Below are positions 1 to 64,000 of a stretch of DNA of 64,000 bases, in pieces (positions within the stretch are counted from its first letter, which is position 1; every line of letters begins with the position of its first letter). This DNA is from Gammaproteobacteria bacterium (GTDB taxonomy: Bacteria; Pseudomonadota; Gammaproteobacteria; JAABTG01), in contig JAXHLS010000006.1 in assembly GCA_034522055.1 (NCBI GenBank), positions 769,643 to 833,642 of the forward strand, read 5' to 3'. The notes beneath the pieces were generated by a model, which had not been told where the DNA came from, did no database searches, and saw only the letters and a list, made by a program, of their open reading frames with translations. The translations under genes were made by a program, and so were the position numbers.

Positions 1-420
1 CCGCTTGATGAAGGGGATGGAGGGATCCTCAGGGTAACGGAACACCACCACGTCACCCCGTTCGGGATCCCTGATATCGATGACTTCCGTGTTCAGCACC
101 GGCAGGCGGATCCCGTATACGAACTTGTTGACGAGGATGAAATCTCCCACCAGCAGGGTGGGCATCATGGAGCCCGACGGGATCCGAAAAGGCTCCACCA
201 GAAACGAACGGAGTATCAGGACGATGAGAAATATGGGGAACAGGGAGCGGGCGAACTCCACCAGCTTGGGCTGGGGTGGGGACTCCACCTGGGCCCCCTC
301 CACGCCGTTGCCGCTCGTGCCGCCACGGCGTTTCGGTGCCAGCACCAGGGAATCGAAGGCCCAGATCCCACCGCTGACCACCACCAGCAACACCATGAAG
401 GCGGAGAAGTCCATGTTCAT
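1..420 (-). CDS. lepB: Signal peptidase I, N-terminal part (cut by window edge)
   Basis: Membrane serine protease that removes signal peptides from exported proteins. About 140 residues are visible. A first membrane segment lies at about residues 5-22 and a second at about 60-75. The catalytic serine is Ser84 in IPSGSMMPTLLVGD. The visible part ends at FIKR exactly at the window edge, so the general-base lysine is the last recognisable landmark. The start is fixed by its overlap with lepA: the lepA stop and the lepB start share one base (TAATG). This indicates translational coupling in a lepA-lepB operon, as is common in gammaproteobacteria. The C-terminal part lies outside the window. Confidence 0.95.
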   Translation of the reverse strand, partial: MNMDFSAFMVLLVVVSGGIWAFDSLVLAPKRRGGTSGNGVEGAQVESPPQPKLVEFARSLFPIFLIVLILRSFLVEPFRIPSGSMMPTLLVGDFILVNKFVYGIRLPVLNTEVIDIRDPERGDVVVFRYPEDPSIPFIKR

Positions 421-2219
421 TACTTCTTACCCACCTGCAGGACCGCCAGGAAGGCCTCCTGCGGTATCTCGATCTTGCCAAACTGTTTCATGCGTTTTTT
501 TCCAGCCTTCTGTTTTTCGAGCAGCTTCCGCTTGCGGGTGATGTCGCCGCCGTAGCATTTCGCGGTTACGTTCTTGCGCAGCGCCTTGACCGTCTGGCGC
601 GAGACGATATGGTTACCGATGGCGGCCTGAATGGCCACATCGTACATCTGGCGGGGAATGAGCTCACGCATGTTCTCGCACAGATCCCGGCCGCGGCTGA
701 AACTCTGGTCCCGGTGCACGATGATGGACAGGGCATCCACCCGCTCGCCGTTGATGAGGATATCCAGCTTCACCAGATCGGCCGCCTGAAACCTGGAGAT
801 ATGGTATTCCAGGGAGGCGTAACCGCGGCTCACGGATTTCAGCCGGTCGAAGAAGTCCAGCACCACCTCGCTCAGGGGCAGGTCGTAGGCCAGAGAGACC
901 TGCTTGCCCAGGTACTGCATGTGCTTTTGCATGCCCCGTTTCTCCTCGCACAGGCCGATGACCGTGCCGAGGTATTCCTGGGGCAGCAGGATGGTGGCGC
1001 TGATGATGGGTTCCCTTATCTCGGCGATGGTGTTCGGTGATGGCAGGGCCACCGGATTGTCCACCTCGATGATCTGACCATCCGTCTTCAGGACCTCGTA
1101 GATCACCGTAGGGGCAGTGGTGATGAGTTCCAGTCCGTATTCCCGTTCCAGCCGCTCCTGGACGATCTCCATGTGCAACATGCCGAGGAAGCCGCAGCGG
1201 AAGCCGAAACCGAGGGCCTGGGATGTCTCAGGCTCGTAATGCAGGGATGAATCATTGAGACGCAGCTTGCCGAGGGCGTCGCGGAAGGACTCGTAATCCG
1301 ACGTATCCACCGGGTAGACGCCGGCGAAGACCTGGGGCTTGACCTCCTGGAAACCGGGCAGCCGGCTTGCCGCGGGATTACGTGCATCGGTGATGGTGTC
1401 ACCCACGGGCGCGGCGTCTATGTCCTTGATACCCGCCACCAGGTAGCCCACCTCACCCGTGTTGAGGCCGCCGGTCTTGCGGCGCTTGGGGGTGAATATA
1501 CCCACCTCATCCGCATCCACCACCACCTGGGTGGACATGATGGTGAGCCGCTGCCCCTGCTTGAGGGTGCCGTCCATGATGCGTATGAGGGACACCACGC
1601 CCAGGTAGTTGTCGAACCAGGAATCCACGATCAGGGCCTTAAGGGGCGCGTCGGGATCGCCCTGGGGAGGGGGAATGCGTCTGACCAGCATCTCCAGCAG
1701 TTCGTCGACCCCCTGGCCCGTCTTGGCGCTGATGAGACAGGCGTCATGGGCATCGATGCCGATGATCTCCTCTATCTCGTCCACCACCGCCTCCGGATCC
1801 GCCGATGGCAGGTCTATCTTGTTGAGTACCGGCACCACCTCGAGTCCCTGCTCGATGGCTGTATAGCAGTTGGCCACGCTCTGGGCCTCCACGCCCTGGG
1901 CGGCATCCACCACCAGGAGTGCGCCCTCACAGGCGGCGAGGGAGCGGGACACCTCGTAGGAAAAATCCACATGCCCGGGGGTGTCGATGAAGTTGAGCTG
2001 ATAGCGTTGGCCGTCCCGGGCATGGTAGTCCAGGGTGACGCTCTGGGCCTTGATGGTGATGCCCCGTTCCCGTTCCAGATCCATGGAATCGAGGACCTGT
2101 TCGGCCATCTCGCGGTCGCTGAGTCCCCCGCAGCGATGAATGAAGCGGTCCGCCAGGGTGGACTTGCCGTGATCGATGTGAGCGATGATCGAAAAATTAC
2201 GTATATATTTCATGGGCAT
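420..2219 (-). CDS. lepA: Elongation factor 4, ribosomal back-translocase GTPase
   Basis: 599 residues, the normal length of LepA/EF4, a translational GTPase that acts on stalled or mistranslocated ribosomes. The N-terminal G domain shows the P-loop AHIDHGKS, the switch motif DTPGH and NKID. The C-terminus carries the LepA-specific lysine-rich tail ([17 protein letters not shown]). Two ATGs are possible: 2219 (MPMKY) and 2213 (MKYIRN). The second matches the usual LepA N-terminus, so the true start may be 2213. No clear Shine-Dalgarno sequence is visible because an intrinsic terminator ends directly against the first ATG. Its stop overlaps the lepB start. Confidence 0.97.
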
Positions 2220-2220
2220 G

Positions 2221-2245
2221 AAAAAGGGGCGTTGTTTACGCCCCT
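2221..2245 (-). terminator. Rho-independent terminator between mucD and lepA
   Basis: Read on the minus strand, the stem AGGGGCG pairs with CGCCCCT around a 7-base loop and is followed at once by TTTTT. The T-tract is then followed within one base by the ATG at 2219 of lepA. It should end transcription of the rpoE-mucD operon and leaves lepA dependent on read-through or on a promoter inside the 95-bp gap. Confidence 0.8.
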
Positions 2246-2340
2246 GTCAGGACCCCGACGGGGGGGCCGGCGAACAATGGAGTAGTTTAATCGAACATCC
2301 CTGTCCGGTGCATGCCCGTGTTGGCGCCCCGAGCCGGTGA

Positions 2341-3792
2341 TTATTCCTCTGTACGTAGGGCCAGGAACAGCGGACTGCCCTGGCGGTGTATCAACAGCGG
2401 CACGGTCTTTCCTGCGGGGAGCCCGTCGACCATGTCCTTCAAGGCCTTGGCATCGGACACCTGGAGATTGTTCATCATGAGAATGACGTCCCCCTGTCGG
2501 ATACCGGCGCGGGATGCCGGCCCATCCTCCACCTCCGTGACGAGTACGCCGTTCTCGGGTACCTGAAGTTCTTCCCGCTGTTCCGGGGAGAGTTCTTCGA
2601 TGGTCAGACCGATGCGCTCTATCCTCCGGCCATCCTGCAACTGCCCCGATGCCTTCTGCAGGGTCTCGTCATCGGGGAGCTCGTCGATGGTCACCTTCAG
2701 GGCCTGAACACGACCATCCCGCAACACCTCCACCGCCACCTTACTGCCGGCCCGGGTGCGTCCCACGATGGGCGGTAGATCAGAGGAGTGCTCGACGTTC
2801 TCGCCATCGAAGCCGAGGATGACGTCCCCCACCCTGATGCCGGCTTCCGCCGCCGGGCTGTCCGGCAGTACCTGGGCCACCAGGGCACCGCGTGGCCGAT
2901 CCATGCCGAAGGACTCGGCCAGTTCCTGGCTGACGTCCTGGATCAGTACCCCGAGCCAGCCCCGTGACACCCGGCCGGAGGTTTTGATCTGCTCCACCAC
3001 ATCCATGGCCATATCGATAGGTATGGCGAATGACAGGCCCATGAAACCACCGGTGCGGCTGTAGATCTGGGAATTCACTCCCACGACCTCGCCGTCGAGA
3101 TTGAACAGAGGACCCCCGGAGTTGCCCGGATTGATGGCTACATCGGTCTGGATGAAGGGCACATAGTTGTCCGATGGCAGACTGCGGCCCTTGGCGCTGA
3201 CGATACCCGCGGTGGCGGAATGCTCGAAACCGAAGGGGGAACCGATGGCCAGCACCCATTCACCTACCTTGAGGTCCTCCGAGCGGCCGATACGCACCAC
3301 CGGGAGGTTGGCTGCCTCGATCCTGAGCAGGGCCAGATCGCTGCGGGGGTCGCTGCCCACCACCTCGGCCACGAATTCGCGCCGGTCACTGAGGCGCACG
3401 ATGACCTTGTCGGCGTCCTGGATCACGTGATGGTTGGTGACGACGTAGCCGTCTCCGGAGATGATGAGGCCTGAACCGAGAGACTCGCTGCGATATTCCT
3501 CCGGCAACTGTTGCTGAGGTATCTCACCCTTCTCCCCGAAGAAACGCTCGAAGAATTCGTAGAACGGACTGTCCTTCGGAATGTCCGGGATCTGCAGGCC
3601 GTGGGGCATGGCAGATCCCTTGCCGCGCTTTTGGGTCGTGCTGATGTTCACGACTGCCGGCCCATACTGTTCCACCAATCTGGTGAAGTCCGGCAGGCCT
3701 TTGGCGGCCTGCGTCACAGGGGCGAGGCCAAACAAGACCAAAGCGCAAATGGCGAGAAGGGAAAATGGACTGCGGGTTCGGGAATTCGTCAT
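2341..3792 (-). CDS. mucD: Periplasmic serine protease MucD/DegQ (HtrA family)
   Basis: 483 residues. An N-terminal signal peptide (hydrophobic about 10-27, cleavage near TQA-AKG) sends it to the periplasm. The trypsin-like domain carries the triad His122 (TNHHVI), Asp152 (RSDLAL) and Ser225 (GNSGGP). Two PDZ domains follow at about 265-355 and 385-475. HtrA proteases degrade or hold misfolded envelope proteins. It is the fifth gene of the rpoE-mucA-mucB-rseC order, where MucD normally restrains sigma-E activation by clearing misfolded proteins. A GGAAAG sequence lies a few bases upstream of the ATG. It is followed by an intrinsic terminator. Confidence 0.95.
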   Translation of the reverse strand: MTNSRTRSPFSLLAICALVLFGLAPVTQAAKGLPDFTRLVEQYGPAVVNISTTQKRGKGSAMPHGLQIPDIPKDSPFYEFFERFFGEKGEIPQQQLPEEYRSESLGSGLIISGDGYVVTNHHVIQDADKVIVRLSDRREFVAEVVGSDPRSDLALLRIEAANLPVVRIGRSEDLKVGEWVLAIGSPFGFEHSATAGIVSAKGRSLPSDNYVPFIQTDVAINPGNSGGPLFNLDGEVVGVNSQIYSRTGGFMGLSFAIPIDMAMDVVEQIKTSGRVSRGWLGVLIQDVSQELAESFGMDRPRGALVAQVLPDSPAAEAGIRVGDVILGFDGENVEHSSDLPPIVGRTRAGSKVAVEVLRDGRVQALKVTIDELPDDETLQKASGQLQDGRRIERIGLTIEELSPEQREELQVPENGVLVTEVEDGPASRAGIRQGDVILMMNNLQVSDAKALKDMVDGLPAGKTVPLLIHRQGSPLFLALRTEE

Positions 3793-3858
3793 ATATAACT
3801 TTCCAAAGATCGGTTTCTTGAACTGGCTTGAGAAGGACTTCCCGGCTGCCGTGCCGGA

Positions 3859-4335
3859 TCAGGTCGGAGGTGGTGGGACGGCGATGCTCCCGGGCGTCGT
3901 CCGTTGCAGGACCACCGGCCGGAACGCGGGGTCACTGTCCCGAGTGCGGGTGTGGGCCGCCGCCCAGACGAAGCCAGCGAGACCGCCCAGGATGGCGCCC
4001 ACAACCGCCAGCAGTTCGCCGCCTCCGGTATTGATGGCCACCGTGCGCCCCACCAGGCTGCCGGCGATGAACAACAGCAGGGGCACGAGGTAGAGCCAAA
4101 GCGAGCCCAGCAACAGGGCATCCTCCGGCACGCCGATGACTACTTCGTCCCCGGGTTGCACGGCCATGTCGGCCGTCACCTCGATGCGGCTGGAGCGATT
4201 GCCGAAGAGACGGCCCAGCACCCCGATACCACAGCCACCACCCGAGGCACAGGTGCCGCAGGCGGTGGCCCGTTGGGATTCCACCGTGATATGGCCTTGG
4301 TTCACCGTCACGACGGTGGCTGCTTGTTCAATCAT
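3859..4335 (-). CDS. rseC: RseC/MucC family inner-membrane regulator of sigma-E
   Basis: About 158 residues. The N-terminal part holds a cysteine cluster (ACGTCASGGGCG) typical of RseC. Two membrane segments follow at about residues 72-92 and 98-122. RseC proteins modulate sigma-E activity and are also linked to electron transfer to SoxR (Rsx system). Position between mucB and mucD supports the call. The reading frame can be extended to a TTG at 4344, but the ATG at 4335 (MIEQAATVV) is the more usual start. The C-terminus is unusually long and basic/proline-rich compared with E. coli RseC. Confidence 0.85.
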   Translation of the reverse strand: MIEQAATVVTVNQGHITVESQRATACGTCASGGGCGIGVLGRLFGNRSSRIEVTADMAVQPGDEVVIGVPEDALLLGSLWLYLVPLLLFIAGSLVGRTVAINTGGGELLAVVGAILGGLAGFVWAAAHTRTRDSDPAFRPVVLQRTTPGSIAVPPPPT

Positions 4336-4361
4336 GGGGTTCAATCATGGCTTGCCTCTGC

Positions 4362-5330
4362 TCATGGGGCGGAAACCGAATCTCCCACCCGGGTCACCGT
4401 CGCAGTGGGCACCTCCCCCACCACCACGAGTTGATTGATACCCGCCACGCGGCCGAAGGCGCTCAACCCACCCATGGTCGACAGACCCTCGTAGGGTTCA
4501 GTCCCCGGGGCGAGGGGTTCGACATAGACGGAAAACGTGGCGATGCCGTCGGAATACAAATGATGTTCACTCCACCCTTCCGTTTGCTCGGTGGCGATCA
4601 CCTGATGGCTCTTGAAACCCTCGGGAACCCACTGAATCCGCCACTGGGGCTCCCGCCTGATCCCGGGCCTCGCCGCGCCGTCGCCGACCGGCTCATGCAC
4701 CGTATAACCATCCGTCAGCAGAGGGCTGTCCAGCAGATGATCGGGTATCGCGTCCGCGAAGCGCAGCTGCGTGTAGAGCATCTGCTCCAACACTTCCCCA
4801 TCTTCTCCCATCAAGTCTGAGCGTAACAGGAGCCCACTTTCCTGGTCTATCCACAGGGCGTAGCCATAGCGGAATACGTCCCGGGGGGTGATCACCAGCC
4901 GCGTGGTCTTGCGTCCCGCCACCCGTTCACCGGGACCGACCGAGAACTGGTAATGATCATCGATATCCTGATGTGCGGAAATGGATAGTCCGCTCAACGG
5001 CGGCTGCAGCGGGAGTGCCTCCACAAATACGGAACGGCGCCTGGAGTTGACGCAGGTGACATGGATATCCGTGCGCACCACCTCCCTGGGGGCCCCGGTA
5101 AGGGAGATCAAACGTTCTCTTTCACCCCGTTCGTCGGCCCGATGGATGATGCGTACGGTCTCGATGTCGTCACCCTGACGGTAGATGAAAACGCCGTCGT
5201 AGGTGAGTTTGCGAGCGGACTCCCCGATGCCCTCCAACAGTTTCATGGCCTCCGACTGCTGGTCGGCAAGGCAATCGGCCAGCGGTATCCAGCAGGAAAG
5301 GAGGACCGCGCTGACCCAGGCATACTTCAT
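4362..5330 (-). CDS. mucB: MucB/RseB, periplasmic partner of the anti-sigma factor
   Basis: About 322 residues from the ATG at 5330. The N-terminus is a signal peptide (MKYAWVSAVLLSCWIPL, cleavage near ADCLA). The body matches the MucB/RseB two-domain lipid/lipoprotein sensor fold (TYDGVFIYRQGDDIETVRI near the mature N-terminus). RseB binds the periplasmic part of RseA/MucA and shields it from proteolysis until lipoprotein or LPS stress signals release it. The frame extends to 5390, overlapping mucA by up to 35 bp, but only the 5330 start places the signal peptide at the N-terminus. No strong ribosome-binding site is visible at any candidate, suggesting coupling to mucA. Confidence 0.92.
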   Translation of the reverse strand: MKYAWVSAVLLSCWIPLADCLADQQSEAMKLLEGIGESARKLTYDGVFIYRQGDDIETVRIIHRADERGERERLISLTGAPREVVRTDIHVTCVNSRRRSVFVEALPLQPPLSGLSISAHQDIDDHYQFSVGPGERVAGRKTTRLVITPRDVFRYGYALWIDQESGLLLRSDLMGEDGEVLEQMLYTQLRFADAIPDHLLDSPLLTDGYTVHEPVGDGAARPGIRREPQWRIQWVPEGFKSHQVIATEQTEGWSEHHLYSDGIATFSVYVEPLAPGTEPYEGLSTMGGLSAFGRVAGINQLVVVGEVPTATVTRVGDSVSAP

Positions 5331-5355
5331 ATGGTTATGGGCCGGCACTGGTTGC

Positions 5356-5928
5356 CTAGGGCGCGCCATGATAGCTGATGACGCGGGCATAGGGGCGTAT
5401 CGGGCTCATGCTGTCTGCGTAGGTGCTGTGGCTCACGAGAAAGCCGTTGAGCCGTGTCTCGACACCGGGTTCCACTCGATCCCAGTGCATCCCCGTCCCC
5501 GCCACCATCGATCGCGGCTCGCCGGGGGGGGCGCCAACCGCGGATGCGCTGTTCTCTGTGGTGATCCGGGCCACCGTCGTTCCCGCACCGAAGCCATCAC
5601 CGCCCTTCAGCCACTGGCCACCGATTACCGCGACCCCCACCAGGGAGGCCGCCAGGCCGACCCCGGCAGCCATCCGGCCCACTCGCGTCCAGGGACGCCG
5701 CTGGGCGCCAAGGTAATGAGGCTCGCCGTCTATCGCTGCCCGCACCCGGGCCTGGAGCTCACGCCCCAGGTAGGGGGTCAAATGGTTGCTCAGGGTATCG
5801 CTGATGAGGTGATAGCGTTCCCATTGTCTGATCATTGCCGCATCCCGGCCTAACCTGCTCAGCGCCTCCCGGGCCTCGTCGCCCTCGAGTGCATCGTCCA
5901 TCAGTTCGGATACGTAGTGTTTCTTCAT
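5356..5928 (-). CDS. mucA: Anti-sigma-E factor MucA/RseA
   Basis: About 190 residues. The cytoplasmic N-terminal domain (KKHYVSELMDDALEG then WERYHLISDTLSN) matches the RseA/MucA sigma-binding fold. A single membrane segment follows at about residues 92-112 (AAGVGLAASLVGVAVIGG), then a periplasmic tail ending RVISYHGAP. It holds RpoE at the membrane until regulated proteolysis (DegS/RseP type) frees it. A GTG at 5937 would add three residues; the ATG at 5928 is preferred. The gene starts 34 bases after rpoE, in the same operon. Confidence 0.92.
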   Translation of the reverse strand: MKKHYVSELMDDALEGDEAREALSRLGRDAAMIRQWERYHLISDTLSNHLTPYLGRELQARVRAAIDGEPHYLGAQRRPWTRVGRMAAGVGLAASLVGVAVIGGQWLKGGDGFGAGTTVARITTENSASAVGAPPGEPRSMVAGTGMHWDRVEPGVETRLNGFLVSHSTYADSMSPIRPYARVISYHGAP

Positions 5929-5962
5929 ATGCGCCACAGTCTAATGTTGTATTGGATCGTCT

Positions 5963-6547
5963 TCAGGACAGGAGCGGTTCGAGCCGCTGATTGATGGCTT
6001 CGCGGGCCCGAAAGATGCGGGAACGAACCGTGCCGATGGGGCAATCCATGGCCTGGGCAATGTCCTCGTAGCTCATTCCTTCCAACTCCCGGAGTGTGAT
6101 GGCGGTACGAAGTTCCTCGGGCAACTGTTCTATGGCCTCTATCACCGTCTGCTCTATCTCGTCCCGCAATAACAGCCGCTCCGGCGTCGCCTGATCCTTG
6201 AGTTCCGACTCGCCAAAGTACTGCTCGGCGTCGCCCGAGTCGATATCGTCACCCGGCGGCCGCCGTCCCTGGGCCACCAGATGGTTCTTCGCCGTGTTGA
6301 TGGCTATCCGATAGAGCCACGTGTAGAACGCACTGTCGCCCCGGAATCGGGGTAGCGCCCTGTACGCCTTCAGGAAGGACTCCTGGGCCACGTCGAGGAC
6401 CTCGGAGGGGTCCTTGATGTAGCGGGATATCAGCTTTATCAACTTGTGCTGATACTTCAATACCAGCACATCGAAAGCCGCCTTGTCGCCCTGCTGAACA
6501 CGCTCTACAAGCGCCTTGTCAACGCTATGCTCGACCACCCGGGCCAC
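5963..6547 (-). CDS. rpoE: Sigma factor RpoE/AlgU (ECF, envelope stress)
   Basis: 194 residues, the usual length of RpoE/AlgU. Region 2 (VLVLKYQHKLIKLISRYI, then VAQESFLKAYRALPRFRG, FYTWLYRIAINTAKN) and region 4 (ELRTAITLRELEGMSYEDIA, then CPIGTVRSRIFRAREA) are complete. It directs RNA polymerase to envelope-stress promoters. The start is a GTG at 6547 with a GGGGAG sequence about 10 bases upstream. A sigma-E-type promoter lies 35-60 bases upstream, so the gene probably activates itself. It heads the operon rpoE-mucA-mucB-rseC-mucD. Confidence 0.97.
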   Translation of the reverse strand: MARVVEHSVDKALVERVQQGDKAAFDVLVLKYQHKLIKLISRYIKDPSEVLDVAQESFLKAYRALPRFRGDSAFYTWLYRIAINTAKNHLVAQGRRPPGDDIDSGDAEQYFGESELKDQATPERLLLRDEIEQTVIEAIEQLPEELRTAITLRELEGMSYEDIAQAMDCPIGTVRSRIFRAREAINQRLEPLLS

Positions 6548-6581
6548 CTGTCTCCCCGGGAGTCCATCCGCGATTAATCAC

Positions 6582-6608
6582 CTAGACCCCTCCTCCCTCT
6601 ATAAGTTC
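6582..6608 (-). promoter_or_regulatory. Sigma-E autoregulatory promoter of rpoE
   Basis: On the minus strand the -35 element GAACTT (6603-6608) is followed after 16 bases by TCTAG (6582-6586). The sigma-E/AlgU consensus is GAACTT, a 16-17 base spacer, then TCTGA. The -35 match is perfect and the -10 is 3-4 of 5. The distance to the GTG at 6547 gives a short leader of about 30 bases. Confidence 0.85.
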
Positions 6609-6704
6609 GCGCCACAACCTCGTGTATGATTATATTCCACTTGGACGTTTCATCCGACCGCCCAGAGTTTTAGACGGCGCCAATCTTGCTTCTCCCAGGG
6701 ACTT

Positions 6705-8348
6705 ATGCCCGACCAGAACAGTTGCGATGTGCTCATCATCGGCAGTGGCGCCGCCGGTCTGACCACCGCCTTGCGCCTGTCGCCACGCCTCAAAGTCCAC
6801 CTAATATCCAAGGGACGGCTGTTTGAAGGCAGCACCCGCTATGCCCAGGGAGGCGTGTCGGCGGTGTTGGACCCCCGGGACTCCACCGCATCCCATGCCG
6901 AGGACACCATCAAGGCGGGCGCCGGCCTGTGCGACCCGGAGGTCGTACGGATGACGGTGGAACGGGCGCCCGAGGCCATCCAGTGGCTCATCGATGAGGG
7001 CGTCCAGTTTACCCGTGATGACGTCCAAAAGAGTAGTTCGGGTTACCACCTCACGCGTGAGGGTGGACATTCCCATCGCCGCGTCATTCATGCCGCCGAT
7101 GCCACCGGGCGTGCCATCGAGGACACCCTCATCGCCCGTCTCGAGGAAACCCGCCGCATCGAGTTCTTCGAGGACCACTTGGCCCTCGACATCATTCGGG
7201 AATCCGACAAGCCCAATGGCAGGTGTGTAGGCGCCTACGTCTTCGACCGCCGCGAGCACCGGGTCAAGGTCTTTCGTGCCAAGGTGGTGGTGCTCGCCAC
7301 CGGTGGTGCCGGCAAGGTGTATCTGTACACGAGCAATCCCGACGTGTCTACGGGCGACGGCATCGCCATGGCCTGGCGGGCCGGGTGCCGGGTGGGCAAT
7401 ATGGAGTTCATCCAGTTCCACCCCACCTGCCTCTACCACCCCAAGGCCAAGTCGTTCCTCATCACCGAGGCCGTGCGCGGCGAGGGCGGCCGGCTGCTGC
7501 TGCCCGACGGTTCCCGTTTCATGCACGATTTCGACGCCCGCGGCGAACTCGCCCCCAGGGATATCGTGGCCCGCGCCATCGATCACGAGATGAAGCGCCT
7601 GGGCGCCGAATGCGTCTACCTGGATATCAGCTACAAATCCCCGGATTTCATACGCCAGCACTTCCCCACCGTGTACGAACGCTGTCTGGAGTTCGGTTAC
7701 GACATGACCAGGGAGCCCATTCCGGTGGTGCCCGCGGTGCACTACCTCTGTGGTGGTGTGGTCACGGACACCTCGGCACGCACCGATGTGGAGGGCCTCT
7801 ATGCCGTGGGCGAGATGGCCTTCACCGGCCTCCATGGGGCAAACCGCATGGCCAGCAACTCGCTGCTCGAATGCCTGGTGTTCGGAGAGGCGGCGGTCGA
7901 CCACATCAACGCCACCATCGACGGGATCCCCCCCCCACCGGAACTCGCGGAGTGGGACGAGAGCCGCGTCACGGATTCCGACGAGGAGGTGGTGGTCGCC
8001 CATAACTGGGACGAACTGCGGCGCTTCATGTGGGATTACGTGGGCATCGTCCGCACCACCAAACGCTTGCAGCGGGCCCAGCACCGGGTGGAATTGCTGC
8101 AACGGGAGATAAGCGAGTACTACAGCAACTTCCGGGTTACCAACGACCTCATCGAATTGCGCAACCTGGTGCTGGTGGCGGCTCTCATCATCGAGTCCGC
8201 CCTGAGCCGCAAGGAGAGCCGCGGGCTGCATTTCACCACCGACTATCCCGAGCCCGACACCGGCCACCCGCCGCGCAACACCATCCTCGGCCACGCACCG
8301 GACGGCGACTGGCCCGCGGGCGCGGCGCTGCGTCAGGCCCGTTCGTAA
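6705..8348 (+). CDS. nadB: L-aspartate oxidase (NAD biosynthesis)
   Basis: 547 residues. This flavoprotein oxidises L-aspartate to iminoaspartate, the first step of de novo NAD synthesis with NadA. The FAD-binding motif [13 protein letters not shown] lies at residues 10-22. Family motifs [44 protein letters not shown] and [15 protein letters not shown] are all present. The C-terminal helical domain ends near residue 535. The start has AGGGA about 5 bases upstream of the ATG. It is divergent from rpoE, a conserved arrangement in gammaproteobacteria, and its last 16 bases overlap the convergent epmA. A run of nine C residues sits at 7928-7936 inside the gene. Confidence 0.97.
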
Positions 8349-9322
8349 GGAAAGGCCAGGACGCGGCGGATATCCGACTCGCCGCTGCGCAGCATCACCA
8401 GCCGATCGAAGCCCAGGGCCACGCCGGCGCACTCGGGCAATCCCGCTTCGAGGGCGGCGAGCAGGCGTTCGTCCGGCGCGCAGTCGGGGAGCCCGAGGAC
8501 GCGGCGGCGCGAGCGATCCAGTTTCATGCGCATGCGCTGTTCGCCCGGGTCGGCCAGTTCATGGTAGCCGTTGGCCAGTTCAAGGCCTTCGTGGAACAGC
8601 TCGAAACGCTCGGCGACCGGCCCGCTGCCATCATCGACGATGCGGGCCAGGGCCGCCTGAGTCGGGGGATAGCGGTCCACGACATCCAGCCGGTCATGAC
8701 CCAACCGGGGCTGCACCGCGGTGCTGAAGAGAAAATCCAGCAGCTCATCCCGGTCCATGTCTGCCCGCGTGGACGGATGCAGACCCAGTTCCACCGCCCG
8801 GGCCCCGAGCTCGATGAGGGAGGCTCCACGGGGATCCAGGCCGGCGAACTCATGAAGCACCTCGTCGTAGCCCCGGCGTGCCCAGGAGAGGGGCCGCTGC
8901 AGCAACATCGCCACCACTTCGGCCACCTCCGCCATGAGCCTCAGGTGATCGAAACCCGTGCGGTACCACTCCACCAGGGTGAACTCGGGATTATGGCGGC
9001 TCCCCGCCTCGCCACGGCGAAAGGCCTTGCAGATCTGGTAGATGTCGCCGCTGCCCGCCGCCAGGAGGCGCTTCATGGCGAACTCCGGCGATGTCTGCAG
9101 GTGACGCACCGCAGTGGCCCCGGGGGTGTCATGGTCCACCGGCACGAGGTAGCTGGCGATATGGGGGTCGGTGACGGTGTGGCGGCCGAGCAACGGGGTC
9201 TCCACCTCCAACACGTCCCGCGCGGCGAAGAAGCCGCGGATGTCGGCGAGCATTCGGGCCCGCAGTCTCAGCAGCGGGTGACCCGCAGCCGGGCGCCAGT
9301 CATGCCCGGGCCGCCCCCTCAT
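8333..9322 (-). CDS. epmA: EF-P-Lys34 lysyltransferase EpmA (PoxA/GenX/YjeA)
   Basis: 329 residues, a lysyl-tRNA-synthetase-like enzyme without the anticodon-binding domain. Class II motif 2 is seen in [20 protein letters not shown] and motif 3 in [12 protein letters not shown]. EpmA attaches (R)-beta-lysine to Lys34 of elongation factor P. It lies directly downstream of efp (18-base gap, same strand) and beside epmB, giving the complete modification module. The 3' end overlaps nadB by 16 bases in convergent orientation. Confidence 0.96.
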
Positions 9323-9340
9323 GAGTACCGCAGCTGGTGC

Positions 9341-9910
9341 TCAGTCCTTGACGCGACCGACGTATTCCCCGGTACGGGTGTCCACCCGGATGATCTCCTC
9401 CTGCTCCAGGAACAAGGGTACCTTGACCGTGGCACCGGTCTCCAACGCCGCCGGCTTGGTGCCACCGCTGGCGGTATCGCCCCGCACGCCCGGATCCGTC
9501 TCCACTACCCGGAGTTCGACGAAATTGGGGGGGGTCACCATCAGGGGCGTGCCGTTCCACAGGGTGACGGTGCACATGTCCTGCTCCTTGAGCCACTGGG
9601 CCGCATCCCCCACGGCCGCCCCATCCGCGCCCACCTGCTCATAGGAGGACGGGTCCATGAAATAGAAGTGCTCGCCGTCGTTGTAGAGATACTGCATCTC
9701 CGTATCCACCACGTCCGCCTCCTGGGCCGAGTCACTGGCCTTGAAAGTGCGCTCCAGGACCCGGCCGGTCTTGAAATTGCGGTACTTGATACGAGTGAAC
9801 GCCTGCCCCTTGCCCGGTTTCACCAGATCGGCCTCCACCACCACACAGGGATCGTTGTCGAGCAGGATCTTGGAGCCTACCCGGATGTCATTCATGCCTA
9901 AACTCGCCAT
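9341..9910 (-). CDS. efp: Elongation factor P
   Basis: 189 residues, normal EF-P length. EF-P relieves ribosome stalling at consecutive prolines. The modification site is Lys34 in the loop KPGKGQAF, matching E. coli numbering, and both modifying enzymes are adjacent. The three-domain EF-P fold is complete through the C-terminal [18 protein letters not shown] good ribosome-binding site (AGAGG) lies 7 bases before the ATG at 9910. Divergent from epmB with a 131-bp shared upstream region. Confidence 0.97.
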
Positions 9911-10041
9911 TATCGACCTCTTGTATAAACTATGCCCCTCCGCAATGACGTCGGGCTATATGCCGAGATCGGAGGAAGTGCGATTGAGCCAGAGTGCGGA
10001 CGGATGTTGAGACGACGGCCCGACTTTGCGCGTAGCCCATT

Positions 10042-11046
10042 ATGATAACCGTAGATGAGCCCCACTGGCAGTCGGAATTGGCGGCGGCCTATACCGATCC
10101 CCAGCGCCTGCTGGCGCGCCTCGGCATCGCGGCGGCAGCCGTTCCATTGGCCGCGGCACCCAGCCCGTTCCCCATGCGCGTGCCGGAGAGCTTCGTCAGG
10201 CGCATGCGCGTGGGCGATCCCTCCGATCCCCTGCTGCTGCAGGTGCTCCACAGCCCCCTGGAGGATCTGCCGGCGCCTGGTTATGGTACCGATCCCGTGG
10301 GTGATCTACAGGCCCGGGCCAGCGGGAGCACCCTGCACAAATACCATGGGCGTATCCTGGTCATCGCCACCGGCGCCTGCGCCATTCATTGTCGCTACTG
10401 TTTTCGGCGCCACTTCCCCTACGGCGACTTCGCCCTCAGACAGCCCGGCCTGGAGGACATCCTCGCCTACCTGTCCAGCCATCCCGACATCGACGAGGTC
10501 ATCCTCAGCGGCGGCGACCCCCTGAGCCTCAGCGATGAACGCCTAGCTCCCCTGCTGGAGACCCTGGGGGCCATGCCCCAGGTGCGGCGCCTGCGCCTGC
10601 ATACCCGCCTGCCGGTGGTGGTGGGCCAACGGGTGACGGGCGCCCTGCTGGGTCTTATCCGCCGGGTGGATGCCGCCGTGGTGGTGGTGATCCATGCCAA
10701 CCATCCCAACGAGTTGGATGGGGGCATCGTGACCCACCTGCGGCGTCTGGCCGGCGCCACGGCGCTGCTGCTCAACCAGAGCGTGCTGCTGCGTGGGGTC
10801 AACGACAGCACTGGCGCCCTCACGGAACTCAGTCATCGGTTGTTCGAGGCCCGCGTCATGCCCTATTACCTGCATCAACTCGACCCCGTGGCCGGCGCCG
10901 CCCATTTTCAGGTGGACGACGCGACTGCCCTGCGACTCATGGAGGCGCTGCGTGCGCGCCTGCCGGGCTATCTCGTGCCCCGCCTGGTGCGGGAACGGCC
11001 GGGGGCACCATTCAAGATTCCGCTGGAGGAGTCGATCCGTGATTGA
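10042..11046 (+). CDS. epmB: EF-P beta-lysylation protein EpmB (lysine 2,3-aminomutase)
   Basis: 334 residues, a radical-SAM enzyme of the short YjeK type. The cluster motif is CAIHCRYCFRR (CX3CX2C). DEVILSGGDPLSL is the SAM-binding GGD region. EpmB converts (S)-alpha-lysine into (R)-beta-lysine, the substrate EpmA joins to EF-P. It is divergent from efp-epmA and completes the pathway. No hydroxylase gene (epmC) is seen nearby. Confidence 0.95.
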   Translation: MITVDEPHWQSELAAAYTDPQRLLARLGIAAAAVPLAAAPSPFPMRVPESFVRRMRVGDPSDPLLLQVLHSPLEDLPAPGYGTDPVGDLQARASGSTLHKYHGRILVIATGACAIHCRYCFRRHFPYGDFALRQPGLEDILAYLSSHPDIDEVILSGGDPLSLSDERLAPLLETLGAMPQVRRLRLHTRLPVVVGQRVTGALLGLIRRVDAAVVVVIHANHPNELDGGIVTHLRRLAGATALLLNQSVLLRGVNDSTGALTELSHRLFEARVMPYYLHQLDPVAGAAHFQVDDATALRLMEALRARLPGYLVPRLVRERPGAPFKIPLEESIRD

Positions 11047-11084
11047 TAGGGCTCCATCGCTCAATCCGGGCCGCCAGCGCCGGG

Positions 11085-11177
11085 TGTCGGGCTGAAGCCC
11101 GACCTACAGCCCGACCTACACAACACCCACAGCGCCCATTCCTTCGGCATGGATGTAGGTCGGGATTCATCCCGACA
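11085..11177. repeat. Pair of REP palindromes in opposite orientation (BIME-like)
   Basis: Two GTAG-headed palindromes face each other downstream of epmB. The minus-oriented copy is at 11085-11108 and has an extra partial copy of its head at 11109-11120. The plus-oriented copy is at 11154-11177. Each has GTAG followed by an 8-bp perfect hairpin: GTCGGGCT/AGCCCGAC in one, GTCGGGAT/ATCCCGAC in the other. The stem change is compensated on both sides. GTAG plus hairpin is the known signature of REP elements moved by RAYT (REP-associated tyrosine) transposases; no such gene is in the window. Confidence 0.85.
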
Positions 11178-11184
11178 TTCAAGC

Positions 11185-12426
11185 TCACGACAGCAGGTGG
11201 GACACCAGTCCGTCGGCGAGCTTGGGCTCGAACCAAGTCGACTTGGGCGGCATCACCTGCTCCGCATCGGCCACCGCCATGAGGTCGTCGAGGCCGGTGG
11301 GGTGGAGGCTGAAGGCCACCTTCATGTCGCCGCTGTCCACTCGTTGCTCGAGGGCTCCGAGGCCACGGATCCCACCCACGAAATCGATGCGCCGGTCGCG
11401 CCTCGGATCCGTGATACCGAGCACGGGCTCGATGAGGTTGGCGGCCAGCAGGCTCACGTCCAGCCTGCCCACGGGGTCGCTCTGGGGGATGTGTTCGGCG
11501 CCCAGGGCCAGGTGGTACCACTGCCCGTCCAGATACATGCCGAAGGTGGCGGGTGCCCCGGGACGCGCCGGCCCATCTGCAGGCGTCACTTCGAAGCGCT
11601 CCTCCAGCCGTCGCATGAACTCCGCCGCCGACAGCCCGTTGAGATCCTTCACCACCCGATTGTAGTCCAGGATCTTCATCTGATCGTCGGGGAAAATGAC
11701 CGCCAGGAAGTAGTTATAGGGCTCCGTCCCCGTGTGCTCCGGATTGGCCTCCCGGCGCATGGCCGCCACCCGCGAGGCGGCGGCCGAGCGGTGATGGCCG
11801 TCGGCGATGTAAAGGTTATCAAGGGCATCGAAGGCCGCAGTGAGGGCGTCCCGCAAAGCGCCGTCGGCGACAGACCACAGGCGGTGGATGACACCATCGT
11901 CGGCGGTCACGTCCACCTCCGGCGCGCCCGCCATGGCCCGCGCCATCAGTCCGTCGATGGTGTCGTTGTGGCGGAAAGTGAGGAATACGGGGCCGGTCTG
12001 GGCGTTCAGGGCATCCACCTGACGCACCCGGTCATCCTCCTTGTCGGGGCGCGTGAATTCATGCTTGCGAATGCGATTGGAGTCGTAGTCCGCCACCGAG
12101 GCCACCGCCACCAGCCCGCTCTGGGTGTGGTCACCCATGGTGAGGCTGTAGAGGTAATAGCGGTCTTCGGGGTCCACCGCCAACACGCCTTCGGCCATCA
12201 TGTGGCGCAGATTCTCGGCCCCCTTCTCGTAGACCTCGGGGGCGTAGGCGTCCGTATCCTTCGGCAGGTCGATCTCCGGTTTGGAGATATGCAGGAAGCT
12301 GAAGGGGCGCCCCTCGGCGCGGTGCCGTGCCTCGGTGGTATTGAGGACGTCGTAGGGGGGCGCGATGACATCGGCGGCGCGCCCGGCGACCGGCCGCAGG
12401 CCGGGGAAGGGTCGTATCAGGGACAT
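11185..12426 (-). CDS. DUF1015 family protein
   Basis: 413 residues, the usual length of DUF1015 proteins. The N-terminus IRPFPGLRPVAGRAADVIAP and the segments PPYDVLN, FSFLHISKPEIDLP and IADGHHRSAA are hallmarks of the family. The HHRSA region resembles a ParB/Srx-like nucleotide-binding motif, but no reaction is established. The protein has no signal peptide or membrane segment. It stands alone between REP repeats and htpX, so context gives no function. In other bacteria it often neighbours serine or phosphoglycerate metabolism genes, which is not the case here. Confidence 0.88.
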   Translation of the reverse strand: MSLIRPFPGLRPVAGRAADVIAPPYDVLNTTEARHRAEGRPFSFLHISKPEIDLPKDTDAYAPEVYEKGAENLRHMMAEGVLAVDPEDRYYLYSLTMGDHTQSGLVAVASVADYDSNRIRKHEFTRPDKEDDRVRQVDALNAQTGPVFLTFRHNDTIDGLMARAMAGAPEVDVTADDGVIHRLWSVADGALRDALTAAFDALDNLYIADGHHRSAAASRVAAMRREANPEHTGTEPYNYFLAVIFPDDQMKILDYNRVVKDLNGLSAAEFMRRLEERFEVTPADGPARPGAPATFGMYLDGQWYHLALGAEHIPQSDPVGRLDVSLLAANLIEPVLGITDPRRDRRIDFVGGIRGLGALEQRVDSGDMKVAFSLHPTGLDDLMAVADAEQVMPPKSTWFEPKLADGLVSHLLS

Positions 12427-12526
12427 GGCTGGTTATCCGGTTGGGGCAGCGTCGGGCCGCCGGTGGGGGGCGGGGCGGCACGCGGCCGCCAGGCCCGGCA
12501 AAGCCCCATATGATAACAAGCCCGGC

Positions 12527-13411
12527 TCAGCCCATCGACCGCAGGGCCGCGATGCGCTCATCCAGGGGCGGATGGGACATGAACAGCCTGGACAGGCCCT
12601 GGCCGATGCGCCCGGACACCCCGAAGGCCGCCAACTGGTCCGGCAGATGGGGTTGCCCGGCGGTGCTCTTGAGGCGCTCCAGGGCCGCCGCCATGCGTCC
12701 CGGACTGGTGAGGCGGGCACCCCCGGCGTCGGCACGGAATTCCCGCCGGCGGCTGAACCACATGACGATGGTGCTGGCCAGTACCCCCAGCACCAGTTCC
12801 GCGATGATGGCGGTGATCCAGAAGGCCGGGCCGTGGCCCCGTTCCACCTTGAATACCAGACGGTCCACCAGATGACCGATGACCCGGGACAGGAAGATCA
12901 CGAACGTGTTCACCACGCCCTGGATCAGTGCCAGGGTCACCATGTCGCCGTTGGACACGTGGGTCACCTCATGGGCCAGCACCGCCTCCACCTCGTCCCG
13001 GGACATGCCCCGCAGCAGCCCCGTGCTGACTGCCACCAGGGCCTTGTTGCGGTTCATGCCGGTGGCGAAGGCGTTGAGGTCGGGGGCGTCGTAGATGGCC
13101 ACCTCCGGCATGCCGATGCCGGCGGCCCGGGCCTGGCGGGTCACGGTGTCCACCAGCCAGCGCTCCGCTTCCGAGGAGGGACTCTCGATCACCCGAGCCC
13201 CCGTGAGTCGCTTGGCGGTCCATTTCGAGATGGCCAGGGAGATGAAGGCCCCGCCCATGCCGAACACCGCGGAGAACAGGGCCAGGGCGTTGATGTCCAG
13301 ACCGACGCCCTGCTCGTCTAGGATGCGCTCGAAACCGAGCAGGCGCAGGGTAATACTGAGCACCACCACGATGGCGAGGTTGGTGGCCAGGAACAGGAAT
13401 ACTCTTTTCAT
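12527..13411 (-). CDS. htpX: HtpX, membrane zinc metalloprotease
   Basis: 294 residues, normal HtpX length. It degrades damaged inner-membrane proteins together with FtsH. The zinc-binding motif HEVTH lies in [17 protein letters not shown], with the third ligand in FRADAGGA. Two N-terminal membrane segments (about 5-24 and 34-54) and two after the active site (about 155-178 and 190-215) match the family. The gene is preceded by the 870-bp gene-free gap. Confidence 0.96.
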
Positions 13412-13483
13412 TCTCTTTGTGCCTCAGTGGGGTAATCGAGCATCACGTTTGGCAGATAGGGTCCGCGCCCACCAATTCAAGGT

Positions 13484-13519
13484 TCGTCAGCGGAATTCGT
13501 GGGTGTAGCAAGAAGAATT
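13484..13519 (+). repeat. 36-bp direct repeat, copy 1
   Basis: Begins TCGTCAGCGGAATTCGTGGG and ends AGAAGAATT. It matches the copy at 13965-14000 at 34 of 36 positions. It touches the first REP head directly. The function is unknown; the two copies bracket about 480 bp of REPs and the orphan terminator. Confidence 0.85.
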
Positions 13520-13726
13520 GTAGGTCAGGCTGTAGGTCGGGCTGTAGGTCGGGCTTCAGCCCGACACCTAACACTGGCGGATGGTACCGACCCGGCGCGG
13601 GGTATGCGCGGCGGGTTCGAATGTCGGGATGAATCCCGACCTACATCCTTGCCAGAGGAATGGGCGGTGAAGGTGTTGTGTAGGTCGGGCTGTAGGTCGG
13701 GCTGTAGGTCGGGCTTCAGCCCGACA
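13519..13726. repeat. REP element cluster, three palindromes
   Basis: Plus-oriented palindromes lie at 13519-13566 and 13679-13726 and a minus-oriented one at 13622-13645. The plus copies carry two extra heads of the 12-bp phrase TGTAGGTCGGGC before the complete hairpin. The hairpins are GTCGGGCT/AGCCCGAC (outer two) and GTCGGGAT/ATCCCGAC (middle). The outer units also share a flanking 22-bp sequence, so the whole block was probably duplicated. Confidence 0.85.
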
Positions 13727-13934
13727 GCCTGCGGATGGTACCGACCCGGCGCAAGGATGTTCCACCCGGGGCGGTGGCATCAGCCCCGCGGGAGGCGGAA
13801 ACCTCGGGGCATCCCTCCAGAGGGTTACCCGGACCGGCCCCGGGGCATGGTGTCGGAGGGTTAAAGTTTTGCACCGGCCGTCCGAATATGAATCATGAAC
13901 GGAGACCCCTTCCTCCTGATTTCCGTTCCCCTGT

Positions 13935-13962
13935 ACCGGGGCCTCGTGCCCCGGTTTTTTTT
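13935..13962 (+). terminator. Strong plus-strand intrinsic terminator with no plus-strand gene
   Basis: ACCGGGGC (13935-13942) pairs perfectly with GCCCCGGT (13948-13955) around CTCGT and is followed by an unbroken run of T to 13962. Both flanking genes, htpX and parC, are on the minus strand. The element therefore ends an unannotated plus-strand transcript, or is a relic. Confidence 0.75.
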
Positions 13963-13964
13963 GC

Positions 13965-14000
13965 TCGTCAGCGGAATTCGTGGGCGTAGCGAGAAGAATT
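13965..14000 (+). repeat. 36-bp direct repeat, copy 2
   Basis: Second copy of the repeat at 13484-13519, with two substitutions (T to C and A to G). It begins three bases after the terminator T-run and is followed by CTCTCGCC and a CGCCAAGAA-type short tandem repeat. Confidence 0.85.
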
Positions 14001-14120
14001 TGCTCTCGCCAAGAACGCCAAGAACGCCAAGTTTGGGATCATCCTTGGTACGAGATGCGCTCGTCTTGCCCCGGGGCCACGGGATATTGAACAAGCCTGC
14101 AATATAGTCTCTCACAGAGG

Positions 14121-14241
14121 CACGGAGGCACGGAGAAAGACAGATGGCTGGACCCGTATGGCGGCCTTGGTGAGAGATCCTCGTTCCGCATAAGCCTACG
14201 GAAAGCAATACGCTCTTATCTTGGTTCTCCGTGCCTCCGTG
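14121..14241. repeat. 17-bp perfect inverted repeat flanking an 87-bp core
   Basis: CACGGAGGCACGGAGAA at 14121-14137 is the exact reverse complement of 14225-14241. Similar 'cacggaggcacggag' phrases are widespread in proteobacterial genomes around small mobile-looking cassettes. The core holds no clear gene. It sits 40 bases beyond the parC stop and could form a long stem in the parC transcript. Confidence 0.7.
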
Positions 14242-14280
14242 AGCGATGAATGTTTTTCTTCCACCTTCTGCCTTCTGCCT

Positions 14281-16542
14281 TCAGCCCCCATCGGTTTCCA
14301 GGCTGTCCACCCGCTGGAAGCCCCGGGGCAGCTTGAAGCCGCGCTTGCCGCGGTTCTGCAGGAAATTTTCCAGGTCCGAGACCCGCAGGTTGAGGTGGCG
14401 CTTGCCCGAGTACACCTTGAGACCCGCACCCGTCGGCAGGATCACCACGTCCTGGATGAACTCCTCGCGGCTGTCCAGCTTGGCCTTGGGGACGTTGAAC
14501 ATCTTCACACCCTTGCCCTTGGGCAGGTGCGGCAGTTCCGCCAGGGGGTGCACCAGCAGGCGGCCGGTGTTGGTGGCCAGGGCCACTCGGTCGCTGTCGT
14601 AATCGCTCACCCGTCTGGGTTTCAACACCCGGGCACCCGGCGGCACCGTCAGGATCAGCTTGCCCGCCCGGTTCTTGCTCACCAGGTCGCCGAAACGCGT
14701 CACGAAACCATACCCGGCATCCGTGGACAGCAGATACAGGCTGTCCTCGCCATCCACCAGCACCGAACGGAAATGGGCACCATCCGGCGGGGCGAGACGT
14801 CCCGTGAGAGGCTCGCCGTGCCCTCGCGCCGAAGGCAGGGTGTGGGCCGGCAGGGCATAGGCCCGGCCGGTGGAGTCGATAAATACCGCCGATTGATTGG
14901 TGCGCCCCCGGGCCGCCGCCTCGAAGGCGTCCCCGGAACGATAGGCGATGCCCGCGGCGTCCACGTCATGGCCCTTGGCGGCGCGCACCCAGCCCTTCTG
15001 GGAGAGGATGACTGTGGTGGGCTCGGCCGGCGTCAGCTCGGTCTCCACCAGGGCCTGGGCCTGTTCCCGCCGCACGATGGGCGAGCGGCGTTCGTCGCCA
15101 TATTTTTCGGCGTCGGCCCGCAGCTCCTTCTTGATGAGGCTGCGGATGCGTCGCGTGGAGCCCAGGGTCTTTTCCAGGTCGTCGCGTTCCGCCGCCAGTT
15201 CCGCCTGCTCGGCGCGGATCTTCACCTCTTCCAGGCGCGCCAGCTGGCGCAGCTTGGTGTCCAGCACGTATTCGGCCTGGACGTCGCTCAAGGCGAAGGT
15301 GGCGATGAGCACCGGCTTGGGCTCGTCCTCGGTGCGGATGATGCGGATCACCTCGTCGATATTGAGGAAGGCGATGAGCAGGCCTTCCAACAGGTGCAGG
15401 CGGTCGCGCACCTTGGCCAGGCGGTGTTCGAGGCGCCGGATGACGGTGCGTTCGCGGAACGTCAGCCACTCCTGTAGCAGGGTCTTGAGGTCCATCACCC
15501 GCGGGCGGCCGTCCAGCGCGATGACGTTCATGTTCACCCGGTAGCCGCGCTCCAGATCGGTGGAGGCAAAGAGGTGGGACATGAGGCGCTCCACATCCAC
15601 CCGCCGGGAGCGCGGCACCACCACGATGCGTACCGGGTTCTCGTGGTCCGACTCGTCCCGCAGGTCCTCCACCATGGGCAGCTTCTTGGCCTGCATCTGG
15701 GCGGCGATCTGTTCCTGGATGCGGCTGTTTGAGACTTGGTAGGGCAGTGCGTGGATGGCAATCACGCCTTCCTCCTGCTCATATTCATAACGCGCCCGGG
15801 CGCGCACGCTGCCCATGCCCAGTTGGTATAGATTGAGCAGATCTTCCCGGGACGAGACGATCTCCGCCTGGGTGGGGAAGTCGGGGCCCTTGATGAACTC
15901 CATCAAGGTGCCGATGCCGGCCTCCGGATGATCCAGCAGGTGGATGCAGGCTTCCACCACCTCCCGCAGGTTGTGGGGTGGCACGTCCGTGGCCATGCCC
16001 ACGGCGATGCCGGAGGCGCCGTTGAGCAGCACGTTGGGCACCCGGGCCGGCAGCAGCCGGGGTTCTTCCAGGGTGCCGTCGAAATTGGGTACCCAGTCGG
16101 CGGTGCCCTGCCCCAGTTCCTCCAGCAGCAGCTGGGCGTAGGGTGCCAGGCGGGCCTCGGTGTAGCGCATGGCGGCGAAGGACTTGGGGTCGTCCATGGA
16201 GCCCCAGTTGCCCTGGCCGTCCACCAGGGTGTAACGGTAGGAGAAGGGCTGGGCCATGAGCACCATGGCCTCGTAGCAGGCGGAATCGCCATGGGGATGA
16301 TACTTGCCCAGGACGTCGCCCACGGTGCGCGCCGACTTCTTGTATTTGGCCCCGGCGCGCAGCCCCAACTCGGACATGGCGTAGACGATGCGCCGTTGCA
16401 CCGGCTTGAGTCCGTCCTCCACGTGGGGCAGTGCCCGGTCGAGGATGACGTACATGGAGTAGTCCAGGTAGGCGCGCTCGGTGAAGGCCTTGAGGGGCAG
16501 GCGTTCCACGCCCTCGTAGTCGATGGTGTCGTCATCGCTCAT
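14281..16542 (-). CDS. parC: DNA topoisomerase IV subunit A
   Basis: 753 residues. ParC with ParE decatenates daughter chromosomes. The catalytic tyrosine is Tyr127 in [10 protein letters not shown]. The quinolone-resistance region reads [14 protein letters not shown], so the positions equal to E. coli Ser80 and Glu84 (here Ser87 and Glu91) are the sensitive residues. The C-terminal beta-pinwheel domain follows from about residue 500. The start ATG at 16542 lies 30 bases after the parE stop, indicating a parE-parC operon. Confidence 0.97.
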
Positions 16543-16572
16543 GGCTGTTTCTTCGGATTCATCAAAGCCGCT

Positions 16573-18456
16573 TCACAGGGTGGCCATGTCGCCCTTGGCC
16601 TCCAGCCACTCCCGCCGCTCCCGGGCCCGTTTCTTGGCCAGCAGCTTGTCCATGAGGTCCAGGGTATCGTCGCCGTCGTCCACCGTCAGTTGCAGCAGGC
16701 GGCGGGTTTCGGGCGCCATGGTGGTCTCCCGCAACTGCAGGGGGTTCATCTCACCCAGGCCCTTGAACCGCTGGACGTTGATCTTGCCCTTTTTTTTCTC
16801 CGCCGTGACGCGGTCCACCACCCCCTTCTTCTCATGCTCGTCCAGGGCATAGAACACCTCCTTGCCCACGTCGATGCGATACAGGGGCGGCATGGCCACG
16901 TAGACATGGCCGTGGGTCACCAGGGGCCGGAAATGGCGCAGAAACAGGGCGCACAGCAGGGTGGCGATATGAGCGCCATCGGAGTCGGCATCCGCCAGGA
17001 CACAGACCTTGCCATAGCGCAGGCCGCCGAGGTCCTCGGTGCCTGGGTCCACGCCGAGGGCCACGGCGATGTCGTGGACCTCCTGGGAACCCAGCACCTG
17101 GGCGGGGTCCACCTCCCAGGTATTGAGGATCTTGCCGCGCAGGGGCATCACGGCCTGGAATTCACGGTCCCGAGCCTGCTTGGCCGAGCCACCGGCGGAG
17201 TCGCCTTCCACCAGGAAGAGTTCTGAGCGTTCCGGGTCCTGGGTGCTGCAGTCCGCCAGTTTGCCGGGCAGCGCGGGACCGGCGGAGATCTTCTTGCGTA
17301 CCACCTTCTTGGCGGCCCGCAGGCGCTTCTGGGCATTGGTGATGGCCAGTTCGGCGATCTGCTCACCGGCCTCCGGATGCTGATTGAGCCACAGGCTGAA
17401 GGCATCCTTGACTACCCCGGAGACGAAGGGTGCGCACTCCCGGGAGGACAGCCGTTCCTTGGTCTGGCCCGAGAACTGGGGATCCGCGAGCTTGACGGAC
17501 AGCACATAGGTGAGGCGGTCCCATACATCGTCGGGGGTCAGCTTGACACCCCGGGGCAGCAGGTTGCGAAACTCGCAGAACTCACGCATGGCCTCCAGCA
17601 GACCCGCCCGCAGGCCGTTCACGTGGGTGCCCCCCAGGGGCGTGGGAATGAGGTTGACGTAACTCTCCTGGAGGGCCTCGCCGCCGTCGGGCAGCCACGC
17701 GAGGGCCCATTGGGCCGCCTCGGTGTTGCCCGCCAACTCGCCGGTGAACAGCCCCGCCGGCAGCAGCTCCCGGTCCTGGCACTCGTGCTGCAGGTAGGCC
17801 GCCACCCCATCCTCATAGCACCACTCGTCGCGCTGGCCGGACTGTTCATCCTCCAGCACCACCTGCAGCCCCGGGCACAGCACCGCCTTGGCCTTGAGGG
17901 CATGGCGCAGCCGCGCGAGGGAGAACTTCACGGAGTCGAAGAACTGGGGGTCGGGCCAGAAACGCAGCGTCGTGCCGGTGTTGCGGCGCCCCACCTGGCC
18001 CACCTCTTCGAGGTCGGAGACCTTGACGCCGCTCTGGAAAGCCATGTTGTACTCGATGCCGTTGCGGCGCACCCAGATCTCGAGGTGACTCGACAGGGCA
18101 TTCACCACCGACACGCCCACGCCGTGGAGGCCGCCGGAGAACTGATAATTCTTGTTGGAGAACTTGCCGCCGGCGTGGAGCCGGGTGAGGATGACCTCCA
18201 CCCCCGGCAGGCCCTCGTCGGGATGAATGTCCACCGGCATGCCCCGGCCGTCGTCCACCACCGCCACCGAGCCGTCGCCGTGGACGGTGACCGAAATGCG
18301 GCTGGCATGGCCGGCGATGGCCTCATCCACGCTGTTGTCCACCACCTCCAGGGCCAGATGATTGGGACGGGTGGTGTCGGTGTACATACCCGGGCGCTTG
18401 CGCACGGGGTCGAGGCCGGTCAGGACCTCGATGGAGGCCGCATCGTAATTGCTCAT
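16573..18456 (-). CDS. parE: DNA topoisomerase IV subunit B
   Basis: 627 residues, the normal length of ParE rather than the longer GyrB. The GHKL ATPase domain shows EVVDNSVDEAIAGHA, VVDDGRGMPVDIH and GGLHGVGVSVVNALS. The Toprim domain shows LVEGDSAGGSAKQARD, PLRGKILN and LADADSDGAHI. It provides the ATPase and metal-binding half of topoisomerase IV and is encoded just upstream of parC. Confidence 0.97.
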   Translation of the reverse strand: MSNYDAASIEVLTGLDPVRKRPGMYTDTTRPNHLALEVVDNSVDEAIAGHASRISVTVHGDGSVAVVDDGRGMPVDIHPDEGLPGVEVILTRLHAGGKFSNKNYQFSGGLHGVGVSVVNALSSHLEIWVRRNGIEYNMAFQSGVKVSDLEEVGQVGRRNTGTTLRFWPDPQFFDSVKFSLARLRHALKAKAVLCPGLQVVLEDEQSGQRDEWCYEDGVAAYLQHECQDRELLPAGLFTGELAGNTEAAQWALAWLPDGGEALQESYVNLIPTPLGGTHVNGLRAGLLEAMREFCEFRNLLPRGVKLTPDDVWDRLTYVLSVKLADPQFSGQTKERLSSRECAPFVSGVVKDAFSLWLNQHPEAGEQIAELAITNAQKRLRAAKKVVRKKISAGPALPGKLADCSTQDPERSELFLVEGDSAGGSAKQARDREFQAVMPLRGKILNTWEVDPAQVLGSQEVHDIAVALGVDPGTEDLGGLRYGKVCVLADADSDGAHIATLLCALFLRHFRPLVTHGHVYVAMPPLYRIDVGKEVFYALDEHEKKGVVDRVTAEKKKGKINVQRFKGLGEMNPLQLRETTMAPETRRLLQLTVDDGDDTLDLMDKLLAKKRARERREWLEAKGDMATL

Positions 18457-18497
18457 GGGTGAAGGGGGCTCATGGCTGGAATGGTTCGTGTCTCGAA

Positions 18498-19049
18498 CTA
18501 TAAATCCAGCGTGAAGTCGCCGCGCAGGTGGCGGATGATCTCGTGCCGTGGCCGTACGTTCCCGAAACGATCACAGAACTGTGAGCGCCGGAGATCGTCC
18601 CGGAATGCCTGACTGCCACGACGGGGTATGGGTTGCCACTGCGGATCCTGACGCCTCCTGAAGGAGTCGCCCCCGTGACCATAGGCGTAGATCTTGTAAG
18701 TACGTTCGCTACACCTTAGGCCCTCGAAAAACACGCTGCGCGCCCCGGAAGACGAGGAGACGACCACCGTGTAGCGGACCACACCATCATCCCCAACCGA
18801 TAGGTTCTCGGCGTCGATGGCATAGCGAAGGCGACCGCTCACCTGGGGCACGTTCAACTCCATCAGGTGACGCGTCTGAGGGAAGGGCGGCAAAGAGGTT
18901 TCTTCCTCCCGCCACGGCTCCCTGGAGTAATCACGGTGATCCTCCGGTCCCTGCAGGAAGTCGTCACCGACTGCCGCAAGCGATAGGCTAAGTAATAGTC
19001 CGAGTGACAGGCCGCGGATCAGGGTTCGAGGGGTGCAGAAGGCTTTCAC
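18498..19049 (-). CDS. CNP1-like family exported protein
   Basis: About 183 residues. A GTG at 19049 gives a good signal peptide (MKAFCTPRTLIRGLSLGLLL, cleavage near LAAVGDD). A longer frame to a GTG at 19088 is possible but would place 13 extra residues before the signal. The mature part has features of the CNP1-like family: LPPFPQTRHLMEL, a VVVSSSSGARSVFFEG strand region, two cysteines (GLRCSERTYK and SQFCDRFGNVRP). Upstream TTGTGC-16-TACACT resembles a promoter whose start point would lie just before 19049, supporting the shorter start. Function unknown; probably periplasmic. Confidence 0.8.
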   Translation of the reverse strand: MKAFCTPRTLIRGLSLGLLLSLSLAAVGDDFLQGPEDHRDYSREPWREEETSLPPFPQTRHLMELNVPQVSGRLRYAIDAENLSVGDDGVVRYTVVVSSSSGARSVFFEGLRCSERTYKIYAYGHGGDSFRRRQDPQWQPIPRRGSQAFRDDLRRSQFCDRFGNVRPRHEIIRHLRGDFTLDL

Positions 19050-19209
19050 GGCCCGTAGTGTAACCGTGCGACGCTGCGGCACAAGCACCCTGATTCCTGA
19101 GAAAGCGCTTCAAGATTAGGTCAATGCCTGACTATCTTCAATCGGTTAATGGCGCTTTCTATTGTTAATAATTAAGAGTGCGACTGTTCTTTGCAGCCGG
19201 GAAACACCC

Positions 19210-19239
19210 AAAAAAGAGGCCGGTCCACAGACCGGCCTC
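19210..19239 (-). terminator. Rho-independent terminator of the rubrerythrin gene
   Basis: On the minus strand GAGGCCGGTC pairs with GACCGGCCTC (10-bp perfect stem, 4-base loop) followed by TTTTTT. A second perfect 9-bp hairpin without a T-run, GTACCCGCC/GGCGGGTAC, lies just upstream at 19246-19266. Confidence 0.9.
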
Positions 19240-19286
19240 CTGGGAGTACCCGCCCTGGGCGGGTACCGTCGGGTCCTGAGCGCGAC

Positions 19287-19706
19287 TCAGGCGTCCAGGG
19301 TGTCCAGGGCCTTCTTGAAGCGGTTGGCGTGGGAGCGCTCCGCCTTGGCCAGGGTCTCGAACCAGTCGGCGATCTCGTCGAAGCCCTCGTCCCGGGCAGC
19401 CTTGGCCATGCCGGGGTACATGTCGGTGTACTCGTGGGTCTCGCCGGCGATGGCCGCCTTCAGGTTGAGATCGGTGCCGCCGATGGGCTCGCCGGTAGCC
19501 GGGTCACCCACGGCCTCCAGGTATTCCAGATGCCCGTGGGCATGGCCGGTCTCGCCCTCGGCGGTGGAACGGAACACCGCGGCCACGTCATTGTAGCCTT
19601 CCACGTCCGCCTTGGCGGCGAAGTACAGGTAGCGGCGGTTGGCCTGGGATTCCCCGGAAAATGCGTCTTTGAGATTGTTCTCGGTCTTGCTGCCTTTGAG
19701 TTCCAT
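19287..19706 (-). CDS. Rubrerythrin-type ferritin-like diiron protein (no rubredoxin domain)
   Basis: 139 residues. A four-helix diiron protein; relatives reduce hydrogen peroxide or act in iron and oxidative-stress handling in low-oxygen bacteria. Ligand motifs are [30 protein letters not shown] and [11 protein letters not shown] (two E-x-x-H pairs). There is no C-terminal CxxC rubredoxin domain, so electron transfer would need a partner. The start at 19706 is fixed by an ideal AGGAGG sequence 7 bases upstream; a longer frame to 19796 has none. A palindromic operator candidate lies 110 bases upstream and a strong terminator follows, so it is a single-gene unit. Confidence 0.9.
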
Positions 19707-19814
19707 GCTGATTGTCCTCCTGAGTGATTTAACGGATCCGGCCCGCACCGGCGACGCCATGGTGCCCGCCGGTGATACCCGGGCACCCGCCGCCATCGGT
19801 CGGCCGGCTACAAA

Positions 19815-19831
19815 TTTAGACTAGGTCTAAA
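19815..19831. promoter_or_regulatory. Palindromic operator candidate upstream of rubrerythrin
   Basis: TTTAGAC and GTCTAAA form a perfect 7-bp inverted repeat around TAG. It lies 110 bases upstream of the rubrerythrin ATG in an AT-rich stretch. The size and symmetry fit a dimeric repressor site; the regulator is not identified. Confidence 0.6.
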
Positions 19832-19880
19832 AACATATCGAGAAGTTAGTTCACCCTTCAGGGCTTGTCAACAGCCCGCC

Positions 19881-19936
19881 ACGGGTCAAATCCTACACCG
19901 CCACCATTTGACCCGTATGGGAGGGTGGTTTAGTTT
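19881..19936 (+). promoter_or_regulatory. Inverted repeat and candidate promoter of xseB-ispA-dxs
   Basis: ACGGGTCAAAT (19881-19891) and ATTTGACCCGT (19906-19916) form a perfect 11-bp inverted repeat with a 14-base spacer. The right arm contains TTGACC (19908-19913), which is 17 bases from TAGTTT (19931-19936), a passable -35/-10 pair. A protein bound to the repeat would cover the -35 element. Confidence 0.5.
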
Positions 19937-19952
19937 ACTTCGTTTGCCCCGA

Positions 19953-20210
19953 ATGGAAGAAACAGTGCCCAAAGGTCGCGCCAAGCCGGGCTTCGAAGCC
20001 GCGTTACGGGAGTTCGAACAGCTGGTGGAACGCATGGAGAGCGGCGAACTCCCCCTGGAGGAATCCCTGAAACTCTACGCTCGCGGCATGGAACTCAGCC
20101 GTACCTGCCGCGAGGCCCTGGATGACGCCGAGCGGCGCGTGGAGGTCCTTTCCGGTCAAGGTACCATCCAGGCCCTCGACATCCCCACCGACGATCATGA
20201 CTCCGACTGA
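19953..20210 (+). CDS. xseB: Exodeoxyribonuclease VII small subunit
   Basis: 85 residues from the ATG at 19953; a GTG at 19965, with GGAAG just upstream, is an alternative start giving 81 residues. Exo VII degrades single-stranded DNA from both ends with XseA, which is not in the window. The protein shows the XseB helical hairpin: GFEAALREFEQLVERMESGE, LPLEESLKLYARGMEL and CREALDDAERRVEVL. It overlaps ispA by 14 bases, as in many gammaproteobacteria. Confidence 0.93.
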   Translation: MEETVPKGRAKPGFEAALREFEQLVERMESGELPLEESLKLYARGMELSRTCREALDDAERRVEVLSGQGTIQALDIPTDDHDSD

Positions 20211-21114
20211 TTTCGGCGCCCTCGAGGCCTATGCCACCGAGTGCCGTAGCCGCGTGGAAGCACGCCTGGACGCCCTGCTGCCCGCCTCCACCCTCCTGCC
20301 CACGCGCCTCCACGAGGCCATGCGCTACGCGGTGCTGGGGGCGGGCAAGCGGGTGCGGCCGCTGCTGGTATACGCCACCGGCCATGCCCTGGGGGTGCCG
20401 ATGGATACCCTGGATGCCGGGGCCTGTGCGGTGGAACTCATCCATGCCTATTCGCTGGTCCACGACGATCTCCCCGCCATGGACGATGACGACCTGCGAC
20501 GCGGCCGGCCCACCTGCCACAAGGCCTTCGACGAAGGCACGGCGGTACTCGTGGGCGACGCGCTTCAGTCCCTCGCCTTCCAGATACTGGCCGGTAACGG
20601 CAACGGCCAGGCCGCCCTGCCCTCCCAGACGCGCCTGGAAATGGTATCCCGTCTCGCCATCGCCGCCGGTTCCCGCGGCATGGCCGGAGGCCAGGCCATC
20701 GACCTCGATGCGGTGGGTCAAGACCTGAATCTCGCCGAGCTGGAGATCATGCACATCCACAAAACGGGAGCACTGATTCGCACCGCGGTGCTGCTCGGTG
20801 CCCTGGCGGCGGGGGACGGGGCCGATGCCGCCCTCGAGGACAGGCTGGATCATTACGGCAAGTGTATCGGTCTCGCCTTTCAGATCCGGGATGACATCCT
20901 CGACGTAGAACTCAGTACCGAGGATCTCGGCAAGCCCCAGGGCGCGGACGTCCAGCGCAACAAGCCCACCTATCCCGCCATCGTGGGACTGTCGGAGGCG
21001 AAGCGCATCGCCGAGGAACTGCACGAGGCCGCATTGGAGAGCCTTTCCGGCCTGGACGAGCGCGCGGATCACCTGCGGGGCCTGTCGGCCTTCATCGTCC
21101 GCCGCGGCAACTGA
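20197..21114 (+). CDS. ispA: Farnesyl diphosphate synthase (geranyltranstransferase)
   Basis: 305 residues. It condenses isopentenyl diphosphate with dimethylallyl and geranyl diphosphate. The first aspartate-rich motif is HDDLPAMDDDDLRRGRPT and the second is FQIRDDILD. GAGKRVRPLL and KTGALIRTAV are further family motifs. The start at 20197 overlaps the end of xseB by 14 bases; a longer frame begins inside xseB and is unlikely. It sits between xseB and dxs, the standard order. Confidence 0.96.
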   Translation: MTPTDFGALEAYATECRSRVEARLDALLPASTLLPTRLHEAMRYAVLGAGKRVRPLLVYATGHALGVPMDTLDAGACAVELIHAYSLVHDDLPAMDDDDLRRGRPTCHKAFDEGTAVLVGDALQSLAFQILAGNGNGQAALPSQTRLEMVSRLAIAAGSRGMAGGQAIDLDAVGQDLNLAELEIMHIHKTGALIRTAVLLGALAAGDGADAALEDRLDHYGKCIGLAFQIRDDILDVELSTEDLGKPQGADVQRNKPTYPAIVGLSEAKRIAEELHEAALESLSGLDERADHLRGLSAFIVRRGN

Positions 21115-21183
21115 GGCGCCTGCCGGGGGCGGTTGCCCTTATACTTCGTTGTTTATCCTGACCCATTCCTGACGAATCCGCCG

Positions 21184-23088
21184 ATGCCCACTCCCTCGCC
21201 CTTTCCATTGTTGGAATCCATCGATGTCCCGGCGGATCTGCGAACCCTTGCCGAAGGCGATCTGCCGCGTCTGGCCGGCGAGTTGCGGGAGTTCCTCATC
21301 GAGTCCGTGGGCAGGACGGGGGGGCACCTCGCCGCCGGCCTCGGCACGGTGGAACTATCCATCGCGCTGCACTATGTCTTCGATACTCCCGAAGACCGCC
21401 TGGTGTGGGACGTGGGGCACCAGAGCTACCCCCACAAGATCCTCACGGGCCGGCGCAGGCGTATGGACACCATGCGCCTCAAGGACGGCCTGTCGGGCTT
21501 TCCGCGGCGTGCCGAGAGCCCCTATGACACCTTCGGTGTGGGGCATTCCAGCACCTCCGTGAGCGCCGCCCTGGGCATGGCCCTGGCCGCCCGCCAGGCC
21601 GGCAGCGACCGCCGGGTAGTGGCCATCATCGGCGACGGCGCCCTCACTGCGGGCATGGCCTTCGAGGGCCTCAATCACGCCGGCAGCCTCGATGTGGACA
21701 TGCTGGTCATCCTCAACGACAACGAAATGTCCATCTCTCCCAACGTGGGGGGGATGTCGAACTATCTGGCCCGGGTGCTCTCCGGCCCCATATTCTCCAC
21801 CTTCCGCGAGGGCAGCAAGAAGGCCCTGCGCAACATGCCTTCGGTATGGGAACTGGCGCGGCGGGCGGAAGAACACATGAAGGGCATGATCGTCCCCGGC
21901 ACCCTGTTCGAGGAACTCGGGTTCAACTACATCGGCCCCGTGGACGGGCACGACCTGCCCAACCTGGTGAAGACCCTGCGCAACCTGCGCGCCCTGCCCG
22001 GCCCCCAGTTCCTGCACATCGTGACCCGCAAGGGCAAGGGCTTCGCGCCGGCGGAAGATCAGCCCGTGGCCTACCATGGCGTATCGGCCTTCGACCCCCA
22101 GACCGGCGAGTTCAAGAAGGCAGAGGCCAAAGGTGGGCCCACCTATACCCAGGTGTTCAGCGACTGGCTGTGCGACGCCGCGGCGCGGGAACCCCGGCTG
22201 GTGGGTATCACCCCGGCGATGCGGGAGGGTTCCGGTCTAGTGCGTTTCGCCGAGCGCTTTCCGGACCGCTATTACGACGTGGGCATCGCCGAGCAGCATG
22301 CCGTGACCCTGGGTGCGGGGCTCGCCTGCGAGGGTCTGGCACCGGTGGTGGCCATCTATTCGACTTTCCTGCAACGGGGCTACGACCAGCTCATCCACGA
22401 TGTGGCGATCCAGAACCTGCCGGTGATGTTCGCCATCGACCGCGCGGGCCTGGTGGGGGCGGATGGCGCCACCCATGCCGGCAGCTTCGACCTGTCCTAC
22501 CTGAGATGCCTGCCGAACCTGCTGGTGATGGCCCCGGCCGACGAGAACGAATGCCGACGCATGCTCGACACGGCCCTGATCCACGACGGCCCCGCGGCCG
22601 TAAGGTATCCCCGGGGTTCGGGACCCGGCGTGGTTGTAAGCCAGGCCGTGGCGCCCCTGGACATCGGGATCGCCGAGTTGCGTCGAAGGGGGCGGGATGT
22701 CGCCATACTCGCCTTCGGCAGCATGGTGGCACCGGCCCTGGAGGCTGCCGAGGACCTGAACGCCACGGTGGTCAACATGCGCTTCGTCAAGCCCCTGGAC
22801 GAGGCCCTGATTCTCGACATGGCGGGGCGCCACAGGCTGCTGGTCACCGTCGAGGAGAACGTCGTGGCCGGGGGTGCCGGCAGCGGCGTCGGCGAGGTGC
22901 TGGCGCGGGCCGGCGTGGCGTGTCCCTTGCTGCATCTGGGCTTGCCGGACCGCTTCGTGGAGCATGGCAAACCGTCTGAACTGTTGGCGGAATGCGGGCT
23001 CGACGCGACGGGGATCGGGAACGCCATAGCGGCGCGTCTGGCCGTCCGGGAACAGACGGCCGGCCGTAGCATCGCCGGCAATACTTGA
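21184..23088 (+). CDS. dxs: 1-deoxy-D-xylulose-5-phosphate synthase
   Basis: 634 residues. This thiamine-diphosphate enzyme joins pyruvate and glyceraldehyde 3-phosphate in the first step of the MEP isoprenoid pathway. Motifs include [15 protein letters not shown], the ThDP/metal motif [18 protein letters not shown] followed by [14 protein letters not shown], and the pyrimidine-domain [18 protein letters not shown]. The start at 21184 ([16 protein letters not shown]) is preferred over a longer frame from 21133. It follows ispA by 69 bases. Confidence 0.97.
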
Positions 23089-23104
23089 GTATTATTGTCA
23101 ATTA

Positions 23105-23491
23105 ATGGCACGCTATGCACTCAAGGTTCTGACCGAGTTTGCCTCGGCCCACACCCTCCGGGGCTATCCCGGAGCGTGCAGTCGGATGCATGGTCACAAC
23201 TGGAAGCTCGAGGTGGAGGTGGATGCCGAACACCTGGATGACGTGGGCATGGCCCTGGATTTCAAGGTCATTCGCACCAAGGCCAAGGAAATAGCCGGCG
23301 TATTGGACCACCGCTATCTAAACGAGATCGCGCCTTTTGACGAGGTCAATCCCACTGCGGAAAACATCGCAGCCTATCTGTTCGACAGACTTGCCACGGC
23401 ATTGAACGACGGCAACGTGGCGGTAAAGGCCGTCACCCTGTGGGAGACCGACCGGGCCTGCGTACGATATACCGAGGAACACTATCCATGA
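23105..23491 (+). CDS. queD: 6-carboxytetrahydropterin synthase family protein (QueD)
   Basis: 128 residues. QueD converts 7,8-dihydroneopterin triphosphate to 6-carboxytetrahydropterin in queuosine synthesis. The catalytic cysteine and zinc ligands are in [11 protein letters not shown], with the first zinc histidine in FASAHTL. The DHRYLNE and [12 protein letters not shown] motifs agree with QueD. The adjacent folE2 makes its substrate, and the folE2 start overlaps the queD stop. A role in another pterin pathway (6-pyruvoyltetrahydropterin synthase family) is possible. It starts 16 bases after dxs with no clear ribosome-binding site. Confidence 0.9.
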
Positions 23492-24309
23492 ATCAAGCCG
23501 TAGAGAGCATCGCCGATATCCAGAGCAGCGCGGATACCCGCCGCATCCCCATCGACAAGGTGGGGATCAAGGACATCAAGCACCCGGTGGTGGTGAAGGA
23601 TCGGCGTGGAGGCGTGCAACACACCATCGCCAATTTCAACATGTACGTGAGTCTGCCCCAGGATTTTAAGGGCACCCACATGTCACGCTTCGTGGAGATC
23701 CTCAATCATCACGAGTACGAGATCTCCGTGGAGTCCTTCAAGGTGATGCTGGGCGAGATGACCGAACTCCTGGGGGCCCCGACGGGCCACATCGAGATGT
23801 CTTTCCCCTACTTCGTCAACAAGAAGGCCCCCATCAGCGGCGTCATGAGTCTCATCGACTACCAGGTGACGTTCATCGGCGAGATCGAGAACGAGGCCCC
23901 GTGCATGATGCTCAAGGTGATCGTGCCCGTCACCAGCCTGTGTCCCTGTTCCAAGCAGATCTCGGAGCGTGGCGCCCACAACCAGCGCTCCCATGTGACG
24001 GTCACGGTGCGCACCAGCGGCTTCGTCTGGATCGAGGACATCATCGACCTGGTGGAAGGGCAGGCCTCCAGCCAGCTCTACGGGCTGCTCAAACGCCCCG
24101 ACGAGAAGTTCGTCACCGAGCACGCCTACGACAACCCCAAGTTCGTGGAAGACATGGTGCGGGACGTGGCCAGCGCCCTCAACCGCGACGACCGCATCTC
24201 CGCCTACGTGGTGGAGTCGGAAAACTTCGAGTCCATTCACAACCACTCGGCCTACGCCCTGGTCAAGAAGGACAAGAAGGACGCCATCAGCGATTCCCGC
24301 TTCACCTGA
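23488..24309 (+). CDS. folE2: GTP cyclohydrolase FolE2 (type IB)
   Basis: 273 residues. FolE2 converts GTP to 7,8-dihydroneopterin triphosphate, the entry to folate and queuosine synthesis, and unlike FolE does not strictly need zinc. Motifs include [23 protein letters not shown], the catalytic-site [21 protein letters not shown] and [11 protein letters not shown] near the end. Its ATG overlaps the queD stop by four bases (ATGA), so the pair is translationally coupled. No Zur box was recognised upstream. It is probably the last gene of the xseB-ispA-dxs-queD-folE2 run. Confidence 0.95.
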
Positions 24310-24366
24310 GACCCGCCGCCCACCCCCGCGGTATCGCGGATTCGAGGCCGTATACAAGGCCGCCCT

Positions 24367-24855
24367 TCAGAGTTGGCTGGCAAGGTTCTCCAGGAGCCGG
24401 TCCCGGTCCCGCAAGGCGTCGGAGACCCGCCGGGCGTCCGCCATAAGGGCCTCTATCCCGCCCACGGAGTAGACCCCCAGGGGGTGACGGTCTTCCAGAG
24501 GGACGAGGGCAACGACCTGCCTCGATTCACCCTCCCCCTCGGCCTCTTGTTCTCCTCCCCGCCACAACCGCAATGGCACGGCCCGGGCATGGGGCGGAGC
24601 CAGCTCGGCCACGGTGGAGACGTGGATGGTGCCTCGCCCATCGCGCCAGCGATAAAGGTGGACTGCCGCTGCTGGAACCGTTGCCCGCGGCCCCTGCCCC
24701 AGGGCCTTCCCGGGCATGGGGGCTGGCCGTTCCGCGGGGTAGGGGCTGCCTGCCAGGGCGCGCCCGCCGGCCTCATGGTGACCGAGACCCGCCATCATCA
24801 GCAGGATACTGCTGGCGCTAACGGACAGGGCCAGGCGTGCGAAAGGAATGGTCAC
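24367..24855 (-). CDS. Hypothetical exported protein, DUF4124-like segment
   Basis: 162 residues. A hydrophobic N-terminus (about residues 5-23) suggests a signal peptide or anchor. The segment VHLYRWRDGRGTIHVST at about residues 65-81 resembles the DUF4124 pattern 'YRWVDxxGxxHYSD' found in many proteobacterial periplasmic proteins. The C-terminal part (ADARRVSDALRDRDRLLENL) is a short amphipathic helix. It starts with a GTG that overlaps the stop of the upstream gene (GTGA), so the two are co-translated. Function unknown. Confidence 0.65.
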   Translation of the reverse strand: MTIPFARLALSVSASSILLMMAGLGHHEAGGRALAGSPYPAERPAPMPGKALGQGPRATVPAAAVHLYRWRDGRGTIHVSTVAELAPPHARAVPLRLWRGGEQEAEGEGESRQVVALVPLEDRHPLGVYSVGGIEALMADARRVSDALRDRDRLLENLASQL

Positions 24856-25427
24856 AGGGAGGCATCCTCCTTCGTTGTATGCCCCTTCTCGGCGAGATAA
24901 CGCTCGGCGCGGTCCTGCCAGAATTCCTTGAGGGTCTCATCCACCCTGTTGTCGCCGCCTATCTCGAGACGTCGATACTCCGCCATGCGCCGACGATTCC
25001 CGTTCCAGGTCATCAGCAGATCGAGTAGGGCACAGGTCGTCGCGGCCCCCAAGCCGGCGGGGAGCAGGCCGACCTGGAAACGATACCCCGCCGCCAGTTC
25101 AGCCACCGTGGGCAGACCGCCACCTTGGCTCAGCAGGCCCGCCAGAGGCCACGCCAAAACCACCAGGACGGCCGCCACCAGCCAGCGCAGCACGGCCGCG
25201 AAGCGCCGGTCCACGCGGGCCGGGAAAGGCCCCAGCAGGACGCCGACCACGGCCCCCAACAGGGCGTGACGATGAAGCTCCATGACCTCCAGCACGAGGC
25301 TCGCCGGATCCAGACCGAGGGGATCGGCGCCGGCCTCGCGCAGCAGCAGCAACTGCACGACGAAGGCCGTGAGGGCGGCCCCGCAGGCGCCCGCAAAGGC
25401 CAGCAGCAGTACGCGAATGATTACCAT
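24852..25427 (-). CDS. Hypothetical inner-membrane protein
   Basis: 191 residues with four likely membrane segments at about 3-28, 55-68, 80-103 and 118-140, then a charged cytoplasmic tail (WNGNRRRMAEYRRLEIGGD, KEFWQDRAERYLAEKG). I do not recognise the family. It overlaps the following hypothetical gene by four bases. The pair may form a small envelope module but nothing in the context tells its role. Confidence 0.65.
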   Translation of the reverse strand: MVIIRVLLLAFAGACGAALTAFVVQLLLLREAGADPLGLDPASLVLEVMELHRHALLGAVVGVLLGPFPARVDRRFAAVLRWLVAAVLVVLAWPLAGLLSQGGGLPTVAELAAGYRFQVGLLPAGLGAATTCALLDLLMTWNGNRRRMAEYRRLEIGGDNRVDETLKEFWQDRAERYLAEKGHTTKEDASL

Positions 25428-25581
25428 CGAATCCTTGGCTCCAGTCGGTCCATGAGCCCATGCGCCGGCTCATCCCGGGCCGTGCCCATCGGCGACTTTA
25501 GTTTAGATCGCGGTGGCCAATCACGCTACACGCCCGTCATCCGCGGTTATGATGGCAGTCCGACCCACAAGAGCCCCTTTC

Positions 25582-26688
25582 ATGGCCGATCCAGCCCCCT
25601 ATACCTTCATCGATACTGCCGCCACCCTCGCCGAGTATGCCCCGGAACTGGCTGCGGCAGATCCCATCGCCCTCGATACGGAATTCCTGCGGGAACGCAC
25701 CTACTATCCCAAGCTTTGTCTGCTCCAATTCGCCACCGCCTCCGGTATCGCCCTGGTCGACACCATCGCCCTCGAGACCCTCGGGCCGATCATGGACCTT
25801 CTCTACGCGGACCAGCGGGTCAAGGTGCTCCATTCCGGCAGCCAGGACCTCGAACTCTTCGTGCACATGCGCGGCGCCACCCCATCCAGCCTGTTCGACA
25901 CCCAGATCGCGGCGGCCTATCTCGGATATCCGGATCAGATCGGCTACGCCGGCCTGGTGGAGAAGGTGCTGGGCGTGACCCTGGACAAGAGCCATACGCG
26001 TTCCGACTGGAGCCGCCGTCCCCTGTCCGCCGCCCAACTGGGTTATGCCGTCGATGACGTCCGCTATCTGCTGGTGATGTATCCCCTGCTCTACCAGGGA
26101 CTGGAACAGGCGGGGCGCCTGACCTGGGCCCTCGAGGACATGGTGCGCCTGGAGGACCCGGAGCGTTATCGTGTCAGTCCGGCCCTGGCGTGGATGAAGA
26201 TCAAGGGCGGCCAGCGACTTTCCGGCCGGGCATTCACCGCGCTGCAGCACCTGGCCGCCTGGCGCGAGGAGGAGGCTCAGCGCCGTGACCTGCCGCGCGG
26301 CTGGGTGGTGCCCAATGACACCTTGCTGGTCCTCGCCGAGCAACGACCCGCCTCGCCCGCGGCGCTGGCGGCCCTCGAGGGACAGGGCACCACGGTGCCG
26401 AAGACCTTCGCGGAACCCGTTCTCACCGCCATCGCCGCCGCCGGACAGGATCCGGGCGACGCGCAGGCGGGCGACGGCCCCCTGACGGACGTACAGAAGG
26501 GCCTGTTGAAGACCCTCGGCGCGCACGTCACCCGGCGGGCCGGAGAATTGGGGCTATCCACCGCACTCATGGCCACCCGGGCCGAACTCGAGGCCATCGT
26601 GCGTGGCGGCCACGACGCACGGGTATTGACAGGGTGGCGCCGGGAGGCGGTCGGTCGGGAACTGCTGACCCTGCGGGACGCCGGCTGA
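25582..26688 (+). CDS. rnd: Ribonuclease D
   Basis: 368 residues from the ATG at 25582 (MADPAPYTFIDT). RNase D trims tRNA 3' ends. The DEDDy exonuclease motifs are visible: IALDTEFLRERTYYPKLCLLQ (Exo I), KVLHSGSQDLELF (Exo II) and LGYAVDDVRYLLVMY (Exo III with the tyrosine-type signature). An HRDC domain follows at about residues 205-285, with SGRAFTALQHLAAWREEEAQ. A longer frame to 25513 has no better start. Confidence 0.94.
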   Translation: MADPAPYTFIDTAATLAEYAPELAAADPIALDTEFLRERTYYPKLCLLQFATASGIALVDTIALETLGPIMDLLYADQRVKVLHSGSQDLELFVHMRGATPSSLFDTQIAAAYLGYPDQIGYAGLVEKVLGVTLDKSHTRSDWSRRPLSAAQLGYAVDDVRYLLVMYPLLYQGLEQAGRLTWALEDMVRLEDPERYRVSPALAWMKIKGGQRLSGRAFTALQHLAAWREEEAQRRDLPRGWVVPNDTLLVLAEQRPASPAALAALEGQGTTVPKTFAEPVLTAIAAAGQDPGDAQAGDGPLTDVQKGLLKTLGAHVTRRAGELGLSTALMATRAELEAIVRGGHDARVLTGWRREAVGRELLTLRDAG

Positions 26689-26786
26689 GGGCGCAAGGAC
26701 TGCCCTCTGGAGCCTGCATCGCGAGGCGGCGCAGGGCATCCCCCGAACATGGGTGGCGCTGGGTCAAACCTGGGTTGGGCGCCCTT

Positions 26787-27122
26787 TCAGCGTATGTTCT
26801 CGTCCAGATTGGCGTGGCACAGCACTTGGCGCATGTTGCCTATGAGCAGTAGCAACTGGTCATTGCGTATGCGGTAATAGACCCGGTTGGCCTCCTTCCT
26901 GGAGGTCACGATGTTCTTGTCCCGCAATTGCTCCAGGTGCTGGGAGATATTGCTCTGGGAGGTGCCGATCCTGTCGACGATCTCCCCCACCGACAGCTCG
27001 GTGTCGCCGAGGGTGCAGATGATGCGCCAGCGCAGCGGGTGGGCCATGGCCTTCAGGGCATTGGCCGTGAGGACGGCATCCTCCCCCGGGGATCCTGTCT
27101 GAGGCGTGTCGTCGTCTGCCAT
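26787..27122 (-). CDS. ArsR-family repressor resembling BigR/SqrR persulfide sensors
   Basis: 111 residues, a winged-helix protein with recognition segment GTSQSNISQHLEQLRDKNIV. It has exactly two cysteines, Cys36 (WRIICTLGD, helix 2) and Cys102 (MRQVLCHANL, C-terminal helix). Their spacing of 66 residues equals that of the redox cysteines in SqrR (41/107) and BigR (42/108), which form a tetrasulfide in response to reactive sulfur. The metal-binding ELCVCDL motif of ArsR is absent (TELSVGEIVD). It is therefore probably a persulfide- or redox-sensing repressor; its targets are not evident here. It is separated by 105 bases from the response regulator upstream. Confidence 0.8.
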   Translation of the reverse strand: MADDDTPQTGSPGEDAVLTANALKAMAHPLRWRIICTLGDTELSVGEIVDRIGTSQSNISQHLEQLRDKNIVTSRKEANRVYYRIRNDQLLLLIGNMRQVLCHANLDENIR

Positions 27123-27227
27123 CGGCTACTCCAAAGCGTGCATGAGGCCGGCTGTGCCAGCGGTCCGGCAACGGCGCCGCTGATGGGGCACGGCCATGAT
27201 CTTCATCGTGCTGCCGCCTGAACCATC

Positions 27228-28076
27228 TTACTCCGGCTCTTCGTCCACCCGCACGTAGCCGCTCATGTCTTTTGCGATACAGATGATATCGGTCACGTTT
27301 TCGTCGCCGTCCGTCATGGCCGTTCGGGAAAACAGGATGGGCACCCGCCGCTCATCCCGGGCGATGAAGCGGGCCTCGATGTTTTGAATGGTTCCCACCC
27401 GGATGAGGGCCTCCAGCCACGTGCCCATGAAGGCCCGCGCCTGCTCTTCACCTTCCTCCTCGAAGACGTCGCCGATCCCCATGTCCACGAGTTCGTCCTC
27501 GCCGTAGCCCAGCATGCGACAGGCCGCCGGATTGACGCGCCGGATGGTGCCGTCGGGCGCCAGCACCAGCAGGGCCTCACCCATGGTCTTGAAGATGTTC
27601 TCCATATACTGGCGGGCCTGTTCCAGTTCGGCGGTACGCTCGGCCACCTTCTGCTCCAGCACCTGATTGAGTTCCCGTTCCTTCTGGATGAGACGGAAAT
27701 AGGTGCTGATCTTGTTGATGAGCAGGTTGTCGTCGATGGGCTTGAGCAGATAGTCCACCGCGCCGATGGCATAGCCTTTCTGCTGGAACTCGTCGGTCTT
27801 GTAGGCGGCGGTGAGGAATATGATGGGAATATCCCGGGTCTTCTTGCGCTTCTTCAGCATGTTGGCGGTCTGAAAGCCATCCATCTCCGGCATCTGGACA
27901 TCGAGGATGATGAGATCGATGTCGCTCTCCACCATGGTGATCTCCAGGGCCTCCTTGCCGGACAGGGCCTGGCGGATGCCGACGTCCATGTGTTGTTCGA
28001 TGAGTGTCCTCAGGGTAAAGAGGTTGTTCTCGTTGTCATCGACAATCAGCAGTTTGAAGCCGGCATACAAGGTCAT
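27228..28076 (-). CDS. Response regulator with REC and PAS domains
   Basis: 282 residues. The receiver domain (1-125) is complete: DD at 13-14, phospho-acceptor Asp59 (LIILDVQMP), Thr89 (FLTA) and Lys112 (YLLKPID). A coiled-coil linker (about 125-158, KERELNQVLEQKVAERTAELE) leads to a PAS domain (about 160-275, with VLAPDGTIRRVNPAACRMLGY). There is no DNA-binding, GGDEF or phosphatase output, so it acts through protein contacts. It follows the hybrid kinase gene by 115 bases on the same strand; as the kinase's own receiver is degenerate, this protein is the likely true phosphate target. Confidence 0.88.
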   Translation of the reverse strand: MTLYAGFKLLIVDDNENNLFTLRTLIEQHMDVGIRQALSGKEALEITMVESDIDLIILDVQMPEMDGFQTANMLKKRKKTRDIPIIFLTAAYKTDEFQQKGYAIGAVDYLLKPIDDNLLINKISTYFRLIQKERELNQVLEQKVAERTAELEQARQYMENIFKTMGEALLVLAPDGTIRRVNPAACRMLGYGEDELVDMGIGDVFEEEGEEQARAFMGTWLEALIRVGTIQNIEARFIARDERRVPILFSRTAMTDGDENVTDIICIAKDMSGYVRVDEEPE

Positions 28077-28191
28077 TACTTCATCCCGGTTGACAGTCGT
28101 CGGCCACGGCCTGACGCCGCGGCCCTTGGTGCAGGGTGCCTACAGGCCCCATTATAGGGCCTCGACCGCCGTGGTGGGGCGGGGTGGGACA

Positions 28192-30477
28192 TCATTCCCA
28201 GCACCCGCGCAGGAGTTGCTCCAGGCGAACGGGATCCACGGGGTGGCCGGTGAACTCCATCAGGCGTCCGCGTTCCCCCTCCAGCGCATCCCCCGACGCA
28301 TCCCCCACCACCAGCACCCCGAGCCCCGCGGGCAGCAGGCCCTCCCCGAGCAGAGCACGCAGTCTGCCCCGCCCCCCATCCAGCACCCGGGGGTTGATGA
28401 TCATCAGGTCGAAGGCGGTGGACTCGTCCAGTTCCTCCAGCAGTTCCTCCTCGCTGCCCGCGGCGGTGACGTCCACGTTCCACGATTCCAGCACCGGGGT
28501 CAGGGCGAGCAGCGTCTGCACCTCGTGATCCGCGAGCAACACCCGCCGGCCCGAGAAATCCGCTCGCACCGGAGGTTCCGCCTCCGGCCCGTTATCCGCG
28601 GTGACCACACGCTCCACCTGGATCTCCTCTCCCGGTTCGAAGTCCAGGGGTAGCACCAGACTGAATTCCGCGCCCTGCCCCGCCGCGCTCTCGAGGGCGA
28701 TGCGACCACCGAGGAGGCCGGCCAGCTCGTTGCTGATGGTCAACCCCAGGCCGGTACCGCCATAGCGCCGGCTGGTGGAGCCGTCGGCCTGTTTGAAGGC
28801 CTCGAAGATGACGGCGTGCTTGTGGGCGGGAATGCCGATACCCGTGTCGCGCACGCCGATGCGCACCGGCCGCTGGTGGCGGTCATCGTCGTCATTGGCC
28901 GCCAGAATCAGTTCCACACCGCCACTGTGGGTGAATTTGATGGCATTGGCGATGAAATTCTTGATAATGCGCCGGATCATCTCCGTGTCACTGACGATGC
29001 GGTGGGGCACGCCCTCTTCCACTTTCAGGGAGAGGGCGAGGCCCTTCTGCTGCGCCTGGGCGTGGACCAGTTCGATGAGTTCCTCCAGCAACCCAGGCAG
29101 ATCCACGTCGCCCAGTTGCAGCACCGTCTGGCGCGCCTCGATGCGACTGAGGTCGAGAATATCGTCGATGAGGTTGCGCAGATCCGTCCCCGCGGAGTTG
29201 ATGACCTTGGCCTGCTTGCGATGGGCCGCGGAGAATTCGCCATCGTCGGCATTGGCGAGCAGCTTGGACAGCAGCAGAATGGAATTCAGGGGCGTGCGCA
29301 ATTCGTGGCTGACGTTGGCCAGGAACTCCGACTTGTGGGTGTTGAGGGACTCCAACTCCCTGGCGTGCTGGCGCAGGGCCGAGATGTTCTGCACGTGGCC
29401 CTCCGACAGGCGATTGAGCTTGTCGGCGAGTTCTCTCACCTCTCTGGGACCCTTCCAATCGAAGACCACTCCCTGTTCCTGGGCCAGGATCTGCCCCAGC
29501 CCCTCGGTGAGGCGCTCGCGGAAAAGCTCCATGCGCCCGGCCAGCCAGTGGGCGATGACGAGCACCATCGCGATGAGCAGCAGCACCACGACCCCGATGC
29601 GCCAGCGCAGCTCGCTCATGATGCGGAAGATGGGCGATGGGTCCACCTCGCGACCGGCCCACAGGGGGCCGTCCCGCTCGGTGGCCAGTAACGGCACCCA
29701 GATGATCTGCTCGCCGCGCCGGCCCTTCCACAGGCTGAGTTCGCCCTCGGAGAAGATCTCGTGCAAGCCCGGGAAGTCCTCCAATGCGGAGCCCTCCCGT
29801 CCGATGTAGCGGCCATCCGCCTGGGCCCAGTAGGTATTGCGATAGGCGCGGGCCAGGCCGCCGATGTCGAGACTCACCATCACCGCCCCCACCGCGTCCC
29901 CCGGCGCCGGCGACCGGCCATCGAACACCGGGCTCACCAACTGCAGGATGAGATAGCGGGACGGCAGCCCGATATCCGCCTCCGGGTTGATGCGCACCGG
30001 CCCGGTGACGACCCCTCCGGGCCCCAAAGTCAGGGCGGTGGATACCTGCTTTTCCAGAGGCTGCATGGCGAGGCTATCCCTGCGTTCCAGCTCCCTGGTG
30101 AAGAAATCCCGTTCGAAGGAGGCCACGGGTTCACCGAGGCGGTCCAGGAACATCACGCTGATGATATCCACCTGGTCCCGCAGGATGCTCCCCAGCCAAT
30201 GCCCGTCGGCCCCCACGACGGCGGGCTCCGCGCCCTTTCCCGCGTTCACCAGGTTGCGGGTGGTGGCCAGCTTGGCCAGCAGTCGTACCGTTTCGTGGCG
30301 ACTGGCCAGGTGCTGATCGAGATCGCGAAAGTCCGCCCGCAGGTTCAGCAGGTGGGCGCGATGGTAGAACCCTTCGAGCTTCTCGAAGATGAAAGGCACG
30401 GTGCTGGCCACTGCCACCAGCAGTGGCGCCATACCGAACAGCAACAGGACGATGAGGATCTGGGTTCTGAGCCGCAC
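28192..30477 (-). CDS. Membrane sensor histidine kinase with degenerate C-terminal receiver
   Basis: About 761 residues from a GTG at 30477; the frame continues upstream but overlaps the preceding gene. A membrane segment (about 7-30), a periplasmic sensor region (about 31-290, Cache-like by layout) and a second membrane segment (about 292-312) precede the kinase core. The phospho-acceptor is His391 ([12 protein letters not shown]). N-box [10 protein letters not shown] and G-boxes DTGIGIP and GGTGLGLTI are intact. The C-terminal receiver-like domain (from about 640) is degenerate: the acceptor Asp is Asn (LMIINPRV), one acidic residue is lost (LLADHE) and the lysine is replaced (TGHPVDP). It begins 5 bases after the small membrane protein gene. 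Confidence 0.88.
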
Positions 30478-30482
30478 CGGCG

Positions 30483-30671
30483 TTACACGGCCATGATGAG
30501 GAGCACCACGAAGGCGGCCACCAGGGCGATGGGGATCAACGCCCCGGCCCAGTCCTTGTTCTCGGCCTCGCGGGATTTCTGCATCGCGGCCTTGAGACCC
30601 GGCATGAACAGAAAGAGGGCCAAAATGGCCACCGCCCCCCACATCAGTTGTCCGAAGATGCCCATTTCCAT
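30483..30671 (-). CDS. Small two-helix membrane protein
   Basis: 62 residues with two membrane segments, about 5-26 (GQLMWGAVAILALFLFMPGL) and 44-61, and a short charged loop (KSREAENKDW). Its ATG begins one base after the rlmKL stop (TGATATG) and its stop lies 5 bases before the GTG of the sensor kinase. Tight packing on both sides supports a real, translationally coupled gene. No family recognised. It may be an accessory subunit of the kinase; this is inference from position only. Confidence 0.7.
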   Translation of the reverse strand: MEMGIFGQLMWGAVAILALFLFMPGLKAAMQKSREAENKDWAGALIPIALVAAFVVLLIMAV

Positions 30672-30672
30672 A

Positions 30673-32799
30673 TCACTTGCCCCTCATTTCCCAGCACTGA
30701 TGGATCCGGGGACGGCGTTTGAAGTCCTCGGGCAGGCTGGCCTTGGTGAATTCCCGGCAGACCATATCCCGGGTCAGGGAAGGACTCAATCGGAAACGCC
30801 GCGCGTTGGTGCTGAATACGAGAACGCCGGCAGGGCTCAACAGCCCCGCGGCGAGACGCAGCAGCGCCTCATGATCGCGCTGGACGTCCCAGTGACCCGC
30901 CATCTTCTTGGAATTGGAGAAGGTGGGCGGGTCCACGTAGATGACATCGTAGCGCGCGCCTTCCTCACGGGCCTGTTCCAGCCAAGCCCCACAGTCCGCC
31001 GCCACGAAGCGGTGGCGGTCATCCCAGAAACCGTTCAGTTCCATGTTGTGCCGCGCCCACTCCAGGTAGCGGGTGGACAGATCCACGCTGGTGGTCTCCA
31101 CGGCCCCATTGCCTGCGGCATAGACGGTGGCCGAGCCGGTGTAGGCGAACAGATTGAGAAAACGCCCGCCCGCCGCCAGTGCCCCCACCCGCGCCCGCAC
31201 CAGGCGGTGGTCCAGGAACAACCCGGTGTCCAGGTAGTCGGTGAAATTGACCAGGAAACGGTAGCCGCCCTCCCAGACCTCGTGGAGCCGCTCCTGGCGA
31301 TCCAGACGGCCGTACTGGTCGCGGCCCTTCTGGCGCTCGCGGAACTTGAAAAAGACGTGATCGCGGGGAAATTCCAGCACCTCGGCGATGACCTGTCCGG
31401 CCTCCCGCCGGCGACGCCGGGCCTGGTTGGCGTCCACCGACTCCGGCGGCAGATATTCCTGTACGTGGGCCCAGCGCTCGCGGCCCCCATAGATATCCAC
31501 CGCGAAGGCATACTCCGGCAGGTCACCGTCATAGACGCGATAGCAGTGGATGTCGTTGCGGGCCGCCCACCTCGCGAGATGGCGGGCATTCTTGCGCAGG
31601 CGATTGGCGAACATGGTGGCGCCCTCGCCCAGGGTCTCGGGTGGCGCGGCCGCGACGGGCCCACAACTGCGGAGCCGGCATGGCAGGGCACCGTTGTACA
31701 CGGGCCAGTCGCGGCAGCGGCGGCCGAGTTCCAGGGTGGCCGGCACCTCATCGGGGTACAGCACCGCCAGCCGCCAGTCGGCGAAGCGTTGTCCCAGGCG
31801 GCGTTCCAGTTCACCGTAGACGGCCCGCGCATCGCCCCCATGGAGACGGTGCCCGTAGGGCGGATTGGTCACCAGCAGGCCCGGTCCGACACCGGCGGGT
31901 GCGAAGTCCGCCACGGCCACGGTGCTCACGGAAATATCATCCCCAAACCCGGCCCGCCCGGCGTTGATCCGGGTCGCTTCCACCGCTGCGGCGTCGCTGT
32001 CCCCGCCATGGAGCCCGGGAACCCGCCCGGCCCCCGCGGCGCGCCTGTCCGCCGCCTCCGCGCACAGCCGCGACCAGACCTCCGGGTCATGTCCGAGCCA
32101 GCCCTCGAAGCCGAAGCGCTCCCGGCCCAGGCCGGGCGCCACGTCTGCCGCCATCATGGCGCCCTCAATGAGGAAGGTGCCGGAGCCGCACATGGGGTCC
32201 GCCAGGGGCGCGCCCTCGGCAGCCAGGCGCGGCCAGTCCGCCAGCAGCAGCAGGGCGGCCGCCAGATTCTCCTTGAGGGGGGCCGGCACCAGGCGTTCCC
32301 GGTAGCCCCGCCGGTGCAGGGGCCGGCCCACCAGATCGAGGCCGATGGACAGGCGCTCCCCTTTGAGCACCGCGCTCAACTGCACGTCGGGCCGCTCCAG
32401 ATCCACCGTGGGCCGGGCACCCGTCAGTTCCCGCAGGTGGTCCACCACGCCGTCCTTGACCCGCTGGGCCCCGAAATGGGTATGCCGGATGCCGCTCCCC
32501 ATGCCCTTGAAGCTCACCGCCAGGGTGCCTTCGGCACGCAGATGGTCCTGCCACGGCATGCTCTTCACCGCTTCGTATATCTCATCAGCGTCCCGTACCC
32601 GGAAGTCCTCCAGGTTGAGATAGACCCGGCTGGCCACCCGGGACCACAAACACACACGATAGGCGGTGGACAGATCCCCCGTGAACAGAGCCCCGGCGGC
32701 GACCCGCCTGGCCCCCACCACTCCCAACTGCTCCAGTTCCCGCATCACAGCGGGCTCCACCCCCTTCGGCGTGGAAACAAAGAGACTAAACTTGCTCAT
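30673..32799 (-). CDS. rlmL: Bifunctional 23S rRNA methyltransferase RlmKL
   Basis: 708 residues, the length of the fused RlmL-RlmK enzyme that makes m2G2445 and m7G2069 in 23S rRNA. The N-terminal part has a THUMP domain (about 50-155). The RlmL methyltransferase domain shows DPMCGSGTFLIEGA and LLVTNPPYGHRL. The RlmK domain shows NLFAYTGSATVYAAG and YVDPPTFSNSKK. The start at 32799 (MSKFSLFVSTPKG) fits the family; a longer frame adds 13 residues. It is divergent from ycgL. Confidence 0.95.
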   Translation of the reverse strand: MSKFSLFVSTPKGVEPAVMRELEQLGVVGARRVAAGALFTGDLSTAYRVCLWSRVASRVYLNLEDFRVRDADEIYEAVKSMPWQDHLRAEGTLAVSFKGMGSGIRHTHFGAQRVKDGVVDHLRELTGARPTVDLERPDVQLSAVLKGERLSIGLDLVGRPLHRRGYRERLVPAPLKENLAAALLLLADWPRLAAEGAPLADPMCGSGTFLIEGAMMAADVAPGLGRERFGFEGWLGHDPEVWSRLCAEAADRRAAGAGRVPGLHGGDSDAAAVEATRINAGRAGFGDDISVSTVAVADFAPAGVGPGLLVTNPPYGHRLHGGDARAVYGELERRLGQRFADWRLAVLYPDEVPATLELGRRCRDWPVYNGALPCRLRSCGPVAAAPPETLGEGATMFANRLRKNARHLARWAARNDIHCYRVYDGDLPEYAFAVDIYGGRERWAHVQEYLPPESVDANQARRRRREAGQVIAEVLEFPRDHVFFKFRERQKGRDQYGRLDRQERLHEVWEGGYRFLVNFTDYLDTGLFLDHRLVRARVGALAAGGRFLNLFAYTGSATVYAAGNGAVETTSVDLSTRYLEWARHNMELNGFWDDRHRFVAADCGAWLEQAREEGARYDVIYVDPPTFSNSKKMAGHWDVQRDHEALLRLAAGLLSPAGVLVFSTNARRFRLSPSLTRDMVCREFTKASLPEDFKRRPRIHQCWEMRGK

Positions 32800-32872
32800 G
32801 TCCGCACCGCGGATGGGAGACACCCACCACCGTCGCAACAGGCTATCCCACTACCCCATCCAAGATGCCCGA

Positions 32873-33178
32873 ATGACACACTCCACCCTCCACTGTTGGA
32901 TATACAAAGGCCATCGCCATGACGGTGCCTACCTGTACCTCGGGCGCGAGTCCGATTTCGCCGCCGTGCCGGAGGCCTTGTTGCATACCCTGGGTACACT
33001 TCGACTGGTGATGGAACTGGAATTGTCCGCCGAACGCAGGCTCGCCCGCGAAGACGTGGGCCTGGTGATGCATAACCTGCGGGCCCAGGGCTACCACCTG
33101 CAACTGCCCCCGGATTGGCGCCCCCGTTTCTATGCCGCCGAGGACGGACAATCACGGCACGGAACCGACCCCGACTGA
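32873..33178 (+). CDS. ycgL: YcgL domain-containing protein
   Basis: 101 residues. The YcgL fold is recognised from CWIYKGHRHDGAYLYLGRES at the N-terminus, DFAAVPEALLHTLG and DVGLVMHNLRAQGYHLQLPP. The family is small, conserved in gammaproteobacteria and without an established function. The start at 32873 was chosen because the longer frame runs back over rlmKL. Adjacent genes in other gammaproteobacteria include rnd and minCDE; here rnd is 6 kb away. Confidence 0.88.
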   Translation: MTHSTLHCWIYKGHRHDGAYLYLGRESDFAAVPEALLHTLGTLRLVMELELSAERRLAREDVGLVMHNLRAQGYHLQLPPDWRPRFYAAEDGQSRHGTDPD

Positions 33179-33223
33179 TGGGCCCCCTGCCGGAAGGAAG
33201 CGTGGCGGCCCCATGGGTACCGG

Positions 33224-34063
33224 TTAACGGGGGGGATCCCACTCTCCCGAGGGCTCCACTCCGGTATCGCCCGTGGTCTCTTCGAGTCCCGGATCGAGGA
33301 ACAGAGGTCCGGGACCCGCCGCAGCCCCATGGGTTGGTTCCGGCACGGCTTCGGGCTCGGGGTCCGGCGCCCCGCTGGCTGCATCCCCGGACTCGTCCTG
33401 AAACCATGGATCCCAGGGAATGAGGCCGCCCCGGCCATCGCCTGCCGTGCCTTGGCGCCCAGGACCCGGGCCATCCGGCGCCCGGGTGCGCGGTGCGGTA
33501 CCCCGGCCCGGCGTGGTCTCGCGCGGGAATCTCAGGGGGGGCGCATCGAAGCCCTGTCCGGCACGCCCCCAGCCCGGGGCGGCCTGCTCCCAGGGGGCGC
33601 CGGGGGCGTCCATCATTCTCCCGCGACCCCATTGCATATAGTCCGACCCCCAGGGCATATAGTCCGACCCCCAGGGCATATAGTCCGACCCCCAGGGATA
33701 GCCCGCTTCAGTACGCCACGGACTGCCTTCACCCGGTAGTCCCGCGGGCGCCGCCGGCACACGGAGGCCGCCCCCCGTATAGGGCGAAAGGTAGACCGCA
33801 TCGGGCCGCCCATGTCTCCCCACGCCGGAGGCCCGGGGGGCGCCGCGGGTCCAGCCCTCCGATGGGGGCGGCCAACCCGGCGCGCAGGCGCCCTTGCTCA
33901 ATTGATAGCCGTAACTGGCGCACTCATAATATGGATCTCCGTCCATCACGGGAGAGATGTCCCTGACGGCCGGAGGTTGAGACGAGAAACCCTCTCCGCC
34001 CGCCACCGGCGCGGCGACGGCGCAGACGAGTATGATGGTTGCAAGAACTGGAAACCGCTTCAT
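33224..34063 (-). CDS. Exported Gly/Pro/Trp-rich protein with PWGSDYM repeats
   Basis: 279 residues. A clear signal peptide (MKRFPVLATIILVCAVAAPV, cleavage near AGG) is followed by a low-complexity mature region rich in Gly, Pro, Trp and Arg. Two cysteines lie close together (YYECASYGYQLSKGACAPGW). Residues about 122-143 contain three tandem GSDYMPW heptapeptides encoded by three identical 21-bp units. The C-terminal third is acidic. I do not recognise the family. Aromatic Gly-rich repeats are seen in structural surface or storage-granule proteins, including sulfur globule proteins, but I cannot claim homology. Confidence 0.6.
   Translation of the reverse strand: MKRFPVLATIILVCAVAAPVAGGEGFSSQPPAVRDISPVMDGDPYYECASYGYQLSKGACAPGWPPPSEGWTRGAPRASGVGRHGRPDAVYLSPYTGGGLRVPAAPAGLPGEGSPWRTEAGYPWGSDYMPWGSDYMPWGSDYMQWGRGRMMDAPGAPWEQAAPGWGRAGQGFDAPPLRFPRETTPGRGTAPRTRAPDGPGPGRQGTAGDGRGGLIPWDPWFQDESGDAASGAPDPEPEAVPEPTHGAAAGPGPLFLDPGLEETTGDTGVEPSGEWDPPR
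33635..33697. repeat. Three perfect 21-bp tandem repeats
   Basis: Units at 33635-33655, 33656-33676 and 33677-33697 are identical and start CATATAGTCCGAC. They encode the heptapeptide repeat GSDYMPW on the minus strand. Perfect identity implies recent expansion or ongoing copy-number change. Confidence 0.95.
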
Positions 34064-34180
34064 ATGTCCACCGCAGCCGTTGATGTCGCCCTGAGTGAGT
34101 GCCGGGCCGGCATGACGGCCCTCCTTGCCGGACCATGCCGCAGGCCCGGTATTTTACCCTCAACACGCGAACAACCATAC

Positions 34181-34516
34181 ATGAATACATCTTCCGTTCC
34201 GCAGCGTGGCCTCCTCGCCAGCATCGGCTTCCTGCGCACCATGCTGGGTCTCGTCGTCCTGGTCATCGCGGCCCTGTCATGGTTCGCCGGCAGCGAGCCC
34301 ACGGGGTGGTACGTGCTGCCGGTGTATGTCGCGCCGGTACTCGCCATCCTTCTGCTGTGGGGGCTGATCCTCGACCTCATCATGACCCGGGTATACATGT
34401 CCGAGCCCGCCACCGAAGACGGGCCCTCCTACGGTCTGGTGATGCGCTTCGACCTGGCGCTGTTCGCCATTCTGCTGGTCTCCTGGGGACCGTTCTTCTA
34501 CAAGCTCGTCGCTTGA
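34181..34516 (+). CDS. Small membrane protein, unknown function
   Basis: 111 residues with three likely membrane segments at about 12-36, 43-66 and 89-108, and a loop SEPATEDGPSYGLV. The start at 34181 is the ATG directly before the first recognisable helix; the longer upstream frame overlaps the divergent repeat-protein gene and is unlikely. No family recognised. It is divergent from the repeat protein. Confidence 0.6.
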   Translation: MNTSSVPQRGLLASIGFLRTMLGLVVLVIAALSWFAGSEPTGWYVLPVYVAPVLAILLLWGLILDLIMTRVYMSEPATEDGPSYGLVMRFDLALFAILLVSWGPFFYKLVA

Positions 34517-34622
34517 ACAGCCCTTTCGAATCCTTCGACATGCATTGTCGCAGGTGACCGGAAGGTGGCCCGGGGCGGGCATTCTACCCGCGACGGAGGC
34601 GCCGTGGCGCGACGCGGGCACC

Positions 34623-34656
34623 GTTCAGCCTGGGTTCAGCTCGTATCTCCTATGCT
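34623..34656 (+). promoter_or_regulatory. PhoP-box-like direct repeat and -10 element
   Basis: GTTCAG at 34623-34628 and 34634-34639 form a direct repeat with an 11-base period (5-base spacer). Eleven bases later is TATGCT (34651-34656), a -10-like hexamer. PhoP-type promoters have two (T)GTTTA half-sites with a 5-base spacer placed about 12 bases before the -10. This lies 72 bases before the first gene of an operon that encodes a PhoP/PhoQ-like pair, so autoregulation is likely. Confidence 0.7.
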
Positions 34657-34727
34657 CTCATCACAAGGCCGGAAAGTGTGTTCCGCGCCTGTTGGTCGTT
34701 GAACATGAAATCGACAGGAGAGCAGCG

Positions 34728-35282
34728 ATGACGAACAGACTTCGAATAATGGTGGCCCTCGCGCTCGGTGTGAGCCTGGCCTGCCCGGTGGCGGCCTACG
34801 ACGAGCGCTCCGAGGGGGCATACTATGATTACGCGAAGGTGATGCGGGTGGAGCCCGTCAGCCGCATCGTCAGGGTATCCGAGCCGCGTCGTGACTGCTG
34901 GGAAGAGCCCGTGACGCGCTATCGGCGGCATGCCGGTCACGGCGGTGACTCCTATACACCCTCCATTCTGGGTGGCATCCTCGGCGGCGTGGTGGGCAAC
35001 CAGTTCGGGTCCGGCTCGGGGCGTGACGTGATGACCGTGGCGGGTACGGTGCTCGGTGCCTCCATCGGCCGTGACACCCAGCGTGCCGGGCGCTATCGCA
35101 GCGAGTCCTACACCACCACGGAAGTCCATTGCGAGACACGAAATGACTATCGAGAAGTGGAGCGGCCCGACGGCTATCGGGTCACCTATCGCTACCGCGA
35201 CGAGGTGTTCGTTCGCCACATGGACCATGACCCGGGGGAGCGGATACGGGTGCGTATCTCGGTCCAACCCGCGGATTACTGA
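34728..35282 (+). CDS. Exported glycine-zipper (17-kDa antigen-like) protein
   Basis: 184 residues. A signal peptide (MTNRLRIMVALALGVSLACP, cleavage near VAAYDE) precedes a Tyr/Arg-rich segment, then a glycine-zipper segment (PSILGGILGGVVGNQFGSGS and VAGTVLGASIGRD, about 81-122) typical of the Rickettsia 17-kDa surface antigen family. The C-terminal beta-rich part has two cysteines overall (RRDCWEEP, EVHCETRN). No lipobox is evident. A good AGGAG lies 8 bases before the ATG. It is the first gene of the PhoPQ-like operon; relatives are outer-membrane associated. Confidence 0.8.
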   Translation: MTNRLRIMVALALGVSLACPVAAYDERSEGAYYDYAKVMRVEPVSRIVRVSEPRRDCWEEPVTRYRRHAGHGGDSYTPSILGGILGGVVGNQFGSGSGRDVMTVAGTVLGASIGRDTQRAGRYRSESYTTTEVHCETRNDYREVERPDGYRVTYRYRDEVFVRHMDHDPGERIRVRISVQPADY

Positions 35283-35286
35283 TCCG

Positions 35287-35568
35287 CTGCGCCGCGCCTG
35301 TCTCAAGGTATTATCGGTGGTGGTATTGACGGTCGTCCTCGCCCCCGCAGCCGTCGCCCTGGACGCGGATCGCGACCGCAACGGTCCCAGGCAGACCATG
35401 GACAGGGACGCGGCGGCGGCCGCCGCCCGTCACGCCACCGGGGGACGGGTACTGGGGGTGGAACGTCGCCGCGGCAATGGCGATGAGTACCGGGTGCGGG
35501 TCCTCACCCCGGACGGCACCGTCCGCACCCTGGAGATCGATGAGCGTTCGGGCCGCCCCCGGCGCTGA
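35287..35568 (+). CDS. PepSY-like small exported protein
   Basis: About 93 residues if translation starts at the CTG at 35287, which gives a proper signal peptide (LRRACLKVLSVVVLTVVLAP, cleavage near AVALDADR). GTG codons at 35317 and 35320 are alternatives but leave no positively charged N-region. The mature part (AAARHATGGRVLGVERRRGN, EYRVRVLTPDGTVRTLEID) matches the PepSY pattern of small periplasmic proteins encoded beside PhoPQ-type systems. The candidate start lies 4 bases after the previous stop, so translation may be coupled. It ends 9 bases before the response regulator. Start uncertain; gene itself likely. Confidence 0.72.
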   Translation: MRRACLKVLSVVVLTVVLAPAAVALDADRDRNGPRQTMDRDAAAAAARHATGGRVLGVERRRGNGDEYRVRVLTPDGTVRTLEIDERSGRPRR

Positions 35569-35577
35569 TGGGTCGTC

Positions 35578-36270
<693 letters not shown>

Positions 36271-36274
36271 AGGC

Positions 36275-37630
36275 ATGGGCCATCGGCCCGGGTCTCTGAT
36301 CACCCGGCTGGTGATCTCCACCGCCGTCATGCTCACCGTGGCCCTGGGGCTGGCGGGTCTCAGCCTGGACCGGGGCTTCCGGGACTCGGCGCGGACCGCG
36401 CTGCAGGACCGCCTGGAGGCCCACCTGTACGGCCTCATGGGGTTGGTGCAGATCGACGAGCAGGGTGCCATCTCGGTCCCCGACAGTCTCGCCGAACCGG
36501 GCCTCACAGGAAGCGAGAGCGACCTCTATGCCGCCATCTGGAATGGCGACGGCCGACTCCTGTGGCAATCCCCTTCCGCCTCGGCGCGGGATCTGCCACG
36601 GCCGGCGGCGACGTCTCGACCCGCTTACAAGGACTTCGGCCATGATGCCGTCCACGGCACTTATAGTACCTCCCTGACCGTACGCTGGGAAATGGCGCCG
36701 GACGAACATCGCCTGCTCACCTTCACCGTGGTCGAGGCGGAGACCCGTTTCAAGGACGAAATCGCCGCCTTCCGTCGCTCGCTGTGGGGCGGTTTGGCGG
36801 CCTCGGCGCTCTTTCTCGTGGCGGCCCACCTCGCGCTGTTGCGCCTCAGCATGAAACCCCTGCTGCGTCTCATTCGGGAAGTGAAGGCGATCGAGGCCGG
36901 CCACGAGGAACGCTTTACCCCCGACTATCCGGTGGAAATCCTGCCCCTGACCCGGAACATGAACGCCCTGCTCGATCAGGATCGAGCCCGCCTCGCCCGT
37001 TACCGCGACAGCCTCGCCGATCTGGCCCACAGCCTGAAGACCCCCTTGAGCATCCTTCATGGCATCAAGGAAGACCTCGAACCCGGGGGCGCCGCCCGCC
37101 GCCAGATGGACGAGCAACTGGAACGCATGCAGGGCGCGGTGGACTATCATCTCCAGCGCGCCGCCGTGGCGGGCCGGGTACCCCTGTCGGGCACGGTGGA
37201 GATGGCCCCGCTGGTGGCGGAATTGCGACGCAGCCTCGACAAGGTCTACGACGACAGACGGGTCGAGTTCACCGCCGACCTCCAGGCAGGACTCCGTTTC
37301 CGCGGCGACCGCGGCGACCTCATGGAGATCCTGGGCAATCTCATGGACAACGCCTGGAAATGGTGCCGTGGCCGGGTGCGCCTGACACTGCGGAGGACCG
37401 CCGGCCCGGACGATGCCTTATTGGTACGGGTGGAGGACGACGGTCCCGGCGTCGCCGACATCCATTGGGGGCGCCTGGGGGAACGGGGTTTCCGGCCCTG
37501 CCCGGGCGTCCCCGGGCACGGCATCGGCCTGGCCGTGGTCAGGGATCTGGCGGCGGAATACGGCGGTGTGCCCGAATTCGGACGGAGCCCCCTGGGCGGG
37601 CTCCAGGTGAGCCTGCGGCTGGCGCCGTGA
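36275..37630 (+). CDS. PhoQ-like sensor histidine kinase
   Basis: 451 residues. Two membrane segments (about 9-31 and 170-192) enclose a periplasmic sensor region of about 135 residues. A HAMP-like linker leads to the phospho-acceptor His252 (SLADLAHSLKTPLSIL, the PhoQ-type H-box). The ATPase domain has GNLMDNAWKWC, VEDDGPGV and GHGIGLAVV. The H-box with HSLKTP rather than HELRTP is characteristic of PhoQ and its relatives, which sense divalent cations, pH or cationic peptides. Signal here unknown. Confidence 0.92.
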   Translation: MGHRPGSLITRLVISTAVMLTVALGLAGLSLDRGFRDSARTALQDRLEAHLYGLMGLVQIDEQGAISVPDSLAEPGLTGSESDLYAAIWNGDGRLLWQSPSASARDLPRPAATSRPAYKDFGHDAVHGTYSTSLTVRWEMAPDEHRLLTFTVVEAETRFKDEIAAFRRSLWGGLAASALFLVAAHLALLRLSMKPLLRLIREVKAIEAGHEERFTPDYPVEILPLTRNMNALLDQDRARLARYRDSLADLAHSLKTPLSILHGIKEDLEPGGAARRQMDEQLERMQGAVDYHLQRAAVAGRVPLSGTVEMAPLVAELRRSLDKVYDDRRVEFTADLQAGLRFRGDRGDLMEILGNLMDNAWKWCRGRVRLTLRRTAGPDDALLVRVEDDGPGVADIHWGRLGERGFRPCPGVPGHGIGLAVVRDLAAEYGGVPEFGRSPLGGLQVSLRLAP

Positions 37631-37881
37631 CGGCGCGGTCCGGCACCCCCCGGTTCTTCAAGTTTTACCCGACTTCAGCCGCAACAGTTTGAGTTGTTCA
37701 TCCCAGGGGACCATGGCGACGCCATCCCGAGCCTGCGCGACGGTACCGGTACCGGCCCGTGCCCGGGTCAGATGACATAGCCTGCGGCGTGCCCCCGGGA
37801 TGGCCCGGAAATCCACGCCCTCGGGTCCACGGAGACTGCCGTTGCACCGATGCATCGCCCAACAGGCCTTTATCTTTCCTC

Positions 37882-39774
37882 ATGCGGGGACATGCCGTGC
37901 ATAGGCTGCTCAGCGCACAACTGGAGGACCTCGGGCTCGCTACGGTAACACCGCCCGACGCCGCCGGCTGGCGGCGCCTGCTCGCTGCCGTGGACGCCGT
38001 CTATGGCACCATTCATGACCACGCTGCCGCCGGCGGTAGCGCGTCGCTGCTGCTGCGGGACGTGACGGAGAAACGCCGGGCCGAGGAGCGGGCCTTGCTC
38101 CTCGACTCGGTGTTCAAGGCCGCCGCCGAAGGCGTGCTGGTGATGGACCGCGATCGCCGGCCGTTGTTCGGCAACCCGGCCTTTCACGACATCACCGGGC
38201 TACAGCTGGACGCGCCCCTCGGCGACGTGCTCGGCTTCCTCTCCCTCGACCACCGCAGTCCCATTCAGGCCTCCATATGGGACCATCTGGAACGCTATAG
38301 CGCGTGGCAGGGCGAGTTCAGCGGCCGCCGTGCCGACGGCACCGTGCTGCCCCTGTGGCTGACCCTGAATACCGTTCGTGATGCCGCGGGTGACATCACC
38401 CACTACGTGATGGTGTTTGCCGACATCTCCCAGCTGAAGAAGTCCCAGGGTGAGTTGGAATACATCGCCACCCACGATGCCCTGACCCAGTTGCCGAATC
38501 GCATGCTCTTCCAGGACCGTCTCGTTCAGGCCATCCGGCGGGCCGAGCGCCGCGGTACCTCGGGGGCCGTGATGTTTCTGGATCTCGATCGGTTCAAGGT
38601 GATCAACGACAGCCTAGGCCACCACGCCGGCGACGAGCTGCTACGCCAGGTGGCCGAGCGCCTGCAGGGGGTCTGCCGGGCCCAGGACACCTTCGCCCGA
38701 CTGGGCGGCGACGAGTTCACCCTCATCGCCGAGGATATCGACAACGCCACCAACGCCATGCGTACCGCCGACAAACTCATCCACGAGCTGCATCGGGGCT
38801 TCGTGGTCAACGGGCAACCACTCATGGTGACGGGAAGCATCGGCATCAGCATGTTTCCGGATGACGGCACCGATATCGAAATGCTGCTCCGGCAGGCCGA
38901 CACCGCCATGTACCTGGCCAAAGAAAGGGGGCGCAACAACTACCAGCTGTTCAACAAGGAGTTCAGTTCCATAACCCTGGAGCGATTCTCCCTCGAACTG
39001 GAACTGCGCAGCGCCCTGGAGCGGGACGAATTCTTCCTCGAATACCAGCCCCAGTACGACATCTTGAAGGGTACCATGCCCGCCGCCGAGGCCCTCATTC
39101 GCTGGAACCACCCCCTGAAGGGCCTGGTGTCACCCGGCAGCTTCATACCGGTGGCGGAGATCTCGGGGCTCATCGAGGCCATCGGCTACTGGGTCATCCG
39201 CACGGCGTGCCGCCAGCTGCGGGCCTGGGACGAGATGGGCATTCCCCCCTTCGTGGTGGCCGTCAACGTGTCCCGCCGTCAACTCGTCACGCCGTGGTTC
39301 AAGGACCATGTGCGCGAGATCCTGCTGGAAGAGGGCGTGGCGGGCAGCCGCCTGGAGGTGGAGATCACGGAGAGTGCCATCCTGGACCAGGAGGAGATCG
39401 CCCAGCGCAACATCTATGCCCTCCACGAGATGGGCATCCAGTTGGCCATCGACGACTTCGGCACCGGCCACTCGTCCCTGGTGAATCTCAAGCGCTATCC
39501 CCTGGACCGCCTCAAGATCGACCGCACCTTCGTCCAGGACGTGGAACATGACACCGATGATCTGGCCATCGTCAAGGCCACCCTGGCGCTGGCGCACAAC
39601 CTGGACTTGAAGGTCATCGCAGAAGGCGTGGAGACCCAGTCCCAGTTGGATATCCTGTGTGCCGAGGGCTGTACCGAGGTCCAGGGCTTTCTGCTCAGCC
39701 GTCCCGTATCGGCGCAGCGCCTGATGGAACGGCTGCGACCCGCTGCCGCATCCCATGTCGCGAGTCAACAATAG
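37882..39774 (+). CDS. PAS-GGDEF-EAL protein (cyclic-di-GMP turnover)
   Basis: 630 residues from the ATG at 37882. An N-terminal region of about 70 residues of unknown type precedes a PAS domain (about 75-190, with GVLVMDRDRRPLFGNPAFHDITG). The GGDEF domain has an intact LGGDEF active site, so diguanylate cyclase activity is possible. The EAL domain has AEALIRWNHP, EITES, DDFGTGHSSL and KIDRTFV, so phosphodiesterase activity is also likely. No membrane segment is visible. The last 10 bases overlap the convergent DHH gene. No c-di-GMP riboswitch was recognised upstream. Confidence 0.94.
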   Translation: MRGHAVHRLLSAQLEDLGLATVTPPDAAGWRRLLAAVDAVYGTIHDHAAAGGSASLLLRDVTEKRRAEERALLLDSVFKAAAEGVLVMDRDRRPLFGNPAFHDITGLQLDAPLGDVLGFLSLDHRSPIQASIWDHLERYSAWQGEFSGRRADGTVLPLWLTLNTVRDAAGDITHYVMVFADISQLKKSQGELEYIATHDALTQLPNRMLFQDRLVQAIRRAERRGTSGAVMFLDLDRFKVINDSLGHHAGDELLRQVAERLQGVCRAQDTFARLGGDEFTLIAEDIDNATNAMRTADKLIHELHRGFVVNGQPLMVTGSIGISMFPDDGTDIEMLLRQADTAMYLAKERGRNNYQLFNKEFSSITLERFSLELELRSALERDEFFLEYQPQYDILKGTMPAAEALIRWNHPLKGLVSPGSFIPVAEISGLIEAIGYWVIRTACRQLRAWDEMGIPPFVVAVNVSRRQLVTPWFKDHVREILLEEGVAGSRLEVEITESAILDQEEIAQRNIYALHEMGIQLAIDDFGTGHSSLVNLKRYPLDRLKIDRTFVQDVEHDTDDLAIVKATLALAHNLDLKVIAEGVETQSQLDILCAEGCTEVQGFLLSRPVSAQRLMERLRPAAASHVASQQ

Positions 39775-40721
39775 GCCGCGGAAAAGGCCTCCACGAAACG
39801 ATCGTATTCCTCTTCTGCCAGATGGTTGATGCCGGCGGCCGCCTCGCGCCCGCCGCCGCTGGCGAACTGCCGGCACAGGGTATCGGCACCGCTCCGCTTC
39901 GCCAGCGGGGCCCGCACACTCACGACGTACCCTCCCCCGTCGAGCTGCGTCAGTAAGGCGTGGGCCCGTTCCGGGGCGCCGCTGGCCAACTGGTTGGCCA
40001 GTACCCCCGAGACCCGCCGCGCCCATGGTGCGGCCGGTAACACGTAGAGGGCGCAGGCCCCGCCGTCCAGGGCCGGCGAGAGATCGGCGGCGCGCGCCAT
40101 ATCGTTGCGATAGCCGCTCTCCAGACGCTTGAAGGCCTCGTCCCGCTCGATGAATTCCAGCGGATCGGCGTAAGGCCGCATCCTGAGAAACAGCGCGTCG
40201 GGTGGGATATGAAGGTCTGTCACGGCGGCGCCATAGCCGTTGTAATTGAGGTAGACACCCAGCCACCGCAGCCGCTCCAGGTCTTCACTCGACAGATGGA
40301 GGGCCTGCCCCGCCTTCCGGGCCTGGTCGTCGAAGTTATCCCCGAAGGTACCCACCACGGCCCAGGCCCGGAAGCGCCCCCCCAGGTAATCGTCCACGAT
40401 GAGACTGGTTCCCCTGTCCGACGTAACATCGAGATGGGTTTCCAGATGGGGGTGTCGGGGAATCTCCCCATGGTAATGGTGGTCAAAGTACTGAACATGG
40501 GCACCGGCCTCCAGCAGGTTCAGAAGGCCGGCACGGTTCTTGTCCAGGGATACATCGAGGACCGTTACGCGGGTGCCGGCGGTGCAGGATACTCGTTCCA
40601 GGAGGGCAATATCCCGTTTGACACCCGTTATGAGGGTCGAGTCGACAGGATGGGCCAGTCTGAGCTGCTGTAGGGCACAAAGGCCGTCCGCATCACCGTT
40701 GAAAACGTCTATATAAGTCAC
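39765..40721 (-). CDS. DHH-family phosphoesterase-like protein
   Basis: 318 residues starting with a GTG at 40721 (GGAAG upstream). Motif I is IDVFNGDADGLCAL (D-x-D pattern), motif II VTVLDVSLD and the DHH motif itself FDHHYHGEIP. The C-terminal DHHA1-like glycine motif is FASGGGREAAAGINHL. Such proteins hydrolyse phosphodiester bonds in small nucleotides or RNA; the substrate here is unknown. It converges on and overlaps the GGDEF-EAL gene by 10 bases, and is divergent from the Rrf2 gene. Confidence 0.85.
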   Translation of the reverse strand: MTYIDVFNGDADGLCALQQLRLAHPVDSTLITGVKRDIALLERVSCTAGTRVTVLDVSLDKNRAGLLNLLEAGAHVQYFDHHYHGEIPRHPHLETHLDVTSDRGTSLIVDDYLGGRFRAWAVVGTFGDNFDDQARKAGQALHLSSEDLERLRWLGVYLNYNGYGAAVTDLHIPPDALFLRMRPYADPLEFIERDEAFKRLESGYRNDMARAADLSPALDGGACALYVLPAAPWARRVSGVLANQLASGAPERAHALLTQLDGGGYVVSVRAPLAKRSGADTLCRQFASGGGREAAAGINHLAEEEYDRFVEAFSAAYC

Positions 40722-40864
40722 TTTTATGGGCTTCCTGTCGGAATTTCGTGATCCAGAGGGTATTCATGCGCGTATTTAACCTCAGATTGGCCCGGAACCA
40801 CAAAGCGCACTTGACTTACCGGTGGCCACTCTGCCAAACTCAATTCCCGAGTAAGGCACTAGGT

Positions 40865-40893
40865 TTTTTAGCCCCAAGATTTCTGGCTATAAA
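40865..40893 (+). promoter_or_regulatory. Inverted repeat upstream of the Rrf2 gene
   Basis: TTTTTAGCC (40865-40873) and GGCTATAAA (40885-40893) form an 8-of-9 inverted repeat with an 11-base spacer, 18 bases before the ATG. The right arm contains TATAAA, a possible -10 element. Location and symmetry suit an autoregulatory operator. Confidence 0.5.
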
Positions 40894-40911
40894 CGTAACG
40901 GAGAAAATTTC

Positions 40912-41364
40912 ATGAGAATTTCCGCGAAAAGCCGTCATGCTGTTGCCGCGATGATCGACCTGGGCCTCAAGTCCCAGCAGCGTCCGGTGGCGCTGGTGGA
41001 TGTCCTGGATGACCACGACATATCCCTGTCCTACCTGGAGCAGATCTTCAGCCGTTTGAAGGAGAGTAAACTGGTCGAGGGCATACGGGGACCGCGCGGA
41101 GGTTACCGGCTCGCCCGGCCGGCGGAGGAGATCACCGTTGCGGATATCATCGGCGCCGTGGAGGACACCAGCGCGCGGGGCCGCAAGGGCCGCGTGACCG
41201 GCCGGCAGTCCGTGGCCCACGAGTTGTGGGATGACCTCAGCCAGCAGATCAACGATTTCCTCGACGGCATCAAGTTGTCGGAGATGCTGGGGCGTACCAA
41301 CATTACCGAGTTTGCGCGTCGCCATCCCCGGCACTTTCAGACAGACAAGAGGCGTGCCGCCTGA
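40912..41364 (+). CDS. Rrf2-family regulator without cysteines (IscR-like)
   Basis: 150 residues. The N-terminal winged helix follows IscR closely: MRISAKSRHAVAAMIDLGL, VALVDVLDDHDISLSYLEQIF, LKESKLVEGIRGPRGGYRLA and ITVADIIGAVEDT. IscR carries three cysteines and a histidine that bind a [2Fe-2S] cluster; this protein has no cysteine at all. It therefore cannot sense iron-sulfur status by the known ligation, and may bind only type-2-like sites, respond to another signal or be constitutive. It is not followed by iscS/U/A. GGAG lies 8 bases before the ATG, and an intrinsic terminator follows about 60 bases after the stop. Confidence 0.88.
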   Translation: MRISAKSRHAVAAMIDLGLKSQQRPVALVDVLDDHDISLSYLEQIFSRLKESKLVEGIRGPRGGYRLARPAEEITVADIIGAVEDTSARGRKGRVTGRQSVAHELWDDLSQQINDFLDGIKLSEMLGRTNITEFARRHPRHFQTDKRRAA

Positions 41365-41425
41365 CAGACGCTCCGCCCCGACGGCATCGCGGAAGGCGCC
41401 GGGGCAACAGAACCATGAGAATTGA

Positions 41426-41451
41426 GCCGCCCTCAAGGGCGGCCCTTTTTT
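41426..41451 (+). terminator. Rho-independent terminator after the Rrf2 gene
   Basis: GCCGCCC pairs with GGGCGGC around TCAA (perfect 7-bp stem), followed by CC and TTTTTT. It closes the single-gene Rrf2 unit. Confidence 0.9.
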
Positions 41452-41514
41452 AAACACCTGCCCGCCGGTTCCGGTATCATCCCTTACCGTGCTTCGAATC
41501 GGCCCTGTCTAACC

Positions 41515-42333
41515 ATGATTCCACACGCCGTGGGCATCCCCCGGGACCCGCAGGGCGTCAGCCTGGGCGACCAGTCCCCGGGGCGCCGTCTCAAGGTGCT
41601 CAGCTACAACATCCAGACCGGCATTGCCACCACCCGTTATCGGGACTACGTTACCCACGGCTGGCGCCATCTCGTCCCCCATACGCGTCGCTGGCAAAAC
41701 CTGGACCTGATGGTGGAATCGGGCCTGCGCGCCTTCGATATCGTAGGCCTGCAGGAGATGGACGGCGGCAGCATGCGCACCGGTTACGTCAACCAGGCCC
41801 GCTATCTGGCGGAACGCGCCGATTTCCCGTTCTGGTACAACCAGGTCAATCGGCGCATGGGCCGGCTCGCCCGCCACAGCAACGGGCTGTTGTCGCGTAT
41901 CGAGCCCACCGAGACCTTCGATTACAAGCTCCCCGGGCTGCCGGGGCGCGGGGCGCTGCTGTCACGCTTCGGACATCATCCCCACTGGATCACGGTGATC
42001 GTCGTCCACCTGGCCCTGAGCCAGCGGGCGCGCAGCCGCCAGATGCTGTTCCTGAGCCAACTGGTCAACGCCCATCCCCATGCCGTGGTGATGGGCGATT
42101 TCAACTGCGACAGTAACGCACCGGAGGTCAAGCTGCTGTTGGACTCCACGGATCTGGTACTGCCCGACACCGAGGAGAACACCTTTCCCACCTGGCGCCC
42201 AAGCCGGCGCATCGACCATATCCTGGTGACCCGTGAGATCGTGGTGGAAAAGGCCTACGTACCTCAGTGGGCCTACTCGGATCACCTGCCGGTGGCCCTG
42301 GAACTGCGGATCCCGCCGGACGTGTTGCCCTGA
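41515..42333 (+). CDS. Endonuclease/exonuclease/phosphatase family protein
   Basis: 272 residues from the ATG at 41515 (MIPHAVGIP). The EEP fold is recognised from KVLSYNIQTGI, FDIVGLQEMDGGS (metal-binding glutamate), VVHLALSQRARSRQM, VVMGDFNCDSN and RRIDHILVT with the catalytic SDHLPVALEL at the end. Family members hydrolyse phosphodiesters in lipids, nucleic acids or second messengers; the substrate cannot be told. No signal peptide is seen, so it is probably cytoplasmic. Confidence 0.87.
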   Translation: MIPHAVGIPRDPQGVSLGDQSPGRRLKVLSYNIQTGIATTRYRDYVTHGWRHLVPHTRRWQNLDLMVESGLRAFDIVGLQEMDGGSMRTGYVNQARYLAERADFPFWYNQVNRRMGRLARHSNGLLSRIEPTETFDYKLPGLPGRGALLSRFGHHPHWITVIVVHLALSQRARSRQMLFLSQLVNAHPHAVVMGDFNCDSNAPEVKLLLDSTDLVLPDTEENTFPTWRPSRRIDHILVTREIVVEKAYVPQWAYSDHLPVALELRIPPDVLP

Positions 42334-42458
42334 ACCGAGGCAGCACATGGGACGGGTCCGGAGCACCTTGCCCGCTTCCCCGGAAACGGTTACTTTTCGC
42401 TCGCACTCGCTCCCGATTCGACGGAGCGGACACCGCGATACCAGAACCGGGGCCCGCC

Positions 42459-42827
42459 ATGCCGACCATCCTGCTCGTCGAAGATTCGCCCACCGAGGCC
42501 TACGTCATCGCCGATATCCTGGCCCGCCATGGCTATCAGACCCTGACCGCCGCCACCGGCGAGGAGGGCATCGACATGGCCCGCAACCACAGGCCCGATC
42601 TCATTCTGATGGACGTGGTCATGCCGGGGCTGAACGGCTTCCAGACCACCCGCAAGCTGGCCAAGGATGAGCAGACCGCCCATATACCGGTCATCGTGGT
42701 GTCCTCCAAGGATCAGGATACGGACCGCATCTGGGCCATCCGCCAGGGGGCCCGGGATTACATCGTCAAGCCGGTCAAGGAAGACCTGCTCATCGACCGC
42801 GTCCAGGCCCATCTTGCCCAGATCTAG
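42459..42827 (+). CDS. Single-domain response regulator, PilH-like
   Basis: 122 residues, receiver domain only. Acidic pair ED at 8-9, acceptor Asp52 (LILMDVVMPGLNGFQ), Ser-Ser-Lys switch region (VIVVSSKDQDTD) and Lys near 104 (YIVKPVKED). DVVMPGLNGFQ.TR and SSKDQ.TD.WA..QGA are typical of PilH, a regulator of twitching motility. No pilG/pilI/pilJ/chpA genes are adjacent, so the assignment to the Chp pathway rests on sequence alone. Confidence 0.82.
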   Translation: MPTILLVEDSPTEAYVIADILARHGYQTLTAATGEEGIDMARNHRPDLILMDVVMPGLNGFQTTRKLAKDEQTAHIPVIVVSSKDQDTDRIWAIRQGARDYIVKPVKEDLLIDRVQAHLAQI

Positions 42828-42896
42828 AAGCCTGTCCGGCTTGACACTGTTCAACCGCGGAGAATCCGGACCCGGCCCACGATGTAATACTTCCCC

Positions 42897-43826
42897 ATGA
42901 CCCTCACCGAACTCAGGTATATCGTGGCCGTAGGGCGGGAGCGTCACTTCGGGCGGGCGGCGGAGAGCTGCTTCGTCAGCCAACCCACCCTGAGCGTGGC
43001 CATCCGCAAGGTCGAAGAGGAGCTGGGCGTCGTCCTGTTCGAACGGGGCCGGGGCGAGGTGCTGGTGACCGCCACAGGCGAGACCATCATCACCCGGGCC
43101 GAGCAGGTGCTGCGGGAGGTCGAGGGGATCCGGGAGGCCGCGGCGCATCACGAGGGGGATCTGGCCATGCCCCTGCGCCTGGGGGCCATCTTCACCGTCG
43201 CCCCCTATCTGTTGCCGGAGATCATCCCGCTCCTGCGGGACAGCGCACCCGACATGCCCCTGCTCATCGAGGAAAACTATACTCACGTCCTGAGCGAACA
43301 TCTGCGCAAGGGTGAGCTGGACGTCATCGTCATCTCCCTGCCCTTTCATGAGCCGGGCATCGAGACGGAACCCCTCTACGAAGAGCCCTTCGTGATCCTC
43401 ATGCCGGCCTCCCATCCCTGGACCCAGCAGGACACCATTCCGGCCGCCCAGATGGCGGACGAGAACATCCTGCTCCTGGGGCCGGGACACTGTTTTCGCG
43501 ACCAAGTGGTGGAGGCATGTCCGGAATGCGTTCAGCCCGGCGGCAGCAATGCCCTGCGCGGCATGGTAGGCAGCTCCCTGGAGACCATCCGCCACATGGT
43601 GGCCTCGGGTCTCGGCGTCACCGTGCTGCCCTGCTCCTCGGCGGGGGCGGAGAAGTACTCACGGCGTCTGGTGGCCATCCGGCGTTTCGTCGATCCGGAG
43701 CCCCAACGCGTGGTGGCCCTGGCCTGGCGTCGCGGCTTCACCCGTCCCGGGGCCGTAGATGCCGTCAAGCAGGCGATCCGGCATTCCGGTCTCACCTGCG
43801 TACGCATGCTCGGTGATGCCGGCTGA
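42897..43826 (+). CDS. oxyR: OxyR, hydrogen-peroxide-responsive LysR regulator
   Basis: 309 residues. The N-terminal HTH (TLTELRYIVAVGRERHFGRA, CFVSQPTLSVAIRKVEEELG) is standard for OxyR. The redox cysteines are Cys199 (LLGPGHCFRDQ) and Cys208 (VVEACPEC), with exactly the E. coli numbering and spacing, so disulfide switching by peroxide is expected. A third cysteine at 211, three residues later, is additional. No katG, ahpCF or dps is adjacent; the rubrerythrin at 19.3 kb is a possible target only by analogy. Confidence 0.94.
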   Translation: MTLTELRYIVAVGRERHFGRAAESCFVSQPTLSVAIRKVEEELGVVLFERGRGEVLVTATGETIITRAEQVLREVEGIREAAAHHEGDLAMPLRLGAIFTVAPYLLPEIIPLLRDSAPDMPLLIEENYTHVLSEHLRKGELDVIVISLPFHEPGIETEPLYEEPFVILMPASHPWTQQDTIPAAQMADENILLLGPGHCFRDQVVEACPECVQPGGSNALRGMVGSSLETIRHMVASGLGVTVLPCSSAGAEKYSRRLVAIRRFVDPEPQRVVALAWRRGFTRPGAVDAVKQAIRHSGLTCVRMLGDAG

Positions 43827-43838
43827 GACAGGGGGCCG

Positions 43839-45101
43839 TCACAGGAGCACGACGGCGCCGCCCGCCACGGCCGCCAGGACCAACACCCCGCCCACGTAAC
43901 GCCCCATGGCCATGCCGCCGATGGCGCCCGCCATCCCGGCCTTCACCAGGGTGTTGCTGATGGCGGCGATGGTCACCGTGGTAGCCGCGACGGCGGTCGC
44001 CACGTCCCCGGCACGGCTCATGGTGGCGGTGGAGAGATTGATGGCGTCCACATCGTTCAAGCCCGACACCGCCGCCAGCACGTAGAGGCCTGCATCCCCC
44101 AGCCATTCCCGCAGGCCATGGGCAAACAGCAGGATGACCACCAGCAGCAGTCCGAACTGCAATGCGGTACGCAGATCGAAGGGGTTCTTCAGCCCCTGGG
44201 GCTCCTCTTCCTGGGCGTCGTCGCCGCTGCGGCGCCACAGCCACAGCGCGCCACCGTAGGTCACGGCCCCCATGACGGCCATGGCCGGCACCAGGGCCAT
44301 GCCCATCGGTGGATGGAGCAACCACGCCAGCAGCAGGACGCGGGGAAACATGGTGCCGGAGGCCAGCAGGATCCCCGCCGACAGTAACCGCCGCAGGGAC
44401 GGGCTGGAACGCCCCAGGCGGGAGAAGTTGAGGGTCACCGCGGTGGAGGCGGCGAGGCCCCCGAAAAGGGCCGTGGCACCCAGGCCGAGGCGTGGACCGA
44501 TGAGCTTGACGGCGAAGTAGCCGACGAAGGAGATGCCACCGATGAGTACCACCATCCACCAGATGGCATAGGGATTGAGGGCATTCCATGGCCCGTAGCC
44601 CTCGTTCGGTAGCACCGGCAGCACCACCACCGTGATGAGCAGGAGCTTGAAGATGGCGTAGAGTTCCTGTTGCTCGAGCCTCGCCACCGCCTCGCGAAAC
44701 ATGGGCTTGGTGCCCAGCAGCACCATGGTGACCACGCCCAGGGCCGCCGACACCGCCAGGTAACCGTGCATCACGGTCGCCCCCAGGCCGAAGGTCACGA
44801 GGCCCGCAACCGCGGTGGTGATACCGGGGTCACCGTCCTTGGCCGCCTCGACGCGGTGGGCGAAGAACAGCACGAGGGCCATCGCCGCGAACACCATGCC
44901 CAGCAGCAGCCCGCCATAGGCCTGCGCCAGCAGTCCCGACAGGGCACCCAGGAGTGCGGTGAGGGCGAAAGTACGGGTGCCGGCCACGGCCCCGAACTCC
45001 CGTCCCCGCTTGTGCCAGCCCCGCTCCAGGCCCACCAGCAGGCCGATGGCCAGGGCGAGACCGAAGCGGGTGAACAGTTCAACAGCGCCGAGTTCCGTCA
45101 T
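43839..45101 (-). CDS. MgtC-like/DUF4010 multi-pass membrane protein
   Basis: 420 residues from the ATG at 45101. The N-terminal part has the MgtC/SapB-type motif LALAIGLLVGLERGWHKRG and GTRTFALTALLGAL. The remainder is a DUF4010 membrane domain with about ten further hydrophobic segments, including ALFGGLAASTAVTLNFSRLG. Function is not established; MgtC relatives affect ATP synthase activity or Mg2+ starvation survival. It converges on oxyR with 12 bases between stops. Confidence 0.87.
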   Translation of the reverse strand: MTELGAVELFTRFGLALAIGLLVGLERGWHKRGREFGAVAGTRTFALTALLGALSGLLAQAYGGLLLGMVFAAMALVLFFAHRVEAAKDGDPGITTAVAGLVTFGLGATVMHGYLAVSAALGVVTMVLLGTKPMFREAVARLEQQELYAIFKLLLITVVVLPVLPNEGYGPWNALNPYAIWWMVVLIGGISFVGYFAVKLIGPRLGLGATALFGGLAASTAVTLNFSRLGRSSPSLRRLLSAGILLASGTMFPRVLLLAWLLHPPMGMALVPAMAVMGAVTYGGALWLWRRSGDDAQEEEPQGLKNPFDLRTALQFGLLLVVILLFAHGLREWLGDAGLYVLAAVSGLNDVDAINLSTATMSRAGDVATAVAATTVTIAAISNTLVKAGMAGAIGGMAMGRYVGGVLVLAAVAGGAVVLL

Positions 45102-45310
45102 GGCCGTGGCTCCCCATGCCTGCAACGCCTCGACGGGCGTCGCTTACAGGGACCTTCCCGGCCCCGCTCGTGGTCCCAGGCAGACGTAAATTTTTCTTTC
45201 CTGATCATTTGGTTACTCTTATCATCTCATTCCAAGTCTAGCACCGGAGTCGAGCCCGGGCCCCAGCCCTGGATTGCCCATTCCCAACGAGTTCATACAT
45301 CATCCCGGTC

Positions 45311-46816
45311 ATGGCCCGAAACATCCCCCCCTTGAGGTTGCTGGTGGCTGCCGGCCTCAGCCTGGCGCTGGCCCTGCTGCTGCTGGTGCTGCTCTACATC
45401 ACGGACATGGCCCTGACGGTGTGGCAGAAGCTGGTGCAGGCGCCGCCGGTCTTCGTCATAGGTTACGCCTTGTTTTTGGTGGCGGTGGCGGCCGGCGGCA
45501 CCTACATCATCTGGCGTCTCGCGCGCCCGCGGCGGACTATTCCTGATACCGTCGCTGCCCCGCCGCCGCCCACCGAGGATGAAGTCCGCAGGGAGGTGGC
45601 CTCGGCCCAGGAACGGGGCGTGGATGCCTCCGCTTCGGTGGCCGAGATCTCCGATCTGGAGCAACGCCGGGCCTCCGGCGAGGTCCACGTCGCCCTGTTC
45701 GGTGAGGTAAGCACCGGCAAGAGCGCGCTGGTCAACGCCCTAGTCCCCGCCGCCTCGACCCGGGTCGATCCCCGGTCGGGCACCACGCGGCGCATCGAGC
45801 GCCATACCTGGCAGAGCCCCGCCGGGGATCGCCTGGTGTTGGTGGACATGCCTGGAGTCAACGAGCCCGATGGTACCCTGACGGAACTCTCCACCGATGA
45901 GGCCCTGCGGGCCCACGTGGTGGTCTATGTGTGCGACGGCGACCTGAGCCGGGACCAATACGGAGAACTGCGAAATCTCGCCGCCTTCGGCAAGCCCCTC
46001 ATCGTCGCCCTGAACAAGGTGGACCGCTACAGCCCCGAGGACCTCGAGCGCATCACCGCACGCATCCGTGAACGCACCGGCAGCCATGCCGGTGTAGAAG
46101 TGGTACAGGTGAGCGCGGGCTCCGAGCAGGAAGTGACGGTGGTGCATGCCGATGGCCGCGAGGAAATCCGGCGCCGCCGCCTGCCCGCCAACGTGGATAC
46201 CCTGCGGGACGCCCTGCAACGGCGTATCGATCACGATGGGGAGGTCCTGGACGAACTGCGGGACGCCGCGGTGTTCGTGCTCGCCAAACGCAAGCTGGAC
46301 CAGACCCTCAAGACCCACCGGGACGAGGCCTCACGCCGGGTGGTGACCAGCTATACCCGCAAGGCGGTGGTGGGCGCCATGGCCGCGGTGAGTCCCGGCA
46401 TGGACATCATAATCCAGGGTTACCTCGGCGTCGGCATGGTCAAGGAGCTGTGCAAGATATACGACGTGCCGGTGCGCGAGGTGGAGATCGACCGGGTACT
46501 GAAGAACGCCACCGGCCGCGCCGGCAAGGCCCTGCCGGTGGCCCTGGCCATCGCCGGCAATTCCCTCAAGGCCTTCCCCGGCGCGGGTACGCTGGCAGGC
46601 GGCGTGACCCATGCCGTAGCCTATGGCCTCATGTTCGACAGTCTGGGGCAGGCCATCTCCCGCACCCTCGAAACCCGGGGCGCGTTGCCACCGGCCGTGG
46701 TCAGCCGAACCCTGGAGGAAGTGCTTGGTGAAGAACTGGAAACCCGTGCGCGACGCCTGGCAAAGGTTGCGCTTCAGAAGACCGAGAGAACAGACAAGGC
46801 CGCCGGCAACGGCTGA
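45311..46816 (+). CDS. Membrane-associated GTPase, first of a tandem pair (DUF697-like)
   Basis: 501 residues. Two membrane segments lie at about 9-32 and 46-67. The GTPase domain (about 125-290) has G1 GEVSTGKS, a G2-region threonine in SGTTRR, G3 DMPG (LVLVDMPGVNEPDG) and G4 NKVD. The C-terminal region (about 340-480) is hydrophobic and resembles the DUF697/YcjF membrane-associated domain (VVGAMAAVSPGMDIIIQGYL). It overlaps the second GTPase gene by 89 bases in another frame. Function unknown; a membrane-bound regulatory or remodelling GTPase is plausible. Confidence 0.85.
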   Translation: MARNIPPLRLLVAAGLSLALALLLLVLLYITDMALTVWQKLVQAPPVFVIGYALFLVAVAAGGTYIIWRLARPRRTIPDTVAAPPPPTEDEVRREVASAQERGVDASASVAEISDLEQRRASGEVHVALFGEVSTGKSALVNALVPAASTRVDPRSGTTRRIERHTWQSPAGDRLVLVDMPGVNEPDGTLTELSTDEALRAHVVVYVCDGDLSRDQYGELRNLAAFGKPLIVALNKVDRYSPEDLERITARIRERTGSHAGVEVVQVSAGSEQEVTVVHADGREEIRRRRLPANVDTLRDALQRRIDHDGEVLDELRDAAVFVLAKRKLDQTLKTHRDEASRRVVTSYTRKAVVGAMAAVSPGMDIIIQGYLGVGMVKELCKIYDVPVREVEIDRVLKNATGRAGKALPVALAIAGNSLKAFPGAGTLAGGVTHAVAYGLMFDSLGQAISRTLETRGALPPAVVSRTLEEVLGEELETRARRLAKVALQKTERTDKAAGNG

Positions 46817-48098
46817 TCGAGGAGGCCAGGGGCATCTGGACGATGCCCGCCTTTCCCTCACCGCTCTGCTGGAGGACAGCCATATCCCGCCCCAGGTACG
46901 GGCGGGCCTGGCGGGAGAGATGGAGCAGGTCCAGGAGATGCTGGATAAGCTCGAGCAGGGCCATCTCCATATCGCCGTCTTCGGGCGCGTGGGCGTCGGC
47001 AAGTCCGCCCTCCTCAACGCCCTGCTGGGCGAACGCCGTTTCAGTTGCAGCCCCCTCCATGGCGAGACCACCACCACCGCCATGGCGCCGTGGCGGGAGG
47101 TCGAGAAGGACGGCGTATTTCTCGTAGACACCCCCGGCATCAACGAGGTGGACGGCGAGACCCGGGAGCGCATGGCCCACGAGGTGGCCGGGCGCTCGGA
47201 TCTGGTGCTTTTCGTGGTGGAGGGTGACATCTCGGATACCGAACTGGCGGCCCTGCGCACCCTGCTGGAGGCCTCCCGCCCCATCATCCTGGTGTTCAAC
47301 AAGATCGACCACTATCGCGGTGAGGACCGGGAGGTGGTCCTGGCGTCCCTGCGCAACCGCACCCGCGATCTCATTCCGGAGCGCAACATCGTGGGCGTCA
47401 GCGCCGATCCGGCGGAGCGTGTCTACATCCAGGTGGCCGAGGACGGCAGCGAGCAGGAGACCGTGCGCCGGCCCGCTCCCGAGGTCCAGCAACTGGTGGA
47501 CCGATTATGGCAGATCCTGGAACGTGAAGGTAAATCCCTCATGGCCCTCAACGCCACCCTGTTCGCCGGTCGCCTGTCGGACGACCTCGCGCGACGGGTG
47601 GTGGAACTCAAGACGGAACTGGCCCAACGTCTGGTACGCAACTACTGCATCACCAAGGGCGTGCTGGTGGGGGTGAACCCCGTGCCGGTGGCGGATCTCG
47701 CCGCGGCTGCCGCGGTGGACGTCAGCCTGGTGGTCCACCTGTCCCGCGTCTACGGCCTGCCCCTGACCCGGTCGGAGGCGGGCGGGCTGATCCGCACCAT
47801 ATTTGCCCAGATGGCGGTGCTCATGGGCACCGTATGGGCCATCCACCTCCTGTCCTCCGCCCTCAAGGTGGGCACCCTGGGTTTGTCCACCGCACTGACG
47901 GCGGCGGCCCAGGGCGCGGTGGCCTACTACGCCACCTACATCGTCGGTGAGGCGGCGCGGGAGTACCTGCAGATGGGCAAGTCATGGGGTAGCGCCGGTC
48001 CCAAGCGGGTGGTACGCGACATCCTCGACTCGGTGGATCGCGACTCCCTGCTGGCCGGCGCACGAGAGGAGATCCTGGGCCGCATCAAGACGGGCTGA
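46728..48098 (+). CDS. GTPase, second of the tandem pair
   Basis: 456 residues from a GTG at 46728 preceded by GGAGGA. The GTPase domain (about 70-260) has G1 GRVGVGKS, a threonine-rich switch I (GETTTTAMAP), G3 DTPG (VFLVDTPGINEVDG) and G4 NKID. The C-terminal half has hydrophobic helices (about 310-430: VGVNPVPVADLAAAAAVDVS, MAVLMGTVWAIHLL) like DUF697 proteins. Unlike the first GTPase it has no N-terminal membrane anchor. The 89-base overlap in a different frame and the strong ribosome-binding site inside the upstream gene indicate coupled synthesis and probably a heteromeric complex. Confidence 0.85.
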   Translation: MKNWKPVRDAWQRLRFRRPREQTRPPATADRGGQGHLDDARLSLTALLEDSHIPPQVRAGLAGEMEQVQEMLDKLEQGHLHIAVFGRVGVGKSALLNALLGERRFSCSPLHGETTTTAMAPWREVEKDGVFLVDTPGINEVDGETRERMAHEVAGRSDLVLFVVEGDISDTELAALRTLLEASRPIILVFNKIDHYRGEDREVVLASLRNRTRDLIPERNIVGVSADPAERVYIQVAEDGSEQETVRRPAPEVQQLVDRLWQILEREGKSLMALNATLFAGRLSDDLARRVVELKTELAQRLVRNYCITKGVLVGVNPVPVADLAAAAAVDVSLVVHLSRVYGLPLTRSEAGGLIRTIFAQMAVLMGTVWAIHLLSSALKVGTLGLSTALTAAAQGAVAYYATYIVGEAAREYLQMGKSWGSAGPKRVVRDILDSVDRDSLLAGAREEILGRIKTG

Positions 48099-48238
48099 CG
48101 GCACCCGTGGACGGAAGCCTCCGATGCCCGCTGATATAATCGGTGCCGACCAACTCCCGCGGCATTACGCGCCACCCGAGAAGACGAAAACCGTGCTTCG
48201 CGACTCTTACGTTAATTTCCCACACAGGAACCCCCGCC

Positions 48239-49051
48239 ATGGCCGACGACAACCTTTACGCCCCGCCCACCGCCGATCTCAACCGCCCGGCGGATGACGA
48301 GGACTTCGCCATCACCGGTCCTCATGTGCGCAGCGCGGGAGACGGCGCGCGGTGGCTGACCCAGGCCTTCGCCTTCTTTCGCGACGGTTGGCTGCAATGG
48401 CTGGCGGCCACCGTCATCCTGCTGGTGATCTACGTGGTGGTGCAACTGATCCCCTTCATCGGCGCCATCGCCATGATGTTCCTCGGACCGGTGTTTTCCG
48501 GAGGGCTGATGATAGGGGCGAGGGCCCAGGAACAGGGGGAGGATTTCCAGGTGGGCCACTTGTTCGCGGGGTTCTCCACCAACTCCGGCGGCCTGCTGAC
48601 CCTGGGCGCGCTGTATCTGGCCCTGCAGATCGTCGCCTGGGCGGTGGGGCTCGGCATCATGTTCCTGTTCATGGGCAGTGCCGGCATGTTCGGCGCCATG
48701 GTGTCCGGCGACCCAGGTGCCGCGGCCGCGGTATCCCCGCTGGCGGCCACCCTCGGCGTGCTCGTCATCATGGCGGTGCTGATCCCCACCGCGGCCGCCA
48801 TCTGGCTCGCCCCGCCCCTGGTGGCCCTCCACGGCATGCCCGCCCTTCAGGCCATGAAGATGAGCCTGGTGGGTTGCCTGAAGAACATCCTCGCCTTCCT
48901 GATCTACGGCCTCCTCGGTCTGGTGCTGGCCGTCCTTGCCACCCTCCCGCTGATGCTGGGCTGGCTGATATTGGTGCCCGTGATCATCATCAGCGTGTAC
49001 ACGGCCTATCGGGATATCTTCTCCGATACCCCGGCGACCCTGGGACGCTGA
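48239..49051 (+). CDS. BPSS1780-family membrane protein
   Basis: 270 residues. A polar N-terminus (NLYAPPTADLNRP) leads to five or six membrane segments. WLTQAFAFFRDGWLQWL followed by PFIGAIAMMFLGPVFSGGLM matches the BPSS1780 family of uncharacterised proteobacterial membrane proteins. The start at 48239 places this motif at the expected distance. It follows the GTPase pair by 140 bases on the same strand. Confidence 0.8.
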   Translation: MADDNLYAPPTADLNRPADDEDFAITGPHVRSAGDGARWLTQAFAFFRDGWLQWLAATVILLVIYVVVQLIPFIGAIAMMFLGPVFSGGLMIGARAQEQGEDFQVGHLFAGFSTNSGGLLTLGALYLALQIVAWAVGLGIMFLFMGSAGMFGAMVSGDPGAAAAVSPLAATLGVLVIMAVLIPTAAAIWLAPPLVALHGMPALQAMKMSLVGCLKNILAFLIYGLLGLVLAVLATLPLMLGWLILVPVIIISVYTAYRDIFSDTPATLGR

Positions 49052-49217
49052 TGACTGGTACGGGAGGGGGCATGGAGAGGCGGTGGCCGGGGCGCTTCGC
49101 TCCACGCTGACGCGCCACGACGGCCAGGAAGATTTCAGCATCACCACCCAGGACCAGATGCTGGAAGTGCTGGGTTCTATCCTCGGGATCCTGACCCTCG
49201 CGGTGGGCGCCCCGGGA

Positions 49218-49628
49218 TCAGCCCTCCGGCTTGGCGCCCTGCTCCTCATCCCCCTCCTGCGAAGAGGCATCCTTGGCCTGGGCCTGATCCTGATCCTGGG
49301 CCTGGGCCTGGGCCTGGGCCTGACGGGCAGTGTACTCCCGGCGCTGCTCCGCTATGCGCTGCTGGATGGCGTTGCGCTGGGCCTCATAGGCCTGGCGCCA
49401 GGCCTCCCTGTCCTGTTCGAACAGCCTGCGCCGCCTCTCGCGCTCGGCCTCCAGTTCGGCACGACGGCGCTCGCGTTGCGCCGCCAGCTCCTGCCAGCGG
49501 GCCTCGTTGTACTGCCGGGCCTCGGCCTTGCGGGCCTCGTGAGCCGCCCGGGCGGATGGTTCGGCTGCCGTGGCAGCCGCGAAGCCCCAGAAGAGGCAGA
49601 ACAGGAGAACTAAATCTTTTGCTTTCAT
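49218..49628 (-). CDS. Exported charged coiled-coil protein with QA/QD repeats
   Basis: 136 residues. A signal peptide (MKAKDLVLLFCLFWGFAA, cleavage near TAA-EPS) is followed by a highly charged alpha-helical segment (ARKAEARQYNEARWQELAAQ, AELEAERERRRRLFEQDREA) and a C-terminal low-complexity run of alternating Gln-Ala and Gln-Asp pairs. The run is encoded by near-perfect hexanucleotide repeats at 49275-49322. No family recognised; probably periplasmic. Confidence 0.65.
   Translation of the reverse strand: MKAKDLVLLFCLFWGFAAATAAEPSARAAHEARKAEARQYNEARWQELAAQRERRRAELEAERERRRRLFEQDREAWRQAYEAQRNAIQQRIAEQRREYTARQAQAQAQAQDQDQAQAKDASSQEGDEEQGAKPEG
49275..49322. repeat. Hexanucleotide (GGCCTG-type) microsatellite inside a gene
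   Basis: A run of 6-bp units, mostly GGCCTG with GATCCT variants, encoding QAQ/QDQ repeats on the minus strand. Because units are a multiple of three, copy-number change alters length without frameshift. Confidence 0.85.
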
Positions 49629-49823
49629 GGATGGACCTTGGCTTTATCGAGTTCCATTCGGGGTGCGCAATCGCGCAGGACAACAACGAACCCATGCGAT
49701 ACACACACAAGCCCTCTGTTCCTCGGGAAACGGGGGCGTCGGGGACACGTCAGGCCATGACTTTAACATAGGCTGGCCGCAGGCCGTCCATGGGCCCGAT
49801 CCCGAGCATCACGCCATGCCCGC

Positions 49824-50426
49824 CTATGGCTTCGCGGCCGTCACCAGGAACACCGGATAATCGCGGGCATCACCCTTCACCGTATGGGCCGTGGTGAAAT
49901 GCACGCCATCGAATCCCACCTCCTCCAGCAGTTCCGCCAGGAGGGCGCGCTCGAATCCGTGGTGGAAAACGCCTTCGGCATCCGCCGGGTGAAAGGTGCC
50001 ATCCTCCTTGTCCAGGTCCGCCAGGGCGATCCGGGCACCCGGCTTCAGATGTTCCGCGAAGCGCAGCAGCAGGGTACGGGTATCCGGCACGTGGTGCAGG
50101 GCCATGGCGCTCATGATGAGGTCGAAGCGCTCACGGATAGGCTCGGTAGTGATATCCCGGCACACGGGTTTCACCTTGCCCGCGAGTTCCGGTTTGGCCA
50201 TCAGGTGCTCCAGCATGGCTTCCGAGGTGTCCACTGCCACGATGCGTTCCACCAGCGGGGCCACCTGACTGGTGATGAGGCCCGTGCCGGCACCGAAGTC
50301 CATGACCTCCATGCCCTCTTGGAAATCGATACTCCTCAGGATGGCCGCGCCGATGTCCCGGGATAAGGCCTTGACCCGCTCCCGCTTGTCCCAATCCCCG
50401 GCCTTGTCCGCGAACAAATCCGCCAT
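49824..50426 (-). CDS. Class I SAM-dependent methyltransferase
   Basis: 200 residues. The SAM-binding motif I is EVMDFGAGTGLITSQVAP, with the acidic motif II RIVAVDTSEAMLEHL and the post-motif LIMSAMALHHVPD. The fold resembles UbiE/UbiG-type or arsenite-methyltransferase-like enzymes, but no substrate can be named. Stop-to-start distance from the next upstream gene is 42 bases on the same strand, so it may be cotranscribed with the transporter. Confidence 0.85.
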   Translation of the reverse strand: MADLFADKAGDWDKRERVKALSRDIGAAILRSIDFQEGMEVMDFGAGTGLITSQVAPLVERIVAVDTSEAMLEHLMAKPELAGKVKPVCRDITTEPIRERFDLIMSAMALHHVPDTRTLLLRFAEHLKPGARIALADLDKEDGTFHPADAEGVFHHGFERALLAELLEEVGFDGVHFTTAHTVKGDARDYPVFLVTAAKP

Positions 50427-50468
50427 GTCTGTCTCCTGCCGAAGGCAAATGCCCGGGCAATTCAGGTT

Positions 50469-51389
50469 TCAATTCACCGGCGCCACCGCCTGGCGCGCCA
50501 CCCGTCGTTCCGTGAGAAACACATACAGCCCGGAGGCAATGATGATAAGCGCCCCGAGCGCGGTAATCCTGTCCGGGAGATCACCGAACACGGCCCAGCC
50601 GAGGGCAGTGGCACTGATGATCTCTAGATACTGGAAGGGTGCCATGACGCTGGCGTCGGCCCGCTTGAGGGCCGCCGCGATCATGACATGAATGACGGCC
50701 GATAACAGGCCGATGGCCACCACCAGGGCGACCCCCGTCCCATCGGGACGGGAGAAGCTGAATACGGGCAGGCCCACATGCCAGCCGGCGGCCATCAACA
50801 CGCTGAGGATCCCCGCAGCCACCAAGCCGGTCCAGAACTGCAACAGAATGATGTCCTCGTGGACCGCCCGAGTCCGCGTGAGGGCCATATAGATGGCGTA
50901 GCAGGTGCCCGCGAGAAACGGAAATATCGTCGCCACGCCGTAGGCCGCCCAGTTGGGTCGAATGACCACCAGGGCCCCCACCAACCCGACCAATACCGCC
51001 AGCCAGCGGCTCCAGCCGATACGTTCCCCCAAAAACACCCCCGAGATGGCGGTCAGTATCAGCGGTTGCACGAAGAAAATGGCGGTGTTGTTGGCGATGG
51101 GCAGGTGATGAAGCCCCCACACCAGGAATATTACCGCGCCGGCCAGCACCACCCCCATCCAGAAGTGGCGCGCCGCCAGAGTGCCGGCGATGGGCGTGCC
51201 ACGTACCAGCAGCAACGGCAGCAATACCAGGCACTGGACCATAAACCGTCCCCACGCGATCTGCCCCACGGCCTGGGACATGGACGCCCACTTCGCCAGG
51301 GCATCGATTACCGGCACCGACAGCATGGCGGCGGAGATGATGAGAATACCCACTTCGGTGGCTGATATAGGGATTCTGGTGCGGGGCAA
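50469..51389 (-). CDS. EamA-domain drug/metabolite transporter
   Basis: 306 residues with about ten membrane segments arranged as two EamA repeats (for example AILSVPVIDALAKWAS-type start and FFVQPLILTAISGVFLGERI at the end of repeat one, ALGWAVFGDLPDRITALGAL at the end of repeat two). Members export or import small metabolites; substrate unknown. The start is a TTG at 51389 with AAGGA upstream; the next in-frame ATG would remove the first membrane segment. Confidence 0.88.
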   Translation of the reverse strand: MPRTRIPISATEVGILIISAAMLSVPVIDALAKWASMSQAVGQIAWGRFMVQCLVLLPLLLVRGTPIAGTLAARHFWMGVVLAGAVIFLVWGLHHLPIANNTAIFFVQPLILTAISGVFLGERIGWSRWLAVLVGLVGALVVIRPNWAAYGVATIFPFLAGTCYAIYMALTRTRAVHEDIILLQFWTGLVAAGILSVLMAAGWHVGLPVFSFSRPDGTGVALVVAIGLLSAVIHVMIAAALKRADASVMAPFQYLEIISATALGWAVFGDLPDRITALGALIIIASGLYVFLTERRVARQAVAPVN

Positions 51390-51687
51390 GGGAGATCCTT
51401 TGCGGGGGGCTTGGTGAGATCTTAACGCGATATGGTCCGGCCTTCAGGCTCGCGTTTCACCGCATCGCCGCAGACGGTATTGGCGCCGTCCATTCCTGCC
51501 CCGTCCCTGGAAGGGATAGGACCGCACGAATGAATCAAAGGCGGGGACCATCGGGAATAGATTGAACCTACTATCGTATATACATTCATTTTGTTTTGAT
51601 GCATTATTTTTATGCTTCGATTTATCGGGGAGCGAAGATTAAACCACACGCCCCTGACAGCACTAAACCAATAAACGGGAATAAGCA
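51390..51687. other. AT-rich leader upstream of the H-NS-like gene
   Basis: 298 bases without a gene. The first 130 bases have ordinary composition. From about 51540 the sequence is clearly AT-rich (TATCGTATATACATTCATTT, then TTTTGATGCATTATTTTTAT), unlike the rest of the window. Candidate -35/-10 elements can be drawn in several ways, none compelling. AT-rich DNA of this kind is a typical target of H-NS proteins, so self-repression of the downstream gene is possible. Confidence 0.6.
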
Positions 51688-52080
51688 ATGGCAAAAGTAC
51701 CGAATGTTTCCAATCTGACACTCGAACAGATCCAAAAACTGAAAACCGATCTGAATAAGGAAGAAACAAGAAAAAAACGCTCCCAGAAATCCCGCCTGGT
51801 GACCCAACTGGCCGGAGAGATCCGGAAAAGCGGCTTCACGGTCGAAGAGATAGCCAATGACCTGCTTCAAAAGAAAAGCAAGGCCCCGGTTGCCAAGCGC
51901 GCCGGCACCAGGCGGGGGTCAGTCAATGTGGCCTATATCGATCCGGAGGACCCGAACAATACCTGGACCTTCAAGGGGCGGGCGCCGAAATGGGTCGAGG
52001 AGCGCATGCAGGCGGCAGGCCTCGACATCAAGAACCGCGAGCACAAGGAACAATTCAGGAAAAAGCTGAAGAAGGCCTGA
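51688..52080 (+). CDS. H-NS family nucleoid protein
   Basis: 130 residues. The N-terminal half is a charged helical oligomerisation region (LTLEQIQKLKTDLNKEETRK). The C-terminal half has the H-NS DNA-binding pattern: VAYIDPEDPNNTWTFKGRAP followed by KWVEERMQAAG; the core GRAPKW is the family's AT-rich minor-groove loop. It is shorter in the dimerisation part than E. coli H-NS and closer to the Bordetella/Xanthomonas-type proteins. Expected role: silencing of AT-rich or foreign DNA. It lies behind an AT-rich leader. Confidence 0.85.
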   Translation: MAKVPNVSNLTLEQIQKLKTDLNKEETRKKRSQKSRLVTQLAGEIRKSGFTVEEIANDLLQKKSKAPVAKRAGTRRGSVNVAYIDPEDPNNTWTFKGRAPKWVEERMQAAGLDIKNREHKEQFRKKLKKA

Positions 52081-52098
52081 TCCGGTCCGGCGGCGGGC

Positions 52099-52710
52099 TC
52101 AAGGGACGGTAAGGACCCCCTGTCGCTCCTTCCCCTGGCAGCCGTGACGCCAAGCGGTGCCTCCGCGCAACTGACGGGTCTTTTCCACCATGCGATAGGT
52201 GGAGCGATTGTTGTTGAATCTGGACACGGCGGATAACGGAATCCACAGGATGTCATGGGATTCGTCGTTGCCCGGGATGGGAACGACGTTGTCTATCTCG
52301 ACCAGAAAACGGATATCGAAATGTTCGTGCCGCGGACCGCGCGCACTGGCCGGTATGGTGTGCACGTCGACGTCGAACAGGTCCTGATCCACCAGATGGA
52401 TATGGGAGGCGTCCAGCCCGGTCTCCTCCGCAGTCTCACGTAACGCGACGCGGAGGATATCGGCATCCCCATCGGCGTGTCCGCCGGGCTGGAACCATTG
52501 ATCATGCTTGCGGTGATGAAGCATCAGCACATGGTCCCGGCACGGGCTCACCACCCAGGCGGAGCCCGTGACATGGCCGGGCCACAGGTCGCAATGGAAG
52601 CAATCCTCGTGGGCCTCGACGAAGGCCCGGGCACGCTGCACGTGGGCGGCCTCATCCATGAACCGGGTGCGATGGCGGGCCAGCAGTCTCAGCAACTCCC
52701 GGCGATGCAC
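52099..52710 (-). CDS. NUDIX hydrolase
   Basis: 203 residues from a GTG at 52710. The Nudix box is GGHADGDADILRVALRETAE followed by ETGL; the metal-binding REx2EE core is intact, while the first glutamate of the consensus is Ala. NUDIX enzymes hydrolyse nucleoside diphosphates linked to another moiety; this subgroup (HHRKHDQWFQPGGHADGD) is common in proteobacteria and has no fixed substrate. It converges on the H-NS-like gene with 18 bases between stops. Confidence 0.88.
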   Translation of the reverse strand: MHRRELLRLLARHRTRFMDEAAHVQRARAFVEAHEDCFHCDLWPGHVTGSAWVVSPCRDHVLMLHHRKHDQWFQPGGHADGDADILRVALRETAEETGLDASHIHLVDQDLFDVDVHTIPASARGPRHEHFDIRFLVEIDNVVPIPGNDESHDILWIPLSAVSRFNNNRSTYRMVEKTRQLRGGTAWRHGCQGKERQGVLTVP

Positions 52711-52842
52711 GGTCCCTGCCCTTCATGGGGTGGTCGCAATGAAACGTTGATGCCCCCATCCGGCGCGCTGCCCGAGGGCACCGAGGTGGCGATACGCAGT
52801 AAACCGGGTTCCGTGGGATTCATGCGGGCAGCCACCAGCGGT

Positions 52843-53457
52843 TCACGTGCCGGAGGGGCGTCCGATGGCCGCGATAGCCGCGCCCGCCGCCTCGTCCACA
52901 TTGCCCTCGCTTCCCGACAGCACGAGGCGGCCATAGGCGCCCACGGCCCGCACGTCCACCAGCGTGATGGTGGCGGCCTTCTCCGCCTGATTGGCGGCGT
53001 AGATCACGTAGCCCGCGGGCTCCGTCTCCAGAATGAACATACTCTCGCCGGCCAGGATCATGGAACCCCTGCGGTTCTGGCGATTGATGAGCACCGTGTG
53101 GTCCGGCGTCATGCCGCGGATGGTCTCCTGCCAGGTGATGCGGGGTAGCTGGCGATCGTCGAGCCGCGCGCCCATGTTGCCAAGCACCAGCTCTCCCGCC
53201 TGGCGCACGTCGCTCTGATCCCGCTGATGGAGCACCATGGAACCGAACTCCCGTTCTACCACCTGCTGGGACAGATGCACCCGGGTGGCTTTCAGGGCCA
53301 TGTCCGTGAGGCGGTGGACGGCCATGCCCGGCGACACCTCCACCCACAGGCAGGCGTCCCCCGGCACCGGCAGGAAACCCTGGGACACGGTAGCGATATA
53401 CTCGGCGAGTTGGGGCTGCAACGAGTCGATATAGACGTAGGTCCGCAGGGATATCAT
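52843..53457 (-). CDS. Tandem BMC-domain-like protein (microcompartment shell type)
   Basis: 204 residues from the ATG at 53457; a longer frame to 53595 has no family support. Two copies of a BMC-like pattern are seen. Copy 1 (about 38-100): [20 protein letters not shown], then [11 protein letters not shown] and [13 protein letters not shown]. Copy 2 (about 138-200): [40 protein letters not shown] and [16 protein letters not shown] domains form hexameric or (tandem, BMC-T) trimeric tiles of carboxysomes and metabolosomes. No other shell, vertex or cargo gene is in the window, so this is a solitary copy. The match was made by eye; a diverged BMC fold with a non-shell role is possible. Confidence 0.68.
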
Positions 53458-53898
53458 CGCCGTGCCGGGACATGACAAAGTTGCCGCGGCGCAGTGGCCG
53501 GAGATGTGCTGGAATGGGGCTTCACGACGGGGCCTGTCAGTTTTGGCAATGGCAAGATGATTTCCCTGCAGAATTGTCCCGAATCGACAAACCATAAATC
53601 AAATAGCATATTTAACGCCGACTCATAGAGTCACAGTTATGTATGCACCCCTCGGTCATCGTCCCGCCCGACTATTTGCGCAGCCCTCCCGATCATGATA
53701 ATCAATACCTTGCAAAGTAAAACAAAAGCGGTAGCTACGAAAGACGCTAATTACGAGGGGCGGGGAGGGCGAAGGCACGATAGACCCCGGGACGTTGGAC
53801 ATCCACCTCGGCGCTCCTGAGATCGCCGCTTTGACTTTCGCGCCTTTCGCGTGTTTCGTGGTTACACTTCGAAGTATCTCTTGCGAGGATCGTCGACC
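53458..53898. other. Intergenic region with short phrase repeats
   Basis: 441 bases with no gene. About 53590-53640 and 53690-53750 are AT-richer than average. At about 53832-53863 three 9-base phrases follow one another (TTTCGCGCC, TTTCGCGTG, TTTCGTGGT), the same kind of degenerate 9-bp periodic repeat seen near 14010. No terminator or clear promoter recognised. Confidence 0.55.
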
Positions 53899-54219
53899 AT
53901 GAAGCCTCTCATTTACGCGCTGCTCGGGAGTTTCACTCTGTCCGCGGCGGCAGACAGCATAGACGGGACCATCCGCATCCCCGTAGGTCAACAGGAAGGG
54001 ACGGTGCAGTCCGCTGCCCTCCCCGTGCGCGGCATGAACCGCGACCGGGTGCTGGCGCGATACGGGCGGCCCGGGGCCCAGACGGTGCCCGTGGGGGACC
54101 CACCCATCAGCCGCTGGCATTACGACGGCTTCACGGTTTACTTCGAAGGCGATGTGGTGCTGCATAGCGTCGTGGCCCACGTCCCCAGGCACCCCCTGTC
54201 TCCATCGCCGGGACCTTAG
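53899..54219 (+). CDS. Small conserved exported protein
   Basis: 106 residues from the ATG at 53899. A signal peptide (MKPLIYALLGSFTLSAAA) precedes a short domain with RGMNRDRVLARYGRPGAQ and PPISRWHYDGFTVYFEGD, then VVLHSVVAH. This 'RGM...V..RYG.P...PPI.RW.Y..F.VYFE.D.V.HSV' pattern occurs in many gammaproteobacterial small proteins, sometimes labelled phosphodiesterase without basis. Function unknown; probably periplasmic. Confidence 0.72.
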   Translation: MKPLIYALLGSFTLSAAADSIDGTIRIPVGQQEGTVQSAALPVRGMNRDRVLARYGRPGAQTVPVGDPPISRWHYDGFTVYFEGDVVLHSVVAHVPRHPLSPSPGP

Positions 54220-54509
54220 CAGCATCACGGCGCGAGACGTCGTTGAGGCAGGGCCAAGGCGTGGTGCGCCCTGTACAGGGCCTCCTCGTTCGTGTTGGCC
54301 TGATTTGGTATGCTTTTGCTTTAAGCGTTTTCTGTAACCGTAGAGGCCGTATGCTCCCGGGCGAGCGGAGAATCGACGGCGCTATCGCAGATCGGATGGG
54401 CCCTCGAGGTCGCGGCGCACAGACTCGGCAAAGGGTCGTTCATTCATTGATAATAATGCCGTGATACGCGGCACCAGTCGAACCACCACCAAAGACGACG
54501 AGGTCAGTA

Positions 54510-56417
54510 ATGTTTATCACTAAATCAGAACTCTGTACCGGCCGTCCGAAGCGCGGACAAATCTCCGTCACCGTAATGGCCGTCGCAGCGGCGCTGTGGG
54601 TCTTGTCCCCGACCCAGGCCATGGCTGAGGCCGGTGAACCGGCCGATACGGCAGCCGCGGATACCCCCACCAAGACCGATGAAGGGCATGGCGAAGCCGA
54701 GAGGGAGACGGCAGATCTCAAGGCTCAATTGGAACTCGTCCGGGCCCGGGCGGATGTCCTCGCCGATCAGAAAAGCACCCTGGAGCGCCAACTGGCCAGT
54801 ACGGAGGAAACCGTGGCCGGACTGAAGGCCCGGTCAGCGGTGTTCGAGCAGACGGAAAAGGCCATGACGGAGCAACTGGCCGCGGCCCGGGCCGCTCATG
54901 AGAAGCTCGAGCAACGCAACGACGCCCTTGCCGATGACCTGGCTGCCACCAAGGCGCACGCCGCCGATCGTATCGCGACCCTGGAGTCGGACGTGGAGCG
55001 CCTGCGGGCCGCGGGCACCGCCGCGGAACAACGCGTGGAGAAACTGAACCAGGAATTGGCTGCCAATAGCGAGGCCCTGGATACGGCCACCAAACGCATG
55101 ACTCGGCTGCAATCCGCCCTGGATGCGGTCACGGTGAAGAGCAACGCGTTGCAGCTGAAAAAGGCCGCCATGGCCGATGAACTGATGGCCGGACGCCAAG
55201 CCTATGAGGCGGCCCAGGCCGAGATCAAGGAACTGCATGGCGCCCTGGAGGCCGCCAAGGCCCAAGTCGCGAAGCTCGAAGGCGCCGTGGACACTGTCAC
55301 CGCTTCAAGAAATGAGCTGAAAGAGCAGAACAAGAACCTGGTGGCCGATTTGGCAGTGCGCGAGAAGGCCCTGAAGCAGGCCGAGGCTCATGGGGCGGAG
55401 CTTAGCTCGCAGCTGGAGGCCGCCAGCGCCCAGCGCCGGGAGCTCGAGGTCAGGAATGCCGCGCTGGCGGCCGCTGTGGCGAGTGGCGAGGAGGCCCTGA
55501 AGGAGGCCAAGGCCCGTGGGGCGGAGCTTAGCTCGAAGCTGGAGGCCACCACCGCCCAGCGCCGGGAACTCGAGGCCAGGAATGCCTCGCTGGCGGCCGC
55601 TGTGGCGACTGGCGAGGAGGCGCTGACGGAGGCCAAGGCCCATGGGGCGGAGATTGCTGCCGCCCTGGAGGCCACCACCGCCGAACGAGACCACGCTCGC
55701 CAGCGCGCGGCGGAGCTGGAATCGACACTGGAAGCCAGCCGTGCGTCCCTCGCCACGGCAGAGGACAAGTCGGCCGAGTTGACCGCCGACCTCGAGCAGG
55801 CCATCGCCGACAAGGCGCGCCTGAATGAGCACGTGGCGGCCCTGGAGGGTGAACTGGCCGCCAGGAGCGACGCCCTGGCGGCGGCTGAGGCCCGGGCGGC
55901 CGAGACGCAAGCCCGGCTGGAAGAGACCATCGTCGCCCGGGATGAGTTGAAGAAGGACAAGGCCGCCACCGAGGCCCTGCTGGCGGAGGCGGGTGAAGAA
56001 CTTGCGGCCACCCGTGAGATCCTTACCAAGGCGCGGCAGGCCAACAACAGGCTGGCGGCCAAGCTGGTGGAGGCTGATGGTGGCACTGCCACCCTGGACA
56101 GCACGCGCCGCGCCGCCGAATATGCCAGTGATGACTTCCGCACCGCCCTCCTCGAATCCTATGGTGCGACCGAGAATGGCGAGGCCCGGGTGGCGCTGCA
56201 TGAGGCATCCGTGGCCTTGCGCGACGAACAGTTCATGGTGGCACGGGCACTGGATGCGCGGGGGCTGTATATGGTACGCCCGGGTGATTCCCTGGCCCGC
56301 ATCGCCAGTTTCTTCTATGGTGATGGCAACCTGTGGGCTGCCCTCTACGATGCCAACAGCCACGTCCTGCCGGATCCCAATGATCTGCAGCCCGGCATGA
56401 CCCTGGTGGTGCCCTAG
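54510..56417 (+). CDS. Exported coiled-coil protein with C-terminal LysM domain
   Basis: 635 residues. An N-terminal hydrophobic segment (about 18-38, VTVMAVAAALWVLSPTQAMA) is a signal peptide or anchor. Residues about 65-525 are an uninterrupted Ala/Glu-rich coiled coil. Within it, three 42-residue repeats (six heptads each) begin at residues 291, 333 and 375. The C-terminal 50 residues form a LysM-like domain (YMVRPGDSLARIASFFYGDG then LWAALYDANS, LQPGMTLVVP), which binds peptidoglycan. A long rod anchored at one end and bound to the cell wall at the other is the simplest reading. GAGG lies 8 bases before the ATG. Confidence 0.85.
   Translation: MFITKSELCTGRPKRGQISVTVMAVAAALWVLSPTQAMAEAGEPADTAAADTPTKTDEGHGEAERETADLKAQLELVRARADVLADQKSTLERQLASTEETVAGLKARSAVFEQTEKAMTEQLAAARAAHEKLEQRNDALADDLAATKAHAADRIATLESDVERLRAAGTAAEQRVEKLNQELAANSEALDTATKRMTRLQSALDAVTVKSNALQLKKAAMADELMAGRQAYEAAQAEIKELHGALEAAKAQVAKLEGAVDTVTASRNELKEQNKNLVADLAVREKALKQAEAHGAELSSQLEAASAQRRELEVRNAALAAAVASGEEALKEAKARGAELSSKLEATTAQRRELEARNASLAAAVATGEEALTEAKAHGAEIAAALEATTAERDHARQRAAELESTLEASRASLATAEDKSAELTADLEQAIADKARLNEHVAALEGELAARSDALAAAEARAAETQARLEETIVARDELKKDKAATEALLAEAGEELAATREILTKARQANNRLAAKLVEADGGTATLDSTRRAAEYASDDFRTALLESYGATENGEARVALHEASVALRDEQFMVARALDARGLYMVRPGDSLARIASFFYGDGNLWAALYDANSHVLPDPNDLQPGMTLVVP
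55380..55757 (+). repeat. Three 126-bp intragenic tandem repeats
   Basis: Copies at 55380-55505, 55506-55631 and 55632-55757. The first two are nearly identical at the DNA level (for example both contain GGGGCGGAGCTTAGCTCG); the third matches for about half its length. Each encodes 42 residues, exactly six heptads, so copy number can change without disturbing the coiled-coil register. Confidence 0.9.
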
Positions 56418-56590
56418 GGATCCTCCCCATCGGGCCAGGGATGGCCTATGATGCGCGCGGTCTTTACAACAGCCCTCCCATGGAGACCGCAGCCTTTTGA
56501 GGCTGGTTACGTACCGCCACTCCACGACCTGGACGCAGAGGCCTTTAAGATTGGGCGCCAACCCGTTCGCTACGGGCCGATGCCTAAACC

Positions 56591-58054
56591 ATGAATGATC
56601 ACGACGACAAGATCCGACGTCTCGACCCTTCCCGTCTTTCCGACCTGTTTCACCGGGCCATCTGGAACGTGGACATGGCGAGCTTGCCGTGGTGGCGCGC
56701 GGTGCTCACCCGCGCCGTACGCACCCTATATGCCGTAGGCAGGGACCTGACCCAGGGCCAGCTTAACCTCCAGGCCATGAGCCTGGTCTACACCACCCTG
56801 CTGTCCCTGGTGCCCCTGCTGGCGGTGAGTTTCTCCGTGCTCAAGGGCTTCGGAGTGCACAACCAGGTGGAGCCGGTGTTGCTGAGCGTACTCGAGCCCC
56901 TGGGTGAAAAGGGCGAGGAGATCGCCCGTCAGGTCATCGGTTTCGTGGAGAACGTGCGTATCGGCGTACTCGGTGCCCTGGGCCTCGGCCTGCTGCTGTA
57001 CACGGTGATCTCCCTCATCCAGAAGGTGGAACGCGCCTTCAACTTCACCTGGCGGGTGGAGCACCATCGCCGCTTCGCCCAGCGCTTCAGCGATTACCTG
57101 AGCGTCATTCTCATCGGCCCGGTGCTGGTGTTCTCGGCCCTCGGGGCCACCGCCTCCATCATGAGCACCTCCATCGTCCAATCCCTGTCGGCCATCGAAC
57201 CCTTCGGTAGCCTCATCGAGTTTGGCGCCCGGCTGATACCCTATTTCTTCATCATCGCCGCCTTCAGCTTCGTCTATATCTTCGTGCCCAACACTCGGGT
57301 GCGCGTGTCCTCCGCCCTCACGGGAGCCCTGGTGGCCGGTGTCCTGTGGCAGACCGTAGGCTGGGCATTCGCCGCCTTCGTGGTGACCTCCACCAAGTAC
57401 ACGGCCATCTATTCGGGCTTCGCCATCCTCATCCTGTTCATGATCTGGCTGTATCTGGCGTGGCTGATCCTGCTGGTGGGGGCGAGCATCGCCTTCTACC
57501 ATCAACATCCGGAATACCTCAGCTCCCGCCATCGCGTCCTGCAACTCAGTGGCCGCCTGCGTGAACGCCTGGCCCTGTTGGGTACGGCCCTCATCGGCAA
57601 GGCCCACTATGGGGGTGAGCGAACCCCGAGCGTCGAGGGGTTGGCCCGGCGCCTTCGCGTACCCACTCAGGCCATGCAGGAGGTGCTCGCGCCCCTGGAG
57701 GATGAAGGCCTGCTCACTGTCGCCGCCGCCGAACGCCTGACTTACGTACCTGCCAAGGCGCCGGAGACGGTGCCGGTGAAGAGCCTGCTCGATGCCGTAC
57801 GCTGTGCCGGCGAGGACCCCTATCTGAACCTGCGGCGCCTGCCCCTGCACACCGTGGTGGAGGCCGCCATGGGCGCCGCGGATGATGCCACCGAGCAGGC
57901 TCTGGGGCACCTTAGCTGGAAAGACCTGGCCCTCGGGGAAACGAGCCCTGCGCCGAGCCCGGAGCCAGGGACGACCGCGGGCACAGAAGGAGAAATCCCT
58001 GAGGAAGATGGAGAGCCGGCCCTCCCCGCGAGGGGCGATGAGCCCAACGGGTAG
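56591..58054 (+). CDS. YihY/BrkB family membrane protein
   Basis: 487 residues. Six membrane segments between about residues 50 and 310, with the family motifs LQAMSLVYTTLLSLVPLLAV, KVERAFNFTWRVEHHR, PNTRVRVSSALTGALVAGVL and AIYSGFAILILFMIWLYLAW followed by LILLVGASIAF. A winged-helix-like cytoplasmic segment (about 340-395, GLARRLRVPTQAMQEVLAPL) and an acidic tail follow. Once called RNase BN, the family is now considered a membrane protein of unknown transport function. It is 173 bases after the LysM gene. Confidence 0.92.
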   Translation: MNDHDDKIRRLDPSRLSDLFHRAIWNVDMASLPWWRAVLTRAVRTLYAVGRDLTQGQLNLQAMSLVYTTLLSLVPLLAVSFSVLKGFGVHNQVEPVLLSVLEPLGEKGEEIARQVIGFVENVRIGVLGALGLGLLLYTVISLIQKVERAFNFTWRVEHHRRFAQRFSDYLSVILIGPVLVFSALGATASIMSTSIVQSLSAIEPFGSLIEFGARLIPYFFIIAAFSFVYIFVPNTRVRVSSALTGALVAGVLWQTVGWAFAAFVVTSTKYTAIYSGFAILILFMIWLYLAWLILLVGASIAFYHQHPEYLSSRHRVLQLSGRLRERLALLGTALIGKAHYGGERTPSVEGLARRLRVPTQAMQEVLAPLEDEGLLTVAAAERLTYVPAKAPETVPVKSLLDAVRCAGEDPYLNLRRLPLHTVVEAAMGAADDATEQALGHLSWKDLALGETSPAPSPEPGTTAGTEGEIPEEDGEPALPARGDEPNG

Positions 58055-58164
58055 GTCTAGCCGTGCCTGTCGGGGATCCCCGAGGCACCACCCGAGGGGC
58101 ACACTGATGACATTTGTTCCGGTTCCGATCAGGCCATACGGGATACCCCGAAGGAGATGAAAAA

Positions 58165-58713
58165 ATGAGCAGTTCCCTGCAGGACCAGTTACTGAAGACC
58201 GGCGTGGCCAACGAACAGCAAGCGAAGAAGGCGCACAAGGCCAAGGTCGAGCGCCGCAAGCACCAGGAGAAGGCACGCAAGGGGGCGCCGCCCGCCAGCG
58301 CAGAGGAACGGGAACAGCTGCGCCGGGCCCAAACTGAAAAGGCGGCGCGGGACCGCACCCTAAACCTGCAACGTCAGGAGGCGGCGGCGCGCCGGGCCCG
58401 GGTGGCCGAGATCCGCCAGCTCGTCGAGGCCCACCGCCAGCCCCGGGAAGGCGGAGACGTCCCTTATCATTTCGTGGACGACACCGTGGTGCGCAGGATC
58501 CATGTGACGAAGGCCATGCACGAGCGGCTCGGCCGCGACCAACTGGCCGTCGTCAGGTACGGTGACGGTTACGAGGTGGTGCCCGTGGCGGTGGCGGAGA
58601 AGATAAAGACGCGGGATCCCGCAGCGGTGATCCCACCGAATCTATCGGACAAGCCCCTTGAAGAAGACGACCCCTATGCCGGCTACGAGGTGCCGGACGA
58701 TCTCATGTGGTGA
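58165..58713 (+). CDS. DUF2058 family protein (YaiL type)
   Basis: 182 residues. The highly basic N-terminus SLQDQLLKTGVANEQQAKKA followed by HKAKVERRKHQEKARKG is diagnostic, as are YHFVDDTVVRRIHVT and LAVVRYGDGYEVVPV. Function is not established; it may contact nucleic acid through its basic N-terminus. The start at 58165 has AAGGAG upstream. The last 31 bases overlap the convergent glycosyltransferase gene. Confidence 0.92.
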   Translation: MSSSLQDQLLKTGVANEQQAKKAHKAKVERRKHQEKARKGAPPASAEEREQLRRAQTEKAARDRTLNLQRQEAAARRARVAEIRQLVEAHRQPREGGDVPYHFVDDTVVRRIHVTKAMHERLGRDQLAVVRYGDGYEVVPVAVAEKIKTRDPAAVIPPNLSDKPLEEDDPYAGYEVPDDLMW

Positions 58714-60257
58714 CCGGATCCATGGGGCCCCGCCCCGAGGGACCGCTCCGGACCGACACAGGCATCGCCGTCGTGGGCCGCACCCACCCGGAAGACGCGG
58801 TCTGAATATGCGTAGGGGGCCTCCAGGGTGAGGCCATCCCCGCCCTGCCATGCCATCCCGGTGAGCCTGCCATAGGCGCGTAGCACCGGGCTCGGGGGAC
58901 TCGCCAGACGGGCATCCTCCCACACCAGAATGATGCCGCAACGCCCGGCGAGCAGATGGTCGGGGGCCGGCCGGTCACGGTTCGCGTCCACGACCACGGT
59001 ACCGGGAAGATGGAGTTGCAGGGTCCCGGCCAGATAATTCTCGTCCGTGATCAACACGCCCCCGTTCCAGCCCCGTAGGCTCAGCTGCGCCGCGATGTCC
59101 GCAACCGGCGCATTGATCTCATCCGGGGCGTCCAGGATATCGTAGAGCAGAATACGTGCGGGCATGGCCACCAGGACCAGGAGGGCGAACCCTGCGGCGA
59201 TACGCGCAAAGGCCTCGAGACGATGGGGCGTGAGACGCTGGTGCAACAGCAGCAGGAATACGATGGGCGCGAGATAGGCGTAGGGCAGCATCCAGCGGGT
59301 CTTGAAGTAGGCGCTCTCCGTGAAAAGTATCAGCAGCGTCATGCCCAGCAGGACGAGCAGCCCGTAGCGCACCATGAGCCGCCGCCAGAGGTCGTCCGGC
59401 GGGGGCGCGCATCCGGCCCCCCGGGGACGCCGCCACAGCACCAGACCGTAGACCAGCCACAGGGGGGTCAGGAACTGGAACAGGGCCCACAGCAGGCTGC
59501 CCCACCCCACGCCCAGACGCATGGGCACCGACAGTGGCTCCTTGCCGTCCAGATCATGGATCACCGAGAGAGTGACTTCGTCCAGGTGGTGCAGCAACCA
59601 GAGGGAATGGGGCAGCACCACCGCAGCCGCGATGGCAACGGTAATACCGAGACTCGGGCGCAACAGCCGGGCACGGGTCTCCGGAAGCCAGGCCGCGGCC
59701 CCCAGCAGGGCCACGGCATACAACGCGAAGCTGTACTTCGCCACGAGGCCGGCACCCAGGAACAGGCCGAGGGCGGCGAAGGCGCCTGGGCGGCCGTCGC
59801 GGATGGTCTTCACCAGAGCATACAGCAGGCCGGCGGCACAGGCGGTCACCAGCACCGAGTGGGACAGATCACGCTGGGCCTCCCAGGCCACCTGATGCAG
59901 AAACAACAACGATGCGGCTGCCACCAGGGCCATGTCCCGCCGCCCCAGCATGGTGCGTGCGGCGGCGTAGGTGAAAGCATAGGTCGCAGCCAGCAACAGG
60001 TTCTTGAGCAGGGCCAGGCCGAAGATGGTCGGTCCCGTGAAACGGAAAACGAACCACTGCAACCAGGTGTAGAGGGGGGGCTGGACGCCATAGCCCGCTT
60101 CCAACTCCCGGGCAAACAGCAACTGCTCGGCCTCGTCGAGGCCGAGGGTGGACGTGACCAGCATCCGCGTCACCACATGGATACCGAAATAAGCGGCGAG
60201 CAGCAGGCCCCCATGGCGAAGGAGAAGCCCCAGTGCAGGAAGTTCATTCTTGGGCAT
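58683..60257 (-). CDS. GT39/ArnT-like membrane glycosyltransferase
   Basis: 524 residues with about eleven membrane segments. The N-terminal periplasmic loop has the acidic motif STLGLDEAEQLLFAREL and the following YGVQPPLYTWLQW, characteristic of GT39/ArnT/PMT-type enzymes that use polyprenyl-phosphate sugars. The C-terminal soluble part (from about 410) is probably periplasmic. The acceptor is unknown; no lipid A, glycan or polyprenyl-sugar gene is adjacent. The start at 60257 is the ATG closest to the first helix. Confidence 0.85.
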   Translation of the reverse strand: MPKNELPALGLLLRHGGLLLAAYFGIHVVTRMLVTSTLGLDEAEQLLFARELEAGYGVQPPLYTWLQWFVFRFTGPTIFGLALLKNLLLAATYAFTYAAARTMLGRRDMALVAAASLLFLHQVAWEAQRDLSHSVLVTACAAGLLYALVKTIRDGRPGAFAALGLFLGAGLVAKYSFALYAVALLGAAAWLPETRARLLRPSLGITVAIAAAVVLPHSLWLLHHLDEVTLSVIHDLDGKEPLSVPMRLGVGWGSLLWALFQFLTPLWLVYGLVLWRRPRGAGCAPPPDDLWRRLMVRYGLLVLLGMTLLILFTESAYFKTRWMLPYAYLAPIVFLLLLHQRLTPHRLEAFARIAAGFALLVLVAMPARILLYDILDAPDEINAPVADIAAQLSLRGWNGGVLITDENYLAGTLQLHLPGTVVVDANRDRPAPDHLLAGRCGIILVWEDARLASPPSPVLRAYGRLTGMAWQGGDGLTLEAPYAYSDRVFRVGAAHDGDACVGPERSLGAGPHGSGHHMRSSGTS

Positions 60258-60477
60258 GGTGCGGTGGGAAGGTTGGGTTCGGCGGGTTGAACGGGCGCAC
60301 GCATGATACCCCAATCCCCCGTCAGGCGAGGGCTCCGAATGGCAGCCCCCGCCCACCCCTTAATCACTATCCAAGCCCCGATCGTTCCGCTTCAAACTCC
60401 GACGGCGATATCGCGGCCATTAAGGGGCGATCCCGGCCTATACTTGGGAACAACCAGACGAACCGGAGAATACCCCC

Positions 60478-61974
60478 ATGTTTGATGCCGCCGAGGTGGG
60501 CCGTCGCATCGACAAGAAGGACTTCAAGGCGCGGGAGCCCGAGTTGCGCACCCGTCTCCTGGACGCCCAGCGGCGCCTGAGGAACGCGGACTTCCCGGTC
60601 ATCGTCGTAGTATCCGGTGTGGAGGGGGCCGGCAAAAGCGAAGTGGTGAACCGCCTCCACGAGTGGCTGGATACGCGCGGCCTGCAGACCATCGCCTTCT
60701 GGGACGAGACCGACGAGGAGCGCCAGCGACCGCGATGGTGGCGCTTCTGGCGGGCCCTGCCACCCAACGGGAACATCGGCGTGCTGTTCGGCTCCTGGTA
60801 TACGACTCCCATCGTGCGCCGGGCCACCGGCGAGACCACCGAGGCGGAACTGGACGAGGAACTGGCTCACATCGCCGAGTTCGAGCGCATGCTCACGGAC
60901 GACGGCGCCCTCATCGTGAAATTCTGGTTCCATCTGTCCGAGGAGGCCCAGGCCAAGCGTTTCAAGGCCATGAAGAAGGGTGACCGGCGCCGTAAGCTGG
61001 CGCCCAAGCAGAAGGAGTTCGCCAAGCTCTACAAGCAGTTCATCGAGGTGAGCGAGGGTGCCCTGCGGGCCACCGACAGTGGCGTCGCCCCCTGGTATGT
61101 CATCGAGGCCGCGGATCCCCGCTATCGCGACTTTACCGCCGGTGAGACCCTGCTGGCGGCCCTCGAACGACGTCTCGCCCTGGCCGCAGCACCGCCCTCC
61201 GAGGTCGCCGCCGTCCTCCCCGAACCCATGTCCATCGACACCCCCGAGGCCCAGATCACCATTCTCGACCACGTGGACCTCTCCCCCGCCCTGGAGCGCA
61301 CGGACTACAAGAGCCAGTTGAAGAAATACCAGAGCCGCTTGAACACCTTGTCCTGGGCGGCATGGAACGCCAAGGTATCCACCGTGGCGGTATTCGAGGG
61401 CTGGGACGCCGCCGGCAAGGGTGGTGCCATCCGCCGCGTCACCGGCGCCATGGACGCCCGGCTCTACCGGGTCATCCCCATCGCCGCGCCCACCGATGAG
61501 GAACGCGCTCATCACTATCTATGGCGGTTCTGGCGCCATATACCGCGGGCAGGCTACTTGGCCCTGTTCGACCGCTCCTGGTATGGCCGGGTGCTGGTGG
61601 AGCGGGTGGAAGGCTTCGCCGCCCAGGCCGAGTGGATGCGGGCCTTCGGTGAGATCAACGTCTTCGAGGAGCAACTCGCCGAGGCCGGTATCGCCATGGC
61701 CAAGTTCTGGATCCACATCAGCAAGGAAGAGCAGCTTGCCCGCTTCGAGGCCCGCGTCGAGGTGCCCTACAAGGAGCACAAGATCACCGACGAGGACTGG
61801 CGTAACCGCGAGCGCTGGGACGCCTACAAGGACGCCGTCAACGACATGGTGGCACGCACCTCCACCGCCCACGCACCGTGGACGGTGGTGGCGGGCAATG
61901 ACAAGTTGTATGGACGCATCGAAGTGCTCAGAACCTTCTGCGACACCCTGGAACGGGCCCTGGATCGCGTCTGA
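60478..61974 (+). CDS. pap: Polyphosphate:AMP phosphotransferase (two PPK2 domains)
   Basis: 498 residues. Two PPK2 domains in tandem. The first has VVVSGVEGAGKSEVVNRLHE, the second AVFEGWDAAGKGGAIRRVTG; lid-region motifs appear in each (RPRWWRFWRALPPNGNIGVL; YLWRFWRHIPRAGYLALFDR followed by SWYGRVLVERVEGF). This fused class (PPK2 class II, Pap) phosphorylates AMP to ADP with polyphosphate. In such enzymes only the C-terminal domain is usually fully active; here it has the complete SWYGR..VERVEG. signature, whereas the N-terminal domain has a variant. Stands alone; no ppk1/ppx nearby. Confidence 0.93.
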   Translation: MFDAAEVGRRIDKKDFKAREPELRTRLLDAQRRLRNADFPVIVVVSGVEGAGKSEVVNRLHEWLDTRGLQTIAFWDETDEERQRPRWWRFWRALPPNGNIGVLFGSWYTTPIVRRATGETTEAELDEELAHIAEFERMLTDDGALIVKFWFHLSEEAQAKRFKAMKKGDRRRKLAPKQKEFAKLYKQFIEVSEGALRATDSGVAPWYVIEAADPRYRDFTAGETLLAALERRLALAAAPPSEVAAVLPEPMSIDTPEAQITILDHVDLSPALERTDYKSQLKKYQSRLNTLSWAAWNAKVSTVAVFEGWDAAGKGGAIRRVTGAMDARLYRVIPIAAPTDEERAHHYLWRFWRHIPRAGYLALFDRSWYGRVLVERVEGFAAQAEWMRAFGEINVFEEQLAEAGIAMAKFWIHISKEEQLARFEARVEVPYKEHKITDEDWRNRERWDAYKDAVNDMVARTSTAHAPWTVVAGNDKLYGRIEVLRTFCDTLERALDRV

Positions 61975-62040
61975 GCCCGTCCCGCGCGTCGCTTGCTCCC
62001 GGCGACGGAAACCCGGCCCCGCACCCCACCGGCTGCCGGA

Positions 62041-62469
62041 TCAGCCGATGCTCACTTCAAACCGCGAGTCGAAATTCATCCTGCCTATCATCTCCACCAT
62101 GGCATCCCATTCCGTTGTCTCTATGCCGGAAATATCCACCTCATAACGCCGCCTCGAGGTAGTAATGCGAGCCACCTCCCTGTCGACGCTTATGGCCATG
62201 AGCATATCATCTTCTTCATCCGCATCCCCCTCCATGGACACCCTGACGCCACGTGCCTCCTCCTCAAGCAGCATCTCGAACGCCGGTGTCCTTATGAGCC
62301 CCAGGGTTTTTATGTCCATCTCCCCGTCGTCCAGGGCGAAGGACAACACCAGGTCCGGGCCTTCGTCATAGATGCCTAAGAATTGTGCCGTATCCATTGC
62401 CCTTCGAACGTCATAGTCGAATCCCCTTGGCTGCCGTCCAAACCACCCCTTCATTACAGAATAGTTCAT
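62041..62469 (-). CDS. Hypothetical acidic protein
   Basis: 142 residues from the ATG at 62469 (MNYSVMKGWFGRQPRGFDYD). The protein is strongly acidic with an alternating beta-strand pattern (DLVLSFALDDGEMDIKTLGL, GVRVSMEGDADEEDDMLMAI) and no signal peptide, membrane segment or cysteine. The frame extends upstream to 62709 but that part runs over the cytochrome gene and is probably not coding. No family recognised. Confidence 0.55.
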   Translation of the reverse strand: MNYSVMKGWFGRQPRGFDYDVRRAMDTAQFLGIYDEGPDLVLSFALDDGEMDIKTLGLIRTPAFEMLLEEEARGVRVSMEGDADEEDDMLMAISVDREVARITTSRRRYEVDISGIETTEWDAMVEMIGRMNFDSRFEVSIG

Positions 62470-62603
62470 GGATACGACGCCGCCACCCGGCAGAACCGGA
62501 ATCGCACTCGATGCCGGCGCTGTTGCCGGGGCGACGCCGGAAGGGACTTTGGCGCCCGGGGACGAGCCTGCGGATGGCCCCTCGGGATCAGTAGCCCTTG
62601 GGA

Positions 62604-64000
62604 TCAGTAGATGTTGGCCTGACGTTGCAGCCAGCGAACGTAGCTGATGATCTCGCCCACCTGTTCCCGATTGACGTGGGGTAGCGGAGGCATGTCGCCG
62701 TAGTCCCACAGGTGCTGTTGGGCGCCGTTGGCCACGGCGTTATAGAAGTAGTCGTCGCCGTGGAGGTTGGGGTCATAGTAGGGGTGGAGCAGGGGCGGGG
62801 CGTTATCGCTGCCCGTACCGCGGTCGCCGTGGCAGGACTCGCAGTGGGCCTGATAGAGATTCCTGCCGGGGTGATACTTCTCAGGCGCCGGATACACGGG
62901 TGGATCGATGCGCAGGTGGCTGAGGTCGGTATGCCGGCCGGCCTTCATCTTCGCCACATGCCTGGAATGGTCCTCCGGGGCGGACTCGCCGCCGCCAGGC
63001 GCCGTGTCGTGATCGTGTTCGATGCCTTCCTTATGCTGGTGTTGGTGGCGTTCCCGTGGTGCGGCGGGGACGCCGTCGTCCATGGAGGCGGCGAGCCTCG
63101 CGGTTAAGGACGGCGGCGGGCTCTGGGTTTCCCCGGCGCCGCGCATGATGCGCCGGGTCACGGGGGAACCGTCGTCCAGGCTGGAGGCCAGCAGCGGGCC
63201 GCCGCCGGTGGAGCGCCGGCTCTGCTCTGTGGCGGTCCCGGCCTTATCCTGCGGCGGGATGGCACGGTCCGCACGTACGGTCTCGAGGGTGGCGCCCTCG
63301 TTCACCCCACCGGTGGGTACGGATGGGCGCGCAGGGGCAACCGCCCGGGCAGGTGGTCCCTTGAGGCAGGGGTTGGCTCCCCGGGTGGGGGGCGACACCC
63401 TCGCCGATTCCCCTGGAGGCGCCGGGGTCGCTTCGTCTGCCCGCGGGGCCGGGGTGTGGAGCGGTGCCGTGGCGGTATGGGCGACCGGTGGACCCTTGGC
63501 ACCGGGGTTGGTCAACCTGGCGTAGGGCATCACGCTCACCGATTCCTTGGGCGCCGTTCGGGTGTCTGCCGGGACCTCGAGCGCGCGGGATTGCCTGGGC
63601 CTGGCAGGGGCCACCGGCTCCCTCTCGCCGGCCTCATCAGACGGCGCCGGGGAAGGTGCCACGGGGGAAGATGCCACGGGCGTGGGGCTCTGCCTGATGC
63701 GGGGGCTGCCCCCCGTTTTATAGGGCATTACGCTCACGGATCTTTTGGGCGTCGCTGGAGTCTTTGCCGGGGCCTCGGCCACCCGGGGCTGCCCGGCCGT
63801 AGCCGCCTCCGGCGAACTCTTATCGCCGGCCTGCTCCGCAGGCGCCGGGACAGATGCCACGGGCGTGGGGCTCTGCTTGATGCATGGCTTGCTCCCCTTG
63901 GCGTAGTGCCTCCCGCCTGCGGATCCTTTGAGCATCGCGCGGGTTTCTGCAGGTGCCACGGTCGCCGGGGGGGGGGCGGCCGTAGCAGGGGCCGCCGGTT
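62604..64000 (-). CDS. Repeat-rich protein with C-terminal cytochrome c domain (N-terminus off window)
   Basis: At least 465 residues; the frame is open to the right edge, so the true start lies beyond 64000. The last 90 residues are a class I cytochrome c: heme-binding CESCH in LYQAHCESCHGDRGTGSDNA, and a likely axial Met in WDYGDMPPLPH. The preceding 340 residues are Pro/Ala-rich with imperfect modules of about 60 residues (core phrases QSPTPVAS, KRSVSVMPY/KESVSVMPY, PGAKGPPVA). A His-rich stretch (HQHQHKEGIEHDHD) lies between repeats and heme domain. The heme needs periplasmic maturation, so the protein must be exported. Function unknown; an extracytoplasmic electron carrier on a disordered tether is plausible. 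Confidence 0.8.
   Translation of the reverse strand, partial: PAAPATAAPPPATVAPAETRAMLKGSAGGRHYAKGSKPCIKQSPTPVASVPAPAEQAGDKSSPEAATAGQPRVAEAPAKTPATPKRSVSVMPYKTGGSPRIRQSPTPVASSPVAPSPAPSDEAGEREPVAPARPRQSRALEVPADTRTAPKESVSVMPYARLTNPGAKGPPVAHTATAPLHTPAPRADEATPAPPGESARVSPPTRGANPCLKGPPARAVAPARPSVPTGGVNEGATLETVRADRAIPPQDKAGTATEQSRRSTGGGPLLASSLDDGSPVTRRIMRGAGETQSPPPSLTARLAASMDDGVPAAPRERHQHQHKEGIEHDHDTAPGGGESAPEDHSRHVAKMKAGRHTDLSHLRIDPPVYPAPEKYHPGRNLYQAHCESCHGDRGTGSDNAPPLLHPYYDPNLHGDDYFYNAVANGAQQHLWDYGDMPPLPHVNREQVGEIISYVRWLQRQANIY
63967..63976. repeat. Ten-base G homopolymer inside the cytochrome gene
   Basis: An uninterrupted G10 on the plus strand (C10 in the coding sense) encodes prolines near the visible N-terminal end of the repeat-rich cytochrome. 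It is the longest homopolymer noticed in the window. Such tracts slip easily, giving frameshifts in vivo, and are also error-prone in sequencing. Confidence 0.9.

Follow-up and report, generated by a model that had tools for sequence, protein, structure and literature searches.

The locus studied here, in a 64,000-nucleotide stretch of gammaproteobacterial DNA (the window), encodes two predicted membrane GTPases in overlapping genes, A and B, and raises the question of whether their products work as one unit or are neighbors only by descent. The features that bear on this question are as follows.

45311-46816, + strand: gene A, encoding a 501-amino-acid GTPase.
45311-45523, + strand: codons 1 to 71 of A, including a predicted N-terminal two-helix hydrophobic hairpin (residues 7 to 71; hydrophobicity and structure model).
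A, residues about 89 to 308: G domain plus preceding helices.
A, residues 310 to 456: DUF697-like helical module.
A, residues 461 to 499: C-terminal helices.
46714-46719, + strand: GGAGGA, a Shine-Dalgarno-like site 8 bases ahead of the B GTG.
46728-46816, + strand: the 89-base out-of-frame A-B overlap, encoding the A C-terminal helix (EELETRARRLAKVA...) and the B N-terminal segment ((M/V)KNWKPVRDAWQRLRF...).
46728-48098, + strand: gene B, encoding a 456-amino-acid GTPase, GTG start.
B, N-terminal segment encoded within the overlap: conserved Ile/Trp, with a modeled helix at residues 5 to 15, where confidence is low.
B, residues about 62 to 250: G domain.
B, residues 254 to 316: long helix.
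B, residues 281 to 437: DUF697 match.

Both proteins carry an Era/Der-type G domain plus DUF697. A preliminary description of this DNA had claimed two GTPases with intact G1, G3, and G4 motifs, and this holds for A (GEVSTGKS, DMPG, and NKVD) and for B (GRVGVGKS, DTPG, and NKID). The NKxD of G4 is kept in 102/107 A proteins and is degenerate in 5/107, and the G4 Asn and Asp of B are present in 109/109 alignment rows. The DUF697-like C termini claimed for both were also borne out: against a Pfam cutoff of 27.7 bits for DUF697 (PF05128), B scores 113.9 bits and A 29.5 bits, only just over it, and several A orthologues score under it. A and B align with each other over the G domain and DUF697 (hhalign probability of 100, 357 columns) and, judged by sequence, are ancient tandem paralogues.

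The preliminary description gave an N-terminal anchor to the first protein only, which proved right for A but probably not for B. The N terminus of A has strongly hydrophobic segments at residues 10 to 28 and at 41 to 59 or 49 to 67 (own sequence or family average), and the structure model places helices at residues 7 to 43 and 46 to 71. B probably is not anchorless, as its N-terminal segment is conserved; because of the conserved Trp/Ile pattern, this segment is a candidate membrane contact. At the positions of Asn3 and Leu14 in the window’s B, most relatives carry Ile and Trp. The helix at residues 5 to 15 is a weak prediction because the first 31 residues of the B model (pTM of 0.60) mostly have a pLDDT below 50.

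The 89-base overlap and the GGAGGA inside A, both reported earlier, were confirmed. Among 121 distinct loci, 110 have both genes on one piece, and 85 of these 110 pieces have an overlap of 59 to 107 bases, typically about 80. The register is the same in 85/85, with B starting at GTG in 83 and at ATG in 2, and a comparable Shine-Dalgarno-like site precedes most of the orthologous B starts compared. At the four-fold degenerate sites of A, silent-site diversity is 0.43 inside the overlap versus 0.59 outside (P = 0.00015); therefore, the B N terminus is real coding sequence. Given this lower variability and the recurrence in a single register, the overlap far exceeds what chance would give. It offers an unusual and directly testable case of the same DNA coding for two functional segments. 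The claim that the pair is translationally coupled, however, found no support: none of 16 folded regions has an unusually stable RNA structure at the B start (16/16 z scores between -1.7 and +1.7), and coupled gene pairs usually overlap by 1 or 4 bases according to one account (PMC10666635), far fewer than here. In one locus, L101, the C-terminal part of A and B lie in a single open frame. Because A begins there at a contig edge, the join lies near an adenine run, and close relatives have two frames, this may be an assembly or indel effect, and it was not counted as evidence of gene fusion.

The preliminary description had called for a co-occurrence analysis and had set homologues that mostly lack a partner against its own proposal; that pattern was not found. 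In 369 gammaproteobacterial genomes, A was found in 50, B in 50, and both in 49, and the two single-gene finds lie at contig ends. In a draw of 398 genomes from the whole phylum, B was present in 12 and A in 12/12 of these, and the pair also occurs in other classes of the phylum. Two families were searched in depth, with both genes in 87/102 genomes (56/63 and 31/39). Among the good genomes of these families, B was present in 24/25 and 45/46 and A in 23/25 and 46/46. Four genomes of the two families have A only (G800, G814, G819, and G761), with genes truncated at or near contig ends; in G759, B lacks a strong A and is likewise truncated at or near a contig end, and an A fragment ends another contig. 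One genome from an otherwise positive family, G752, is 98% complete and has neither A nor B. Lineages with the pair, named from record titles, include Competibacter, Thiosymbion, Thiodiazotropha, Sedimenticola, and Leucothrix.

In three genomes (G042, G072, and G202), A and B are unlinked and both are retained. A single unlinking event probably accounts for G072 and G202, which are closely related. In two of the three cases (loci L054 and L065), a relic of the A 3′ end still stands ahead of B, and the relocated A is without the internal GTG, lost through a silent change. Such natural cases provide a clean test of whether selection preserves coupling or partnership. The sequences compared show co-inheritance of A and B without any clear exception, unlinked cases included. 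Because the pair is conserved within families, its distribution points to a housekeeping envelope role and not to a mobile accessory one.

We propose, with a probability of roughly 60%, that A and B each supply half of an obligate heterotypic membrane GTPase that acts in the manner of tandem bacterial dynamins. The joint working of A and B would explain why they are found together in every genome complete enough to judge, even when unlinked. The preliminary description had suggested a heteromeric membrane GTPase; co-occurrence strongly supports the functional unit, and the complex itself, its GTPase activity, and its cellular role are inferred. In the proposed mechanism, modeled on current thinking about the tandem dynamin-like pairs Cj-DLP1/2 and LeoA/LeoBC, A would sit permanently in the inner membrane, where B would dock on it by means of an N-terminal helix and the hydrophobic module of DUF697, and the overlap would keep both products near each other and in similar amounts. 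GTP would then join both G domains as a heterodimer in which each stimulates its partner, and hydrolysis would shift the helical modules so that the inner membrane is bent, tethered, or reorganized. We also searched for interprotein covariation (97 pairs, effective number of 65). The six strongest signals are overlapping codons (A474 to A492 with B2 to B20). Other pairs, e.g., A461 with B330, exceed five random re-pairings, but because re-pairing destroys shared phylogeny, we draw no interface from them.

The likeness to dynamins or IRGs suggested in the preliminary description is supported as one of action rather than of membership. Pfam Dynamin_N scores 33.9 bits with A and 43.5 with B (cutoff of 27) and was detected at an E value of ≤0.001 in 8/8 B and 8/9 A sequences scanned, but MMR_HSR1 scores higher in both and is the highest-scoring Pfam G-domain model. 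The top Foldseek matches of B are BDLP, mitofusins, IRGs, the Campylobacter DLP pair, and LeoA, with TM scores of only about 0.3, and the fold-search matches listed hardly extend into the hydrophobic DUF697 part. The match of B to Fzo1 spans residues 27 to 293 (Z score of 18.9, rmsd of 5.5 over 246 residues) and extends past the G domain. The best domain-level structural matches, better than dynamins, are Era and YsxC, with Z scores of about 20 to 22. A-B may thus work like a dynamin or IRG; its G domains match Era/YsxC better, and a neck and trunk of the dynamin type were not seen in full.

Side-by-side genes for two related membrane GTPases are also found in Cj-DLP1/Cj-DLP2 of Campylobacter jejuni, IniA/IniC, DynA/DynB, and BDLP1/BDLP2. 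According to one account of bacterial dynamin-like proteins, their genes are mostly paired in operons, and the GTPase activity of the Campylobacter pair requires assembly (PMC6104087). Compared with these proteins, A and B are smaller, at about 500 amino acids, and have an Era-type G domain, DUF697 takes the place of the dynamin neck and trunk, and the genes typically overlap by about 80 bases. In the E. coli LeoA/LeoB/LeoC system, as described in PMC4159319, a partner anchored N-terminally at its GTPase domain is encoded upstream of an anchorless partner. Likewise, A would be the anchored partner and is encoded upstream of B. However, two genes encode the anchored partner of Leo, the Leo proteins have the neck, trunk, and paddle of dynamins, and leoA lies on a pathogenicity island, whereas A-B is near universal in the two families tested. 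In 38% of their systems, the DO-GTPases come as a pair of paralogues, as stated in Kaur et al. 2020 (PMC7159879). They are accompanied by GAP1 and variable effectors, whereas no widely recurrent third gene was seen with A-B among the 45 largest blast clusters from 120 loci. The best NCBIfam match of the pair is the slr1306 family (NF049994), with 162.8 bits for B and 74.6 for A, far under the cutoff of 490. We take the members of that family to be single cyanobacterial proteins.

A different function for the pair is suggested by E. coli YcjX/YcjF, likewise a GTP-binding protein and a DUF697 inner membrane protein, encoded by adjacent genes with a 4-base overlap. YcjX binds GTP. A-B could do the job of this pair, sensing or repairing inner membrane damage under envelope stress with no active remodeling, which we consider unlikely though the most plausible of the alternatives. 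B weakly matches TIGR01620 (3e-5), and A and B are the sole DUF697 matches in the window’s genome at an E value of ≤0.001. The profile similarity of A and B to single YcjX and YcjF sequences is marginal: B aligns with YcjF over 100 columns at 27% identity and an E value of 0.01, but with a probability of only 4. Moreover, A and B each hold a GTPase and a DUF697 domain, whereas YcjX/YcjF keep these on separate proteins; YcjF carries no annotation beyond DUF697 membrane protein, and YcjX is annotated as DUF463. When 107 regions upstream of A were scanned with six consensus patterns, those for sigma-54, sigma-E, and sigma-32 were not clearly more frequent than in mononucleotide shuffles. It is less probable still that two paralogues adjacent through descent act independently at the membrane. 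A and B are indeed tandem duplicates, and covariation is uninformative about an interface, but passive co-inheritance fits linked genes, and both genes were kept in the three unlinked genomes. Near-perfect co-occurrence over many families makes independent action hard to uphold.

An anti-phage defense system of the dynamin type, similar to Leo, is improbable. The best defense matches are PADLOC LeoA (4.9e-19, with A) and LeoBC (1.7e-17, with B), but these are mainly restricted to the G domain. Near universality in two families argues against defense, the pair not being patchy in the good genomes counted above. With B as the query, no record with 80% coverage was found in 72,556 plasmid or 50,697 phage records. 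Least probable of all is an Era/Der-like pair working on ribosomes or RNA close to the membrane. The Era, YsxC, and MMR_HSR1 matches of the G domains favor it, but neither protein matches an RNA-binding domain model at an E value of ≤0.01, and both have hydrophobic helical modules, with a membrane hairpin in A.

No description of the pair was found in the open-license literature on DUF697, YcjF/YcjX, slr1306, tandem dynamins, LeoA/LeoBC, or TIGR01620, and in that literature, DUF697 has almost no described function, being mentioned just once in each of six papers. As a heterotypic GTPase, A-B would extend the bacterial membrane GTPases of this kind past dynamins. More tentatively, and with the odds against it, A-B might found a class of heterodimeric inner membrane GTPases apart from dynamins, in which an Era-type G domain is joined to a membrane module of the DUF697 type, one partner is permanently anchored, and the G domains activate each other. 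The membrane contact helix of B would have been born of out-of-frame reading of the A C-terminal helix, and the pair would be kept across many gammaproteobacterial families within a core membrane-remodeling machine.

The protein encoded downstream of B belongs to the BPSS1780 family (NF041043, 198.6 bits versus a cutoff of 90), as had been claimed. It is not a conserved neighbor, being near the pair in 2/120 loci (phmmer), both of the window’s genus, and we rejected it as a third component. The flanks of the 120 loci are of unequal length, some of them being truncated where a contig ends. The 45 largest blast clusters from these flanks contain no conserved third gene: most of the largest arise from A and B themselves, as alternative-frame shadows, the largest other one represents a frame immediately 5′ of A, seen in 17/120 loci, and the rest reach ≤12. 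Two genomes of one family (L136 and L137) have other genes between A and B; from reading the translations, we take this insert, which occurs in no other locus, to be yceI-cytochrome b561-yceI.

Gene A, gene B and the putative ribosome-binding site of B lie in the window as follows:

45311-46816, forward strand: gene A, ATG start, 501 amino acids
46714-46719, forward strand: GGAGGA, Shine-Dalgarno-like, 8 bases before the GTG of B
46728-48098, forward strand: gene B, GTG start, 456 amino acids

The genes overlap by 89 bases out of frame, and the preliminary description of an overlapping GTPase pair with GGAGGA before the second start is correct in its coordinates. The two proteins are 32% identical over 265 residues, and an alignment of their family profiles spans 357 columns at a probability of 100; by sequence comparison, A and B are paralogues. 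Each has an MMR_HSR1/Era-type G domain and passes the Pfam cut-offs for Dynamin_N and DUF697, the latter only barely in the case of A.

We determined whether the two genes occur together across genomes, a check that the preliminary description had proposed. A first search of 56 genomes, including the window's own, found a B orthologue in 9, and A was present in all 9. When 369 genomes of the class were searched with a B model and an A model, each gene was found in 50 genomes and both in 49. The single finds were at or near contig ends: in G156, A runs into the contig end (to base 5969 of 5971), and G241, a genome 55% complete, has a B fragment close to one end of a 6806-base contig. Of 398 genomes in a phylum-wide draw, 12 have B, and all 12 also have A. 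A scan of GTDB contigs passed 458 loci, and among the best 80 of these, which were kept, A is upstream of B as a separate frame in 76; as for the other four, A is in the same frame in L101, L053 begins at the edge of a contig, and L054 and L065 are without A at that place.

Two families were searched more densely; together, they have five genomes in common with the class set. The family of G078 (63 genomes) had B in 56 and A in 59; three genomes (G800, G814, and G819) have A alone, cut at or near a contig end in each. The family of G072 (39 genomes) had B in 32, A in 32, and both in 31; here, all that G761 has of the pair is a truncated A at a contig end, and in G759, B is located at the edge of one contig and a fragment of A at the end of a second. 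When genomes with a completeness of 90% or more are counted, B was present in 45/46 and 24/25 and A in 46/46 and 23/25 of the G078 and G072 families, respectively. One member of the G072 family, G752, is 98% complete and has neither gene, though its family is otherwise positive, which makes it a candidate for learning what disappears along with the pair.

The two genes have also become unlinked. L054 and L065 come from genomes that share their coordinates with G202 and G072; in both, A is intact on a different contig, and B is still preceded by a relic of the 3' end of A that includes the Shine-Dalgarno-like site and the GTG. In L118 and L119, the relocated A genes, the serine codon that once overlapped the GTG of B is AGC, not AGT, so that serine is retained and the internal start of B is lost. 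Because the two genomes are related, this split is probably one event. A third split was found in G042, whose A and B occupy different contigs; its B (L035) begins at an ATG and is without the N-terminal Trp-containing segment. All three split genomes retain both A and B, and this retention of unlinked genes is the strongest argument for a joint function.

Next, we examined the GTP-binding motifs. In 109 aligned B sequences, the G1 glycines, Lys, and Ser, the G3 DTPG, and the G4 Asn and Asp are all invariant, and the G4 Lys is present in 108. In 107 A sequences, the G1 Gly-Lys and the G3 D-P-G are invariant, and G4 deviates in 5 (GKSD twice, NKAE, NKSG, and NKIN). The GKSD that replaces NKxD occurs in two members of the family to which the window belongs (L029 and L030), hinting at a relaxed nucleotide specificity of A there. 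Position 2 of the P-loop is Arg in every B sequence and Glu or Asp in 82/107 A sequences. Position 4 is Ser in 100/107 A and 93/109 B sequences, and Gly in the window's B; dynamin and mitofusin P-loops have Ser at this position too.

A has two hydrophobic N-terminal helices, and AlphaFold2 gave a confident model of it (pLDDT, 91.7; pTM, 0.81). The model of B is fair (pLDDT, 80.5; pTM, 0.60), with residues 1 to 31 mostly below a pLDDT of 50 and thus a low-confidence N-terminal helix. The B segment encoded in the overlap has Ile3 in 81, Trp4 in 71, and Trp14 in 86 of 109 sequences (Asn3, Trp4, Trp11, and Leu14 in the window's B) and is a possible amphipathic membrane contact. Foldseek with B ranked BDLP, mitofusins, IRGs, the Campylobacter DLP pair, and LeoA at the top, at a TM of ~0.3; VIA-align was led by YsxC (Z, 20.5) and Era (Z, 19.6), with Fzo1 at a Z of 18.9 over 246 residues. 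For A, Era was the best structural match (Z, 21.9 over 163 residues), and IRGs and IniA ranked high in Foldseek. PDB sequence searches gave their best matches in and around the G domain.

Because A has a membrane hairpin, B has a possible amphipathic contact, and there are two GTP sites, the simplest model is that A and B form a heterotypic membrane GTPase. Tandem bacterial dynamins serve as a working analogue. Most bacterial dynamin-like genes are paired in operons, and assembly of the Campylobacter pair raises GTPase activity and lipid binding (PMC6104087); the IniA authors suggested that IniC may assist IniA (PMC6715688); and the Leo authors proposed heterodimers across GTPase domains and reported vesicle release to be about halved in knockouts (PMC4159319). 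By analogy, A and B would dimerize, be activated, and act at the membrane. Of the heteromeric dynamin- or IRG-like GTPase proposed earlier, co-retention when unlinked favors the joint function, and we infer the dimerization and membrane work.

Both genes are on one piece in 110/121 distinct loci. In 85 of these 110, by a motif and search range set after the first pairs had been seen, B begins at a motif such as V-K-I-W-K-R, with an overlap of 59 to 107 bases (median, 80). All 85 share one register, with 83 GTG and 2 ATG starts; one of the ATG cases, L171 (overlap, 107), is a poor fit to the motif. Among the remaining 25 are loci with a gap, a short overlap, or an unresolved start. Eight loci of other classes (L138 to L145) mostly have little or no overlap, which suggests that the pairing predates the long overlap. 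Mean diversity at four-fold degenerate sites of A was 0.43 inside the overlap (10 sites) versus 0.59 outside (229 sites); random draws of outside sites gave a P value of 0.00015 for the lower diversity inside, which is approximate because the sites have phylogeny in common. Among the subunits of heteromeric complexes, short gene overlaps are overrepresented (PMC10666635). Coupled genes do not usually overlap by as much as ~80 bases, and none of the regions folded at the B start gave an RNA structure of unusual stability; the genes overlap as described, and "coupled" is best taken in that sense. In L101, A and B are in one open frame joined near an adenine run, which may reflect either a natural fusion or an error of assembly.

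Across 120 loci, we saw no third gene that is widely conserved beside the pair. The BPSS1780 membrane protein, which had been considered part of the layout, adjoins the pair in just 2 of these 120 and drops out of it. In the plasmid and phage collections, none of the records spanned 80% of B. In two loci of one family (L136 and L137, from G368 and G751), genes that we take to be yceI, cytochrome b561, and yceI lie between A and B, which may link the pair functionally to membrane isoprenoids or quinones. In the window, a small open reading frame at 49218-49628 (reverse strand) encodes a Q/A/D-rich repeat without a Pfam match. An MgtC/DUF4010 membrane protein gene at 43839-45125 (reverse strand) is divergent from A, and such a gene also adjoins the pair in a genome of the same genus (L028).
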